Of a DNA stretch of 39,783 bases, positions 1 through 39,783 are shown one piece after another; within the stretch, counting starts at the first letter, position 1, and every line of letters begins with the position of its first letter. The translations under genes were made by a program, and so were the position numbers. The stretch spans positions 1 to 39,783 of the IMG/VR virus record IMGVR_UViG_3300032144_000030; one strand, given 5' to 3'. The notes under the pieces are model-generated. The model had not been told where the DNA came from, searched no databases, and saw only the letters and a list, made by a program, of their open reading frames with translations. This stretch comes from a virus.

Positions 1-127
1 ACGATGGATCAATGGGTGCAGATCAAGACGGCGGAAATCTCTGACAAGATCATGGCTGCGGTTGCCGCTGTGATTCTGGAAGGCACTTACACCGCCACGC
101 CGGTTACTTCGGCGGCGGCAGCATTCG
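1..127. repeat. 127-bp terminal direct repeat (copy 1)
   Basis: Bases 1-127 are identical to bases 39657-39783. Joining the copies keeps the capsid reading frame open (38079 onward into 1-555), so this is an overlap of a circular contig, not two real repeats. The non-redundant genome is 39,656 bp. A length of exactly 127 matches a common maximum assembly k-mer, so a biological terminal repeat is less likely than a circularly permuted or cohesive-ended genome assembled as a circle. Confidence 0.95.
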
Positions 128-555
128 GCGCGGAGGAACTCAAGACGCTGTGGGGGCAACTCAAGAAGTCCCCGATCAAGAACGTGATTCTTGATGGCGA
201 GTATTACGCCCGGTTCATCCCGTCCACGTTGGAGAACTTCAACGTGTTCACTGTTGGAATCCCAGGCTGGGACACGGTTGCCTTGAACACCGTCTGGACG
301 GGCGCAACAACCAACACCGTCGGCTTCGCTTGCAATCCGCAGGCGATTGTCTGCGGCATTGGCCTGCCCCTGCGCAGCGACAAGGCGAACCTTGTTTCCT
401 CGGAATCCGTTCTCAGCCTGCCCGACCTCGGCATCAGTGTCGCGGTTTACAACTGGTATTCCAACATCACCCGGACCGAGTGGGCGACCTACGACATCAT
501 GTTTGGTGCGGCTGCGAATGACGCGACCGCTGGCGTGCTCATCAAGAGCAGCTAA
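1..555 (+). CDS. Major capsid protein, C-terminal part (continues from 38079)
   Basis: This is the end of the protease-capsid fusion that starts at 38079. The frame enters from the left edge with no start needed; the ATG at 4 is internal (residue 528 of 710). Visible here is a capsid-like C-terminal domain with beta-rich segments, ending in residues VLIKSS before TAA. A perfect 12-bp inverted repeat follows nine bases after the stop, and the gene for a small head protein comes next at 608. The role, by family knowledge, is the shell subunit of an HK97-type head. It should be read with the 38079 entry as one gene. Confidence 0.85.
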   Translation, partial: TMDQWVQIKTAEISDKIMAAVAAVILEGTYTATPVTSAAAAFGAEELKTLWGQLKKSPIKNVILDGEYYARFIPSTLENFNVFTVGIPGWDTVALNTVWTGATTNTVGFACNPQAIVCGIGLPLRSDKANLVSSESVLSLPDLGISVAVYNWYSNITRTEWATYDIMFGAAANDATAGVLIKSS

Positions 556-563
556 CCCGGTTC

Positions 564-597
564 GCAGCGGGTGAAGTCCGTTTGATTCACCCGCTGC
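564..597 (+). terminator. Perfect 12-bp inverted repeat after the capsid gene
   Basis: Arms GCAGCGGGTGAA (564-575) and TTCACCCGCTGC (586-597) pair perfectly around a 10-base loop. There is no T-run after it, so it is not a textbook intrinsic terminator. It could be a partial terminator, an mRNA 3' stabiliser or a processing signal that sets capsid message apart from the genes downstream. Confidence 0.6.
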
Positions 598-607
598 ACT
601 TCACCAC

Positions 608-853
608 ATGAAAACCATTGTCTTGGGTTACGCGAACGAGAAGGCCACCGGGCCGGCGACTGTCATTGCCGGGCCGGAAGTTTCCATCGCGGACCAGATC
701 AAACTCATCACCGGAATAAAACGCAGCAACGAATACCCGAAGGGCGTTGTGCGTGCCGAATTTTGCGAACTGATTTCGCGAAACGTTGGCATCCAGATCA
801 ACCGCCCCGCCGCCAAACCCGTCGAAACCAAATCCAAATCCAAACAGCCATGA
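608..853 (+). CDS. Small hypothetical head-region protein
   Basis: An 81-residue soluble protein directly downstream of the capsid gene. The first half resembles a short winged or beta fold (VIAGPEVSIADQIKLIT), followed by a helical part (RAEFCELISRN) and a basic, low-complexity tail rich in K, S and P. I do not recognise the family. Its position suggests a head-decoration or head-completion role, which is inference. There is no clear Shine-Dalgarno before the ATG. The stop shares ATGA with the next gene at 850, so the two are probably translationally coupled. Confidence 0.7.
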   Translation: MKTIVLGYANEKATGPATVIAGPEVSIADQIKLITGIKRSNEYPKGVVRAEFCELISRNVGIQINRPAAKPVETKSKSKQP

Positions 854-1290
854 AAAAAATCCTGTCTCTCATTGCCGCGTGCTCCATGCTCGCGGTCTTC
901 AACACTCACGCGGAGGACGCTGTATATGCGCCCGTGACGCTCGTCGCGAGCGGATCAGCCACTTGCGCCGCCATCTCTGCCACCAATGTTTCGAAGCTCA
1001 TCGACTGCCGCAAGCAATCGACTGTCGCTTTGCAAATCTCGCAGATGGCCGACGCGACCGGCGCGCACACCACGCGCTACATCTTCGCGCCGAGCGTTGA
1101 TGGCACGACGTTCGACAACAAAGCCCTGCAAGCAGTTGACATCTCCTTCAACGGCGTTACCGCGCAGGTCATTGTCACGAACATACCATCCAACGGCGCG
1201 GGGTATTTGAGATTGAGTGTCATAACCAACCTCACCGCCACCATCAACACGACGAACATCATCGTGAAATACGGACTCAAGATTCCGTAA
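850..1290 (+). CDS. Exported beta-sandwich protein (signal peptide)
   Basis: A 146-residue protein that begins with a clear Sec signal peptide: MKK, a hydrophobic core (ILSLIAACSMLAVF) and a probable cleavage after NTHA. The mature part is beta-rich with the motif F-x-x-S-x-DGT near residue 85. The same motif and similar layout occur in the exported protein at 18033, so the two look like paralogues placed at opposite ends of the virion gene block. The start at 850 is chosen because it overlaps the upstream stop as ATGA and begins the signal peptide. The function is unknown; a periplasmic or surface role is inferred from the signal peptide. Confidence 0.75.
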   Translation: MKKILSLIAACSMLAVFNTHAEDAVYAPVTLVASGSATCAAISATNVSKLIDCRKQSTVALQISQMADATGAHTTRYIFAPSVDGTTFDNKALQAVDISFNGVTAQVIVTNIPSNGAGYLRLSVITNLTATINTTNIIVKYGLKIP

Positions 1291-1292
1291 CC

Positions 1293-1625
1293 ATGTCCCT
1301 CGCCTCAGATGCAATCGCTCTCACGTCGTCGGCATGGAATACCATCCATGCCGACGTGTGGGGCATTGTTTCTGGCACTCTGGCGGGAACTTCGTTCGAG
1401 GGCGATGCGCAGACTGAAGCGCCCGTCATTCTCAACACCGACCTCGGGGAAGATGCCCGTGAAAAGACCGTTCTGTTTTGCTTTCGCCCCGCCCCGGAAA
1501 TTGGTCGCGGCATAATCATCAGCGGACTGGGGGCAACGTGGCGAATCGTGGACCGTGAAGATAATCCTGCAAACTCGCGGGTCAAATTCGAGATTCTTAA
1601 AATCGCAGCGAGGGACAATCAATGA
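1293..1625 (+). CDS. Putative head-tail joining protein
   Basis: A 110-residue cytoplasmic protein with no signal peptide. The C-terminal half (GRGIIISGLGATWRIVDRED, then a strand ending in FEILKI) resembles the beta-barrel of small head-closure or stopper proteins, which carry a G-x-x-Y/W-x-V strand and a final L-x-L strand. This is a fold-level impression, not a firm family match. It is placed between capsid and fibre genes, two bases after the previous stop, and shares ATGA with the fibre gene at 1622. Confidence 0.55.
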   Translation: MSLASDAIALTSSAWNTIHADVWGIVSGTLAGTSFEGDAQTEAPVILNTDLGEDAREKTVLFCFRPAPEIGRGIIISGLGATWRIVDREDNPANSRVKFEILKIAARDNQ

Positions 1626-3973
1626 CCATCCGACTTCTACTTTCGATTTTTCTCGCCTCCGCGTTTTCAGCATCGGCGGCGAACGTGCGGACTTATTTCG
1701 TCAACCCGGACGGCGACACCGCCGACACGAATATCTATTTCATCACCGCGATTGGTAGCAACGTCCTCAGCGGTGGAGGAGTCATTACGCGTGGTGTCCC
1801 GTTGCGCGTCACTCCCCGCAGCGACGGCGTTGCAACCAATAGTCTCAGCATCGGTCATTACGCCATCAGTAATCGCTTTCTCGGGCAGGGCTTGGTGATG
1901 CGCGTCCCGCTGGATACCGGCTCGACGGTTTACGATTACACCAACCTGCTCATCAGTGGCTACAACACCTTCGTCACGATTGAACACGGCACGAATGATG
2001 TGGTGACATCAAACGAGATCACCAACGCGCTTGGATATGTTCCGGCGCAAGGTATTGAGACGACGAACAATCTTGCAGGCAAGGCAGGCACAAACGAGAC
2101 GCGGGCAATCATCTTCACCAATTCAGCCAACACTTTCGGCGGGGACGGCGCGGCGCTTACCGGGATTCCGCAAGCCGGTGTGTCCGGCCTGCCGGCGGCG
2201 CTCGGGGCGAAGGCGAACACCAACACGCCGGTCCTTTATTACCCGACCATCTACGGCATCAACACGAACCTGCCCTATTCCTCGAACCTGAACATTTTCC
2301 GGACGTTCGTGCCGCTCACGAATCATTACGCCGGCCGGCTGGCTTACAATGAGTGGTGGACCTACGGCTCGCAGACGGACAATGGCGAGGGCATTTATAG
2401 TCGTGGCTGGAACCACAGCCCCACCGGCCACATTGACACGAATTTTCACAGCTTCCTGGAAAATGTGGAATTGAACTGGGATCCCAGTGCGCCGTCCGCC
2501 GACCGCCAGATTGAATACTACCTCGAATTTACGCCGCGTTCCAACGGGTCTCCAGCGCGCGTCTTCGGTTTGACCCTGGAAACCAACTTCATGGATGCCC
2601 GCTTCAACGCGGATTATTTCGGGGTGGCGGATCCTTATTCCAACATCCCCTCATTCTCGGTGGACCCGGCTCGCGACAACGATTCCGCAGTCATGATCTT
2701 GAAGGGCATCTTCAAGGTGCGCACCAATGCCGCGAGCGGCGGGCAGGTGGTGTTGGAGGGCGGGCAACTTCAGCACACCGTGCCGAGCGGATTCACGGCG
2801 TCCTTCGTGGTCAGTGGCGTGGATTGGGACAACGGCCAGGGCGTGCGCCCGGATTTCTTCCTCCACAGCACCGGCACGAGCAAGGCGTGGACAACGACGG
2901 GTTTCACCAACATCAACTTCACGCGGGCGGCGCTGGCCTTGAGCAACGGCACGCCCTCGCGCGTGATGATGTTTGCCGCTGGAAGCCTCGTCACCAATGT
3001 TGGACACGCAGACATTCTCAAGGGCGACGGATCGGCGGCGGTTTCCGGCACGGACTACACCACGTTGGCGCAGTTGCAGGACTCCACCAACACCAGCCGG
3101 ATTACTTTTGACGCCGAATGGGACAGCATCGGCGAAATCGAAACCGCCATCGGCGCAGCAAACATCCTCCTTGAAACCGAGATTGATGCGTCGTCGGAAC
3201 TCGCAGCCTTGATGGATGACGAGACAGGTAGCGGTGGATTGGTTTTCAGCAACGCGCCATCAATTCGCAATCCATCAATCGCCGGCACGCTCTACGCTGA
3301 CGCGCTTGAAGCCACCAACGGCAGCGCAATGACGCTGACCGCTGGCGGTGTGACGATGACGATCGGCAGCGGCGCGGTATCGGTTGGGACTCCTTACTAT
3401 TTCAGTCAGGTGGTCAACCCATACAACGCGACCACCTGGAACGGCAGCACACGGCTGGCGACGGAAGACGACGTGCGCGACAAGATTGAATCCATGTCGG
3501 TTTCAAGCGGGTATCACGGATGGGAAACGAACACAGCGGCGGCGAACAGTTACAAATCGACAAACAATATCTCCACCGATGGAAATTACGGCATCGGCGG
3601 CAATCTCAACATCACCGGCTCGCTCGTCGGCAACGGTGGCGGCTTGACGAATCTGCAAAACACCGCCGTCCAATATCCGACCAACGTCGCCGCGAGTGCG
3701 ACCACGCCCGCCTTCAGTTTGACGGGCGGCGTCGTCTATCAAGACTTGAGCACGAACGCCACGTTTCAATTCCTCGCTCCGTCCGGTATCAGCACGACGA
3801 ACTATCAGACGTGCGTGAAGCTTGTCACTAATTCCCTCGGCACGCTCATAGCTATGATTGCCCCGGCGAACTGCCACACGCAGGGCACATGGAACGCCAC
3901 CAGCGTTACGGCCGTGACCTTCTTCAACAACGCAGGCCGATGGACAAACGCAATCGCAACCCCGTTATGGTAA
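1622..3973 (+). CDS. Tail-fibre-like protein with an N-terminal signal peptide
   Basis: A 783-residue beta-rich protein. Residues 1-20 form a typical Sec signal (MTIRLLLSIFLASAFSASA, then ANV). The rest carries phage fibre signatures: ITNALGYVPAQ near residue 135, DDETGSGGLVF near 532, WNGSTRLATEDDVRDKIES near 607, and NGGGLTNL-type and GDGAALTGI-type turns that recur in trimeric fibre shafts. These motifs are well known in tail fibres that bind host receptors. A Sec signal on such a protein is odd, because virion proteins normally assemble in the cytoplasm. Alternatives are a surface or periplasmic fibre, or a hydrophobic helix used as a virion anchor. The start shares ATGA with 1293-1625. 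Confidence 0.8.
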   Translation: MTIRLLLSIFLASAFSASAANVRTYFVNPDGDTADTNIYFITAIGSNVLSGGGVITRGVPLRVTPRSDGVATNSLSIGHYAISNRFLGQGLVMRVPLDTGSTVYDYTNLLISGYNTFVTIEHGTNDVVTSNEITNALGYVPAQGIETTNNLAGKAGTNETRAIIFTNSANTFGGDGAALTGIPQAGVSGLPAALGAKANTNTPVLYYPTIYGINTNLPYSSNLNIFRTFVPLTNHYAGRLAYNEWWTYGSQTDNGEGIYSRGWNHSPTGHIDTNFHSFLENVELNWDPSAPSADRQIEYYLEFTPRSNGSPARVFGLTLETNFMDARFNADYFGVADPYSNIPSFSVDPARDNDSAVMILKGIFKVRTNAASGGQVVLEGGQLQHTVPSGFTASFVVSGVDWDNGQGVRPDFFLHSTGTSKAWTTTGFTNINFTRAALALSNGTPSRVMMFAAGSLVTNVGHADILKGDGSAAVSGTDYTTLAQLQDSTNTSRITFDAEWDSIGEIETAIGAANILLETEIDASSELAALMDDETGSGGLVFSNAPSIRNPSIAGTLYADALEATNGSAMTLTAGGVTMTIGSGAVSVGTPYYFSQVVNPYNATTWNGSTRLATEDDVRDKIESMSVSSGYHGWETNTAAANSYKSTNNISTDGNYGIGGNLNITGSLVGNGGGLTNLQNTAVQYPTNVAASATTPAFSLTGGVVYQDLSTNATFQFLAPSGISTTNYQTCVKLVTNSLGTLIAMIAPANCHTQGTWNATSVTAVTFFNNAGRWTNAIATPLW

Positions 3974-4560
3974 AAATCATCGCATCGCTTTCACTCTGTT
4001 TTTTGACACTGCTCGCGCTCGGGCAGGCGTTCACACTCTCAGATACTGCATGGCTTGGGCAGCGCGTGGCGATTCCGGCGGGTGGTGGTCCTGACGCTTG
4101 GTATGACATTGAAGTGTCCGCAAACCGGGACACGCTTGCGGCGTATGTGCCGGCCTCGGAATACGTTTCGGCGGTGGTAACTGTTTCGCAAGCAGGGACG
4201 GCGACAAAGGCGCGGGTCTTCTCGAATAATTTTGGAGGCACAACCCAGAATATAAAAATGGCTCTTTACGCTTCCGGCGGCGGCGCTCCGATCGCAAGCG
4301 GGACGGTTTCGATTCTGAGCACGGATGACGACGTTTACAAAGAAATCACGTTCGACACCCCCGTTGCGGTCACGGCGACGACTTATATTCTGGCGTGGTG
4401 TGCCGACTCGGCAAATGTGGGCTGGTACCACAATGCGGGAGTCGGGGCGACCGATATTTACACGGGAGTCGGTTACTCGGGCTTCCCTGAGAACCCATTG
4501 GACACGCCGACGTTCCCCGACCTTTCGAGAAATGCCTGTGTGAGCCTATACGTTGACTGA
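3967..4560 (+). CDS. Exported hypothetical protein (beta-sandwich)
   Basis: A 197-residue protein. MVK followed by IIASLSLCFLTLLALGQA is a clear signal peptide. The mature part is rich in aromatic residues and strands (W-x-x-Q-R-V, A-L-Y-A-S-G-G-G, I-L-A-W-C-A-D-S) and resembles a jelly-roll or choice-of-anchor type carbohydrate-binding domain, with the layout surface protein, ALY-x-S-x-G, then a late ILAW-type strand. That is a fold guess. The start overlaps the stop of the fibre gene by seven bases and the stop overlaps the next start as TGATG. Exported and possibly sugar-binding, by inference. Confidence 0.7.
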   Translation: MVKIIASLSLCFLTLLALGQAFTLSDTAWLGQRVAIPAGGGPDAWYDIEVSANRDTLAAYVPASEYVSAVVTVSQAGTATKARVFSNNFGGTTQNIKMALYASGGGAPIASGTVSILSTDDDVYKEITFDTPVAVTATTYILAWCADSANVGWYHNAGVGATDIYTGVGYSGFPENPLDTPTFPDLSRNACVSLYVD

Positions 4561-7043
4561 TGACAACCCCGCAAAAACATGCTAGAGGTAAAGTCCATGA
4601 AGACTTACCTGCCTGCGCTGGACGCGACCGAACCGATCTGGGTTGGCTGCTACATTGCCGCCGTGTTGTTCGGTCTGGTCTGCGCGGGCTTCTTGGTTTG
4701 GCGATCGCGGCGGCGCTCCTGAGTTCCGCCTTCGCCGCGTCTGATTCTTACCTCGCTTACTCCGTCACGAACTGGCACGGCGCGGGCAACTCGGATCGCA
4801 GCTATCTCGCGGTTGCCGGCGACAGTATTCCTCTGAGCTACACGGAGGTTGGTGGCGGCAGTGTCACGATTCTGAGTGCCACGCTCATTGCGCAACTCAG
4901 CGAAACGGGCATGTCCTCCACGAACACCGCCGTTGCAGGCGAGAAATACGAGGAGATTTACCCACGCGCAACCAACGTTCTCGCGCAACGGCGTCCGCGC
5001 TTCCTCGTCGTCTCCGCTCCGCACAACACGATTGTAGATGCGTTCAACGTGCCGGCGCAGTCGTGGTCTTGGTGGCTCTCGACGAACAACGCCCTCCTCG
5101 CTCAGTGTCAGGCGAGCAATACGTTTCTGTTGATGATCGAAGCGATTCCGAACAACGCGGACACCCACGCCAAGCTGACGAATTGGAATTGGAATCTGAA
5201 TCTTTGGGTGGCGACGAACACGGGCGTAGCAGCCACAACCGGGTTGTTCGACATCATGAAAGACCCCGGTTCGCCCATGACGATGTTGGACGCCTACGAT
5301 TTTGACGGGCGGCACATGACGCTGGTCGGGCAGACGCAATACTGCCGCGTCGTGCTCACGAATCTGATTGCGGCCGTGAAGAAAAACGCGGCCTCGGCAT
5401 CACGGGCGGACGTGGGCTCGGCTTACGCGCAGGCCCGCTACGGGGACACGCTGATAATCCCAGCCGGCACGGCCTCTTGGGACACGACCTTGAGCGTGAC
5501 CAATCCCATCAACATCACTGGCGCGGGCGCGACCACGCGGCTGCTTTGCGACAGCAACACGCCACTGTTCGACTTCACCCTGTCCGGCTACATCAACCGG
5601 ACGCAGAAGGTTTCCAACTTGAAGTTTGATGCGGGAACAACGCCGTCAACGGCGGCGTGGTGGTATATCCGGGACTGCAACACCAACAACAATCGCATGA
5701 TGGTGTCGAATATGTTTTACACGAACACGACCGCCCCTTGCCCGTTCGTGCTCGGTGCGGTGGGTGTGATGACCTCAAACCGTTGGGACATTACCTCCGG
5801 CATCGGGCTTTACATATATCACCAGAATTGGAACGGCGAACTCTACTCGCGTGGCTCGTTTTATGATCCGGTGGATTACAACTCGGACGAGTTTTGGATT
5901 GTGGAAGGCTCGGTCATCAATGGCAGCGGCGCGGCCTACGCCTTCACGGACGCCTATCGCGGCGCTCGCTACTGGGTTCGTTACTCGCATCTGACCAATC
6001 GCTGGCTTGAAGCGCATGGCACAGAGAGCGGATTTGTGGGCGGCACGCGGGCCGTCGTGAGCGATCACAACATTTTTCACGGCGACGGCTCCAGCACTTA
6101 CGCGCACAACATGCGGAGCGCCACTTTGATTGCGTTCTCGAATCGCGTTCACAACGCCGGCAGCGCGGCGAACTTTGGACACCTTGACTCGTATCGCAAA
6201 ACCGTGCTTGCCGAGCCGTGGGGCGCGGCGACGGGTGAGAATCCGATAGATGGCAACGACGCCACGATCTACGCGCACGGGCGCGCTTCTGGTGGCGGGG
6301 AAATGTATCTCGTGGACAGCACAAAAAGTTGGACGCCGATGGAATGGGTTGGATACCAGCTCGCGCGCACCAATCCACTGACCGCCGACACCACGGCGTT
6401 GACGGACTTCCGTTCGGGTTACATCACGTCGAACAGCGCGACGGTCATTCATGTGGACAACAACATCGGCGGCGCGTTTCCCGACATCGAATTTGCGGCG
6501 AGCGATGACTACCGGGTTTTGAAAGTGAATCAAGCCTTCGACCAGCCAGGCGTGAAAGACAATGTGCAGTGGACGTGGCGGAAGAACTCGGCCTTGACCG
6601 TCTCCGCCAACGTGGCCAGCGCCACGATGACCGCGCATGGCTTCAGCACGGGTGATTACATCATCGTGGGGGATTTGATTATTGCGCCCGCGTCGCTGAC
6701 GACGATGGCGCAGATCACCGTGACGGGAACGGACACCTACACCTTCCCGCTCTATACCGCCAACGGCACAGCCAGCGCGCAGTTCGAGGGCTGGGTTTAC
6801 AAAATCCTGACCTACAACCAGGGGCTGGACCCGTGCTACGAATGGGGCAACAAGCGCAGTGATGAAGCGGACCTGGACTTCGCGCCGTCCTTCGTGGCCA
6901 TTCGCGAGAACGAGCATTTCTACAACGACACGGTGAAGCCGGGTTATACCGGAATCCCGTTTCCGTGGGGCAGCACGCCAACTCCCTCAATGACCGTCTC
7001 CGGCAACGTGACGGTGGGCGGGAATGTGACCATTGGACAATGA
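4560..7043 (+). CDS. Exported spike: SGNH hydrolase plus beta-helix
   Basis: An 827-residue reading frame. A hydrophobic signal-like helix (LLGLAIAAALLSSAFA) ends near residue 60. Next comes an SGNH/GDSL hydrolase domain: block I GDSI (S89), N in SAPHNT (block III), and block V D249-G-R-H252, giving a plausible Ser-Asp-His triad for removing acetyl groups from polysaccharide. From about residue 295 a right-handed beta-helix follows (YGDTLIIPAGTASW, INITGAG, then many Asn-rich coils), as in tailspikes. The C-terminus repeats V-x-G-N-V-x-x-G. Residues 1-45 look unlike protein and lie over another small gene in a different frame, so the true start may be CTG 4680 or TTG 4698 rather than the coupled ATG at 4560. 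Role: capsule or envelope depolymerisation, inferred. Confidence 0.75.
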   Translation: MTTPQKHARGKVHEDLPACAGRDRTDLGWLLHCRRVVRSGLRGLLGLAIAAALLSSAFAASDSYLAYSVTNWHGAGNSDRSYLAVAGDSIPLSYTEVGGGSVTILSATLIAQLSETGMSSTNTAVAGEKYEEIYPRATNVLAQRRPRFLVVSAPHNTIVDAFNVPAQSWSWWLSTNNALLAQCQASNTFLLMIEAIPNNADTHAKLTNWNWNLNLWVATNTGVAATTGLFDIMKDPGSPMTMLDAYDFDGRHMTLVGQTQYCRVVLTNLIAAVKKNAASASRADVGSAYAQARYGDTLIIPAGTASWDTTLSVTNPINITGAGATTRLLCDSNTPLFDFTLSGYINRTQKVSNLKFDAGTTPSTAAWWYIRDCNTNNNRMMVSNMFYTNTTAPCPFVLGAVGVMTSNRWDITSGIGLYIYHQNWNGELYSRGSFYDPVDYNSDEFWIVEGSVINGSGAAYAFTDAYRGARYWVRYSHLTNRWLEAHGTESGFVGGTRAVVSDHNIFHGDGSSTYAHNMRSATLIAFSNRVHNAGSAANFGHLDSYRKTVLAEPWGAATGENPIDGNDATIYAHGRASGGGEMYLVDSTKSWTPMEWVGYQLARTNPLTADTTALTDFRSGYITSNSATVIHVDNNIGGAFPDIEFAASDDYRVLKVNQAFDQPGVKDNVQWTWRKNSALTVSANVASATMTAHGFSTGDYIIVGDLIIAPASLTTMAQITVTGTDTYTFPLYTANGTASAQFEGWVYKILTYNQGLDPCYEWGNKRSDEADLDFAPSFVAIRENEHFYNDTVKPGYTGIPFPWGSTPTPSMTVSGNVTVGGNVTIGQ
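4597..4722 (+). CDS. Small single-span membrane protein inside the spike gene start
   Basis: A 41-residue frame that overlaps the first 54 codons of the spike gene in another frame. It has one of the better ribosome sites in the region, GAGGT about eight bases before the ATG. The product has a short outer part, one transmembrane helix (VGCYIAAVLFGLVCAGFLV) and a basic tail WRSRRRS, which predicts C-terminus inside. Over this stretch its composition looks more like real protein than the spike frame does. It could be a holin-like or pinholin-like peptide, or a regulator of spike translation. Function unknown. Confidence 0.5.
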   Translation: MKTYLPALDATEPIWVGCYIAAVLFGLVCAGFLVWRSRRRS

Positions 7044-7228
7044 ACATCACTGACATGAAGGGAGTTTTTGCAACATGGCTAACTGGGCTGGCAACGATCA
7101 CCGCATGGCTCCCGTCCCTTGAAGCAATTCTTAGAATTGGCGCTTCGCTCGCGGCAATCTCTGCCGGTGTTTACGCGGCGATGTATTGGCGGGCGAAGAA
7201 GAAGAACATCAAAGACGCGAATGAATGA
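7040..7228 (+). CDS. Small membrane protein, holin candidate
   Basis: A 62-residue protein with two hydrophobic stretches: VFATWLTGLATITAWL, and ILRIGASLAAISAGVYAAMYW, followed by a charged tail RAKKKNIKDANE. Size, one or two membrane spans and a basic C-terminal tail fit phage holins, which form the inner-membrane lesion. The start shares ATGA with the spike stop and the gene overlaps the next membrane gene by eight bases. No endolysin gene is recognisable nearby, so the lysis assignment rests on topology alone. Confidence 0.55.
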   Translation: MNITDMKGVFATWLTGLATITAWLPSLEAILRIGASLAAISAGVYAAMYWRAKKKNIKDANE

Positions 7229-7430
7229 CGAGACACAGCAGATTTTGAAACCGACCAAAGACGACTCCCGCCTGTTCGGAATCTCGTTGCGCGGACTCAT
7301 CGCGTTGATTGTTGTGCTGACCGTGTGCGTCATGTCGGTGATTGGCGTCCTGGTAGTTGAGCCGCTTTACACACTCGCCGGCTTGATTGTCGGATTTTAT
7401 TTCGGTCAAAACCAAAGGAAAAACCCTTAA
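7221..7430 (+). CDS. Small two-span membrane protein, holin or antiholin candidate
   Basis: A 69-residue protein with a charged N-terminus (about 24 residues), a long hydrophobic helix (LIALIVVLTVCVMSVIGVLVV), a second one (LYTLAGLIVGFYFG) and a basic tail QNQRKNP. It directly follows another small membrane protein with which it overlaps, an arrangement seen for holin/antiholin pairs. The ATG at 7221 is chosen because the frame upstream belongs to the 7040 gene. Function inferred from topology and context only. Confidence 0.55.
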   Translation: MNDETQQILKPTKDDSRLFGISLRGLIALIVVLTVCVMSVIGVLVVEPLYTLAGLIVGFYFGQNQRKNP

Positions 7431-7444
7431 CCCAATAAAAAATT

Positions 7445-7846
7445 ATGGCAGGCACAAACTCAAACGCCCTCGAAAACTCCATCGTAGATCACGTCTGCGG
7501 CACGACTGACTTCACCTTCGTCGCGCAGCTTTACCTCGCGGTGTTCACCACCAATCCCGACTTTGAAACCGGCAGCGGCGGCACAGAAGCCAGCGGCGGG
7601 TCTTACGCGCGCAAGGCGATTGACTTCACGGCGGCGTCTGGCGGTGCAACGTCCAACTCTGGCGCGGTCGCATGGACAGCGGGCACTGACATTACAGCTG
7701 CCAGCTACACCGGGTATGCGGTTTACTCCGCAAGCTCGGGCGGCACGATGCGTTTTGGTGACGCGTTCGGAACAACTAAAACCCTCACGGGCGCGGGCGA
7801 CATTCTAAACTTCGCCATCGGCAGCGTCACCTACTCCACGACCTAA
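7445..7846 (+). CDS. Phage structural protein, tail-fibre-associated family
   Basis: A 133-residue protein rich in G, S, T and A. The pattern LYLAVFTTNPDFETGSGG, then GGSYARKAIDF, then WTAGTDITAASYTGYAVYSA, matches a widespread small phage virion protein (L-x-L-F/H-T-x-x-P near the start, Y-x-R in the middle, a late strand with A-x-Y-x-x-x-x-G) usually annotated as a tail fibre or minor structural protein. The leader is AT-rich (AATAAAAAATTATG) with no Shine-Dalgarno. It starts a run of virion genes after the membrane-protein pair. Confidence 0.65.
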   Translation: MAGTNSNALENSIVDHVCGTTDFTFVAQLYLAVFTTNPDFETGSGGTEASGGSYARKAIDFTAASGGATSNSGAVAWTAGTDITAASYTGYAVYSASSGGTMRFGDAFGTTKTLTGAGDILNFAIGSVTYSTT

Positions 7847-7848
7847 TC

Positions 7849-8268
7849 GTGAACTACAACGAGTTTGTCACCAGCGAGTTCATCCCACGAACACTCGCGT
7901 CGTGGGGTGGACTGCGCAACAGCGTCATCACGGCGGGTGTTCCGGCCAATGCAGTCACTATCGAGGAAGTCACGACCGAAGGGGTCAACGACTTGCGCTA
8001 TCGCTTCAACGCCAAGCGCGGCAACAAGACCGTCACGGGCTACATCGAACTGACCAACGCCGGGATTCAGAGCGGCGTGATGATGATTGCCGTCACGCTT
8101 TACATTGACAACAACGGCACAACGATTCCGACGAGCTACGTCGTCGGTGCGCCCGTGCCGTATAACGACGAGGCTGGGTTGGACCTGCTCGTGCAAAAGC
8201 TCATCAACATTGACGCCATCACCAAGACCGAACTGATTACAGCGGTGCGGGCGGCTTTGGGGGTGTAA
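7849..8268 (+). CDS. Hypothetical structural-region protein
   Basis: A 139-residue soluble protein starting at GTG two bases after the previous stop. It shows alternating strands in the middle (YRFNAKRGNKTVTGYIELTN) and helices at the end (LDLLVQKLINIDAITKTELI). I do not recognise the family. Position between two virion proteins suggests a structural or assembly role. The four bases before the next start give no ribosome site, so its neighbour at 8272 is probably coupled to it. Confidence 0.6.
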   Translation: MNYNEFVTSEFIPRTLASWGGLRNSVITAGVPANAVTIEEVTTEGVNDLRYRFNAKRGNKTVTGYIELTNAGIQSGVMMIAVTLYIDNNGTTIPTSYVVGAPVPYNDEAGLDLLVQKLINIDAITKTELITAVRAALGV

Positions 8269-8271
8269 AAC

Positions 8272-10740
8272 ATGACGCCGGTTTTTACATGCGGTTGGGA
8301 GTGCGGCCAACTGGGAACAGTTGGGCAGCATTGGTCTTCTGGCGGTGGTTCGGTTTCCATTAATACCACCATCAAGCGCAATGGCGCGCGGGCGCTGCGT
8401 GTCAATCCTACGGCCTCGTCCAGCGCCTACGTCACCTCCCCAACGCTCGCCGGCTTTGACATCTGGGTGGGTCGCGTGGCGATTTATTTCACCACCCTGC
8501 CGAGCATCAACCAGACGCTCTTGGTTGGTGCCAACACAGGCGCCGGGGCGGTTTTCAATGCTTCGGACAGTAAAATCTACCCAGGTTATTTAAGCGGCAC
8601 CGTGCAATTTGGCAGCAGTGGGGTGGCGGTAACCACCGGGGTTTGGTATATCCTCAACGTCTCGGTTAATGCGTCCGCCAACCCCTGGCTGATTGATGTG
8701 AAGGTGGATGCCACCACCACCACGCAAATGAGCCGGGCCACGACCGCTTCCGGGGACACCGCCTTTCGCGTGGGGATGGTTCAGTCCTCCAGCACCACCG
8801 CCGATGCTTACTTCGATGATCTCGTGATCACTTCTGCGGGTGGCGACTACCCCATCGGCGACGGTTACGTTAATCATTTCGTGCCGACTTCGGATGGAAC
8901 ACACAACGTAGCAGGTGCGGCTGACTTCCGGCGCGGCGACACCACCACCGACATCCTCAACGCCACCACGACGGCCTACCAACTCGTGGACGACGTGCCG
9001 CTCGATGACACGACCCCGGATGCGGACGATCATATCCGCATTGTCGCTCCCGCCAACAATACAGATTACGTCGAGCTTGTCTTTGGGCCAGCGAGCGGAA
9101 TCTCAACGCCCACGGCAGCACCGCAAGCCGTTGAAGTCATCGCGGAAGTCTTCGCCGCGGGCACTGGGTTAAGTGACGAGCAAATCCGCGTAAACGACAA
9201 CGGAACAACTGACACAATTTACGACGGCACGCAGGTTGCCGGCGTCACGACCGGCATTTACAAGCGCAAGCATTACGCGACCGCTCCAACCGGAGGGGCT
9301 TGGACGGTTGTAAGCGGCGCGGGCAATTTCAACAACCTTCGACTTCGCTACGGCTACGCATCAGACGCGAACCCGGACAAGAGCTTGATGGCCGCGATGA
9401 TCGAAGCGGATTTCGCTCAAGGCGCAACAACGCTTCAAGGTGCAGGCGACACTGCCGCAGCGTCGGCCACGACCGGCGCACCTGTAATCACGCTTCAAGG
9501 CTCAGGTTCGAGCACAGCAGCCAGCGCGACAGCCAGTGCGGGTGCGGTGACGTTGCAGGTTTCAGGAGCGACAGCCGCAGCGTCCAGCACCACCGGCGAG
9601 GCTTCAATCCTAATTCCTGGCAGCGGCGACACAGCCGCAGCAAGCGCAACAGCCGGCGAGCCGTTAATCACGATGCAAGCCGCAGGTGATACCGCCGCAG
9701 TAAGTGCGAACGCGGGCGCGCCGACGATCACACTGCAAGCTGCCGGCGACACAGCCGCAGCGTCGGCGACCGCAGGTCAGGCAGATTTCACTGTTGGTGG
9801 AAGCGGTGACACAGCCGCAGTGTCAAGCACGACAGGCGAGCCAGTCATAACACTTCAAGGCGCGGGAGATACCAGCGCGGCGGCGGCTAATTCCGGCGCG
9901 CCAGTCGTCACGCTGCAAGCCTCAGGAAGTGATGCGTCTGATTCAGCCACAGCAGGAGCGCCAACACTTACACTCCAAGCGGCTGGCGATACGGCGGCGG
10001 TATCAGCGACGGCAGCGCAGGGATTGTTGATTCTTCCGGGTGCAGGCGAAACTGCGGCTGCGGGAGCGAATGCGGGAGCACCAGTCATCACTCTCCAGGC
10101 ATCAGGCTCAACGGCAGCGGCAAGCGCAACCACAGGCGAACCTGAGGCCACCGGACAGCAGGAAGGCAGTGGCGACACCGCTGCGGAATCAGCCACAACC
10201 GGCGCACCACTGATTACCCTGCAAGCCTCCGGCAGCAGCGCGTCAGCTTCAACCACAACCGCGGCGGCGGTTGTAATCTTGCAAGGCGCTGGAGATTCCG
10301 CCTCGGTTTCCGAGACGACTGGCGCGCCAACCATCACACTGCAAGTCGCGGGTGCAACCGCTACCCAAAGCGAAACCACAGGAGAGCCGACGGTTGAGGG
10401 CGGCGCAGAGCAAGGCGGCGGCGACACCGTTGCAGTCTCATTCACATCCGGCGAGCCTTTGATTGTTCTGCAAGGCGCGGGCGACACATCCACCGTAAGC
10501 AGCACGTCAGGAAGCCCGACAACCATCTCGGCAACAATCATCGGGCGCGTCATCAACTTCACTGCTGGCACGGATCAAATGCCGGGCAGCGTCGTCAGCG
10601 CGACCGCGACCAGATCAACCTCCGGAGCAAGCCAGACAGGAAGCGCCATCAACTTCGATTCAACCGGCAGCCAACTGGATGGCGACGAGTCCAGCGGCAG
10701 TCTCTCGGCCAGTTCAACCGCAAGCACTCTCACGATATGA
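8272..10740 (+). CDS. Large virion protein: jelly-roll head and 20-residue repeats
   Basis: An 822-residue protein. Residues 1-195 look like a concanavalin/LamG-type jelly roll (strands ARALRVNPT, GFDIWVGRVAIYF, WYILNVSVNA, AYFDDLVI), a fold that often binds glycans. Residues 196-380 are a second beta domain (DGTHNVAGAADF, DDHIRIVAP). From about 385 to 755 there are some eighteen tandem units of about 20 residues with consensus G-x-G-D-T-A-A-x-S-A-T-x-G-x-P-x-I-T-L-Q, very rich in A, T, S and G. The tail is Ser/Thr-rich. Such repeats are found in phage fibre proteins and could make a long fibrous stalk. There is no signal peptide. Its stop shares ATGA with 10737. Confidence 0.7.
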   Translation: MTPVFTCGWECGQLGTVGQHWSSGGGSVSINTTIKRNGARALRVNPTASSSAYVTSPTLAGFDIWVGRVAIYFTTLPSINQTLLVGANTGAGAVFNASDSKIYPGYLSGTVQFGSSGVAVTTGVWYILNVSVNASANPWLIDVKVDATTTTQMSRATTASGDTAFRVGMVQSSSTTADAYFDDLVITSAGGDYPIGDGYVNHFVPTSDGTHNVAGAADFRRGDTTTDILNATTTAYQLVDDVPLDDTTPDADDHIRIVAPANNTDYVELVFGPASGISTPTAAPQAVEVIAEVFAAGTGLSDEQIRVNDNGTTDTIYDGTQVAGVTTGIYKRKHYATAPTGGAWTVVSGAGNFNNLRLRYGYASDANPDKSLMAAMIEADFAQGATTLQGAGDTAAASATTGAPVITLQGSGSSTAASATASAGAVTLQVSGATAAASSTTGEASILIPGSGDTAAASATAGEPLITMQAAGDTAAVSANAGAPTITLQAAGDTAAASATAGQADFTVGGSGDTAAVSSTTGEPVITLQGAGDTSAAAANSGAPVVTLQASGSDASDSATAGAPTLTLQAAGDTAAVSATAAQGLLILPGAGETAAAGANAGAPVITLQASGSTAAASATTGEPEATGQQEGSGDTAAESATTGAPLITLQASGSSASASTTTAAAVVILQGAGDSASVSETTGAPTITLQVAGATATQSETTGEPTVEGGAEQGGGDTVAVSFTSGEPLIVLQGAGDTSTVSSTSGSPTTISATIIGRVINFTAGTDQMPGSVVSATATRSTSGASQTGSAINFDSTGSQLDGDESSGSLSASSTASTLTI
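9424..10530 (+). repeat. Tandem ~60-bp coding repeats in the 8272 gene
   Basis: About eighteen degenerate units of roughly 60 bp encode the 20-residue repeats of the virion protein. Units differ by many silent and replacement changes, and a few have short insertions (for example around 10150 and 10395), so the array is old or diversifying. The opposite strand stays open for long stretches here only because of repeated composition. Confidence 0.85.
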
Positions 10741-11057
10741 CTACGATCAAAGCGTTCGACACAGCCATCACCTTCAGCGACACGCTGACGCGGGACGGCG
10801 TTGCGGAGAATTTAACCGATGCGTCGGTTAAGTTTCTGATTTCCGAACGCACCGGCGGCACGGCGTTCTCTGCATCAGCAACCATCGTCAGCGCGGCGGC
10901 AGGCACGGTCAGCTATCAGCCGAGCGCGGGCTTTCCCACCACTGCCGGCAAATACATTCAGGAATGGGAAGTGACGTTTTCCGACGGGCGCATCCTCACC
11001 TTCCCCGGCAACCGTCACAATAAAATCAAGATCATTGAGGACATCAACCGCGCATGA
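10737..11057 (+). CDS. BppU-like baseplate protein N-terminal domain
   Basis: A 106-residue protein. The order ENLTDASVKFLISERTGG, then GTVSYQPSAGFPTTAGKYIQ, then EWEVTFSDGRILTFPG, matches the N-terminal domain of BppU-type baseplate proteins (L-T-D/G-A-x-V-x-F, later G-x-V-x-Y, then G-x-Y-x-x-E-x-x-V-x-F-x-D-G-x-x-x-T-F-P). In siphophages this domain ties receptor-binding parts to the baseplate. Here the domain stands alone, so it may be a connector or adaptor. The start and stop both overlap neighbours as ATGA. Confidence 0.7.
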   Translation: MTTIKAFDTAITFSDTLTRDGVAENLTDASVKFLISERTGGTAFSASATIVSAAAGTVSYQPSAGFPTTAGKYIQEWEVTFSDGRILTFPGNRHNKIKIIEDINRA

Positions 11058-11344
11058 AAAAGCTAATCGCGTTAATCGCCGTCGCAACTCTCACGGGTTG
11101 CTCACACTTCACAACAACGCAGAAGGATTTGAACTATGAAGCCGGCCAACCCATCCGCCAGATCACCACGAAAGCCTCGGCTTATACGTTCTTCGAGAGC
11201 AAGTCTGCCCTTGCGAACTTCAAGGCGTCTCAGACCGACAAGACGCAGGGCGCGAGCGTTGGAAGTCTCAACCAGGAATCCGGAGGAACCAACACCGCCG
11301 TCACCGTGAACGCGCTGGTTAATCTGCTCAATGCGGTGAAGTGA
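11054..11344 (+). CDS. Small lipoprotein, outer-membrane spanin-like candidate
   Basis: A 96-residue protein with a lipoprotein signal: MKKLIALIAVATLTGC, lipobox L-T-G-C with the lipidated cysteine at 16. The mature part is polar, with short helices (SALANFKASQ, TVNALVNLLNAV) and little else. Phage lipoproteins of this size are often o-spanins, which join the outer membrane during lysis, or superinfection-exclusion proteins. No i-spanin gene overlaps it, so either reading stays open. It is the last envelope-directed gene before the tail-completion genes. Confidence 0.7.
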   Translation: MKKLIALIAVATLTGCSHFTTTQKDLNYEAGQPIRQITTKASAYTFFESKSALANFKASQTDKTQGASVGSLNQESGGTNTAVTVNALVNLLNAVK

Positions 11345-11364
11345 ACAATAAACTCAACTGACTT

Positions 11365-11739
11365 ATGGCCGACGAAATAACACTGCGCTGGAATCTAACC
11401 GCCGACAAGGGGAACTTGTATCGCCGGAAAGCTCCCGAGTCACAATCCATCACCTTGACCGCTTCATCGCCCGCCGTGGCCGCTGGCGTTGCATCCATTG
11501 GCTTTGCCGCACATGAAGCCATCCCGCTAGGAGATGTTGCCGCCGTCGGGCTGGCATGGTTCACCAATCTGGACGCGACCAACTACGTTGAACTCGGCGT
11601 GCAGGTCACGGCGACGTTTTACCCGTTTGTAAAATTGCTTCCGGGTGAATCTTACTGCTTCCGGCTTGGATCGTCCGCGCCTTACGCGCAGGCGAACACC
11701 GCCGCAGTTAAGCTGGAATACGAAATCCTCGACAACTGA
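11365..11739 (+). CDS. Hypothetical beta-rich structural protein
   Basis: A 124-residue protein without a signal peptide. The sequence alternates strands (ITLRWNLTADKG, GLAWFTNLDATNYVELGVQ, ATFYPFVKLLPGESYCFRLG), a jelly-roll pattern seen in small phage decoration or tail proteins. The F-T-N-L-D-x-T-N-Y-V-E-L-G motif recurs, in my recollection, in phage structural proteins without a firm assigned role. The ATG at 11365 follows a short 20-base gap and an A-rich leader. Function inferred as structural. Confidence 0.6.
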   Translation: MADEITLRWNLTADKGNLYRRKAPESQSITLTASSPAVAAGVASIGFAAHEAIPLGDVAAVGLAWFTNLDATNYVELGVQVTATFYPFVKLLPGESYCFRLGSSAPYAQANTAAVKLEYEILDN

Positions 11740-11743
11740 GAGC

Positions 11744-13123
11744 GTGATTGCGTTCGACTACAACGCCGCCGCCCTGACGAGCCGGATTCAAGCCTGGCAG
11801 AAGGCTGCCGGCTTGACGTTTCCCGAGGCGTTGAAGAAGCAGGCCGGCCTGTTGAAGCAAGACTTGTGGAAAGGTGCGCCGCCATCAGACCGCAACCGCG
11901 CCACCAAGAAGGCGCAAAAGAGCGTCGGCGCGAGGTTCTACCCGAAACCTAAAAAGGTTTTCTCCACTCAAAAGCAGCGCGGCAAGAACGGCATGATCTG
12001 GATGTATGCTCACCCGAAAGCATTGCCCACCGTCAAGCAAGAGGACTACCGGCCTGAGCTTGGACTGAGCGACGCCATTTCAATTCTCAACACGGAAAAC
12101 CTGAGGCGAAAAGGTTTGAAGTGGGTGGACAAGGGGAGAATCAACAAAGGGAAATCAGAGCAGCACGCGATGTTCTTAAATCGCATTGTGATTTCAAAGG
12201 GAGTCATCGGAAAGCTTCTGCGTTACGTCCGCGACCGATTCGGACGGCAGAAGGCGGCATGGGCCAAAGGCTATGAGCAGTTTGGTATCAAGCGCCCGCC
12301 TCAGTGGGTTGCCAGGCATCTCGCCACCGCCAAAGGCAACAATCAGATTCACCTGACCGGAGACAAGCCGTTCATCCGCATCATCAGCCAGTCGCGCGGC
12401 GTTGAAAGCGCAAGGTCGATTTCCAATGTTCGCCGGAGCATCAAGAAACGCGCCGCCTCGATGCAGGCGGACATGAAACTTTACCTTGCGGGAATCAAAA
12501 AGCAGGCGGGATTCAAACTAGCACCATTCTGGATCATGCTTCACACGAACAGCGTTGTAGGTGCGACCCCGCTCGTAATGCCGGACTTCGGGATTGCGGA
12601 GAACCAGTCCCTCACCCATGGATCCGCGTATCGCAAAGAAGACGATGCAGAGATGGTCAAAGGATTTAATGATGCCAGTCTTCACGACGCGGGCAACCTT
12701 GCTGCCTTCAATCATCTTCTTGGCTGCGTCCATCCGTTCAAGCCAGTGGCCGGAAACGTCGGGGGCGTCGAAGGCGACGAATTGAATCTCGGAGGTGAAC
12801 TTGCCGTATTGAGTCGCAACGCGAGCGACTTCGAGGTTGTCGCGGCCCGCCCACAATTCCCCGTCGAGCCGGAATCCTTGCGGCAACTGGCTGGTGAATT
12901 TCTTGGGCGCTTTGATCTTTATGCCGCCGCGCGTCCAAAGGTTGAAGCCATCCCAGAAAGCCCGGCAACCGTCGAGCTTCTCGGAGAAAAACCAGCCATC
13001 CACGTCCTGAGACGGCTTCCAGTCTCTCAGCAGCGTCATGTAGGTTTCGTCCATCGCCAGCATGAAACCACAACCGCCGATTGCCAGCTATTGGAAACTC
13101 AATCCAGAATTGTAATAGCATGA
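11744..13123 (+). CDS. Tail-completion-like protein with an antisense-ligase C-terminal extension
   Basis: The frame starts at GTG 11744, four bases after the previous stop, and runs 459 codons. Residues 1-260 look real: basic and helical, with KKQAGLLKQDLWKGAPPSD near the start, typical of HK97 gp10-like or neck/tail-completion proteins, and basic C-terminal helices. The last 200 residues, from about 12520, lie opposite a DNA ligase gene on the other strand and look like its shadow. The stop (13121-13123) still shares ATGA with 13120, so the ligase appears to have landed inside this gene without breaking its frame. The true functional part may end near 12510. Confidence 0.6.
   Translation: MIAFDYNAAALTSRIQAWQKAAGLTFPEALKKQAGLLKQDLWKGAPPSDRNRATKKAQKSVGARFYPKPKKVFSTQKQRGKNGMIWMYAHPKALPTVKQEDYRPELGLSDAISILNTENLRRKGLKWVDKGRINKGKSEQHAMFLNRIVISKGVIGKLLRYVRDRFGRQKAAWAKGYEQFGIKRPPQWVARHLATAKGNNQIHLTGDKPFIRIISQSRGVESARSISNVRRSIKKRAASMQADMKLYLAGIKKQAGFKLAPFWIMLHTNSVVGATPLVMPDFGIAENQSLTHGSAYRKEDDAEMVKGFNDASLHDAGNLAAFNHLLGCVHPFKPVAGNVGGVEGDELNLGGELAVLSRNASDFEVVAARPQFPVEPESLRQLAGEFLGRFDLYAAARPKVEAIPESPATVELLGEKPAIHVLRRLPVSQQRHVGFVHRQHETTTADCQLLETQSRIVIA
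12518..13063 (-). CDS. ATP-dependent DNA ligase, adenylation domain only
   Basis: A 181-residue protein on the opposite strand. Ligase motifs are clear: I E-K29-L-D-G (AMP-binding lysine), III D67-G-E-L-W, IIIa FVAFDAP, IV M-G-E151-G-L-V-L, and V V-R-V-K175. The GWFFSEKLDGCRAFWDG stretch resembles minimal ligases of the LigE/LigB-like group. The frame ends at TAG six codons after motif V, so the OB-fold that normally follows is missing. It may be inactive, an adenylation-only enzyme, or a 3'-truncated import. It is an isolated leftward gene within rightward tail genes and lies wholly inside the 11744 frame. Confidence 0.8.
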   Translation of the reverse strand: MLAMDETYMTLLRDWKPSQDVDGWFFSEKLDGCRAFWDGFNLWTRGGIKIKAPKKFTSQLPQGFRLDGELWAGRDNLEVARVATQYGKFTSEIQFVAFDAPDVSGHWLERMDAAKKMIEGSKVARVVKTGIIKSFDHLCIVFFAIRGSMGEGLVLRNPEVRHYERGRTYNAVRVKHDPEWC

Positions 13124-13641
13124 GCGCGCCAACCATCTTCCGACGTTACCAGCCACTATCCGACGCGCTTGCCGCTGTGTTCAAAGCGAATGGCATCGTT
13201 TGCTTTACCCCGTTTGGAGAGCAGCCGGAAGGCGACGACGAAGCGACCGGAGAAGACGTTGACAAGAAGCCGCGCCCGCGAGTTGAAATCTGCGTGCATC
13301 CGGCGGGGGCGTTGGGACGCCTTGTGCCGCGCTCTGGCGTCCGGGCCATCGCCGGCAACCTTCGCGAGAGCGCGTGGCGGTCATCTGTCACGCTTTCGAT
13401 CATCACCAACCCGAGCATTCTCGAGCACACCGACTTCGTTGAAACGGTGGAATACCTCTGCGACACGATTGTTCCCGCCATCAACGAGACGCGCCTGCTT
13501 CAGTATTATGCCGCGCAACGCTTTCAACTGAACGGCGGGACGGCAGGCTACAAGCCGCAGGATGGCGTGATGCAAACCGACCTTGAGGCTGAACTGGATT
13601 TCACCGCCCAAATCTACACCTCTGCAACCCTCGATTCCTAA
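13120..13641 (+). CDS. Putative tail terminator protein
   Basis: A 173-residue protein. The order (helix YQPLSDALAAVFKANG, charged loop, RVEICVHPAG, then VTLSIITNPSILEHTDFVETVEYLCDTI) resembles tail-terminator or minor tail proteins that cap the tail tube: a mixed alpha/beta fold with a strand of polar-alternating residues before a helix that starts after a THTD-like turn. Position, directly after the tail-completion gene and before the tube candidate, supports this. Family match is by layout only. The start shares ATGA with 11744. Confidence 0.55.
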   Translation: MSAPTIFRRYQPLSDALAAVFKANGIVCFTPFGEQPEGDDEATGEDVDKKPRPRVEICVHPAGALGRLVPRSGVRAIAGNLRESAWRSSVTLSIITNPSILEHTDFVETVEYLCDTIVPAINETRLLQYYAAQRFQLNGGTAGYKPQDGVMQTDLEAELDFTAQIYTSATLDS

Positions 13642-13662
13642 ACCCAAAACCCATAGCAAAAC

Positions 13663-14022
13663 ATGAGCGCAATCTACAATGATGGAACAGTAATTTACGG
13701 GACAGCCACGCTGACCGTTGACCCCGCTGCGGCGGGCGACAACTTCACGCTGGTTGTTGATGGTGAGTTCGCGGTGAACTATCCGAGCCGGCGAATGGAA
13801 CAACCAAACGCACTCGGCGAACCATCAAAGGCTTTCGCCATCGCCGGCACTCCGAACGGTTCTTGCACAGTCATTGCCGGCGCAACCCTGCCGGTCCAAG
13901 GGGACACCTTCACCACCGACAAGACCAGCGCTGTGGTTTTCTACATTGACGAGACAACCCCGCAATACATCTCCGACAACTACGCCAAGGTCGGAATCAA
14001 GTTCAGCAAGAAGATCAACTAA
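13663..14022 (+). CDS. Candidate tail tube or tail structural protein
   Basis: A 119-residue beta-rich protein (GTATLTVDPAAAGDNFTLVV, FAVNYPSRRMEQPNALGEP, PNGSCTVIAGATLPVQGDTF). It starts with MSAIYNDGT, which resembles the opening of the 15495 protein (MAAIYTDGT). It lies between the tail terminator and chaperone candidates, where the major tail protein is expected, though it is shorter than usual for tube proteins. The leader is A-rich (CCATAGCAAAACATG), in keeping with strong non-Shine-Dalgarno starts here. Confidence 0.5.
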   Translation: MSAIYNDGTVIYGTATLTVDPAAAGDNFTLVVDGEFAVNYPSRRMEQPNALGEPSKAFAIAGTPNGSCTVIAGATLPVQGDTFTTDKTSAVVFYIDETTPQYISDNYAKVGIKFSKKIN

Positions 14023-14622
14023 GTGCCGCCGGAATTTCCAACGCAGCGATACGAGGAAGCCGTCGCCAAGGAGCGGTTCGCCCGCAGCGTCGTCTTTCTG
14101 GACCTGCCGGAAACGCTTTGCAGCGTCGAGGTTCTGCCGCTGGCGTTGCGGCACGTCGTCACGCTGGATGTGATTCGCTCCCCGTTCATCGCGGGCGGCG
14201 ACACCATCAAGCCGAGTGACGTGGTGAACTTCCTGTGGATTGTCAGCCCGCGCTTTGAACGGAGTCATCTCGCCAAGCGATGGTTTGCGCTCTGGCATCT
14301 TCGGAAAGTTCCATTCAACGAGGCAACTGTTCAAGCCATCGTCAACTTTGTGAGCGATGCCTTTGAAGACGCCGGTGGAGGCGGGCGGGCTGGGAAGCAA
14401 TTCTATTGCACGGCGGCGGGCATGGTGGACGCGATTGCCAGTCAATACGGCTGGACGGAGGAAACGATTCTCAACCTGCCAATTCGCCGTGCGATGCAAT
14501 ATGTCAACGCATCGGCGAAGCGCATCAACCCGCAGGCGACCCTATTCAACCCGTCCGAGCGCGTCCTGGTTGATTGGATGGGTGAGCGGGACGTGTGGTT
14601 AAAGGAGCAAGGAAAAAACTAA
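14023..14622 (+). CDS. Putative tail assembly chaperone
   Basis: A 199-residue helical protein starting at GTG directly after the previous stop. It is placed immediately before the tape measure gene, where tail assembly chaperones sit in siphophages. Sequence features: a hydrophobic middle (VVNFLWIVSPRFERS), a Gly-rich linker near residue 117 and a helical end with RRAMQYVNASAKRIN. No slippery sequence for a chaperone frameshift was obvious to me. The final TAA overlaps the next ATG as TAATG. Role assigned from position. Confidence 0.5.
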   Translation: MPPEFPTQRYEEAVAKERFARSVVFLDLPETLCSVEVLPLALRHVVTLDVIRSPFIAGGDTIKPSDVVNFLWIVSPRFERSHLAKRWFALWHLRKVPFNEATVQAIVNFVSDAFEDAGGGGRAGKQFYCTAAGMVDAIASQYGWTEETILNLPIRRAMQYVNASAKRINPQATLFNPSERVLVDWMGERDVWLKEQGKN

Positions 14623-15491
14623 TGACTGCCGAGGAGGTAATTCTAAAGCTTGGTCTGGACAACTCATCCCTGAAAAGCGGCATGGCGGGCGCGGATTACT
14701 TCGTGCAGAACTCCATGAAGGCCACGCTCAACTCGCTCAAGAATCTGGTGCGGGTCAACATGGTTTCAATGGCGTTTCAGGTGATGGATTATTGGGACCA
14801 AGTCACCGAGCACATCGCGGAGGTTATGTCTGGCTCGGAGCACTTCGCGCGCATGGCTGGATTTGCCAAAGAGCAGGCCGACGTTTGGAGGACGGCCAAC
14901 AAGGAGCGGTGGCTGGAGGAGGAGAAGCTTCGCAAGCAGCAAGAGCAGAACGCGAAGGACAAGGTGAAGCGCGCCATTCTCGACGGCGAGGTTCAGAGCG
15001 TCGAGCGTGAGACGCAGTTGATGCAGATCGCTGATGAGACGAAGCGCGAGGAAACACGGCTGAAGTTTCAGAAGGAAGAATTAAAGTTCCTTCGCAGCAA
15101 GATTGACTATCAGGCGAACACCGTCGAGCAAGGAAGGCAGATGCTCGCCGTCGCCAGGGCAGAGCAGGATGTTTTGCAAACCACTCAGCGACTCCAGGAG
15201 TTGCGGCAAAAAAACTTTGTCCCGCCAACCGTCGCCGCGCAAGCGCCGCAGGCAAAAAATCAAGCCTACCTCGACAATGTTAAATCGTCGCAGATTGAAT
15301 ACTTCTTCAACATCGCCCACAACGCGAAGGGTAACACGAAGGACAAATACCTTGGAATGGTGGACAAACTTATGGGCCGGGATCAAGGCGCGGACGGCAA
15401 GCTTGATGACGTAGTGACTGAGCTTCAAACCCTCACAGCGGGCATCAAAAAAACCGGCAAGCTCCCGGTTGAAATCTCACCACTCCCCTGA
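14622..15491 (+). CDS. Short tape measure protein
   Basis: A 289-residue protein. The N-terminus (EVILKLGLDNSSLKSGMAGA) is the typical opening of phage tape measures. It is followed by a hydrophobic helix around residue 45 and a long charged coiled coil (about residues 85-215, rich in K, E, R and Q). Tape measures set tail length at roughly 1.5 angstrom per residue, so this one predicts a short tail of about 40-45 nm. A fair ribosome site (AAGGAGCAAGG) lies upstream. The ATG at 14622 overlaps the previous stop. Confidence 0.7.
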   Translation: MTAEEVILKLGLDNSSLKSGMAGADYFVQNSMKATLNSLKNLVRVNMVSMAFQVMDYWDQVTEHIAEVMSGSEHFARMAGFAKEQADVWRTANKERWLEEEKLRKQQEQNAKDKVKRAILDGEVQSVERETQLMQIADETKREETRLKFQKEELKFLRSKIDYQANTVEQGRQMLAVARAEQDVLQTTQRLQELRQKNFVPPTVAAQAPQAKNQAYLDNVKSSQIEYFFNIAHNAKGNTKDKYLGMVDKLMGRDQGADGKLDDVVTELQTLTAGIKKTGKLPVEISPLP

Positions 15492-15494
15492 CTT

Positions 15495-16175
15495 ATGGCC
15501 GCAATCTACACCGACGGGACATACACAACAGCCGCAGCGATCAGCGCGCCAGTCTTTGAAGCGCCATTCCGCCACACTTCAGAGCTTCTGATTCTCCGGC
15601 AGAACTTCTGCATTGCGCAATCGAGCTACGCCGCGCTTGCGCTGAACACCGCACACGCGACCTACTCAGACTACAAGCTCGTCTCAGAGGGCGCGCAAAC
15701 CGATCTTGGCGAGGGCATTGTTGAATGGGAGCGGACCTACGCGAAAGTTCCGAGCACCTTCACTGAACCGGGCGGTCAATACGCCTACCACTTCATCGGG
15801 TTGTCGGGAACATTCGGGCCGGGCATTGAATCAGCGACCGGGCGCGAGCGGTTCACGCGCAACGTGCCAACGCTGATGGAACACACGTTTCACATCGTCG
15901 GCAGCGGGCAAACCTATACGAGCGCCGATTTGATTCCACTGCCAGCCGTCACCAAATACTACTACGCGCTGTCTTCGGCGGAGGAATTGGAAACCGACTA
16001 TCTTTACGACGACCCGCCCGCGACATCCCCAACCGTGCCGACTCGCGCTGAGTATCTCGATTTGATTGACGATGACACGGCGGTTAGCTCCTACAGCATC
16101 ATCATTGAATCACAACTTGAACGTTGGATGGGAAACATCTGGCGGCAATCCACGCTCAAGACCAAAGCTCTGTGA
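15495..16175 (+). CDS. Distal tail-region structural protein
   Basis: A 226-residue soluble protein following the tape measure gene by three bases. Its opening MAAIYTDGT resembles 13663. A central part with EGIVEWERTYAKVPSTF and an aromatic stretch around YAYHFIGL suggests a beta-rich virion component; the end is helical (QLERWMGNIWRQS). In siphophages this position holds distal tail proteins. I do not recognise a specific family. It overlaps the next gene as GTGA. Confidence 0.6.
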   Translation: MAAIYTDGTYTTAAAISAPVFEAPFRHTSELLILRQNFCIAQSSYAALALNTAHATYSDYKLVSEGAQTDLGEGIVEWERTYAKVPSTFTEPGGQYAYHFIGLSGTFGPGIESATGRERFTRNVPTLMEHTFHIVGSGQTYTSADLIPLPAVTKYYYALSSAEELETDYLYDDPPATSPTVPTRAEYLDLIDDDTAVSSYSIIIESQLERWMGNIWRQSTLKTKAL

Positions 16176-16687
16176 ATCCACTTCGACTATTCGGCAGGAC
16201 GAAGGAATACGCGAACCTGTTCAGTCTGGGGGCGCACAATCGCATGGTTCAGTTTGCAAATGCGATTCTCAAGTTGGAGGTGAAGCTGGGTGAGCGCCCT
16301 TCGTTTCTCGTCTCAGATCACAACGCCGTCCTGACGATTCCGCGAACCACACCAAACACCGGCAATGGCTTTGCTCATCGCTGCGAAGTCACCGCCGTTG
16401 CCGACACAACGCTGACCTGTGAGATTGTTGGCGGCACATCAGACGGGCAATCCATCATCGTCACCCGCCCGCCGGAACTTGATGGCAGTCTTGAAACAGC
16501 ATCGCTTGAAGTGCGGCCAGCCTATGAAGTCGGCTCAGTCATCTACGCGGCGGAAACCGTCGCTGGTTACATTGATTTGAATGTTGATGCGCGCACTTGG
16601 TATCGCCTGTTCATCTACAAAGATTACGGGAACGACTGCGCGGAAATGCAAACGTGGATCGCGATGACTGAGCCGGTAGCTGTATGA
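16172..16687 (+). CDS. Hypothetical tail-region protein
   Basis: A 171-residue protein starting at GTG 16172, which overlaps the previous TGA. The first 40 residues are helical and basic (NPLRLFGRTKEYANLFS), the rest beta-rich (LTIPRTTPNTGNGFAHRCEV, IDLNVDARTWYRLFIYKDYG). Family unknown. Coupling on both sides (GTGA before, ATGA after) and position between distal tail genes suggest a tail tip component. Confidence 0.6.
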   Translation: MNPLRLFGRTKEYANLFSLGAHNRMVQFANAILKLEVKLGERPSFLVSDHNAVLTIPRTTPNTGNGFAHRCEVTAVADTTLTCEIVGGTSDGQSIIVTRPPELDGSLETASLEVRPAYEVGSVIYAAETVAGYIDLNVDARTWYRLFIYKDYGNDCAEMQTWIAMTEPVAV

Positions 16688-18027
16688 TTGCGAGAATGGA
16701 AAATTGCTGCGGCTGCGAAGTGCCGCCGGATTGTTCCGTCAAGCGCATCGTCGGCAAGCGCGGCTTCTTTGGAATCCCGCCGTTCGGCTACTGGTATTCC
16801 GGCAGTGACGGTAACAGCGCTTATCGACTCTGGACTTTCGTTGGCGGTGTGGATGATGAACTGACGCATCCAGCTTTTCAGGTCATTTATTATTTTTGGG
16901 GGGCAGGCTTCCTGTCCTCTCCGTTCGGCGGAAATTGGGGACACGCTTACGCGGGCGCAGACTATACGCCGGTCATCCTGACAATCCCAACCGGCGGATA
17001 CCAACTCTGCGACTTCAACCATAAATGGCGCTACAGGTTTTGCACATGGACCGTCGAGACGCCCGGCGGGAACTGGGTTTACGGTCTGGAGATTGACGAC
17101 CGGACGGGCACGGTGAAAGAGCGGTGGATTAAGAATAACGGCAACTCTGTCCCGGACTGGCTCTGGCGACTAGAGGACAACGGCGACATCACTGAGACGG
17201 GCGATCCGGCTGTCTATCTCGACTCCGGCGCAACTGATTCCTACGCCCCGCAGCTTCCCGACGTGACGACCGTGATGGAGTTTCACAATGACACATTCGG
17301 AGAACTCGGTTGCACACGGATGACGGTCACGCAGTCCTATCTCGGCAGCGAAGTCGCCAAGCTCACCATGCAACTCAGCGGTGGCTTGGATCAAGACCGC
17401 GCCACGGCGGAGGCGGAGGACTTGATGAGCGTGATGACACTTCAACAGGCTTCCGCGCCCATGTATGCCGGGACAATTAGCGGCCCGAACTTTGACGCAA
17501 CCTCCGCCGTCCGCAACCTCCAATGGAACGAACAGTATTGGATCATGGATTATATGTGGCCGGCGGGCCACGAGTTTGAATACATCATAAGCCGGGTAAT
17601 CTGTTACGAGGAGTTGACGCCGCCCAACCTCTTGGGGATTCCGTTTGAGTGGCCGGAGCATAAGACCGACCGAACCACCGACAATCCATCCTCTCAGGCT
17701 TACGCGAGCAAGATTCGCTTTTCCAGCAGTCAATCGGTTTGCGTTTTGTTCACGGAAGTCGCGCTAACCTCTGCGGCCATTGATGTGTTCGGGTGGAATC
17801 CCGGAGACGCAATCACCTGGCCAGCCTACGGAGCGACTGGAATCACCGATTGCATTCCGCAGTTTTTCTACAACAACACCGGCATTCCCATCGCTTGGGA
17901 TTTAGTCCCCGGCGACATGCCTTACAGCTTTGGCTACGGCGCGGGATTCCTCCCGTGCCTCGGTGATGCCACTGAAGTTACGGAAGTTTCCGACCCGCGC
18001 TTCGGCTGCTGTGAAGCCTACCAATAA
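16684..18027 (+). CDS. Large hypothetical tail-tip protein, Cys-bounded
   Basis: A 447-residue protein rich in W, Y, G and D. It opens with a cysteine cluster (MENCCGCEVPPDCS) and ends with another (FGCCEAYQ), so the termini may be linked by disulfides or bind metal. The body is beta-rich with many aromatics (FGYWYSGSDGNSAYRLW, QYWIMDYMWPAG). There is no signal peptide. It could be a receptor-binding or baseplate protein given its place at the end of the tail genes, but no family is recognised. The start shares ATGA with 16172. Confidence 0.6.
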   Translation: MIARMENCCGCEVPPDCSVKRIVGKRGFFGIPPFGYWYSGSDGNSAYRLWTFVGGVDDELTHPAFQVIYYFWGAGFLSSPFGGNWGHAYAGADYTPVILTIPTGGYQLCDFNHKWRYRFCTWTVETPGGNWVYGLEIDDRTGTVKERWIKNNGNSVPDWLWRLEDNGDITETGDPAVYLDSGATDSYAPQLPDVTTVMEFHNDTFGELGCTRMTVTQSYLGSEVAKLTMQLSGGLDQDRATAEAEDLMSVMTLQQASAPMYAGTISGPNFDATSAVRNLQWNEQYWIMDYMWPAGHEFEYIISRVICYEELTPPNLLGIPFEWPEHKTDRTTDNPSSQAYASKIRFSSSQSVCVLFTEVALTSAAIDVFGWNPGDAITWPAYGATGITDCIPQFFYNNTGIPIAWDLVPGDMPYSFGYGAGFLPCLGDATEVTEVSDPRFGCCEAYQ

Positions 18028-18032
18028 AAACC

Positions 18033-18479
18033 ATGAAAACAAAACTCACACTCTTGCTCATGCTGACTGCATTCGCGGTCAACGCTCAAACCACCTACCT
18101 GAAATACACGCTCGACGTGACGACCAACTTCCCGGCAGCTTCCGGCATCACCAGCTTTGGAACTGCGACCAACGTTGTTGACCTCACGATGTATGAAAAG
18201 TTTTCCGTGACGGCAACGTTCAAAGGAACAAATGCCGGCAACAGTTCGGCAGTCGGCTACTACTTCATCACGTCGCCAGACGGAACGAACTGGGACACTT
18301 CGCACAAGTATTATTTCAGCGTGACGGCGAGCGATACCGCCACGATTCAGGCGTCCACGAATTTCAACGTGGCGCAATTCTCACACATCAAGCCGTTGCT
18401 GTTCACTAATGCGAACGGCAACGACCTGACGAATCATTTTGTATGGATCACGCTCAAGGGTTACGCCCGCGACCGCTGA
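18033..18479 (+). CDS. Exported beta-sandwich protein, paralogue of 850
   Basis: A 148-residue protein with a Sec signal peptide (MKTKLTLLLMLTAFAVNA, then QTTYL). The mature part has strands and the motif YFITSPDGTNWD, matching IFAPSVDGTTFD in the exported protein at 850; both follow a polar strand and precede F-S/D-I/V strands. They look like paralogues flanking the virion block. The leader is A-rich (CAATAAAAACCATG). Function unknown; periplasmic or surface location expected. Confidence 0.7.
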   Translation: MKTKLTLLLMLTAFAVNAQTTYLKYTLDVTTNFPAASGITSFGTATNVVDLTMYEKFSVTATFKGTNAGNSSAVGYYFITSPDGTNWDTSHKYYFSVTASDTATIQASTNFNVAQFSHIKPLLFTNANGNDLTNHFVWITLKGYARDR

Positions 18480-18844
18480 GGCTGCGGATTGGCGCGCTGG
18501 AACGGCACGCGACCAACCGGAAGCCGGGCTATCTCAAAGCCTGTCTGGATGCCGGGACACAGCGCGGCGGGTTTCTGGAGATTGAGCCAGACGCTTACGA
18601 GGCCGCAAAGGACAGTCACCCGATCAAAGGAATCGAGCAAAGCGACTGGCCGGCGTGGGCATGGTTCGCCGCGTTGCTTTTCGTCGCGCCCGGAGATCGC
18701 GGCGTTGGCGATACCATCGTCCGCGAGCTTGGCGAGGGGGAGAAGTTCAAGGCACACCACGAAGCGGCGTTTGGAGTTTGGAAAGAGCCATGCGCCTGCA
18801 CCGGCAAGGCGCGGCAATGGAATCAGATGTTCAGCTACCAATGA
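18443..18844 (+). CDS. Conserved small phage protein with C-terminal CxC
   Basis: A 133-codon frame; the first ATG overlaps the previous gene by 37 bases, and a CTG at 18476 (sharing CTGA) is an alternative start. The C-terminal part, GVGDTIVRELGEG followed by PCACTGKARQWNQMFSYQ, fits a common small phage protein layout: G-x-GD-T-x, then a C-x-C-x-x-x-x-x-x-x-N-x-x-F-Y end. The role of that family is unknown to me. Its stop shares ATGA with the zinc-ribbon gene at 18841. Confidence 0.55.
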   Translation: MDHAQGLRPRPLRLRIGALERHATNRKPGYLKACLDAGTQRGGFLEIEPDAYEAAKDSHPIKGIEQSDWPAWAWFAALLFVAPGDRGVGDTIVRELGEGEKFKAHHEAAFGVWKEPCACTGKARQWNQMFSYQ

Positions 18845-18957
18845 ATGAAACCTGCCAGTTTTGCAGTGCGGAATTACTAATCGACGGCGACGGCGAACTT
18901 TATTGCCCGGACTGCGGCTTCATGCCGCCGGGAGGAGATGAATCCAATTTCTTTTGA
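18841..18957 (+). CDS. Tiny zinc-ribbon protein
   Basis: A 38-residue protein with two CxxC knuckles (CQFC at 5-8 and CPDC at 22-25) around a short acidic hairpin (IDGDGELY), a minimal zinc ribbon. Such peptides may bind RNA polymerase, nucleic acid or a partner protein; nothing here decides. It begins as ATGA at the end of 18443 and ends just before a candidate promoter. Confidence 0.65.
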   Translation: MNETCQFCSAELLIDGDGELYCPDCGFMPPGGDESNFF

Positions 18958-18982
18958 CTTTGTGCTTTTGCGGTATTACAAA
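18954..18982 (+). promoter_or_regulatory. Candidate sigma70-type promoter for the 18991 operon
   Basis: TTGACT (18954-18959) and TACAAA (18977-18982) are separated by 17 bases. Transcription would start within a few bases of the ATG at 18991, giving a nearly leaderless message. The -35 overlaps the end of the zinc-ribbon gene. It lies at the boundary between tail genes and small early-type genes, which supports a promoter here. Confidence 0.4.
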
Positions 18983-18990
18983 GTTGAAAG

Positions 18991-19452
18991 ATGAGCGACA
19001 ATCGAACGCAGAGCGAACCGCAGGTTGGATCAGGTGAGATTGCTGGCCGGTGCGTAGAGGTAGGGGATGACGACGAGGGGCAGCCACGCTTGATAATCCA
19101 CACAACCCGCGAACAACTGATGCGCTTCGGCCGCAACTTGACCTATGCAGACGTGGTGGTGACGGCACGATTAAGCCATGCAACCTTGGAGCAGATGGTT
19201 AGGGGCAGCACTCCCGAACTATCTGACGCATCTACAGGCTGGTGGTGGCTGTGGTGTGATGAGCAGTGGTGTGCCGCCTACGTCCGAAACGAGAAATCGA
19301 AATGGACTAAGGAAGAACGACTGGACGTGACATGGCTGCGACCTGCGGGCGGCATGAGCAGGGAGCGCCTACGGCTAAAAGAAGTCCAAGCAGAGAAGTG
19401 GGGGGGCCGCATAGCTGCCCCTAACGAAAAAGCTCAGGCAGGCGGCGCATGA
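18991..19452 (+). CDS. Hypothetical protein, first gene of the small-gene operon
   Basis: A 153-residue protein with no recognised family. Visible features: an acidic N-terminus (EVGDDDEGQP), a strand (RLIIHT), a Trp-rich patch near residue 83 (GWWWLWCDEQWC) that could pack a hydrophobic core or bind a partner, and a basic helical end. Nothing upstream but a candidate promoter. It shares ATGA with 19449. Confidence 0.6.
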   Translation: MSDNRTQSEPQVGSGEIAGRCVEVGDDDEGQPRLIIHTTREQLMRFGRNLTYADVVVTARLSHATLEQMVRGSTPELSDASTGWWWLWCDEQWCAAYVRNEKSKWTKEERLDVTWLRPAGGMSRERLRLKEVQAEKWGGRIAAPNEKAQAGGA

Positions 19453-19772
19453 AAACTCCCGATTGCAAACCGAAGCGCCCCGCCGCCTTACCTGAAGCGC
19501 ATGGTGCGGCAGCACTGGACAGGCGCGTGCGACTCAACATGACCGCAAAGCGCGAGGATGAAATGGCGCAACTGGTGAACGACCTCGCGGAAAATATGAA
19601 CCTGCGGCGGTGGAGGCGCGCCGACCTCATAGAATGTATCAATTGGCAGCAATGGCTGCTCTGTGATGCGGCAAACGACAAGGCCAGGCTGCGAATGAAA
19701 ATGATGGAAGTCATCACGAGCGACATGCTGCCGAACGCTCCGGGTGAGCCACCGGCGCGAGAACAAAAATAA
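19449..19772 (+). CDS. Hypothetical helical protein
   Basis: A 107-residue, mostly helical, charged protein (VRLNMTAKREDEMAQLVNDL, then NMNLRRWRRADLIECINWQQW). The arrangement of two amphipathic helices with basic patches could bind nucleic acid or another protein. No family is recognised. It is coupled to 18991 by ATGA. Confidence 0.55.
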   Translation: MKTPDCKPKRPAALPEAHGAAALDRRVRLNMTAKREDEMAQLVNDLAENMNLRRWRRADLIECINWQQWLLCDAANDKARLRMKMMEVITSDMLPNAPGEPPAREQK

Positions 19773-19777
19773 AATCT

Positions 19778-20059
19778 ATGGCAAACCAAAAGCTCAAAAC
19801 GAAGTCCGCGACATCCGCCAACCCGAAAGCTAGCGCAGAATTGCGCTCCAAGGAATGGTTCGGCATCATGGGGGACGGGACAAAAGCTCCAACAAACGAG
19901 GACTATCAGCGCCTCGATTTCATGTCTCGCCACCCCGACAAGGTGAAGAATCTCAAAGCGGGATGCCGGGCAACCGATGTGCCCCACTACTGGCAACCGG
20001 GACTCCGACCGGCAATAGATGCCGCGATGGAAGCAATGCGCCGCACAAGGAATGACTAA
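19778..20059 (+). CDS. Hypothetical basic protein
   Basis: A 93-residue basic protein. The N-terminal 25 residues are low complexity (K, S, A), followed by EWFGIMGDGTKAPTNEDYQR and a helical segment with RHPDKVKNLKAGCRATD. Family unknown. The leader AAAAATAAAATCTATG is A-rich without a Shine-Dalgarno. It overlaps 20052 by eight bases. Confidence 0.5.
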   Translation: MANQKLKTKSATSANPKASAELRSKEWFGIMGDGTKAPTNEDYQRLDFMSRHPDKVKNLKAGCRATDVPHYWQPGLRPAIDAAMEAMRRTRND

Positions 20060-20363
20060 CCTGCCCAAAACACACCAGCAGGCGATGGAGATTATGGACT
20101 CCATGCCTGCAAATCTCGCGGGCGTTCTAAGGCAAATCTATTTCAAGCAAAAGCCGATAGCGGCGGCTTGTCGTGCTGCTGGATTCACAACCCCGGTCTG
20201 GTTGCAGTGGAAGTTGAGGGCGGTTTGTGCGGAGATGAAAATACAAAAACCAATTACTCCGGCGGGGTTTTTAATTTCCGGGAGAAAGTATGCCGCAGCG
20301 GTCCAAAGTATCCGCTACCTCGGTAAACAGCGCCCGGCCAAGGCTGTCGGGCCGGCGGGGTGA
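20052..20363 (+). CDS. Hypothetical protein, possible HTH
   Basis: A 103-residue basic protein. The middle (LRQIYFKQKPIAAACRAAGF, then TTPVWLQWKLRAVCAEM) has the spacing of a helix-turn-helix of the Fis or terminase-small type: a helix with A-A-A-C-R-A-A-G-F and then a second helix. So it may bind DNA. It ends in a convergent overlap of 49 bases with a leftward gene. The start at 20052 avoids a long overlap with 19778. Confidence 0.5.
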   Translation: MTNLPKTHQQAMEIMDSMPANLAGVLRQIYFKQKPIAAACRAAGFTTPVWLQWKLRAVCAEMKIQKPITPAGFLISGRKYAAAVQSIRYLGKQRPAKAVGPAG

Positions 20364-20620
20364 GTGGTTGGCGGTGAGGATGTAACTGTCCAAACCTTGA
20401 CCTCACTCTCCTTTACTACCGTCTCAAAAACTTGATGCGGCGCGGCGAAGTAGCCGGCCTTTGCGCCATCAATCCAAAAAGCCAGATCCCGCTTCCGCAT
20501 TTTCTCGGGCGGAATGATGCCAAATCGTTTGAGAAATTGAATGTCTTCACTTGTCGCTTTAAGGAAACAGCGGAGGAAGATAAGTGAGCATTTGATCGAG
20601 TAGCAGATTCCCTTTTTCAT
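20315..20620 (-). CDS. Hypothetical leftward protein
   Basis: A 101-codon leftward frame. Its middle, ATSEDIQFLKRFGIIPPEKM followed by RDLAFWIDGAKAG, follows the T-x-x-Q/D-x-x-x-L-x-x-x-GI pattern seen in small modules attached to nucleases and phage proteins, so it is probably real or a remnant. The first 20 residues (MKKGICYSIKCSLIFLRCFL) look poor and could reflect a wrong start. It overlaps the end of the rightward 20052 gene and would be read with the RHH gene at 20750. Confidence 0.4.
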   Translation of the reverse strand: MKKGICYSIKCSLIFLRCFLKATSEDIQFLKRFGIIPPEKMRKRDLAFWIDGAKAGYFAAPHQVFETVVKESEVKVWTVTSSPPTTHPAGPTALAGRCLPR

Positions 20621-20749
20621 CCCGTTGGCCGTTCGCAGATTTCAGACCACCCAAACTAATCTTCCAAACATTGTTGGCACTAAATTCGTTCCGCCTTTGC
20701 GTTTGCCACGCTCGCCTTCACGTCGCGGGCGACCCACAGCCAGGCCGCG
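20621..20749. other. Intergenic stretch between two leftward genes
   Basis: About 130 bases with no convincing frame on either strand. It separates the RHH gene at 20750 from the weaker leftward gene at 20315. I see no clear promoter or terminator here. Confidence 0.5.
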
Positions 20750-21007
20750 TTACGCTGCTGCTAGTTGAGGCCCGAACGGCTGAAATTCGGGCGCATTAAA
20801 AGACATTCGCCTTGTGTCTTTGAGGCGCGCCAAGGTTGATTCTGCTTCTTTGCGCTTCCGGTTGGCGATTTGCTGTGCCGCCTTATCAAGCCCGTTCTCC
20901 AGGGCTACGCGCGCCAGGTCGCTATCAGTTGTTCCAAGCGTCTCCACGATTTTCATGAAGCGCGCCATGAACTTTTTGTCAGGTCTGCAAGAGACTACTG
21001 CTTTCAT
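20750..21007 (-). CDS. Ribbon-helix-helix regulator (leftward)
   Basis: An 85-residue protein. Layout is that of the Arc/MetJ fold: a strand with alternating residues (KAVVSCRP), helix A (DKKFMARFMKIVETLG), a turn (TTDS) and helix B (DLARVALENGLDKAAQQI), then a basic helix and a tail. RHH proteins bind DNA as dimers, the paired strands reading the major groove. ATG 21007 is preferred over TTG 21049 because it starts the strand directly. It is divergent from another likely RHH gene at 21148, with GTATAC boxes between them, so it is probably a repressor of one or both. Confidence 0.65.
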   Translation of the reverse strand: MKAVVSCRPDKKFMARFMKIVETLGTTDSDLARVALENGLDKAAQQIANRKRKEAESTLARLKDTRRMSFNAPEFQPFGPQLAAA

Positions 21008-21075
21008 TTTCAACTTTCGTTGACGGAAATTGTTTACCCTTTCCGCCAAGCTTTACAGGCTGACTCTAGCCCGTT

Positions 21076-21137
21076 GTATACATTCTGCAAGGAAGAAAAA
21101 GAAAATTCTTGTCAATGGGGTGTATACCCCGTATACA
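21076..21137. promoter_or_regulatory. Divergent control region with three GTATAC boxes
   Basis: Palindromic GTATAC occurs at 21076-21081, 21122-21127 and 21131-21136. The outer copies are extended as TTGTATAC and GTATACAA, so they face each other; the inner pair forms GGTGTATACCCCGTATAC. On the plus strand TTGTCA (21109-21114), a 17-base spacer and TATACA (21132-21137) make a good sigma70 promoter whose -10 lies in a box. On the minus strand a TATACA (21080-21075) lies in the first box. Binding would therefore shut each promoter. Confidence 0.6.
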
Positions 21138-21147
21138 AGTAAACAGC

Positions 21148-21345
21148 ATGAGTAACGCAACTCCCGCCGAAAAGAAAACCCCGGAAGTATTGAGCGCCAG
21201 AATCTTGGACCTTGAGCCGTTGGTGGCCAAATGGATTGCGCAAAACCCGAACGTTGCGCCGTCGCATCTTGTGAGGGTTGGCTTGAAGATGGCTTTGCGA
21301 CCGCTGGCTGGCAAGCGGTTCGCTCATCTTGTGGAGGACAAATGA
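21148..21345 (+). CDS. Second RHH-like regulator (rightward)
   Basis: A 65-residue protein. After a charged N-terminus there is a strand (EVLSARILD), helix A (LEPLVAKWIAQNP), a turn (NVAPS) and helix B (HLVRVGLKMALRPLAGK), which fits a ribbon-helix-helix protein. The start codon lies about 11 bases after a promoter -10, so the message is nearly leaderless. It is divergent from the RHH gene at 20750, like the mnt/arc pair of phage P22. A strong ribosome site near its end serves the helicase gene. Confidence 0.55.
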   Translation: MSNATPAEKKTPEVLSARILDLEPLVAKWIAQNPNVAPSHLVRVGLKMALRPLAGKRFAHLVEDK

Positions 21346-22703
21346 CCGCCCTCACCCCACAAAAGGATTACGCTGCGTTCATTGCGAATAAAACGCACCT
21401 AAGCACGCGCTCTGGCTTTGAGCCGCTTTGGATGCCGAACTTCCTCTTTCCTTTCCAGCGCGCTTTAACGACGTGGGCAATTCAGAAGGGCCGCGCGGCA
21501 ATCTTCGCGGATTGTGGACTTGGCAAGACGCCGATGCAGCTTGTTTGGGCGCAGAACGTCGTTGAGAAAACATGCAAGCCGGTTCTGATTCTGACACCGC
21601 TTGCGGTCGGCGCGCAGACCGTGCGCGAGGCTGAGAAGTTCGGGATTGAAGCCAAGCAATCACGCGACGGCAAGGTTGCCGCGCCCATCACCATCACGAA
21701 CTACCAACAGCTTCACAAATTCAACTGGCAGGACTTTTCCGGCGCGGTCTGTGACGAGTCTGGAATCCTCAAAAACTTCGACGGCGCGATCAAAAGCCAG
21801 GTTGTTGCCTTCATGCGCAAGCTTCACTTCCGGCTGCTTTGCACGGCGACGGCCGCGCCGAACGATTACATCGAGCTCGGGAACTCAAGCGAGGCATTGG
21901 GGTATCTGCGCAGAGTGGAAATGATGGCGCACTTCTTCAACCACGATGGCGGAGACACGTCGAAATGGAGGCTCAAGAAACACGCCGCGAAGCATATTTT
22001 CTGGCAGTGGGTTTGCACTTGGGCGCGCGCGGTATGCAAGCCTTCAGATGTTGGATGTTGCGATGATGGCTACGCGCTCCCAGAACTAAAAACCATCGAG
22101 CACATTATCCGCGCCCGGTCTGCAAATCCAGAATACCTATTCGACATGCCTGCGGTCGGGTTGGATGAGCAGCGTAAAGAGCGCAGGCGCACAATTAACG
22201 AGCGATGCGAAATGGCTTCATCGCTCATTAACAACACAGGAAATCCGGCTGTCGCGTGGTGCCATCTCAACGAGGAAGGCCACCTGCTTGAAAAGTTGAT
22301 TCCGGGCGCGGTTGAGGTTGAGGGCAGCGACCCGGACGAGTTCAAGGAAGAAACCTTTGAAGCTTTTGCGCGTGGTGATATTCGCGTTCTGGTTTCCAAG
22401 CCGGTCATCGCGGGATTCGGATTGAACTGGCAACACTGCGCACACCAGACGTTTTTCCCGTCACACTCTTTCGAGCAATGGTATCAGGCTATTCGCCGGT
22501 CGTGGCGCTTCGGGCAAGCCAACCCAGTTCGCATTGATGTGGTTGCCAGTGAAGGTGAGGCGGGTGTTCTCGCCAACATGAACCGCAAAGCTGCACAGGC
22601 AAACCACATGTTTTCCAAGCTGGTTGAGTCCATCAACAACGAGCTTCACGTTCCAAAAGCTGCAACCCACAACACTGAACCGAAAATCCCATCATGGCTA
22701 TAA
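21342..22703 (+). CDS. SNF2-type DNA helicase/translocase
   Basis: A 453-residue protein. Helicase superfamily 2 motifs are visible: I FADCGLGKT (residues 54-62), II VCDESG (near 136), III LLCTATAAPND (near 166), and VI QAIRRSWRFGQANPV (near 381), the last typical of SNF2 proteins. They use ATP to move along duplex DNA. Phages often place such a gene next to a DNA methyltransferase, as here (10-base overlap with 22694). The start uses a strong Shine-Dalgarno (GGAGGA) and shares ATGA with 21148. Likely roles are replication, recombination or DNA modification support. Confidence 0.85.
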   Translation: MTALTPQKDYAAFIANKTHLSTRSGFEPLWMPNFLFPFQRALTTWAIQKGRAAIFADCGLGKTPMQLVWAQNVVEKTCKPVLILTPLAVGAQTVREAEKFGIEAKQSRDGKVAAPITITNYQQLHKFNWQDFSGAVCDESGILKNFDGAIKSQVVAFMRKLHFRLLCTATAAPNDYIELGNSSEALGYLRRVEMMAHFFNHDGGDTSKWRLKKHAAKHIFWQWVCTWARAVCKPSDVGCCDDGYALPELKTIEHIIRARSANPEYLFDMPAVGLDEQRKERRRTINERCEMASSLINNTGNPAVAWCHLNEEGHLLEKLIPGAVEVEGSDPDEFKEETFEAFARGDIRVLVSKPVIAGFGLNWQHCAHQTFFPSHSFEQWYQAIRRSWRFGQANPVRIDVVASEGEAGVLANMNRKAAQANHMFSKLVESINNELHVPKAATHNTEPKIPSWL

Positions 22704-23623
22704 TCCAGCAAACGATTACCAAGCAATGCGCGCTCTACAACGGTGACTGCGTCGAAGTGATGAAGTCGCTACCAGAATCCAGCGTTGACATGGCGCTGTT
22801 CTCGCCGCCGTTCGCGGACCTTTACTGCTACTCAGACAGCCCGATGGACTTGGGCAACTGTAAAAACTATGACGAGTTCTTTGTCCATTTCGCGTTCGTA
22901 GTTGAAGGGCTCACTCGCGTGGTGAAGCCGGGTCGCATGTGCGTTGTGCATTGCATGGACATTCCGGCGATGAAAGAACGCGATGGATTCATCGGTATCA
23001 AAGACTTCTCTGGCGACATTATTCGCATGTTTCAAAAGCGTGGGTTCATCTACCACTCGCGGCACACCATCTGGAAAGACCCGCTCATCGAGGCCACGCG
23101 AACAAAGGCTCTGGGTTTGATGCACAAGCAACTTCAGAAGGACAGCATTAAGTCTCGCGCTGGACTGCCTGACTACCTTCTTGGATTCCGCAACGCTGGC
23201 GAAAACGCTGTTCCGATTGCACACCCTGAAGGGCTCACATCGTATTGCGGAAGCGATGACCCATCGAAGGGAATTTCCGGCATCAAGAAGTCTCACAACA
23301 TCTGGCGCGCTTACGCATCCCCTGTATGGATGGATGTTCGGCAAACAAAAACCCTCAACGCTCGCGCAGCGCGTGAGGCCGACGACGAGAAACATCTATG
23401 CCCGCTCCAACTCGACGTGATCGAGCGCGCGTGCGTGCTTTGGTCAAACCCCGGAGAGGTTGTCTTAACCCCGTTCATGGGAGTTGGTAGCGAGGTTTAC
23501 GCGGCTGTGCTGAATGGACGCAAGGCGATTGGGGTGGAGTTGAAGACCGCATACTACAATCAGGCCGTGAGAAACCTTGCGTCCGTTGATGACGCAACCG
23601 TTATGGATCTTCTCCATGTCTAA
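22694..23623 (+). CDS. DNA methyltransferase (N4/N6, beta-type order)
   Basis: A 309-residue protein. The catalytic motif IV is S-P-P-F near residue 37 (ALFSPPFADLY) and the AdoMet motif I lies late, TPFMGVGSEVYAAVLNGRKA near 258, which is the beta-class order of amino-methyltransferases (adenine-N6 or cytosine-N4). The end GVELKTAYYNQAVRNL is typical of phage enzymes of this type. There is no restriction endonuclease beside it, so it probably protects phage DNA or regulates it. It overlaps the helicase gene by 10 bases. Confidence 0.85.
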   Translation: MAIIQQTITKQCALYNGDCVEVMKSLPESSVDMALFSPPFADLYCYSDSPMDLGNCKNYDEFFVHFAFVVEGLTRVVKPGRMCVVHCMDIPAMKERDGFIGIKDFSGDIIRMFQKRGFIYHSRHTIWKDPLIEATRTKALGLMHKQLQKDSIKSRAGLPDYLLGFRNAGENAVPIAHPEGLTSYCGSDDPSKGISGIKKSHNIWRAYASPVWMDVRQTKTLNARAAREADDEKHLCPLQLDVIERACVLWSNPGEVVLTPFMGVGSEVYAAVLNGRKAIGVELKTAYYNQAVRNLASVDDATVMDLLHV

Positions 23624-23987
23624 TCTCCCCTCAATCGAATCCATCCACTGGGACTTCAAGACCGATGCCATGCGCCGCATGGCCGTCGCGGTCTGCAAGC
23701 TGGCAATCTCCAAAGGGCCGGAAACATTCTCCGCAAACAATCTTCCAGCATTTGACCACGGCGGCAGCGGCGTGGCCGGCGTCATATTTCATCGTCTCGT
23801 GAGCGATGGGGTGTTGAGCCGGGTAATGTTTTACCACGGCGTGGCGGCTTTTCCTGTCGTCGTCCTGAATCCTGGCGGGAACAAAATCAGCGTTTACCGG
23901 CTGAAATCTTGTTCGCTGGCGCTGCGGTTGATTGAGCTTAACGGCGGTCAAGAGCCGCAAGTCAAGCAGGAGGAAATGGCGATATGA
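23616..23987 (+). CDS. Hypothetical protein
   Basis: A 123-residue protein. It has a winged-helix-like layout: helix (MRRMAVAVCKLAISKGPETF), NNLP turn, a helix (GVAGVIFHRLVSDGVLSRV) and a beta wing (YRLKSC), so it may bind DNA. No family is named. It is coupled at both ends, overlapping the methyltransferase by eight bases and the pentapeptide gene as ATGA. Confidence 0.6.
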   Translation: MSNLPSIESIHWDFKTDAMRRMAVAVCKLAISKGPETFSANNLPAFDHGGSGVAGVIFHRLVSDGVLSRVMFYHGVAAFPVVVLNPGGNKISVYRLKSCSLALRLIELNGGQEPQVKQEEMAI

Positions 23988-24721
23988 AAATCCAAATTAA
24001 AAGCAGATGGAGCGGGCACATAATTTTTGAAACGGACGCGGAGAGTTTGGGCGCGGCGATTTTGGTTGCGCTAAAAGCAAGCGCGGACCTGCGCGGCGCG
24101 GACCTTCGCTGCGCGAACCTGTGCGACGCGAACCTGCGCGGCGCGAACCTGTGCGACGCGAACCTGCGCGGCGCGGACCTTCGCTGCGCGGACCTGTGCA
24201 GCGCGGACCTTCACTGCGCGGACATGCACGGTGCGAACCTGCGCGGCGCGGACCTGCGCGGCGCGGACATGCGCGGTGCGGACCTGCGCGGCGCGGACCT
24301 GCGCGGCGCGTACATGCACGGTGCGAACCTGCGCGGTGCGGACCTTCACTGCGCGGACATGCACGGTGCGAACCTGCGCGGTGCGAAAAACGCAGAGCTT
24401 CCAATCGCCGCGACCCGCATCCTTCCTGACGGCGATTTAATCGGTTGGAAGAAATGCCGACATGGAGTGATTGTAAAACTGCTTGTTCCAGCAAAAGCAA
24501 AGCGCTCTCACGCTTTCGGGCGAAAGTGCAGGGCTGAGTTTGTGGAGGTTTTGGAAGTGATGGGGAAAGAAGGCATCAGCAGTTATGACCCTGACGTGAA
24601 ATACGTCGTCGGGGAAATTGTTAAGCCAAAAGAAAAGTTTTCAGAGGATTGGCAGGACGAGTGCGCGTCCGGGATTCACTTCTTCATCACGCGACTGGAA
24701 GCGGAGAATTACGCGCTATGA
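23984..24721 (+). CDS. Pentapeptide-repeat protein with DUF5758-like C-terminus
   Basis: A 245-residue protein. Residues 34-133 are twenty perfect pentapeptides A-(D/N)-L/M-x-x (for example ADLRG, ANLCD, ADMHG), making five coils of a right-handed beta-helix. The C-terminal domain ends with ECASGIHFFITRLEAENYAL, matching the DUF5758 domain often fused to such repeats in phages. Some pentapeptide proteins mimic DNA and protect or inhibit gyrase; this function is possible but untested for the fused family. It lies between the methyltransferase and Lar-like genes. Confidence 0.85.
   Translation: MKIQIKSRWSGHIIFETDAESLGAAILVALKASADLRGADLRCANLCDANLRGANLCDANLRGADLRCADLCSADLHCADMHGANLRGADLRGADMRGADLRGADLRGAYMHGANLRGADLHCADMHGANLRGAKNAELPIAATRILPDGDLIGWKKCRHGVIVKLLVPAKAKRSHAFGRKCRAEFVEVLEVMGKEGISSYDPDVKYVVGEIVKPKEKFSEDWQDECASGIHFFITRLEAENYAL
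24083..24382 (+). repeat. Twenty tandem 15-bp coding repeats
   Basis: The pentapeptides are encoded by 20 near-identical 15-bp units (consensus GCGGACCTGCGCGGC). Codon choice is almost fixed from unit to unit, which points to recent expansion or gene conversion rather than an old diverged array. All frames on both strands stay open here as a by-product. Confidence 0.9.
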
Positions 24722-24990
24722 CCACCCTCCCCTGCCCTTTCTGCGGTTCACTGCCAATCGCAGTCCCATCCATAACGCCGGGCGGCATACTGCTCTGTTG
24801 CTCAAACGACGCGTGCCCAATCCACGCTCGGCACATGACGGTTGAGGGATGGAACACGCGCATGGAAACCACCAAGGATGAGTGCCGTCACTGCGGTCAG
24901 GACATGGGCGCTCACTTCTCGCGCATCGTGCCAATGGGCTATTTCTGCAATTCCTGCGGCAAGCCGTGGGCGGAACAGGATGGAGTTTAA
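24718..24990 (+). CDS. Lar-like restriction-alleviation zinc protein
   Basis: A 90-residue protein. The first 45 residues, LPCPFCGS, then CCSNDACPI and GWNTR, match the Lar restriction-alleviation family (C-P-F-C-G at the start, a second cysteine pair, then W-N-x-R). The rest is a second zinc ribbon (CRHCGQDM and CNSCGK). Lar of prophage Rac eases type I restriction by raising modification. Beside a methyltransferase this suggests an anti-restriction group. The start shares ATGA with the pentapeptide gene. Confidence 0.7.
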   Translation: MTTLPCPFCGSLPIAVPSITPGGILLCCSNDACPIHARHMTVEGWNTRMETTKDECRHCGQDMGAHFSRIVPMGYFCNSCGKPWAEQDGV

Positions 24991-25002
24991 CTAAATAAAT
25001 TT

Positions 25003-25030
25003 CCCGCGCCGGCCAGTAACCGGACGCGGG
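25003..25030 (+). terminator. Strong GC hairpin between operons
   Basis: CCCGCGCCGG (25003-25012) pairs with CCGGACGCGGG (25020-25030) with one bulged A and a seven-base loop. On the plus strand no T-run follows, so termination would be weak or factor-dependent; on the minus strand it is followed by an AT-rich AAATTTATTTAG. It sits in the 74-base gap before the 25065 gene and may separate the anti-restriction genes from the recombination genes. Confidence 0.5.
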
Positions 25031-25064
25031 ATTGAAACAACGCAAAACCAATAAACGAAACAGC

Positions 25065-25700
25065 ATGAAACAACAAGCACCAATTCAGAACATCACCATC
25101 AAACCACCGAATTTCGGCACGGCGGTATTCAACATTCGCGGGGCTGCGCCGCTCGTCATTCACCGCTTCTCGGCGAAGACAAAGCTGCAAATGAAAGAGA
25201 AAATGGAAACCGGCAAAGCGTCATCCTCCAAGAAAAACCGCGAGGCAAAATCCACCGACGACACCTACGCGGAAGCGAAGTATGTCAGCAATGAAGGATG
25301 GGAGGGTTTCAACGCCTCCGCGATCCGCAACGCGATGATTTCCGCGTGCCGGCTGGTTGGCTTCAAGATGACGCTGGCGAAGATGTCCATGTTTGTCGAG
25401 GCCGACGGCTGGGACGCGACCGAGCCACAGATTCCACTGGTGCGGATTTACGGCAAGAGTGTGAAGCAGGAGGACATGGCGCGCGTGGAAACAGGCCAGC
25501 CGTATGTGACGGTTCGCGCCGCGTATCACGACTGGAAGGCAAAGATCAAAATTCGTTGGGACGCGGACCAATTCACTTCCGGCGACATTGCGGCCCTTCT
25601 CTCCCGCGTCGGTTTGCAAGTTGGCATCGGTGAGGGTCGTCCTGATTCCAAGAACAGCGCGGGCATGGGTTGGGGTTTGTTCACGATTGAAAATGTTTGA
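25065..25700 (+). CDS. Conserved phage protein, APLVIHRF family
   Basis: A 211-residue protein. Two signatures stand out: AAPLVIHRFSAKTKLQM near residue 28 and, at the end, GLQVGIGEGRPDSKNSAGMG. I recall the same pair (A-P-L-I-M-H-R-F and V-G-I-G-E-x-R-P) in proteins beside phage recombination or replication genes, with no assigned function. The late Gly-rich loop is similar to the G-loop of RAMP/Cas-type RNA-binding folds; that comparison is mine and weak. The leader (AACGAAACAGCATG) is A-rich. The gene is followed at once by a periodic G-rich array. Confidence 0.6.
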   Translation: MKQQAPIQNITIKPPNFGTAVFNIRGAAPLVIHRFSAKTKLQMKEKMETGKASSSKKNREAKSTDDTYAEAKYVSNEGWEGFNASAIRNAMISACRLVGFKMTLAKMSMFVEADGWDATEPQIPLVRIYGKSVKQEDMARVETGQPYVTVRAAYHDWKAKIKIRWDADQFTSGDIAALLSRVGLQVGIGEGRPDSKNSAGMGWGLFTIENV

Positions 25701-26005
25701 GGCATGGCAGGAATGGATGGGCCGTGCGGGGACTGGCGAGGCAGGTCTTTACGCGGCAGGAAAGGCGTGGAACTGGCGGGCAAGGCGAGGTTGGGCTTGG
25801 CACGGCGATGCAAAGCAGGCGCGGACGGGAGAGAAAAGGCCAGGCATGGAGCGGTTCGACTCAGCAAGGCAAGGCAATGCAGGCAAGGCGGGACTCGGTC
25901 GGGGATGGAATGGAGCGGAGGTGAAATGCAAGGCGCGTCGAAGCAGGCATGGCAAGGCGCGGCAAGGCCTCGCGCGGCGTGGCATAGCAATGCAGGTAAG
26001 GCAAA
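25701..26005. repeat. Degenerate 5-nt periodic GGC array
   Basis: About 300 bases on the plus strand are purine-rich and built on a 5-nt rhythm, with GG recurring every five bases: segments such as GGCATGGCAAGGCGCGGCAA (25948-25967) and AAGGCAAGGCAATGCAGGCA (25865-25884). The phase slips a few times. Thymine is scarce, so all three plus frames stay open. The array begins right after the stop of 25065 and ends at the start of 26009. Possible roles are a recombination or replication site, a DNA structure element, or an expanding coding repeat. Confidence 0.75.
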
Positions 26006-26012
26006 CAAATGA
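25704..26012 (+). CDS. Possible repeat-encoded basic peptide
   Basis: A 102-codon frame within the 5-nt array, chosen over a rival from 25693 because its stop shares ATGA with 26009 as most genes here do. The product is very basic and low complexity (R, K, G, A, W). A five-base DNA period read in triplets gives a 5-residue period. Similar odd peptides occur, to my recollection, next to annealing-protein genes in other phages. It may not be translated. Confidence 0.25.
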   Translation: MAGMDGPCGDWRGRSLRGRKGVELAGKARLGLARRCKAGADGREKARHGAVRLSKARQCRQGGTRSGMEWSGGEMQGASKQAWQGAARPRAAWHSNAGKANK

Positions 26013-26485
26013 ACATACGGAAAAACACAACTGAAGTTTTCGCGGAGTTGATGCGAATCAGCAAAGCGAATCGCGGGAATCTCACACCGGAAGCGGTGTT
26101 GAAAAACGCCCGTTCAGAATCATCACCAATCCATGACCGCTTCACTTGGGACAACACTGTTGCGGGTGAGAGATACCGGCTGATTGAAGCCGCAATGCTC
26201 ATCCGCACAGTGAAAGTTTCGGTGGAGATGCACGATCAAGACGATCTAATCGTGACCAGGGCGTTTGTGAACGTGGCCAGCAACGCCCGCGACCGCGACG
26301 ACGACACATGTGCATCTGGTGTGTATGTGCCGATTGAGGTTGCGCTCAAGGTGGATGACTACCGCACTCAGATGTTGGAGAACGCTGGGCGAGAGCTTGG
26401 CGCATTCCGCCGGAAATATGCGGTCCTCAAGGAAATGGCTGGGGTGTTTGAAGCGATTGACCGTTTGCAACTGCAACTCACATGA
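26009..26485 (+). CDS. Conserved phage hypothetical protein
   Basis: A 158-residue protein. The N-terminal part, NRGNLTPEAVLKNARSESSP followed by IHDRFTWDNTVAGERYRLIEA, matches a common phage module (L-x-P-E-x-V-x-x-A-x-x-x-x-S-P-x-H-x-x-F-x-W-D-x-x-x-A-x-x-Y-R), found with DNA-metabolism genes, function unknown to me. A helical end follows. It is coupled to the ParB-like gene by ATGA. Confidence 0.6.
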   Translation: MNIRKNTTEVFAELMRISKANRGNLTPEAVLKNARSESSPIHDRFTWDNTVAGERYRLIEAAMLIRTVKVSVEMHDQDDLIVTRAFVNVASNARDRDDDTCASGVYVPIEVALKVDDYRTQMLENAGRELGAFRRKYAVLKEMAGVFEAIDRLQLQLT

Positions 26486-27279
26486 ACAAGCCAGTCACCA
26501 CCAAGTTAATCCTGATCGCGCAAATCACGATTGACGCCGGGACGCAGGTCAGGGCCGCGATCAATGAAGATGTTGTTGCTCAATACGCCGACGCCATCGA
26601 CGCCGGGGACACATTCCCAAACGTCGTCACTTACCACGATGGGGCGAAATGGTTCTTGGCTGATGGGTTTCACCGACTACTCGCCGTCAAGCGGTTGGAC
26701 CATGAAACCATCCGCTGCGAGGTCCATCAAGGCACGCGGGCTGATGCTCTGAAATACGCGCTCTCAGCTAATTACAGCCACGGCCTGCCGCGAACCAATG
26801 CCGACAAGCGTAAGTCGGCGCAGATTGCTTTGACTGAATGGCCGAAACTCAGCAACCGGGAACTGGCGAGGATTTGTGCGGTTTCGGATATGTTCATCGC
26901 AACGGTGAGAAAACAACTGCAAGGCGATTGCAGTTCATTGCATCCCGAGACCCGCATCGGTGCAGACGGCAAAGAGCGCAAGATGCCCAAGAAACAATCT
27001 CCCAAGCCCGCCACAGGTAAAGCTTCTGATTCCAAGGAGGAAACAGGCGGGTCTTCAATTCAGGAAGCCACGATAACGCCATCCAAAGACGCCGATTTTC
27101 GCGAGGCTTTGGGCGTGGGCGTCAGTGGCGCGCGGAACTGGTTCGCTTCGCAGGTGGAGGACATTGCTGGCGCGATCATTGACGATGCGAGCGACGAGCA
27201 GTTAGCGGCGGCAATCTCACAATGGGAAGTTGAACTCAGGAAGCTGCGGGCGGCGCAGAAGCAAAGGAAGGCGGTATGA
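26482..27279 (+). CDS. ParB-like nuclease-domain protein
   Basis: A 265-residue protein. Residues 1-100 form a ParB N-terminal domain: IDAGTQVRAAI, a VVTYHDGAKWFLADGFHRLL segment with the G-F-H-R motif (near residue 63), and GTRADALKYALSAN. A helix-turn-helix follows (NRELARICAVSDMFIATVRK) and then R-x-G-A-D-G-K-E-R-K, typical of phage ParB-like proteins. The C-terminus is a charged, acidic helix. These proteins bind DNA and some cut it or bind CTP. Here it is more likely a regulator or recombination factor than a partition protein, as no ParA is present. Confidence 0.75.
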   Translation: MNKPVTTKLILIAQITIDAGTQVRAAINEDVVAQYADAIDAGDTFPNVVTYHDGAKWFLADGFHRLLAVKRLDHETIRCEVHQGTRADALKYALSANYSHGLPRTNADKRKSAQIALTEWPKLSNRELARICAVSDMFIATVRKQLQGDCSSLHPETRIGADGKERKMPKKQSPKPATGKASDSKEETGGSSIQEATITPSKDADFREALGVGVSGARNWFASQVEDIAGAIIDDASDEQLAAAISQWEVELRKLRAAQKQRKAV

Positions 27280-27470
27280 CAAAAAGACAACGAATCGAGC
27301 ACAAGATCGGAAACCAAATGCGGAAAGCCAGATTGCTCCGGCTCTATTACAAAACGAAGCCGGCCAAGAATGGATGGATTCCGCTTGGCGGAGTTTGCCA
27401 GAACGGAGCGCACACTTTTGAATCTGGCATTCCATACTACGACCGCACGCCGGCGCTTTCCACGCCATGA
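27276..27470 (+). CDS. Small basic hypothetical protein
   Basis: A 64-residue basic protein (MTKRQRIEHKIGNQMRKARL), then W-I-P-L-G-G-V and a Gly/Tyr-rich end. No family recognised. It is coupled as ATGA to the genes on both sides and starts a run of very small genes before the annealing-protein gene. Confidence 0.5.
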   Translation: MTKRQRIEHKIGNQMRKARLLRLYYKTKPAKNGWIPLGGVCQNGAHTFESGIPYYDRTPALSTP

Positions 27471-27759
27471 CCCTCACCCGCTTTCACACCGCACAAGAGA
27501 AGGAATACGACATGGAAGCCGAAATGCAAAAGGGCGATGCAAAGCGCGATGTGGAGAAGGGGATGACTTCAAGACGCCGCAGCAGGTTTGGAAGGATTCG
27601 GCGGAGGCGTGGAGTCTTAGAGCGGCTGTTTTTAGGAGTATGGCGAATAACTCAGACAACCCGCTAACACGTAGCCACTTCATGCATCAGGCAATCGAAG
27701 CCGAAACCTGGGCCGCTGAAGATGAGGCGCGGGCGGAGAAGGTGAAAGGGGCGGCATGA
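27467..27759 (+). pseudogene. Frameshifted small gene
   Basis: Coding character changes frame near 27559-27562 (GGGG). Before it, frame 27467 reads MTLTRFHTAQEKEYDMEAEM and on to DVEKG. After it, the frame one base back reads DDFKTPQQVWKDSAEAWSLR and on to EDEARAEKVKGAA, ending at 27759 with an ATGA overlap into 27756. Together they would make about 97 residues, an acidic helical protein. The 27467 frame itself goes on into an improbable basic tail. This could be a sequencing error in the G-run, a broken gene or a -1 programmed shift; AAG-GGG is not a classic slippery site. Confidence 0.5.
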
Positions 27760-27845
27760 GCATCCCCTTAATCATCTACCTCGTCATCGGCCTGGTGCTG
27801 ATTCTCGCAATCCTCAAAGCCGCGCATGAAGCGGGGTTGAAATGA
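27756..27845 (+). CDS. Tiny single-span membrane peptide
   Basis: A 29-residue frame: MSIP, a strongly hydrophobic helix (LIIYLVIGLVLILAILKAA), and a short tail HEAGLK. It is coupled on both sides as ATGA (27756 with the gene before, 27842 with the one after), which supports real translation despite its size. Role unknown; small membrane peptides in phages can act on lysis, exclusion or host membrane proteins. Confidence 0.5.
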   Translation: MSIPLIIYLVIGLVLILAILKAAHEAGLK

Positions 27846-28015
27846 ACATGCAACGCTTCACCAATCCGCTCCGCGAACCAATCGACCACGATGCCGAGCT
27901 TGAGCGGGAACTTGAAAAGGCTGACGTGGAAATCTCAATCAAAAGAAATGAACACCATGAACACCATCACACCACTCAGACTACTACCCCACTGGTCTTG
28001 GCTCCCAAGCCTTGA
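27842..28015 (+). CDS. Small hypothetical protein, His-rich end
   Basis: A 57-residue frame coupled as ATGA to the membrane peptide. Residues 15-35 are an acidic helix (DHDAELERELEKADVEISIK), followed by a His cluster NEHHEHHHTT that overlaps the start of 27948 in another frame. The His/Thr stretch may be a by-product of the overlapping repeated AACACCATGAACACCAT. Function unknown. Confidence 0.4.
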   Translation: MNMQRFTNPLREPIDHDAELERELEKADVEISIKRNEHHEHHHTTQTTTPLVLAPKP

Positions 28016-28247
28016 AACCATTCGCCGCTTCTCAACCATTCGCCCGCCGGAAAGAAGCACGGGCGCACCGAGTCAATCCGGCTGGCAATTCGCCGGTGAG
28101 ATTCCGATGAAGGAGTTCATCAGCCGGGAGGTTCAACGCACGCCGGGAGTTAGCGAAGAGGCGGTTCGCCGACGCGTGTCGCGCGGCTACTATCCGGGGT
28201 TGAAGGTGCGTAAAACGCATTACGAATCATACGTCAGCGTGAAATGA
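27948..28247 (+). CDS. Small HTH-type DNA-binding protein
   Basis: A 99-codon frame. The C-terminal 50 residues look real: MKEFISREVQRTPGVSEEAV, then RRRVSRGYYPGLKVRKTH, a winged-helix/excisionase-like layout with basic residues on the second helix. The N-terminal half is low-grade and overlaps 27842, so an internal start at ATG 28107 is possible. It may be a small regulator or a DNA-bending factor. Ends as ATGA with 28244. Confidence 0.5.
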   Translation: MNTMNTITPLRLLPHWSWLPSLETIRRFSTIRPPERSTGAPSQSGWQFAGEIPMKEFISREVQRTPGVSEEAVRRRVSRGYYPGLKVRKTHYESYVSVK

Positions 28248-28417
28248 AATCACACCTTCAACTGCTCCTGCGCGAGCTTGACCGGGCGGACCTCGAGGAC
28301 GCGGTGAAAGCAGTCATTCAACGCGAGATCGAGACGCTGCTGGGCCGTAATGCCCGCGAGATTTTGGAGTTGATTGAGGTGTCGGAGGAATTGGCAAAGG
28401 AAATAACAAAAACATGA
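28244..28417 (+). CDS. Small helical protein before the annealing gene
   Basis: A 57-residue, wholly helical, acidic protein (LRELDRADLEDAVKAVIQRE, then ILELIEVSEELAKEITKT) likely to form a coiled coil. It is coupled as ATGA at both ends, directly ahead of the RecT/Bet-type gene, so it could be a partner of the annealing protein. No family recognised. Confidence 0.55.
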   Translation: MKSHLQLLLRELDRADLEDAVKAVIQREIETLLGRNAREILELIEVSEELAKEITKT

Positions 28418-29241
28418 ACACGAACACAGCAATAGTTAAGAACACACCACAAACAAAGCCATCAGCCTTAAACCTGATGGCTTCAAGGTTGAGCGTCGAG
28501 CCGGCAAAGCTTCTCGACACACTCAAGAGCACGGTCTTTCAGAAGGCAACCAACGAGGAAATGCTGGCCCTCGTCACGGTCGCCAATGAATACGACCTGA
28601 ATCCATTCCTGAAGGAGATTTACGCATTCCCCGCGAAGGGCGGCGGCATCGTGCCGATTGTCTCTGTTGATGGTTGGAACAAGATGCTGATTCGCCAGCC
28701 CGCGTTCGACGGCATCAAGTTCGCGTTTGGCTACAAGGAGGACGGCAGCCTCGACAGTTGCACGGCGACCATCTTCATCAAGGACCGCAGCCATCCGGTT
28801 GAAATCACCGAATACTTCGACGAGTGCAAACGGAACACCGATCCTTGGAACAACATGCCGCGACGGATGCTGCGCAACCGAACGCTGTGTCAGGCGTCCC
28901 GTGTTGCCTTTGGATTCTCCGGCATCCACAACGACGACGAGGCGCAGTCGTTCATTGATGTGTCGTCGTCTCCCGTGCCGTCAGAACCGCCACCGAAGAT
29001 GATTGCGGTCGCAAGTGATACCAGGCCGTCCGCGCGCGCAGAGCTTGAGGCCGTCGTGCTCGGCGCAGGCTTCACGTTTGAGCAGCTTCGCGCGTTCGGT
29101 GAGGCTTCAGGCAACATCAAGGACGCGAGCAGCGTCGGCGCGTTCTCTGAAATCTCCGAGGATGACGCCAAGCGGCTCGTCCGCGCGAAGGTTGGGCTTC
29201 TCAATTCACTGAAGTTGCAGACGGAAGGGGGTGAGAAGTGA
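28414..29241 (+). CDS. RecT/Bet-type single-strand annealing protein
   Basis: A 275-residue protein. The stretch from EYDLNPFLKEIYAFP (near residue 58) through VPIVSVDGWNKMLIRQP, then FGYKEDGSLDSCTATIFIKD, and WNNMPRRMLRNRTLCQASRV to FGFSGIHNDDEA (near 173), is the conserved core of the Bet/RecT family. These anneal single strands in homologous recombination and during phage replication. The C-terminal 80 residues (helical, ending EKTEGGEK-like) likely bind SSB or partners. No exonuclease is recognisable nearby, but several small unknown genes follow. Start shares ATGA with 28244. Confidence 0.9.
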   Translation: MNTNTAIVKNTPQTKPSALNLMASRLSVEPAKLLDTLKSTVFQKATNEEMLALVTVANEYDLNPFLKEIYAFPAKGGGIVPIVSVDGWNKMLIRQPAFDGIKFAFGYKEDGSLDSCTATIFIKDRSHPVEITEYFDECKRNTDPWNNMPRRMLRNRTLCQASRVAFGFSGIHNDDEAQSFIDVSSSPVPSEPPPKMIAVASDTRPSARAELEAVVLGAGFTFEQLRAFGEASGNIKDASSVGAFSEISEDDAKRLVRAKVGLLNSLKLQTEGGEK

Positions 29242-29609
29242 AACTTGAAATACACCTCGCATCCGTGAAGGTGATGCGGTCGCACGACTACTGTCATTTC
29301 GAAGTTAATCTGTCGGCGTCGATTGACTGCCCGCCTGAATCTCCTGAATGGTTTCAACATGTGGACGGCCTACGAAAGAACGCGGCAAGGCTCGCAGACA
29401 AGGCTGTTGAGCAATACAAGGTCGCAAAGGCGGCACACCAATCCGAGGAAAGTTCATTTGACTCCATGCGCTACGCGGCGGAAAACGCGATGAGAACGCC
29501 GGAGGCTGAGCGCACACCCAATGAAATGGCCGCTATTAAAGCGCTGGCGGATGCTCGCTTCTCACAGCGGCATTACGACTACCAAGACGACTGGGAGGAG
29601 TATCAATGA
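29238..29609 (+). CDS. Hypothetical protein downstream of the annealing gene
   Basis: A 123-residue protein starting at GTG 29238 (GTGA overlap). A beta-strand N-terminus (KLEIHLASVKVMRSHDYCHF) is followed by long helices (KAVEQYKVAKAAHQSEESSF). It ends in acidic residues DYQDDWEEYQ, like a DNA-mimic or SSB-type tail. No family is recognised. Its place in the operon suggests recombination or replication use. Confidence 0.6.
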   Translation: MKLEIHLASVKVMRSHDYCHFEVNLSASIDCPPESPEWFQHVDGLRKNAARLADKAVEQYKVAKAAHQSEESSFDSMRYAAENAMRTPEAERTPNEMAAIKALADARFSQRHYDYQDDWEEYQ

Positions 29610-29797
29610 ACGCCAAATTAGTTTCAAAAATAAACGAAATCCATGCCGTCGTCGTGAATGGAAGCCCGTCCAATGACGAGCTTGTGAGGCGCGCCCGCGC
29701 TGTCGTGGATGCTCGCCACTACAACGGAGACGACGGTTGGGATAAACTCAAGAATGCCATTAGTGAGCTTGAGGGGCTTGTTGGGAGGACGCAATGA
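29606..29797 (+). CDS. Small helical hypothetical protein
   Basis: A 63-residue helical protein (MNAKLVSKINEIHAVVVNGS, then ELVRRARAVVDARHY, then DKLKNAISELEGLVGRTQ). No family is known to me. It is coupled as ATGA on both sides within the recombination operon. Confidence 0.55.
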   Translation: MNAKLVSKINEIHAVVVNGSPSNDELVRRARAVVDARHYNGDDGWDKLKNAISELEGLVGRTQ

Positions 29798-30123
29798 GCA
29801 GGTTCTACATGACCGACGAGGAAAAGCGCGGATTTGAAGCGCAGCAGCGGCACGACTACCACGGCCGATACGACGGCGGGTATGACTACCAACAAGGATG
29901 GGACGAGGCTGCAAGAGAGGAGCGCCGACAATCTGACCGGCGCGAAGAAGAAAGGCAGCAACAAGAAGCAGAGGAGCGCGACGAGGAAAGACGCCGGCAC
30001 GATGCGATGATGCAGCGCCAGCAAGAAGAACAGGAACAATACGAGGCGCAACAAATGGCAGACGAGCAGGCACGACAAGAAGCCGAGCAAGAATCACAGA
30101 TGGCTCAGGAGGCGCAACCATGA
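29794..30123 (+). CDS. Coiled-coil Q/E/R-rich protein
   Basis: A 109-residue protein. After an N-terminal MSRFYMTDEEKRGFE and a Gly/Tyr/Asp stretch, residues 45-109 are almost wholly Q, E, R, D and A, a long charged coiled coil. It could bind the next coiled-coil protein (30120). Function unknown. Coupled as ATGA on both sides. Confidence 0.55.
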   Translation: MSRFYMTDEEKRGFEAQQRHDYHGRYDGGYDYQQGWDEAAREERRQSDRREEERQQQEAEERDEERRRHDAMMQRQQEEQEQYEAQQMADEQARQEAEQESQMAQEAQP

Positions 30124-31058
30124 CCAACTCCCTATCCCTCGTCTCCGTCACAATCGAGCCCGGCCAACTTCCTGTCTTTTCGCTGAACGCTGGCGCGTTT
30201 GACCTGAAAGAGCAGGCGCTAACCCGTGGCTGTCTTATTGGCAAAGTCACCAACACGACCGAAAACGTCACCGCTGTCGAAGCTCAGAAGGAACTTAAGC
30301 GCGTCGCGCAGATGTTCGAGAAGGAGCGCAAGAAGCTCAAAGAACCGATCATCGAAGCGGGCCGCAAGCTCGACCGGCTTGTGCAGACTGAAGTTGACGA
30401 GGTTGAGCGCGAGCTTGGGCGAATCTCCGCGCTCACGTCGGAGTTTCAGCAAGCTGAAGCTCGCCGCATCCGCGAGGAGGAGGAGGCGCAACGGCGGGAA
30501 CTGGCGAGGATTGAGGCGGAGAAACAGGCGGAGTTTCAGCGAATCGCACGAGAGCAGGCTGAGCGCGATCTGGCTGCGCGCAGGGCGCAGGAGGAAATTG
30601 AGCGCAAGGCACGCGATGAGCGCGAAGCCGCCGCTAAAGCTGCCAGAGACGCCACAAACAAAGCGCAGCGGGAGGCAGCGGAAAAGATGCTTGAAGCCGC
30701 AGCGAAGGCCGAGGAAGCCAACCGCATCGAACGCGAGCGGTTGGAAAAAGAATCAGCCGCCCGCGCCGCAGAGGAAATGAGGCTTGCCAATGAGCGCGCC
30801 GCCGCAGCATCAATCATCGAAGCCAAGCCAATCGAATCATCCCGCGTCTCTGGGCAGGTTGTGAAAACCGAATGGGACATTCAAATCGTCAACCCTTACG
30901 ACCTCGCCAAGTTTCACCCCGACTGCGTGAAGATTGAGCCGATGCTGACGCCTATCAAGGCCGCATTAAATGAGGGCCGCGAGCTTCGCGGGGTGAAGGC
31001 GGTTAAGCGCATCTCCGCTGATGTGCGGGTGAGAACGCAGCATGTCATTGAGGTGTGA
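30120..31058 (+). CDS. Coiled-coil phage recombination-associated protein
   Basis: A 312-residue protein. An N-terminal domain (about 100 residues, with VTAVEAQKELKRVAQMFEKE) is followed by a very long Arg/Glu/Ala coiled coil (about residues 95-235) and a C-terminal domain with VKTEWDIQIVNPYDLAKFHP and LRGVKAVKRISADVRV. The last is a recurring domain in proteins next to phage annealing genes (W-x-x-x-I-x-x-P-x-x-x-P-x-x-L, then G-V-x-x-x-x-x). Likely a scaffold or DNA-binding accessory of recombination, function not established. Confidence 0.6.
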   Translation: MTNSLSLVSVTIEPGQLPVFSLNAGAFDLKEQALTRGCLIGKVTNTTENVTAVEAQKELKRVAQMFEKERKKLKEPIIEAGRKLDRLVQTEVDEVERELGRISALTSEFQQAEARRIREEEEAQRRELARIEAEKQAEFQRIAREQAERDLAARRAQEEIERKARDEREAAAKAARDATNKAQREAAEKMLEAAAKAEEANRIERERLEKESAARAAEEMRLANERAAAASIIEAKPIESSRVSGQVVKTEWDIQIVNPYDLAKFHPDCVKIEPMLTPIKAALNEGRELRGVKAVKRISADVRVRTQHVIEV

Positions 31059-31059
31059 A

Positions 31060-31419
31060 ATGTTTAAGCTGACTGACTTCAATGCCAAAATTCAAAGCCA
31101 GATCGCAGCACAACTTGACGCTGACCGTCTTCGTGCCGTGGAAACCAAAAAGCCCAAACCGCCTGTTGCGCAAACATTGGAGTGTGGTGAGCGCCAACGC
31201 CAAATTCGCAAAGGCAAGCTGGTTGTTGTCATTGATCTCATCGCCGCACGCCACCGATTGCTTGATTGCGATAACAACGTTGGTTCATTCAAACCACTCC
31301 GAGACGCCATCGCTGAATCCATCGGCATAGATGACGGAGATTCACGCATTAAATGGAGCTACGGGCAAATCCAGACGCAGGGTGAGGAGGGGGTGATTGT
31401 GAGAGTGAGTGTTTTATGA
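31060..31419 (+). CDS. RusA-like Holliday-junction resolvase
   Basis: A 119-residue protein. The middle (LLDCDNNVGSFKPLRDAIAE, then SIGIDDGDSRIKWSYGQI) has the RusA arrangement: D-x-D-N near 73, a lysine eight or so residues on, and DD near 98 that bind the metal. RusA cuts Holliday junctions to resolve recombination intermediates. The N-terminal part is short and atypical, so it may be a relative rather than RusA itself. ATG 31060 is preferred over 31042 because AGGTG lies six bases before it. Confidence 0.6.
   Translation: MFKLTDFNAKIQSQIAAQLDADRLRAVETKKPKPPVAQTLECGERQRQIRKGKLVVVIDLIAARHRLLDCDNNVGSFKPLRDAIAESIGIDDGDSRIKWSYGQIQTQGEEGVIVRVSVL
31405..31419 (+). repeat. 15-bp direct repeat, copy 1 of 2
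   Basis: GTGAGTGTTTTATGA at 31405-31419 recurs exactly at 31604-31618. Each copy contains the start of a gene (31416 and 31615) and its ribosome-site region, so a gene of 199 bases lies between the copies. This suggests insertion or deletion by short homology. Confidence 0.8.
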
Positions 31420-31607
31420 CAACGCCACCAAAACCAAAGAAGCGGAAACCGGCAGAGGCTGCCCCGTGCGGGTCTTTTTATTGGCCGCTCTGGAAACACA
31501 TGGCTGACAATCACTCGCTCACACTGCTGGATTCTGAGTGCGAGGACATTATTCAAGTCGCCAGCAAAATCTTAAAGCGGGTGAGCCGTATCCGAAAATT
31601 CAGGTGA
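31416..31607 (+). CDS. Small protein before the radical SAM gene
   Basis: A 63-residue protein: basic Pro/Lys-rich N-terminus (TTPPKPKKRKPAEAAPCGSF), then FYWPLWKHM and a helical end (CEDIIQVASKILKRVSRIRK). It does not look like a typical radical-SAM peptide precursor, though a Cys and aromatic run are present. It lies between two 15-bp repeats and might have arrived with the radical SAM gene. No family recognised. Confidence 0.5.
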   Translation: MTTPPKPKKRKPAEAAPCGSFYWPLWKHMADNHSLTLLDSECEDIIQVASKILKRVSRIRKFR

Positions 31608-31618
31608 GTGTTTTATGA
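31604..31618 (+). repeat. 15-bp direct repeat, copy 2 of 2
   Basis: Exact repeat of 31405-31419, at the start of the radical SAM gene. The repeat supplies GGTGAG as a ribosome site before ATG 31615. Confidence 0.8.
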
Positions 31619-32568
31619 AGCCCGCCTTTTTCCTCAACATTGATATTCTCGGCGTCTGCAATCTCGCCTGCCCGACCTGCCCGCATGGGAATGATGATCG
31701 CACCTTGACGCCGCGAGGGATGATGGACCTTGAATTGTTTGAGGCGATTCTAGACAAGGCGCAGCGTGAATGCACGGTCACGGGCGTTGGTTTGTTTTCC
31801 TGGACTGAGCCTTTGTTGCATCCACACTGCGCTCTCTTTGTCACGGCCTGCAAGCTGCGCGGCATTCCCTGCCATCTCTCAACCAACCTGAACAACATCC
31901 GCAACCTGGATGCAACGCTGCGGGCTGGGCCGGACACGTTGCGTGTGTCGGTGAGTGGATCCACGAATGAAACTTATCAACAAACGCACGCGCGCGGCGA
32001 CGTGGAGCGGGTGAAGGACAATCTCGTTTTGCTTTGGCAGAGCGTGCCGGTGCGCCAAGGGACGATCCAGGTGACAGTTTTTTGGCATCGCTACAAGCAC
32101 AACGCGAACGAGGAGGATTTCATGCGGGAGTTTGCGACCGACCTTGGATTCAAATTTGAGACGTGCGAGGCGTATTTAATGCCGTTGGAAACTGTGTTGC
32201 GGCGGTGGAGTGGTGAGCGGGCGATGTTGGTGATTGAGGAACTGCTTTGGACGCCGTTACAGGTGGCGAAGCAACAGTGCGAACCGCACGCCGGCATGCC
32301 ATGTCGTTTGCAAACGCGCGAGATAACCATAGACGCCAACGGTGGGGTGCATCTGTGTTGCGCTTTATATGATCCCAAGCTTTCGCTCATTGGAAGGTTT
32401 CTCGACATGACGTTGGCTGACATTCAGGCGCGGAAGATTATGAGCGAGCAATGCTCAACCTGCCTCAAGGCTGGTGGGCATGTTTACGCAACGTTCGGTT
32501 GGAAGCGTCGGGAGCGATGGCAGCAAAAGCTGGGCAATTTACGTGCGAAAATCAGAAGTTGGATGTGA
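31615..32568 (+). CDS. Radical SAM enzyme with SPASM-like C-terminus
   Basis: A 317-residue protein. The cluster motif C15-x3-C19-x2-C22 (VCNLACPTCPHG) binds the 4Fe-4S that splits S-adenosylmethionine. A TIM-barrel-like body follows (GVGLFSWTEPLLHPH, then LSTNLNNI, LRVSVSGSTNETY), with conserved spacing for this superfamily. The end has further cysteines, a C-R motif near 230, L-C-C, and C-S-T-C, as in SPASM domains that bind an extra cluster; its W-T-E-P-L motif fits radical SAM enzymes that act on peptides or sugars. No substrate gene is obvious. The ribosome site is GGTGAG. Why a phage carries it is open; modification of host peptide, tail fibre or nucleotide are all possible. Confidence 0.85.
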   Translation: MKPAFFLNIDILGVCNLACPTCPHGNDDRTLTPRGMMDLELFEAILDKAQRECTVTGVGLFSWTEPLLHPHCALFVTACKLRGIPCHLSTNLNNIRNLDATLRAGPDTLRVSVSGSTNETYQQTHARGDVERVKDNLVLLWQSVPVRQGTIQVTVFWHRYKHNANEEDFMREFATDLGFKFETCEAYLMPLETVLRRWSGERAMLVIEELLWTPLQVAKQQCEPHAGMPCRLQTREITIDANGGVHLCCALYDPKLSLIGRFLDMTLADIQARKIMSEQCSTCLKAGGHVYATFGWKRRERWQQKLGNLRAKIRSWM

Positions 32569-32573
32569 AAACT

Positions 32574-33305
32574 ATGGCGAAACCTAATGCCTACATGAAA
32601 ATCTATTGGGGTGATCTGCTCAAAGACACACCACACCTCGACGCTGAGGGGTTCGGCTCGTATGTGCTTCTTTTGGGCGCTTATTGGTGTAGGGGTGGCC
32701 CACTTCCCGACGATGACCAATTCCTTCGCAATGTCGCGCGCTGCCCTACCGAACATTGGATGCGAATGAAGGGCAGGTTAGCTGAGTTCTTTCATGTTGA
32801 GGCTGGCCTGTGGAAACATAAACGGGTTGAGAAGGAGCTTGCCGCAGCGGAGGAGGAATATCGCCTGCAATGCGAGCGGACAAAATCCGCAACCGAGGCA
32901 AGACAACGTAACGTTGAACGTAACGACCAACGTAACGTTGACGTAACGTCCACCGTTACGAAAGACGTAACGACTATCGTAACGATTACCCAATCAGAAT
33001 CAGAATCAGAATCAGAATCAAAGTCAGAATCAAAGTCAGAATCAGAACTCGATAAAGCCGACAAAGCTTCCGGTTCGACAAAGCCGACAAAGCTCTCTGC
33101 GAGGCAAAGGGAGGCGGCAAGGCAGGCTGAGGGTGCGCTTAAGGGTGAATGGGTCAACGATGCAGGGAAGTGGGTTAATCGAATCAAGCGAGACGCAGGC
33201 AAGGTCGAACGCGTGATGAATGAGGTTTGTGATGCGATCAAAGCAGGACGCATAGCTGGCACGCCAGCGGCGTATGCGGAGGATTGCTGGAAGAGGTTCA
33301 CATGA
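32574..33305 (+). CDS. DUF1376 (YdaU-like) replication protein
   Basis: A 243-residue protein. The N-terminal 90 residues match DUF1376: MKIYWGDLLKDTPHLDAEGF, then YVLLLGAYWCRGGPLPDDD and WMRMKGRLAEFF. Such proteins take the place of replication initiators in phages and prophages. The middle is a low-complexity linker (V-T repeats and a Ser-Glu/Lys run) that overlies a DNA iteron array; the C-terminal 70 residues are helical (AKLSARQREAARQAEGA-like). GTG 32565, overlapping the previous stop as GTGA, is a possible start three codons earlier. Likely phage O-type initiator binding within its own gene. Confidence 0.8.
   Translation: MAKPNAYMKIYWGDLLKDTPHLDAEGFGSYVLLLGAYWCRGGPLPDDDQFLRNVARCPTEHWMRMKGRLAEFFHVEAGLWKHKRVEKELAAAEEEYRLQCERTKSATEARQRNVERNDQRNVDVTSTVTKDVTTIVTITQSESESESESKSESKSESELDKADKASGSTKPTKLSARQREAARQAEGALKGEWVNDAGKWVNRIKRDAGKVERVMNEVCDAIKAGRIAGTPAAYAEDCWKRFT
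32907..32984. other. Iteron array, probable replication origin
   Basis: Seven copies of CGTAACG at 32907, 32919, 32931, 32942, 32954 (inverted, CGTTACG), 32966 and 32978, spaced 12, 12, 11, 12, 12 and 12 bases. The first three are read in frame as Arg-Asn, the later direct copies in a shifted frame as Val-Thr, so the DNA motif is kept rather than the protein. Iterons inside an initiator gene followed by a simple repeat tract (32991-33050) match the layout of the lambda-type origin within gene O. Confidence 0.8.
32991..33050. repeat. Hexamer AATCAG-type tract, possible unwinding element
   Basis: About ten units of AATCAG/AAGTCAG-like sequence run directly after the iterons and encode Ser-Glu/Lys repeats. 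The tract is richer in A and T than the flanks. In lambda-like origins an AT-rich region next to the iterons melts first, so this is a candidate unwinding element. Confidence 0.55.
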
Positions 33306-33415
33306 GCGAAAATCGCGCAGGAGGCGCAAGGGAGGGATTAACAGAAAACATTACCAGAGTTCTCAGACGACCCTCTCCAAGCAAGGTCCTCCTGTGCTTC
33401 ACTCAGTCGCCATAA
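33302..33415 (+). CDS. Possible small peptide after the replication gene
   Basis: A 37-codon frame that shares ATGA with the end of 32574. It is Arg/Pro/Ser-rich with no recognised domain. Nothing beyond the coupling supports it and it lies in the pre-terminase gap, so it may be non-coding. Confidence 0.25.
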   Translation: MSENRAGGAREGLTENITRVLRRPSPSKVLLCFTQSP

Positions 33416-33439
33416 TACCCAAAAAACATTTTCCACACG
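33306..33439. other. Pre-terminase gap, cos candidate
   Basis: About 130 bases between the replication gene and terS. GCGCAGGAGG (33315-33324) and CCTCCTGTGC (33388-33397) form a spaced inverted repeat with one mismatch, and the rest includes CTC/GAC-rich sequence. Phages with lambda-like terminases cut at a cos site just before terS, so this gap is the natural place. No base-level cut site can be told. Confidence 0.35.
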
Positions 33440-33916
33440 ATGAGTAATCCGAAACCAGAACTTCCAGTCTATCCTTCAATGAAGAATTGCGCAGCGCGCA
33501 CGGGGTTGCCGCTGTCATTCCTTAAGCGATGCTCAACCTCTGGTTGCCCCGCCTTCGACTCATCGAACCGTGTTGACCTTAACAAACTTCTCGCATGGAT
33601 TCCGAAAGTCCTGGATTCAAAAGAGGAACTTCCAAAAGGCTTTGGGACGTGGACCGCGTTTCTCAACTCCGTCAAAGCCAAGCGCGAAGAAATCAAACTC
33701 ACCAAAGATCGCGGCGAGGTGATGTTGGTTGCCGACGCACAACAGCAGGTCTCCGAGGCTGTCGCCTACTACTTTGGAGAGCTTGACCGTCTCCTTCGCG
33801 AAATCCCGCCAGCGGTTGCCGGTATGGATGTGATTAATGTTCACGGAAAGCTCAAAGGAATCCTAAACTCACTCCGCGAAGCGGCAGCGAAGCGGTTTGA
33901 GATTGCGACCAAATGA
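33440..33916 (+). CDS. Terminase small subunit (Nu1-like)
   Basis: A 158-residue protein. The N-terminal region (SMKNCAARTGLPLSFLKRCS, then FDSSNRVDLNKLLAWI) is a winged-helix DNA-binding domain like that of Nu1, with a helical linker (VKAKREEIKLTKDRGEVM) and C-terminal helices for assembly with the large subunit. It recognises the packaging site. Leader CACACGATG without a Shine-Dalgarno. Coupled as ATGA to terL. Confidence 0.75.
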   Translation: MSNPKPELPVYPSMKNCAARTGLPLSFLKRCSTSGCPAFDSSNRVDLNKLLAWIPKVLDSKEELPKGFGTWTAFLNSVKAKREEIKLTKDRGEVMLVADAQQQVSEAVAYYFGELDRLLREIPPAVAGMDVINVHGKLKGILNSLREAAAKRFEIATK

Positions 33917-35769
33917 CTGAACTGCGCTGCGGCCCACCCCCCTCCAAACCCGCTGACATCATCGCGTGGGCTGAAGATCACATCCGGCTGATAGGTTCAG
34001 TCCGCAGCGAGCGTTACGATTCCAAGATAACCCCATGGACAATCGAACCAATCAAACGCCTGGCTGACGACGAGACACGCATCGTGACGCTAGTGAAGCC
34101 GGTTCAGACCGGCGGCAGTCGCGTCGGGCTAATCGCGTTGTGCTGGTTCGCGAAGTTCGGTCACGGGCACATCCAATACAACTGGGAGAAAGACGACAAA
34201 GCGGAAGCGAAATGGGAGAACGAAACCCTGCCGACGCTGGAGGCGTGCGGTGTGCTTGATTGGAGTCACGACCGATTCGCCGCGGTGAAGTGTTACGCGA
34301 AGTTCCGGCAAGCCTTCGTTCGCTCGCAAGGTGTCTTTCTGCCGGAGGCGCTCGACTCTGATTCCGTTCCGTATCAGGTCAACGAGGAGATTCATTCATG
34401 GAAGCCGGGACACCTGGCGAAAGCGCGCGGCCGTCAAACCGCCGTCTGGTTTCCTAAAGCGGTGGACATCTCGAACGCTGGCGTAGAAGGCGACCAACTC
34501 CACACCGCATTTGAGGCCGGCACAATGCAGGAATGGGAGGTGGAGTGCCCCGGCTGCGGAGAGTTCCACACCATGCGGACGCGCTGGGAAGAAAAGCATC
34601 CCGAGCTTGGTGGGCTGCGCTACGATTCCACCGACTGCAAGCTTCCCGGCGGAAAATTCGATTACAACAAGCTGGAGAAAACAATCCGCTACCACATGCC
34701 ATGCGGCTACCAGGTCCGCGACACGCCCGCCGAACGCCGCCCACTTTCATTGTCGGGCCGCTACAGCGCGCCCAAGAACGAAGGAGCGCACCTGTCGCAC
34801 CGCAGCTACATTTATGATGCAGTGTCGGTGGACTTCATTCCGTGGCTGCAACTCATTACCGAGAAGCATCAGGCATTGCGCACCCTCAAGGGCGGCGATG
34901 AAATCCCGTTTCAGAAATACATTCAAGAGCGCGAGTGCCGGTTTTATTCCCACGAGCACCGACCGTTTCAAGGTCAAATCATCGTCAACTCTACGCTGAA
35001 GAAAAACCGGACAGGATTGCCGAACCGGATCGTTCGCGCGTGGGCAGCGGACAAGCAGAAAGGATTCAAGCACCTCGGAGAACTCGGCCACTACTGGCTT
35101 GTTATTCGAGACGTGCTGGAGAATTGCGACTCGCAGCTTGTCTTTGAGGGGAAGGTCCACACCGATCTCGACTTGCTTGCCATCCTTGACGAGCACGAGT
35201 GCAAGCGGCGATGTGGCGTCATTGACGCCACATGGGACACCAAGCACACATTGGAGTTCTGCTATCGCAACGGAATCAACGCCACCATCGGCAGCGCGAA
35301 GCAGGAATGGTTTTCTCACGCCGACAAGGTGAAGCGATTCTATTCCACGTCGAAACCGATTCACATGGAGTTAAACGTCCCGCCAAAGTTCAACTACATC
35401 GTGAGCCGTGAAGGATGGCAGCCGCACATAGACGAGCCAATGCTGTGGCATTACAACAAGGCTGGACTGCTCTCAAATCTTTTCTTCCTGCGCGACCATC
35501 GCGCGCGTGTGCTGGCGGAGAACAAAGACGCATCTCCGTGGCAATACATCATCTGGGATGTGCCGTCTGACGCGTCGGAAGATTACCAGCTTCAACTCGA
35601 CTCTTGGGAACGCAAGCGGACCACGCGCGGGCGGGCCAAGGAGCAGATCGAAGAATGGCAGCAAACCCGCAAGGCTGACCACTTGTTGATGTGCGAGGCG
35701 TATATCGCCTGCATGATCGACATGGAGGGCTTAATTGCTGGACGGATGAACCAACTGGGGGCGAAATGA
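33913..35769 (+). CDS. Terminase large subunit (GpA family)
   Basis: A 618-residue protein. The ATPase Walker-type segment VTLVKPVQTGGSRVGLIAL (near residue 60) and downstream QVNEEIHSW (near 155) fit GpA-type terminases, with a zinc-like C-P-G-C near 211 and M-P-C-G near 261. The nuclease half has GVIDATWDTKHTLEFCYRNG with the metal-binding Asp and a long charged C-terminus. It cuts and pumps phage DNA into the prohead. GpA relatives make cohesive ends. Overlaps 33440 and 35766 as ATGA. Confidence 0.9.
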   Translation: MTELRCGPPPSKPADIIAWAEDHIRLIGSVRSERYDSKITPWTIEPIKRLADDETRIVTLVKPVQTGGSRVGLIALCWFAKFGHGHIQYNWEKDDKAEAKWENETLPTLEACGVLDWSHDRFAAVKCYAKFRQAFVRSQGVFLPEALDSDSVPYQVNEEIHSWKPGHLAKARGRQTAVWFPKAVDISNAGVEGDQLHTAFEAGTMQEWEVECPGCGEFHTMRTRWEEKHPELGGLRYDSTDCKLPGGKFDYNKLEKTIRYHMPCGYQVRDTPAERRPLSLSGRYSAPKNEGAHLSHRSYIYDAVSVDFIPWLQLITEKHQALRTLKGGDEIPFQKYIQERECRFYSHEHRPFQGQIIVNSTLKKNRTGLPNRIVRAWAADKQKGFKHLGELGHYWLVIRDVLENCDSQLVFEGKVHTDLDLLAILDEHECKRRCGVIDATWDTKHTLEFCYRNGINATIGSAKQEWFSHADKVKRFYSTSKPIHMELNVPPKFNYIVSREGWQPHIDEPMLWHYNKAGLLSNLFFLRDHRARVLAENKDASPWQYIIWDVPSDASEDYQLQLDSWERKRTTRGRAKEQIEEWQQTRKADHLLMCEAYIACMIDMEGLIAGRMNQLGAK

Positions 35770-35975
35770 GCGATGAGCGTTTTTGTTTTTGTGAAGCCTG
35801 CGGGCAGCTAATCCCTATTCCTAAAATCAAAACCGTTCACCTGCTTTGCTGTGCGTGCAACCTTCAACCAAGGCAATGGCCGGAAAACCCAAAAACAAAG
35901 CCAGCAACCTTCCGTGAGTTGCTTGGACTTAGAGAAGACCCGAGAAGTCGAATGACTGGAGAAACATGGTCATGA
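35766..35975 (+). CDS. Small zinc-ribbon protein
   Basis: A 69-residue protein with C-x-x-C pairs (CEACG near 10 and CCACN near 29), followed by a short basic part (RELLGLREDPRSRM). Zinc ribbons in this position may bind DNA or a partner; the function is unknown. It overlaps terL and the LuxR-type gene as ATGA on each side. Confidence 0.65.
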   Translation: MSDERFCFCEACGQLIPIPKIKTVHLLCCACNLQPRQWPENPKTKPATFRELLGLREDPRSRMTGETWS

Positions 35976-36160
35976 TAAAATCCCTATCCCCTCGGCAGCG
36001 CGAAATTCTGCGCCTCGTCGCCTTCGGTAAATCAGACAAGGAGATTGCGGATGTTCTGGCGATTGGGTGCGGAACTGTGGACAAGCACATGCGGACGATC
36101 AAGGGTCGGCTGCGCGCTCGCTCGCGATCACACGCGGTTTACTTGGCGTTCTGCCGTTAG
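35972..36160 (+). CDS. LuxR/GerE-type HTH protein
   Basis: A 62-residue protein that is almost only a LuxR-type DNA-binding domain: SLSPRQREILRLVAFGKSDK, EIADVLAIGCGTVDKHMRTI, then KGRLRARSRSHAV. The T-V-x-x-H-x-x-x-I recognition helix is well kept. No receiver or sensory domain is present. The start at 35972 overlaps the previous stop as ATGA; ATG 35966 is a longer option. A palindrome lies 51 bases after its stop, so it may control the capsid genes. Confidence 0.85.
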   Translation: MIKSLSPRQREILRLVAFGKSDKEIADVLAIGCGTVDKHMRTIKGRLRARSRSHAVYLAFCR

Positions 36161-36210
36161 TCACTACAGTTTTCAGCAATGCCAATTTCCGCCACTGCCT
36201 GAAATTCTTA

Positions 36211-36234
36211 GTCGCACCTAAAGTTAGGTGTGAC
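36211..36234. promoter_or_regulatory. Palindromic operator candidate before the capsid genes
   Basis: CACCTAAAGTTAGGTG (36215-36230) is a perfect seven-base palindrome around AG, extended by GTC and GAC at 36211-36213 and 36232-36234. The size suits a LuxR-type dimer. It covers the GTG start of 36230, and the loop of two bases makes a hairpin unlikely. Confidence 0.5.
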
Positions 36235-36595
36235 GGTGAATCAGGACGACATTGAAGCCGTCTGGCGCGAAGCATGGATTGCTGCGCCAGACGGCGCGTT
36301 GACGTTCCAGGAACAGCTAACCTCCGGCTGGCAGACCGCCCGTGCGCTCAATCGAGGTTCATCCCTCTCGAATCTCTCGCAAGGCTCATCCTCTCACGGC
36401 TACGCCACGCCCGACGCGCACACGCTGACGACGGTTGATAAGGAGCGCATCGCACTCGCTGCAATCAAGCTCTACGAGAAGCTCGCCCGCGATCTCTACA
36501 CCGACGACGAGGACGAGATTTACCAGGAGGGTATCGCCCAATTCGCCGCCGCGCCCTCGGGCGACTTCCGCGTTGATTTCTCCTGCCTGCGATGA
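36230..36595 (+). CDS. Hypothetical protein upstream of the portal
   Basis: A 121-residue acidic protein between the LuxR-type gene and the portal. It has a helix (EAVWREAWIAAPD), a Ser-rich middle (SLSNLSQGSSS) and DDEDEIYQEG near 88. The place fits a gpW-like head-tail joining protein, but size and sequence do not decide. Start GTG 36230 or GTG 36236. Shares ATGA with the portal gene. Confidence 0.5.
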   Translation: MTVNQDDIEAVWREAWIAAPDGALTFQEQLTSGWQTARALNRGSSLSNLSQGSSSHGYATPDAHTLTTVDKERIALAAIKLYEKLARDLYTDDEDEIYQEGIAQFAAAPSGDFRVDFSCLR

Positions 36596-38082
36596 ACTTC
36601 TCAAACGCCATCTCAGCTCTCCTTTCCGGCACGCGCCTTGGATTCGCTTACGATGCCTTGCTCAACAAGTTCGACGCCGCGTCATGGTCTGAGGACCGAA
36701 GCTGGCGACGGGCCAACCTTGAAGCGCCCCGTCTCGACATTACCCGATGCACGCGCGAACAACTTCAAGGTAAAGCGCTGGATTTCGAGCAAAACTCACC
36801 GCTATTCAACAAGCTCGCGGATGTTTGGGAGCAATACACCGTCGGCAGCGGGCTTCAATTCTTCCCTGACACCAGCGACCAGGAATTTAACAAGGCCGCG
36901 CTAGACACTTGGGATGCGTGGAAGCCGTTCGCCGATGTTTCCAGCCGGTTCGGTTTCGACGTGAAGCAAGGCGTCATCTCCCGCGAAACCTTCGTCATCG
37001 GCGGCGATTTCGTCCTGCTCACCCGCGATCCATCGAACAACCGCCCGCGCATCCAGACCATCGAGGCGCATTTCTGCAAAACCCCGCCGTCAATGGCCGC
37101 GCAGGAAGGCAAAACCATCTTCGACGGTGTTGTTACCGACGCTGCAGGACGGCCAACGCACTACTGGTTCCAAACCGACACAAAAACCTTCGAGCGGTTT
37201 GAATCGTGGCAGGTCATCCATGTTTTTGAGCCGTCCCGTCACGGGCAGTTGCGTGAAATCCCCTACATCGCCTGCGCAACCAACACACTAACCGACATGC
37301 TTGACCTCGCGGCGCTCGAAATGAAGCACTGCAAGGTAAACGCGCAGAACTCCCTGAACGTTTACACCGAAAGCGGCGAGATGCCGCCGGGCATGGGCTA
37401 CAGTCAGCGCCGATTCGTTGACCAGGCAACCCAACTCGCATACGGGACAGCCGGCGAAACTGAAAAGAAGGCTCAATACTACCGTGAAGCCTACGCGGGC
37501 CGCGTGAATGTCGCCATGCAGGGCGACAAGATCGAGGAACACGTCAGTCAGCGACCATCAGAAGCGTGGCGCGCACAGCAGCGCAGCCTTGCGGAGAACG
37601 TCTGCGTCGGTGTCGGCATTCCCTACGTCCTGGTTTACCCGGATTCAATGCAGGGCACGGTTTATCGCGGCTCACTCGACGCCGCTGCCGCCTTCTTCCG
37701 ATCCAAGTCTGGGATGTTCGCCAGCCATTTCCAGCGCATCTACGAATACGTCATCAACATGGAGGCGGCATTCAATCCCCGCCTCGCCAAGCGCCCGCTT
37801 GACTGGAAAAAAACGTCCGTCCGCGCCCCGCGCGCCGTGAATGTTGACGTGGGCCGCAACTCCAATGCGATGGTGCAAGAGCTTCAAAGCGGTCTGCGCA
37901 CCTACAAAGCCTGCGCCGCTGAGCTTGGCTTGGATGGAATGCAACTGCTCCGCGAGAAGGCGGACGAGGCGGTATTCATTCGCGAACTCGCCGATGCGCG
38001 GAACATCAACGTCTCGGAGATTTCCACCCTTCAGCAATCCGAACCTCAGCAGGTCGCTGAACCAGACCCGCCACTGAAATGA
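36592..38082 (+). CDS. Portal protein (lambda family)
   Basis: A 496-residue protein. Lambda-type portal features: a Trp-rich start (SWSEDRSWRRANLEAPRLDI), a middle with FVIGGDFVLL and RIQTIEAHF, then HVFEPSRHGQLREIPYIA, and near the end VGIPYVLVYPDSMQGTVYRG. The C-terminal part is helical. It forms the ring for DNA passage at one head vertex. The start and stop both share ATGA with neighbours. Confidence 0.85.
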   Translation: MNFSNAISALLSGTRLGFAYDALLNKFDAASWSEDRSWRRANLEAPRLDITRCTREQLQGKALDFEQNSPLFNKLADVWEQYTVGSGLQFFPDTSDQEFNKAALDTWDAWKPFADVSSRFGFDVKQGVISRETFVIGGDFVLLTRDPSNNRPRIQTIEAHFCKTPPSMAAQEGKTIFDGVVTDAAGRPTHYWFQTDTKTFERFESWQVIHVFEPSRHGQLREIPYIACATNTLTDMLDLAALEMKHCKVNAQNSLNVYTESGEMPPGMGYSQRRFVDQATQLAYGTAGETEKKAQYYREAYAGRVNVAMQGDKIEEHVSQRPSEAWRAQQRSLAENVCVGVGIPYVLVYPDSMQGTVYRGSLDAAAAFFRSKSGMFASHFQRIYEYVINMEAAFNPRLAKRPLDWKKTSVRAPRAVNVDVGRNSNAMVQELQSGLRTYKACAAELGLDGMQLLREKADEAVFIRELADARNINVSEISTLQQSEPQQVAEPDPPLK

Positions 38083-39783
38083 AAACTTTCAACAAGATCA
38101 TCTCCAAAGCCATCCCTTTTATCGGCGGGAAAATCGAGATCACCTTCAACAAGGAGGATGCCACGCCGGTTTCGCTGATGATCTATGACGACATCGGCAA
38201 AGACCCCTGGACGGGTGAAGGCTTCGCCGCGAAAGACCTCGCCTCCGCGCTCTCGGAAGTTTCCAACAAGAAACGCGAGTTGAAGATTCACATCAACTCG
38301 CGCGGCGGCGACGTGAATGAAGGCAAGGCCATTCGTTCCATGTTGGAAGACTGGGAAGGCAAGATCGTCAACATCATCGACGGCGTAGCCGCTTCAACCG
38401 CGTCCTGGATGATTCCCGCCGACGAGACGCACGCCCGCAGCCATTCCCAAATCTTCATTCATAAGTCATGGGCCGTTGTAGTTGGCAACGCCGACGACAT
38501 GACCAAGGCGACCGAGATGTTGAACATCACCGATGGCCAGATCGCCGACATCTACGCGAAGAAAACCGGCAAGCCCCGCGATGAAATGCTCGCGTTGATG
38601 GCTGCCGAAACCCTGCTCACCGGCGATGCCGCCAAGGACCTCGGACTGGTGGACAAGGTGATTGACGGCAAGGCCGTTCACAATTTCAGCACAGCGGAAA
38701 TCAGCAACATGAAGCAGAAGCTGGCCGCGCTGAACTCCTCAAAATTTACGGCAGCAACCGGCAACGAGGACCCCTCAAAGCCAAAGACGCCTATCACGCC
38801 GCAAGCTGCCAACCTTTCCGCTCCCTCGCAGGGCGCGGAGGAACCAAAAACCCAAAACCCGCAGAACATCATGAACAAAACTGAAATGCTCGCCCTGCTC
38901 AACAAGTGGGGCATCCAGCCACCGGCTGACGCGACCGATGAGGCGATTAAAACCCTCGTCCAAAACGGACCTCCGACGGTCACTGCGAACACGCAGCCCG
39001 CGCCCGCCGCGAACACCGTCACGGCTAATTCCGAACTCGCCGCCATCAAAGCGCAGTTGAAAGCGGAGAAGGACGCCCGCATCACGGACAAGTTCAATGC
39101 CATCGCCGCGACCCGCCCGACGGTTGCGACCAATCGCGAAGCCTTCCTCGCCAAGTGCCTGGTGGACGATTCCATGCTCGCCGTTTACAGCGAGTTCCCG
39201 GAGACGGCTGCCCCGCTGAACTCCCCGCGCGGGCGCGTGCAGGTCGGCGCTGAGAACATCATCGAGCGCGCGAACAAGATCGAGAACGTCGCGGATCGTT
39301 ACAAGTTCCGCGTGGCGAACTACGCCGAGTTGAACCAGGCGTATCTGAATCCGCGCAACGCGAACACCACGGACAGCGCGCTCGTCACCGACATGCTCCT
39401 CGATGGCGCGACGACCGTCCTCCAGAACCGGCTCGCCCCGTTGCGGGCCTTCAGCAAGGAAGTCTCCATCGACCGCATCAAGCCGAAGGCGGTTTTACAG
39501 CATCGCCAGATCACCGCCGGCGGAACGGCGCAGAGCAATGCGACCTCGTTTGAGGACACGACCAACTTCGTCGGCACGGAAGCCAACATCCCAATCACCA
39601 TCGCGCAACTCACGTCTGGTGGTCACATCACGAACGCTGAACGCCAGAACGGCGTGACGATGGATCAATGGGTGCAGATCAAGACGGCGGAAATCTCTGA
39701 CAAGATCATGGCTGCGGTTGCCGCTGTGATTCTGGAAGGCACTTACACCGCCACGCCGGTTACTTCGGCGGCGGCAGCATTCG
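38079..39783 (+). CDS. ClpP-like protease fused to major capsid protein
   Basis: The frame runs to the window edge and joins 1-555: 710 residues in total. Residues 30-190 are a ClpP/SppA-like head protease: INSRGGDVNEG (72-82), the nucleophile in VAAS106TAS, and H128 in FIHKSW. Residues from about 265 on are scaffold-like helices (RITDKFNAIAATRPTV) and then an HK97-type capsid domain (ENVADRYKFRVANYAELNQA). An in-frame ATG at 38871 could start the capsid part alone. Fused protease-capsid genes are known but uncommon. The protease would cut the scaffold region during head maturation. Shares ATGA with the portal gene. Confidence 0.85.
   Translation, partial: MKTFNKIISKAIPFIGGKIEITFNKEDATPVSLMIYDDIGKDPWTGEGFAAKDLASALSEVSNKKRELKIHINSRGGDVNEGKAIRSMLEDWEGKIVNIIDGVAASTASWMIPADETHARSHSQIFIHKSWAVVVGNADDMTKATEMLNITDGQIADIYAKKTGKPRDEMLALMAAETLLTGDAAKDLGLVDKVIDGKAVHNFSTAEISNMKQKLAALNSSKFTAATGNEDPSKPKTPITPQAANLSAPSQGAEEPKTQNPQNIMNKTEMLALLNKWGIQPPADATDEAIKTLVQNGPPTVTANTQPAPAANTVTANSELAAIKAQLKAEKDARITDKFNAIAATRPTVATNREAFLAKCLVDDSMLAVYSEFPETAAPLNSPRGRVQVGAENIIERANKIENVADRYKFRVANYAELNQAYLNPRNANTTDSALVTDMLLDGATTVLQNRLAPLRAFSKEVSIDRIKPKAVLQHRQITAGGTAQSNATSFEDTTNFVGTEANIPITIAQLTSGGHITNAERQNGVTMDQWVQIKTAEISDKIMAAVAAVILEGTYTATPVTSAAAAF
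39657..39783. repeat. 127-bp terminal direct repeat (copy 2)
   Basis: Identical to bases 1-127; see that entry. It lies in the middle of the capsid coding region, so no biological end is expected here. Confidence 0.95.

Follow-up and report, generated by a model that had tools for sequence, protein, structure and literature searches.

Results

Two small divergent ORFs precede a helicase operon

The window analysed here is a linear virus record, 39,783 bases long, whose PHROG matches identify it as a contig of a tailed phage. These matches placed terminase and portal genes at the right end, a head protein at 7445, and Bet-like annealing, ParB-like and primosomal proteins mid-window. ORF calling gave two small divergent ORFs at 20750-21345, separated by 140 bp (Table 1). 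A codon model for which 15 long window genes served as training set scored the minus frame at 2.2 and the plus frame at 0.9. These scores are low; the remaining frames were all negative, and each small ORF was the sole positive frame of six within its own interval. ORF positions and codon support thus bear out a preliminary description of this DNA, in which two small genes were transcribed away from each other. Shine-Dalgarno-like motifs were present at 12 of the 47 ORF starts examined (start positions taken from the ORF finder). Both small ORFs lacked one, which is not unusual because such motifs are rare in the window.

The stop codon of the plus ORF overlaps the helicase start codon in the sequence ATGA (21342-21345), and the start of the methyltransferase gene overlaps the end of the helicase gene. 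Because adjacent genes overlap, the plus ORF, helicase and methyltransferase look like one operon. On the minus strand, a second ORF of 101 aa (20315-20620) starts 129 bp from the small minus ORF. Its NCBIfam match, PRK14555, reached no better than E 0.00028 and fell far short of the cut-off; by eye the ORF contains a stretch resembling a short C-terminal motif of phage nucleases/helicases.

Table 1. Coordinates of the genes and proposed control elements at the locus
Feature	Position	Strand	Details
Small ORF "RHHm", possible RHH repressor	20750-21007	minus	85 aa, ATG start
Palindrome TGTATACA, proposed second operator, leftward side	21075-21082		perfect palindrome, single GTATAC
Candidate rightward promoter, across double site	21109-21137	plus	TTGTCA (21109)-17 bp-TATACA (21132)
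17-bp palindrome TGTATAC-CCC-GTATACA (TGTATACCCCGTATACA), proposed double-dimer operator	21121-21137		two GTATAC, centres 9 bp apart
Small ORF "RHHp", first gene of helicase operon	21148-21345	plus	65 aa, ATG start
SNF2-type DNA helicase	21342-22703	plus	phrog_62, E 4.2e-46
DNA methyltransferase, same operon as helicase	22694-23623	plus	phrog_67, E 4.6e-39

The same description stated that a CI/Cro-type HTH and an integrase are absent, and searches of the window agree with it. No integrase or CI/Cro repressor was found among 50 ORFs scanned against PHROGs at the limits used, and neither phage integrase (PF00589) nor HTH_3 (PF01381) was matched in six frames (E ≤ 1). Because the contig is linear and may be incomplete, the missing lysogeny genes prove little.

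GTATAC palindromes are clustered between the two ORFs

We observed three copies of GTATAC in the 39,783 bases (21076, 21122 and 21131; shuffle mean 1.13). All three lie inside 61 bp (21076-21136) between the two small genes. We simulated 400 first-order Markov windows and compared all 64 palindromic hexamers; in no simulated window did any of them cluster equally tightly, which argues that the GTATAC cluster is non-random. The TGTATACA site sits 46 bp left of the 17-bp palindrome.

The preliminary description had placed GTATAC palindromes over both -10 elements, and half of this claim is supported. On the rightward side, the candidate promoter carries 9 of 12 consensus bases with its -10 element on the third GTATAC, and is weak in that 175 of 2000 simulated 140-mers equalled it. 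A transcript from this promoter would be nearly leaderless. On the leftward side, the minus strand of the gap held no convincing promoter (best pair equalled by 949/2000 simulated 140-mers). A strict promoter scan of the region found none. The proposed leader of the minus ORF contains an inverted repeat (21020-21049, minus strand) with 10-bp arms that are 90% complementary and a 10-nt loop, which could be a hairpin or another operator.

The minus-strand protein is perhaps an RHH protein

Both small proteins had been described as ribbon-helix-helix (RHH)-like, a reading that survives marginally for the minus protein and fails to find a family for the plus protein. The only Pfam match of the minus protein at E ≤ 10 was RelB (PF04221), an RHH family. 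This match aligned residues 3-64 to profile positions 2-63 and was below the cut-off (E 0.0055, 17 bits vs 22.4 bits). The plus protein matched no Pfam family at E ≤ 10 and no PHROG or NCBIfam family, and PF01402 had no match anywhere in the window (E ≤ 10).

We also scored both proteins against two in-house RHH models, the second built from 57 RHH_1/RelB sequences. The minus protein was beaten by 103/2000 and 80/2000 of its own shuffles in the first and second model, and the plus protein by 539/2000 and 1211/2000. This test is blunt both ways: with the second model, Arc was beaten by 33/2000 shuffles and Mnt by 10/2000, while among ten unrelated window proteins used as controls one was beaten by 19/2000 and so outscored the minus protein. 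Since even Arc and Mnt, which are genuine RHH proteins, gain only weak scores, the missing RHH signal of the plus protein is not proof of absence.

AlphaFold models of both proteins were single-sequence predictions made without an alignment. The AF2 model of the minus protein, which has one extra leading residue, was extended over 1-11 with helices at 12-24, 29-38 and 42-70 (pLDDT 67). This low-confidence model suggests a RelB-like succession of elements, in which an extended N-terminus is followed by two helices and then by a long C-terminal one; such an order fits an RHH protein. For the plus protein, only helices were predicted (12-20, 22-32, 38-53 and 55-62; pLDDT 61). Fold searches with both models gave empty or weak matches only, the input models being too weak. 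Histone-fold matches of the plus protein (Z 2.3-3.3) came from its low-confidence model and were not counted as evidence. The two proteins are not alike, as 286/1000 shuffles reached their alignment score. Taken from sequence and model, the minus protein is perhaps RHH; an RHH assignment of the plus protein is unsupported by its sequence.

Searches for relatives returned no homologue of either protein in viral contigs, phages (one chance match, E 0.7) or plasmids (one chance match, E 1), and no useful match among PDB sequences. No homologue of the minus protein was found in genome_contigs. Verrucomicrobia MAGs hold two of the three helicase relatives in genome_contigs; across 387 genomes from the phylum of a Verrucomicrobia MAG, each small protein matched in 2/387 (E ≤ 0.01 per genome), as by chance. 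By these sequence searches, both small proteins are orphans in every collection searched.

A divergent RHH-like trio precedes a related helicase

Relatives of the helicase were matched in 130 viral stretches, of which 80 were kept. The upstream survey covered 82 loci: 79 of these 80 viral loci, two of three genome loci, and the window. L080, which starts inside the match, and L088 were left out, and 74/82 loci had at least 600 nt upstream. RHH matches at E ≤ 0.1 were found in L023 and L024 (three ORFs each) and in L019, L020 and L022 (one each); the two small proteins of the window were absent from these matches, even up to E 5.

In L023/L024 (G004), a 98-bp gap is surrounded by a trio of small ORFs, two on the minus strand and one on the plus strand (L023 2900-4060; G004 28600-29750). 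As in the window, they stand before a helicase (71% identical) and a methyltransferase (54%), with repeats in the gap. Local alignment scores of 72-76 (0/1000 shuffles) mark the L023 trio as mutual paralogues, and each trio protein beat all 2000 shuffles with the 57-sequence model. Two of them, on opposite strands, matched PF01402, one over the cut-off. GGGAAC/GTTCCC occurs 16 times in the 45,599-base contig, and four of these copies lie within 89 bp in the 98-bp gap. Unlike the window, the motif is GGGAAC and not GTATAC, and there is no clear protein sequence relation; the best L023 comparison, between the minus protein and L023p, was equalled by 2/1000 shuffles and was one of 21 pairs.

Besides the helicase and methyltransferase, comparison of 35 window genes with the L023 contig gave only distantly related terminase subunits (24-27%) and a single match of 32 residues (E 7e-5). 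With so little else in common, this is a different phage in which the divergent arrangement is seen again. At 99.97% identity, L023 and L024 count as one parallel case. L019, L020 and L022 each carried one plus-strand RHH-like ORF ~0.5-0.9 kb before the helicase, and no divergent pair of the L023 kind was seen in the other surveyed upstream regions.

A small ORF at the helicase start in L046 looked RHH-like by eye and was rejected (no RHH family; 96/2000 shuffles better). Just before this ORF, which overlaps the start of a helicase of the same kind, lies a 19-bp palindrome, TATGTTGA-CTT-TCAACATA (L046 2215-2233).

Discussion

The locus looks like a genuine divergent control region, not a chance arrangement, in front of the replication operon of a phage. 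Its layout had been likened to the mnt/arc region of P22, and in layout the likeness holds: like P22 immI, it has two small divergent genes, palindromic sites between them, and a rightward small gene that is first in a short operon. In the P22 annotation (NC_002371), mnt (minus, 14519-14770) and arc (plus, 14861-15022) flank a 90-bp gap in which both operators lie over the two overlapping promoters, with ant downstream of arc. According to PMC11016777, Mnt represses arc and ant, and Arc represses mnt and tempers ant; as presented in PMC7549136 and PMC11016777, P22 mnt/arc shows that such a divergent layout works. Membership did not hold. The window's small proteins had no BLAST match to Arc or Mnt at E ≤ 10, and the window has the helicase and methyltransferase where P22 has ant. 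Arc and Mnt are 47.5% identical over 40 residues, whereas the window's two proteins are not alike, and P22 also carries c2/cro and int. The region thus resembles immI in layout and is not an immI member.

At about even probability, we favour an autoregulated arrangement like that of P22 immI, in which a divergent promoter-operator region governs the replication operon of the phage and the GTATAC sites are putative operators of a small repressor from one (most likely the minus) or both flanking genes. By analogy with P22 mnt/arc, a small dimeric repressor, most likely from the minus gene or else from both, would bind GTATAC, and its dimers would bind TGTATAC-CCC-GTATACA cooperatively. The 9-bp spacing of this double site would suit side-by-side dimers along the helix, a reading that follows spacing rules for RHH proteins. 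The occupied double site would block the rightward promoter of the plus ORF, helicase and methyltransferase, and repressor at TGTATACA, near the leftward start, would limit its own synthesis. Early in infection both promoters would fire, and the accumulating small proteins would damp the operon.

Four observations underlie this model: the divergent ORF pair, the non-random site cluster, the overlap that joins the plus ORF to the helicase gene, and a distant phage in which a trio more clearly RHH-like stands in the same place with its own repeat. We infer binding by either protein, the RHH fold, cooperativity and repression. The best support for the RHH reading is the L023/G004 trio, which bears on the window indirectly. 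SSV1 F55 resembles the proposed system as an RHH repressor of early genes, and in PMC5569661 F55 takes a lambda-CI-like role. It differs from the window in being one protein of an archaeal virus with tandem ATAGATAG sites. Among the papers listed by literature searches there was no bacteriophage switch in which two RHH proteins stand at the head of a helicase operon. The label "genetic switch" exceeds the evidence because no result points to two stable states or to a lysogenic one.

The minus protein may instead act alone, as an autoregulating RelB/RHH-like repressor, with the plus ORF encoding a small helical protein that is unrelated to it and is co-translated with the helicase. The RelB match of the minus protein, with none for the plus protein, would agree with this. 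So would the locus with the closest helicase (L001, 78%), where the helicase start is likewise overlapped by a small ORF, whose local alignment with the plus ORF centres on WIAxxPxV (score 32, 6/1000 shuffles, one of 21 pairs), and where the short upstream piece has no divergent gene. The L001 alignment spans only ~30 residues, however, and is not significant after 21 tests, and in L023 RHH-like genes flank the gap on both sides. We consider a single repressor rather unlikely. A toxin-antitoxin module, with the minus protein as a RelB-type antitoxin, would account for the same RelB match, but the next minus ORF starts 129 bp away without a toxin family match. No toxin partner was seen beside the minus gene, and its RelB match scored 17 against 22.4 bits; we dropped RelB/RelE and regard such a module as extremely improbable. 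The sites might also bind a host regulator or a phage protein encoded elsewhere. GntR-type regulators, for example, recognize TTGTATACAA, and several regulator families share palindromes of the TGTATACA type; against this, the contig's three sites all lie between the two small genes, which makes an outside regulator very unlikely.

The GTATAC copies could also be replication-origin iterons before a replication helicase and not operators. We scanned viral contigs for the site geometry (TGTATACN{25,55}TGTATACNNNGTATAC) and obtained 109 stretches, many of them coding repeats; by our own filter, nine were mainly non-coding GTATAC arrays. Four of the nine (L192, L198, L227 and L260) lie between VapE-like and VRR-NUC genes, families that we assigned by eye in L192 and that tblastn then matched in L198, L227 and L260. 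These genes are followed by a helicase-like frame in L260 (judged by eye) and by a weak helicase match in L227 (25%, E 7e-5), and small ORFs within 5 kb of the nine arrays gave no RHH match at E ≤ 1. Yet the window has three sites against 7-10 per array, its sites lie on promoter-like sequence, and its PHROG matches include no VapE or VRR-NUC name. The control hexamer GATATC, of the same composition, also gave 4/74 non-coding arrays, though none near VapE/VRR-NUC genes. An origin is therefore unlikely here: the three copies on promoter-like sequence fit an operator better than an iteron.

In their own right, the four phage arrays (L192 6366-6534; L198 434-592; L227 2868-3111; L260 4124-4406) have 7-10 copies of GTATAC, many as 9-bp-spaced pairs. 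They are possible origin iterons or operators.

A broader proposal is that the operator region belongs to an exchangeable cassette. Unrelated phages would set divergent RHH pairs, each with a private palindrome, before the helicase-methyltransferase operon, as an all-RHH counterpart of CI/Cro through which a phage lacking CI/Cro repressor and integrase could stay dormant or persist in a carrier state. We hold this to be speculative and decidedly unlikely. If the favoured reading of the window is true, tailed phages of uncultivated bacteria would place RHH-based early control directly on a replication operon. Integrase and CI genes are the usual basis for guessing the lifestyle of such phages, and the signature of divergent small genes and a private palindrome before a helicase would find switches that present annotation misses. 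If the region provides autorepression only, it is an ordinary phage control region.

Other features of the window

A pentapeptide-repeat protein with a C-terminal DUF5758 domain is encoded in the early region (23984-24721). A 62-kb contig, G001, was ruled out as a conservation test of the locus, being without this helicase and without any GTATAC. It shares little with the window besides a large protein of unassigned function (4560-7043), whose single viral-contig relative (L081, in G001) is 79% identical in the best segment. A Radical SAM-like protein (31615-32568; phrog_21308, E 9e-14) has a 32% relative in the same contig.

Follow-up and report, generated by a model that had tools for sequence, protein, structure and literature searches.

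Phages often carry radical SAM genes that have no assigned job, and the locus described here raises the question of what such an enzyme could do for a phage that carries a single copy. The window, by which we mean the whole stretch of 39,783 nucleotides that was analyzed, is the virus contig IMGVR_UViG_3300032144_000030. An initial annotation had described its radical SAM gene as encoding a SPASM-type enzyme that changes peptides or similar substrates, a function held to be unusual in a phage. The answer depends on what kind of radical SAM enzyme this is, where its relatives occur, and which substrate their surroundings suggest.

The gene and its setting

The two ends of the window form a perfect 127-b terminal direct repeat (positions 1–127 and 39657–39783), which indicates that the contig probably closes as a complete circular phage genome of ~39.66 kb (~39,656 bp). 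The phage is a tailed phage, encoding terminase, portal, and head-protease genes; named relatives of its large terminase are weak (20.8% to Verrucomicrobia phage P8625). The order on the + strand is a RecT/Bet-like gene, small unknown ORFs, the radical SAM gene, a DUF1376/primosomal-like gene, the small and large terminase genes, the portal gene, and the head-protease gene. The features that concern us are as follows.

28414..29241, + strand: RecT/Bet-like annealing protein, upstream in the gene run of the radical SAM gene
31042..31419, + strand: 125-aa ORF, earlier labelled resolvase (no Pfam match at E ≤ 0.01; weak phage matches)
31416..31607, + strand: 63-aa ORF, ending 7 nt before the radical SAM start (candidate peptide substrate, without support)
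31602..31608, + strand: ribosome-binding-like AGGTGAG, 6 nt ahead of the radical SAM ATG (from the sequence)
31615..32568, + strand: Twitch-type radical SAM enzyme, 317 aa (Pfam Radical_SAM E 1.2e-9; AlphaFold2 pLDDT 94.6; 36/36 conserved columns)
31657..31680, + strand: CxxxCxxC codons (C15, C19, C22) for the predicted SAM-cleaving [4Fe-4S] cluster (invariant in 74/74 aligned sequences; role from superfamily knowledge)
32302..32463, + strand: Twitch region, with C230, β-hairpin 236–246, C248, helix 267–276, C280, and C283 (invariance; secondary structure of the model; BtrN/SkfB layout)
32574..33305, + strand: DUF1376/primosomal-like replication protein, 5 nt past the radical SAM end (Pfam DUF1376; PHROGs primosomal)

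The gene had been placed between a resolvase and a replication gene. The latter neighbor holds, as the DUF1376/primosomal-like protein, whose start is better set at 32574, so that the two genes do not overlap; the resolvase label is only putative, as Pfam gives nothing for that ORF at E ≤ 0.01 and its matches, to unnamed phage proteins, are weak. The window has exactly two copies of a 14-mer, GTGAGTGTTTTATG, that spans the start codon and the ribosome-binding region: one at 31405–31418, ahead of the 63-aa ORF, and one at 31604–31617, ahead of the radical SAM gene. Possibly, this leader was copied when the radical SAM gene was inserted. The codon usage of the gene lies at the low end of the range of 17 compared phage genes, yet inside it, so that a recent arrival is not demonstrated.

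Several other elements of the genome may be recorded here. A tiny LuxR/GerE-type DNA-binding protein is encoded at 35966–36160, between the large terminase and portal genes, and has a relative in a contig (L004) found through its related terminase. A pentapeptide-repeat protein with a DUF5758 tail is encoded at 23984–24721; pentapeptide proteins can act as DNA mimics. At 21231–23623 lies a helicase gene and, after it, one for an N6/N4 DNA methylase. The window has no match in Rfam and none in a tRNA search.

A radical SAM/Twitch enzyme

The ORF at 31615–32568 is an intact radical SAM gene, as first described. Its 317-aa product scores 39 bits with Pfam Radical_SAM (PF04055; E 1.2e-9), above the 29.5-bit cut-off, and its AlphaFold2 model (mean pLDDT 94.6, pTM 0.90) aligns best with solved radical SAM structures. 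The CxxxCxxC motif noted earlier at residues 15–22 is confirmed by an alignment, A2, of the window protein with 64 of 79 genomic and 9 of 21 viral loci: C15, C19, and C22, together with C230, C248, and C280, are present in all 74 sequences, and C283 is present in 73, the exception being one gap. Loss of the cluster cysteines, which the initial annotation had named as evidence against itself, is not seen in the window protein. Moreover, at each of the 36 columns with ≥90% conservation among its 73 relatives, the window protein has the conserved residue, which argues against gene decay. The gene is real and looks functional.

The assignment to the SPASM class needs correction. SPASM is a seven-cysteine motif, CX9-15GX4C-gap-CX2CX5CX3C-gap-C, with two auxiliary clusters (PMC6231123). 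The window protein contains C230-X12-G243-X4-C248 and C280-X2-C283; position 289 is His, and no Cys follows 283. The later cysteines that had prompted the label are therefore there, but the protein has just four of the seven SPASM cysteines and scores 20.7 bits against the Pfam SPASM cut-off of 21.5, and we rejected a full SPASM enzyme. Twitch is a truncated SPASM with one auxiliary cluster, recognized by a Cys on either side of a β-hairpin and two Cys after the next helix. In the predicted model, strands at 236–239 and 244–246 lie between C230 and C248, and a helix at 267–276 precedes C280 and C283. The four cysteines thus indicate a Twitch-type (half-SPASM) protein with one predicted auxiliary cluster, laid out as in BtrN, and the window protein is almost certainly a radical SAM/Twitch enzyme. 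Among NCBIfam models there are 12 hits at E ≤ 1, none at its curated cut-off; the window protein is covered by no NCBIfam equivalog, and the comparison defines a Twitch family with invariant cysteines.

It is less clear from the fold what such an enzyme would act upon. By VIA-align, where rows no more than 1 Z unit apart count as tied, the closest structures include SuiB (Z 19.8), BlsE (19.5), MoaA (19.0), anSME (18.9), SkfB (18.8), DesII (18.3), and BtrN (18.1), with viperins (~16–17) and SpeY (~13.5) at lower scores. BlsE, DesII, and SpeY act on sugar or nucleoside compounds. The peptide enzymes SuiB and SkfB are tied with MoaA near the top, and the fold therefore does not choose the substrate.

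Cellular relatives and their sugar genes

The family is large and has no name: when one genome was scanned for each species, 450 of 521 candidates were stretches encoding a member, and 79 distinct genomic loci were kept. The members at these loci, together with two plasmid relatives, are 26–41% identical to the window protein and have all the invariant cysteines; 34 of the 79 cell members have an N-terminal extension of at least 80 aa. The best plasmid relatives, in Methylocystis sp. MJC1 (36%) and Deltaproteobacteria Smac51 (33%), both sit among polysaccharide genes, including those for glycosyltransferases, O-antigen ligase, rfb functions, and perosamine synthetase. The Smac51 plasmid (CP026658.1; L086) carries several N-terminally extended family paralogues, five ORFs in L086, inside a sugar cluster.

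This setting recurs among the genomic loci. A family-2 glycosyltransferase (GT2) lies within 10 kb of the radical SAM gene in at least 13 of 22 genomes versus 2.0 expected, and a DegT aminotransferase within 10 kb in at least 7 of 40 versus 0.9 expected, although these expectations assume independent placement whereas sugar genes cluster, which makes the P values too small and the comparison optimistic. The genomes were chosen from the 79 with the members nearest to the window protein first. A Pfam tally of 97 neighbor proteins, called with a simple ORF caller at 18 loci near the window protein (4 of the 22 chosen were dropped because the gene was not recovered), is led by other radical SAM proteins (7), GT2 (6), DegT (5), methyltransferase (5), and GDP-mannose dehydratase (4). 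A home-made GT2 profile found a matching ORF in only 30 of the 79 genomic stretches, in 0 of 14 viral stretches, and none in the window. In two members, radical SAM and GT2 domains are fused within single ORFs (L073:239-3649 and L075:7890-12857). A third candidate fusion, L041/G025, was suggested by coordinates and not confirmed by the profile check.

From these gene neighborhoods, the family appears to be tied to glycan assembly, in the surface-polysaccharide and nucleotide-sugar loci of bacteria. A limited literature search found no paper on the family in polysaccharide loci.

Family members in other phages

Other phage-borne members came to light through the alignment of the family. Searched by tblastn with the window protein, 50,697 phage records gave no match at E ≤ 1e-5 and five at E ≤ 1 (best E 3e-3), and single-protein scans of viral contigs gave none; an alignment-based scan of IMG/VR found at least 21 viral loci. 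Ten of these (L092–L094 and L096–L102) are near relatives with a common gene order, and the nine that were placed in the tree form one clade. L102 is a 6.9-kb fragment.

The surroundings of the radical SAM gene in this clade are again those of sugar chemistry. A Methyltransf_14 sugar C-methyltransferase is encoded in eight of the ten records (all except L093 and L102), a Methyltransf_24 protein adjoins the radical SAM gene in L096, and L101 has an RmlD-like gene. A further gene family, c2, is present in nine loci (L093, L094, and L096–L102), where it lies between terminase-like and portal-like genes and is often duplicated (e.g. L096:4959-5660 and L096:6135-6842). Neither Pfam nor PHROGs names it in the members checked, and its model (pLDDT 91.7) has a GT-A fold, the 50 matches listed being glycosyltransferases or glycan synthases (Z 12.4–14.4). 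The radical SAM gene of this clade thus belongs to a sugar cassette with a GT-A-fold enzyme and a C-methyltransferase. In the L096 contig, the genes resembling terminase and portal received no name from PHROGs or tblastn, so that the phage nature of the clade is taken from the IMG/VR label and our reading of the sequences. One viral member stands elsewhere: in the region L095:7815-10140, a lone phage radical SAM gene and a thymidylate synthase homologue are separated by 0.3 kb, the radical SAM gene being the upstream one, and L095 has no GT2 or Methyltransf_14 match.

A tree of all 79 genomic loci, 13 of the 21 viral loci, and 5 plasmid proteins puts the window protein within a mostly cellular group (SH-aLRT 94), separate from the phage clade; an AU test did not reject one clade of the window and nine phage rows (p 0.625), that tree being 7 log units better. 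The window protein is a new branch among phage-borne radical SAM enzymes. When 51 window proteins were compared with six terminase-related loci, the viral stretches, and the whole of L095, the radical SAM gene was the sole gene in common with the radical SAM phages, except for a weak DNA-methylase match in L100; the phage stretches other than L095 were partial in this comparison. Conversely, the radical SAM gene is missing from all six contigs with a related terminase, though most of these are fragments. A weak match in the terminase relatives L007/L008 (E 3.4e-4) is an ORF without CxxxCxxC, a protein of another kind. Since the window phage has no detectable glycosyltransferase and shares little except this gene with other radical SAM phages, the gene is lone cargo in a recombination/replication gene run, and it is most simply read as horizontally moving cargo.

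Substrate and reaction

The neighborhoods and fusions suggest a sugar substrate, and for the window protein we regard one of sugar type as likely on the strength of these gene associations. Two further substrates deserve consideration. The enzyme might modify DNA or a nucleotide, for example as a step toward a hypermodified base that shields the phage DNA. Radical SAM steps occur in phage thymidine hypermodification, the gene sits in the RecT–DUF1376 run, and the L095 member adjoins a thymidylate synthase homologue; our literature search on hypermodification found no paper. Against such a role, the cell relatives adjoin sugar genes, and the 20 Pfam families recognized in the 53 ORFs of the window, a genome that looks complete, include neither a thymidylate synthase nor a nucleotide kinase nor a queuosine gene. 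The initial annotation had set the protein outside the known nucleotide families such as QueE, and this survives: the 12 NCBIfam hits at E ≤ 1 include no QueE model. QueE itself was rejected on this ground and because QueC, QueD, and FolE are likewise missing from the 20 Pfam families. We consider DNA or nucleotide modification unlikely.

A substrate considered at the outset was a peptide or protein, whether a RiPP-like product or a phage or host protein, with the 63-aa ORF 7 nt upstream as its possible source. SuiB and SkfB, both peptide maturases, are among the closest folds by Z, and the NCBIfam StsB sactipeptide model matches at E 2.1e-7, although its 30 bits are far below the cut-off of 625. 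Yet the protein opens with the radical SAM core, and without an N-terminal extension there is no room for a peptide-recognition domain; a comparison with 111 other loci gives no relative of the 63-aa ORF, and its phage hits are at chance level, so that this nearest candidate for a co-occurring peptide gene found no support; and no conserved partner gene appears in the compared viral stretches. On these grounds, we rejected a RiPP maturase acting on the 63-aa ORF, and peptide modification more broadly, including that of an atypical precursor encoded elsewhere, seems rather improbable. The surroundings of the relatives favor sugars. A viperin-like nucleotide synthesis or the maturation of a metal cofactor is very improbable. 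The PADLOC pVip match (E 9.7e-4, 16.7 bits) covers the common core only, as do the other scores in this direction, and the NCBIfam tungsten-cofactor maturase, at E 5.5e-11, reaches 42 bits against a cut-off of 380. Viperins align at Z ~16–17; to our knowledge, auxiliary-cluster cysteines are not a viperin feature, and their invariance in this family speaks against such an enzyme. DNA modification and peptide modification are thus weaker rivals than a sugar substrate.

On the sugar reading, the chemistry may be sketched as follows. In the superfamily, SAM is cleaved at the CxxxCxxC cluster, and the resulting 5'-deoxyadenosyl radical abstracts a substrate hydrogen. Here, a [4Fe-4S] cluster on C15/C19/C22 would cleave SAM, the 5'-deoxyadenosyl radical would pull a hydrogen from the substrate, and the radical so formed on the substrate would pass an electron to the auxiliary cluster on C230/C248/C280/C283, in line with the proposal for BtrN. 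Such a four-cysteine cluster suggests oxidation as in BtrN, and oxidation of a sugar C-OH would be the leading candidate, with epimerization or deoxygenation as the alternatives; by this analogy, the assignment of oxidation specifically is tentative. A direct search of the window found no GT2, and Pfam recognized no sugar gene among its 53 ORFs, so that the sugar link of the window protein is one of kinship only, at 26–39% identity. Because the phage has no detectable glycosyltransferase, the substrate would be a host-made sugar linked to a nucleotide, lipid, or polymer, and the outcome a changed host-surface or virion glycan.

The best reading is that the lone phage Twitch enzyme probably oxidizes or epimerizes a host-made sugar during infection and so alters surface or virion glycans. 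A broader picture would be that a phage without a glycosyltransferase uses nothing but radical chemistry to rewrite the surface polysaccharide of its host or the glycan of its own virions, and that separate phage lineages took up this family, in some cases as a single gene and in others along with an entire sugar cassette; we offer this as speculative. If true, glycan rewriting might block a second phage or keep progeny off debris.

Comparison with known systems

The nearest described analogue is BtrN, the 2-deoxy-scyllo-inosamine dehydrogenase of the butirosin pathway. It is a cyclitol dehydrogenase whose four-cysteine auxiliary cluster is the proposed electron acceptor in a two-electron oxidation (PMC9012708). 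The window protein and BtrN share a radical SAM core and a Twitch domain with four cysteines in equal order around the β-hairpin and helix. BtrN aligns with the window model over 223 residues (Z 18.1, rmsd 3.4, 14% identity), and its profile matches approximately the first 80 residues at E 3.5e-7. The window protein differs in having an extra C-terminal helix (295–316), and Pfam reveals no aminocyclitol pathway in the window phage. Ligand layout and modeled fold agree with a putative BtrN-type dehydrogenase, an enzyme that oxidizes a C-OH of a sugar or cyclitol with the help of a fully ligated auxiliary cluster. SpeY, of the spectinomycin pathway, is also a named Twitch radical SAM dehydrogenase (Z ~13.5), at 15–16% identity and in another pathway.

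The radical SAM proteins of polysaccharide loci (the MJC1 and Smac51 plasmids and L013–L091) are of the same family as the window protein, with the cysteines kept; they are often amid sugar genes and many are N-terminally extended, whereas the window copy is short and alone. The phage clade (L092–L094 and L096–L102) has the cysteine set of the window protein (8 of the 10 are in A2, with one gap at C283) and is 27–44% identical to it in the best segments, but sits in a sugar cassette, unlike the window copy.

Radical SAM cargo in phages has been described before, and the view that this is not a usual phage function needs revision. At E ≤ 0.001, BFVD gives 59 structural matches to the window protein, and the best 50 of these are mostly phage proteins named radical SAM or Fe-S. 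The 2010 report on the Campylobacter phages CP220 and CPt10 counts 11 and 12 radical SAM proteins, respectively, which its authors described as highly unusual and judged likely non-essential (PMC2853527). These are 21–30% identical to the window protein and are present in 11–12 copies in large genomes, versus one in the window. In Tasman Sea phages, radical SAM genes are described as prevalent, together with RmlD and glycosyltransferases (PMC7150976). Radical SAM enzymes in phages are thus already in print, and the sugar lead for this family is better than usual: the neighborhoods, the fusions, and the cassette of the second phage clade turn a vague "radical SAM in phage" into a checkable claim about phage-altered glycans.

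Follow-up and report, generated by a model that had tools for sequence, protein, structure and literature searches.

The window, by which we mean the whole stretch of DNA analysed (an IMG/VR virus record of 39,783 bases), contains a set of repeated sites followed by an A+T-rich tract, both of which lie within the coding sequence of a putative replication-initiation gene. We consider it highly probable, judging from the sequence, that the array and the tract are the iterons and the unwinding element of a phage origin that is embedded in its own initiator gene. This was the central claim of the original prediction, and it is supported as the best reading by out-of-frame repeats throughout the DUF1376 family, by the fixed order of array and tract, and by the presence of such arrays in the genes of other initiator families. 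What is new is the placing of a putative DUF1376 initiator domain on a known in-gene origin design, and the finding of the same word across unrelated phage families; the family-wide DUF1376 rule together with the shared word is a stronger result than the single array.

Repeated sites within a putative initiator gene

The protein encoded at 32574-33305 matches PF07120 (DUF1376) with E=1.7e-16 and 60.8 bits, against a Pfam gathering score of 30.1, and it is matched by PHROG primosomal proteins with E about 1e-20. In its AlphaFold model residues 1-123 and 170-243 are ordered and the linker of about 124-170 is disordered; this linker is encoded by most of the array plus the tract. Foldseek comparison with the PDB gave weak, mostly winged-helix matches (MarR, Zalpha, DnaD N-domain), none of them significant, and the predicted viral structures that match the model belong to DUF1376, Lin1244/Lin1753-type and replisome-organiser proteins. 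A sequence search of the PDB found no solved structure with a recognisable DUF1376 sequence. Modelled in isolation, the C-domain forms one long helix, unlike in the full-length model. The features of the region are as follows.

28414..29241, + strand: RecT/Bet-like annealing protein gene of the upstream recombination module (context only)
32574..33305, + strand: putative initiator gene, 243 aa, with a DUF1376 domain, a disordered linker and a C-terminal helical domain (PF07120, PHROG, AlphaFold)
32592..32843, + strand: DUF1376 domain, residues 7-90, predicted winged-helix-like, proposed iteron reader (PF07120; pLDDT about 97)
32907..32913, + strand: candidate iteron 1, CGTAACG, Arg-Asn frame
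32919..32925, + strand: candidate iteron 2, CGTAACG, Arg-Asn frame
32931..32937, + strand: candidate iteron 3, CGTAACG, Arg-Asn frame
32942..32948, + strand: candidate iteron 4, CGTAACG, Val-Thr frame, past the 11-bp step
32954..32960, - strand: candidate iteron 5, inverted (CGTTACG on the + strand), Val-Thr frame
32966..32972, + strand: candidate iteron 6, CGTAACG, Val-Thr frame
32978..32984, + strand: candidate iteron 7, CGTAACG, Val-Thr frame
32992..33048, + strand: period-6 tract (TCAGAA)n/(TCAAAG), proposed DNA unwinding element on account of its A+T content and its position after the iterons
33087..33302, + strand: helical C-terminal domain carrying the EWVNDAGKWVNRIK motif, which may recruit the helicase; common to L003-L010 with their differing N-domains
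33440..33916, + strand: gene for the small subunit of terminase, with which the packaging module begins (PHROG 57, E=6.2e-8; context only)

The array at 32907-32984 consists of seven CGTWACG words, namely six direct copies of CGTAACG and one inverted CGTTACG, at successive start-to-start steps of 12, 12, 11, 12, 12 and 12 bp. Seven copies of CGTAACG had been predicted, which is correct as to number but not as to identity, the copy at 32954 being CGTTACG; the 12-base steps interrupted by one of 11 bases are as predicted. Owing to the 11-bp step, the reading of the word moves from CGT-AAC to GTA-ACG, so that one DNA word indeed encodes Arg-Asn and then Val-Thr. CGTAACG was found 11 times on both strands of the whole window versus 3.35 expected, a count never reached in shuffles, and in 30 simulated windows no 7-mer exceeded 3 copies per 80 bp. 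When the amino-acid stretch spanned by the array was recoded synonymously 200,000 times with the window's own codon usage, CGTWACG occurred 0.5 times on average and at most 5 times, as against the 7 observed. Protein selection had been said to be insufficient to explain the array; these recodings agree with that, and the argument holds throughout the DUF1376 genes. Furthermore, the 4-5 nt spacers vary between the seven conserved words, and simple duplication thus does not explain the array. Elsewhere in the window, a pentapeptide-repeat protein (A-D/N-L-R/C-G/C type; 23984-24721) is possibly the source of the other 7-mer cluster.

The hexamer tract that was predicted to follow the repeats is present at 32992-33048; in A+T content it ranks with the highest 50-mers between 31.5 and 34.5 kb and, for 60-mers, within the top 0.2% of the whole window. 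Its likening to the lambda origin was mistaken, since the longest period-6 run of that origin is 4.

We infer from this arrangement how the origin may work. The DUF1376 N-terminal domain of the initiator, the 32574 protein, would bind the seven CGTWACG iterons and, because these lie about one helix turn apart, the bound proteins would be placed on one face of the DNA. The iteron-bound complex could then melt the period-6 tract next to it, which is rich in A+T; the C-terminal domain may recruit a DnaB-type helicase, which would give the region origin activity.

No replicative helicase, loader or lambda P-like gene was recognised in the window, where terminase genes (33440, 33913) come next and a portal gene lies at 36592. 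A helicase or loader gene directly downstream is a common context of DUF1376 genes, not a strict criterion: in three named phages the gene directly 3' encodes DnaB in L011, a DnaC/IstB-like loader in L013 and lambda P in L012 (Rac YdaU-YdaV), but none of these in the window. The GC skew, proposed as a check near 33 kb, gave no support, as the cumulative curve turns from rising to falling at about 33-36 kb and so has a maximum there, not a minimum, which is the sign opposite to that of a bacterial origin. Little weight should be placed on this, since the test is poorly suited to a linear phage contig from a metagenome. When 1.2 kb of the window was compared with named phages at the nucleotide level, no match was obtained.

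Two other observations concern the surroundings. Directly upstream of the replication gene lies a radical SAM/SPASM-domain gene (31615-32568), an unusual cargo between phage recombination and replication genes, and between the terminase and portal genes the window encodes a 64-aa stand-alone LuxR/GerE-type helix-turn-helix protein (35966-36160). Among L005 (785-1000), L009 and L010, the EWVNDAGKW C-domain is found on a different N-domain and in two metagenome-assembled genomes, one of them titled Limisphaerales, which hints at a Verrucomicrobiota host.

Putative iterons and tracts throughout the DUF1376 family

We examined 82 non-redundant DUF1376 genes, using the linker only (codons 81-165) with short-period tracts masked. 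As exact 7-mer counting, by which 39% of the genes were significant, is too strict for this family, distance statistics were used instead: exact 6-mers recurring on the same strand at a given distance were scored and compared with 100 synonymous shuffles that preserve each protein and its codon usage. The linkers that follow the domain carry short repeats at 11-12 bp spacing. An 11-bp repeat was present in 58 of the 82 linkers, where the shuffles gave 13.3 on average and never more than 21; repeats at 22, 23, 33 and 34 bp were also above all shuffles, whereas those at 10, 13, 14, 20 and 25 bp were not. Since 11, 22, 23 and 34 bp are out of frame, protein selection cannot produce these repeats. 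After dereplication to 27 domains of <55% identity, the peaks at 11 bp (15, against at most 10 in 200 shuffles) and 23 bp (10, against at most 6) were retained. Two or three reading frames are used by 51 of the 56 arrays with three or more copies, and the sites of the DUF1376 arrays are conserved as DNA rather than as protein. The words themselves differ among DUF1376 phages, and include (C)AACG/CGTT types, AAGCA types, CGTGACG, CTGTGACAG and others. On a poorly resolved tree of the domain the iteron classes cluster (27 changes versus 42 when shuffled), a result that is trivial in part, as the same gene carries both the word and the domain.

The tract recurs as well. A perfect period-6 run of at least 12 is present in 42 of the 82 genes, compared with 5.2 in synonymous controls, and period 6 alone is enriched, periods 3-5 and 7-10 being found in 0-2 genes. 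About 20 different hexamers are used, and the dipeptides that they encode differ (DT, DK, SP, PE, SE and others), which again argues for selection at the DNA level. In all 37 genes scored for both elements the iterons lie upstream of the tract, with a median gap of 12 nt, and in 48 of 54 genes the A+T content of the tract is above that of the gene itself (0.63 vs 0.47). Such a position and composition are the anatomy of a putative unwinding element.

The original prediction would have been contradicted by relatives in which the protein is conserved and the motif is absent, and here the picture is mixed: the array and the period-6 tract are kept, but the word differs in some relatives. Thus, the nearest relatives use CTGTGACAG (L003) and CGTGACG (L004) while retaining array and tract, and the window's own CGTWACG is kept by L186, L138 and L164. 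Initiators and their cognate iterons normally change together, and the changed words are therefore no refutation. The array of L186 is nearly the same as that of the window, with three Arg-Asn copies, an 11-bp step and five Val-Thr copies. Between the window and L186, 51% of the N-domain is shared and the word is the same; for L003 and L138 the N-domain value is 71%, and their words have the GTNAC core in common. The C-domains are unrelated in both pairs. Conversely, L005 shares 58% of the C-domain with the window and has neither a recognisable N-domain similarity nor the GTNAC core. These natural domain swaps, few as they are, point to the N-domain as the probable reader of the word, and DUF1376 is likely an origin-binding initiator domain.

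The same word in other initiator families

Viral contigs were scanned, as DNA only, for three CGTWACG words at steps of 11-12 bp. At least 120 viral stretches were found; among the matches listed, 91 are non-redundant and 37 of these have an 11-bp step. The control word CCTWAGG, which has the same composition and symmetry, gave 62 stretches, most of those listed being protein repeats that stay in frame at 12 bp, for example GSSLGSSL and EEPKEEPK. Random loci were then scored by the match of their longest covering ORF to replication-initiation PHROGs at E<=1e-5, the contig of the window's own virus (L132) being left out of the sample. Such matches were obtained for 16 of 40 CGTWACG loci sampled from those listed versus 0 of 19 control loci (Fisher p=6e-4), a control count that leaves out one more, unscanned ORF. 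Where the longest ORF lay on the opposite strand, true initiators went unrecognised in several cases. The families with CGTWACG arrays include those of DUF1376 proteins, replisome organisers, DnaD-like loaders and O-like proteins, along with a DnaT match. Repeats of tail fibres (L143, L146) form a known class of false positives.

It is conceivable, and to us almost as probable as its opposite, that CGTWACG, with its GTNAC core and one-turn steps, is a recurrent iteron word of several unrelated phage initiator families (of DUF1376, DnaD-like, phrog_2509 and phrog_22470 types), and that the A+T-rich period-6 tract next to it is a general unwinding element of origins of this kind. The original prediction was not aware of any description of this iteron. 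This stands for the word, for which a literature search found no match as an iteron, but not for the design, which is known from lambda, Tuc2009 and TP901-1. In the titles and abstract openings of publications that mention DUF1376 there was nothing on origins.

The scan also brought to light arrays outside any ORF of at least 60 aa (L118, L133, L155, L178), which are possibly non-coding origins or other sites. Two matches to the control word, L250 and L264, look by eye like phage replication proteins, the former with 11-bp steps, and suggest that this design exists with other iteron words as well. Initiator genes of different families (L115, L199, L122) have in common CGTAACGCGTTACGTAACG, a nested and compact element with steps of 7 and 5; in L115 it is present twice or nearly so, at 202-237 and 376-399 of ORF 2411-3364.

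Known origins, alternative explanations and implications

Origins embedded in replication genes are established for Tuc2009 and TP901-1 (PMC8965321) and for lambda (PMC7466680). In Tuc2009 the origin is formed by repeats within the rep gene, to which the Rep protein binds (PMC8965321), and the Tuc2009 record carries the note "contains origin of replication". Four copies of CAACCA in this rep gene, each 11 bp from the next, fall into three frames, and a tract of purine-rich repeats comes after them; since the gene shares the layout of the window, that layout has an experimentally supported counterpart. On the other hand, Tuc2009 and TP901-1 differ from the window in having a DnaD-like N-domain instead of DUF1376, fewer copies and no perfect hexamer tract, and the Tuc2009 word is not CGTWACG. 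A scan for 11-bp and period-6 repeats did not pick out the TP901-1 rep gene. The Javan252 homologue of the Tuc2009 rep gene contains CGTAACG twice at 11 bp, and L163, found only by its CGTWACG array, belongs to the Tuc2009-type replisome organiser family.

Lambda, too, has iterons in the middle of its initiator gene, O; after them comes an A+T-rich tract whose single strand is likewise bound by O (PMC7466680). The lambda iterons, however, are 18 bp long, at steps of 20-24 bp and without a period-6 tract. With words of 7 bp, spaced 11-12 bp apart, the window does not belong to the lambda sub-type (O / ori-lambda proper). Moreover, DUF1376 is a Pfam family distinct from that of lambda O, and the window is without a recognised P-like partner. 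In the Rac prophage, which has an active origin, oriJ (PMC3945230), the DUF1376 protein YdaU is followed by a lambda P-like protein, YdaV. No mapping of oriJ to ydaU was found in the sources consulted, and the iterons of Rac (L012) are weak, unlike those of the window. A further likeness is to plasmid origins of the RepA/RepE type, in which an A+T-rich element adjoins direct repeats with a spacing of roughly one or two turns of the helix. In classic iteron plasmids, however, the iterons are located outside the rep gene, and the RepA/RepE initiators form a family unrelated to that of the window.

Repeated sites could also serve other purposes. One is that of an operator, through which the 32574 protein or a phage repressor would regulate its own operon without any role in an origin. 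Short, partly palindromic sites spaced by a helix turn suit a repressor too, and an initiator bound within its own gene would affect transcription anyway. We nevertheless regard this as improbable, because the array lies ~330 bp inside the gene and not at a promoter, because an operator has no need of the A+T-rich period-6 tract that consistently comes after the array, and because the demonstrated cases of the same layout are origins (PMC8965321, PMC7466680). The proximity of the packaging genes, with the small terminase gene starting about 450 bp downstream and terminase genes directly next, could suggest a packaging (pac) or terminase-binding site; yet the arrays of other phages precede helicase or loader genes and, across families, lie in initiator genes, which makes a packaging role very improbable.

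We give just as little credence to the view that the repeats arose by slippage and are functionless, being tolerated in a disordered protein linker. The linker is indeed predicted to be disordered, and a period-6 tract could grow in this way. However, slippage does not account for words that are conserved while their spacers vary, for inverted copies, for the frame-breaking 11-bp steps that dominate the DUF1376 family, or for the recurrence of CGTWACG in unrelated genes; control repeats that stem from protein repetition step by 12 only.

With the embedded origin as the preferred reading, DUF1376, a widespread phage domain that is still "unknown" in Pfam, would gain a definite function that can be put to the test, that of an initiator which binds the origin. 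The arrays are also a clear case of DNA-level selection within coding sequence, in which one word is kept in two or three frames. In addition, they provide a sequence rule for the origins of uncultured phages, consisting of iterons at 11-12 bp, a short gap and an A+T-rich period-6 tract, all inside the replication gene. If the reading of CGTWACG as a shared word is true, the origins of thousands of uncultured phages would be readable directly from their sequence.
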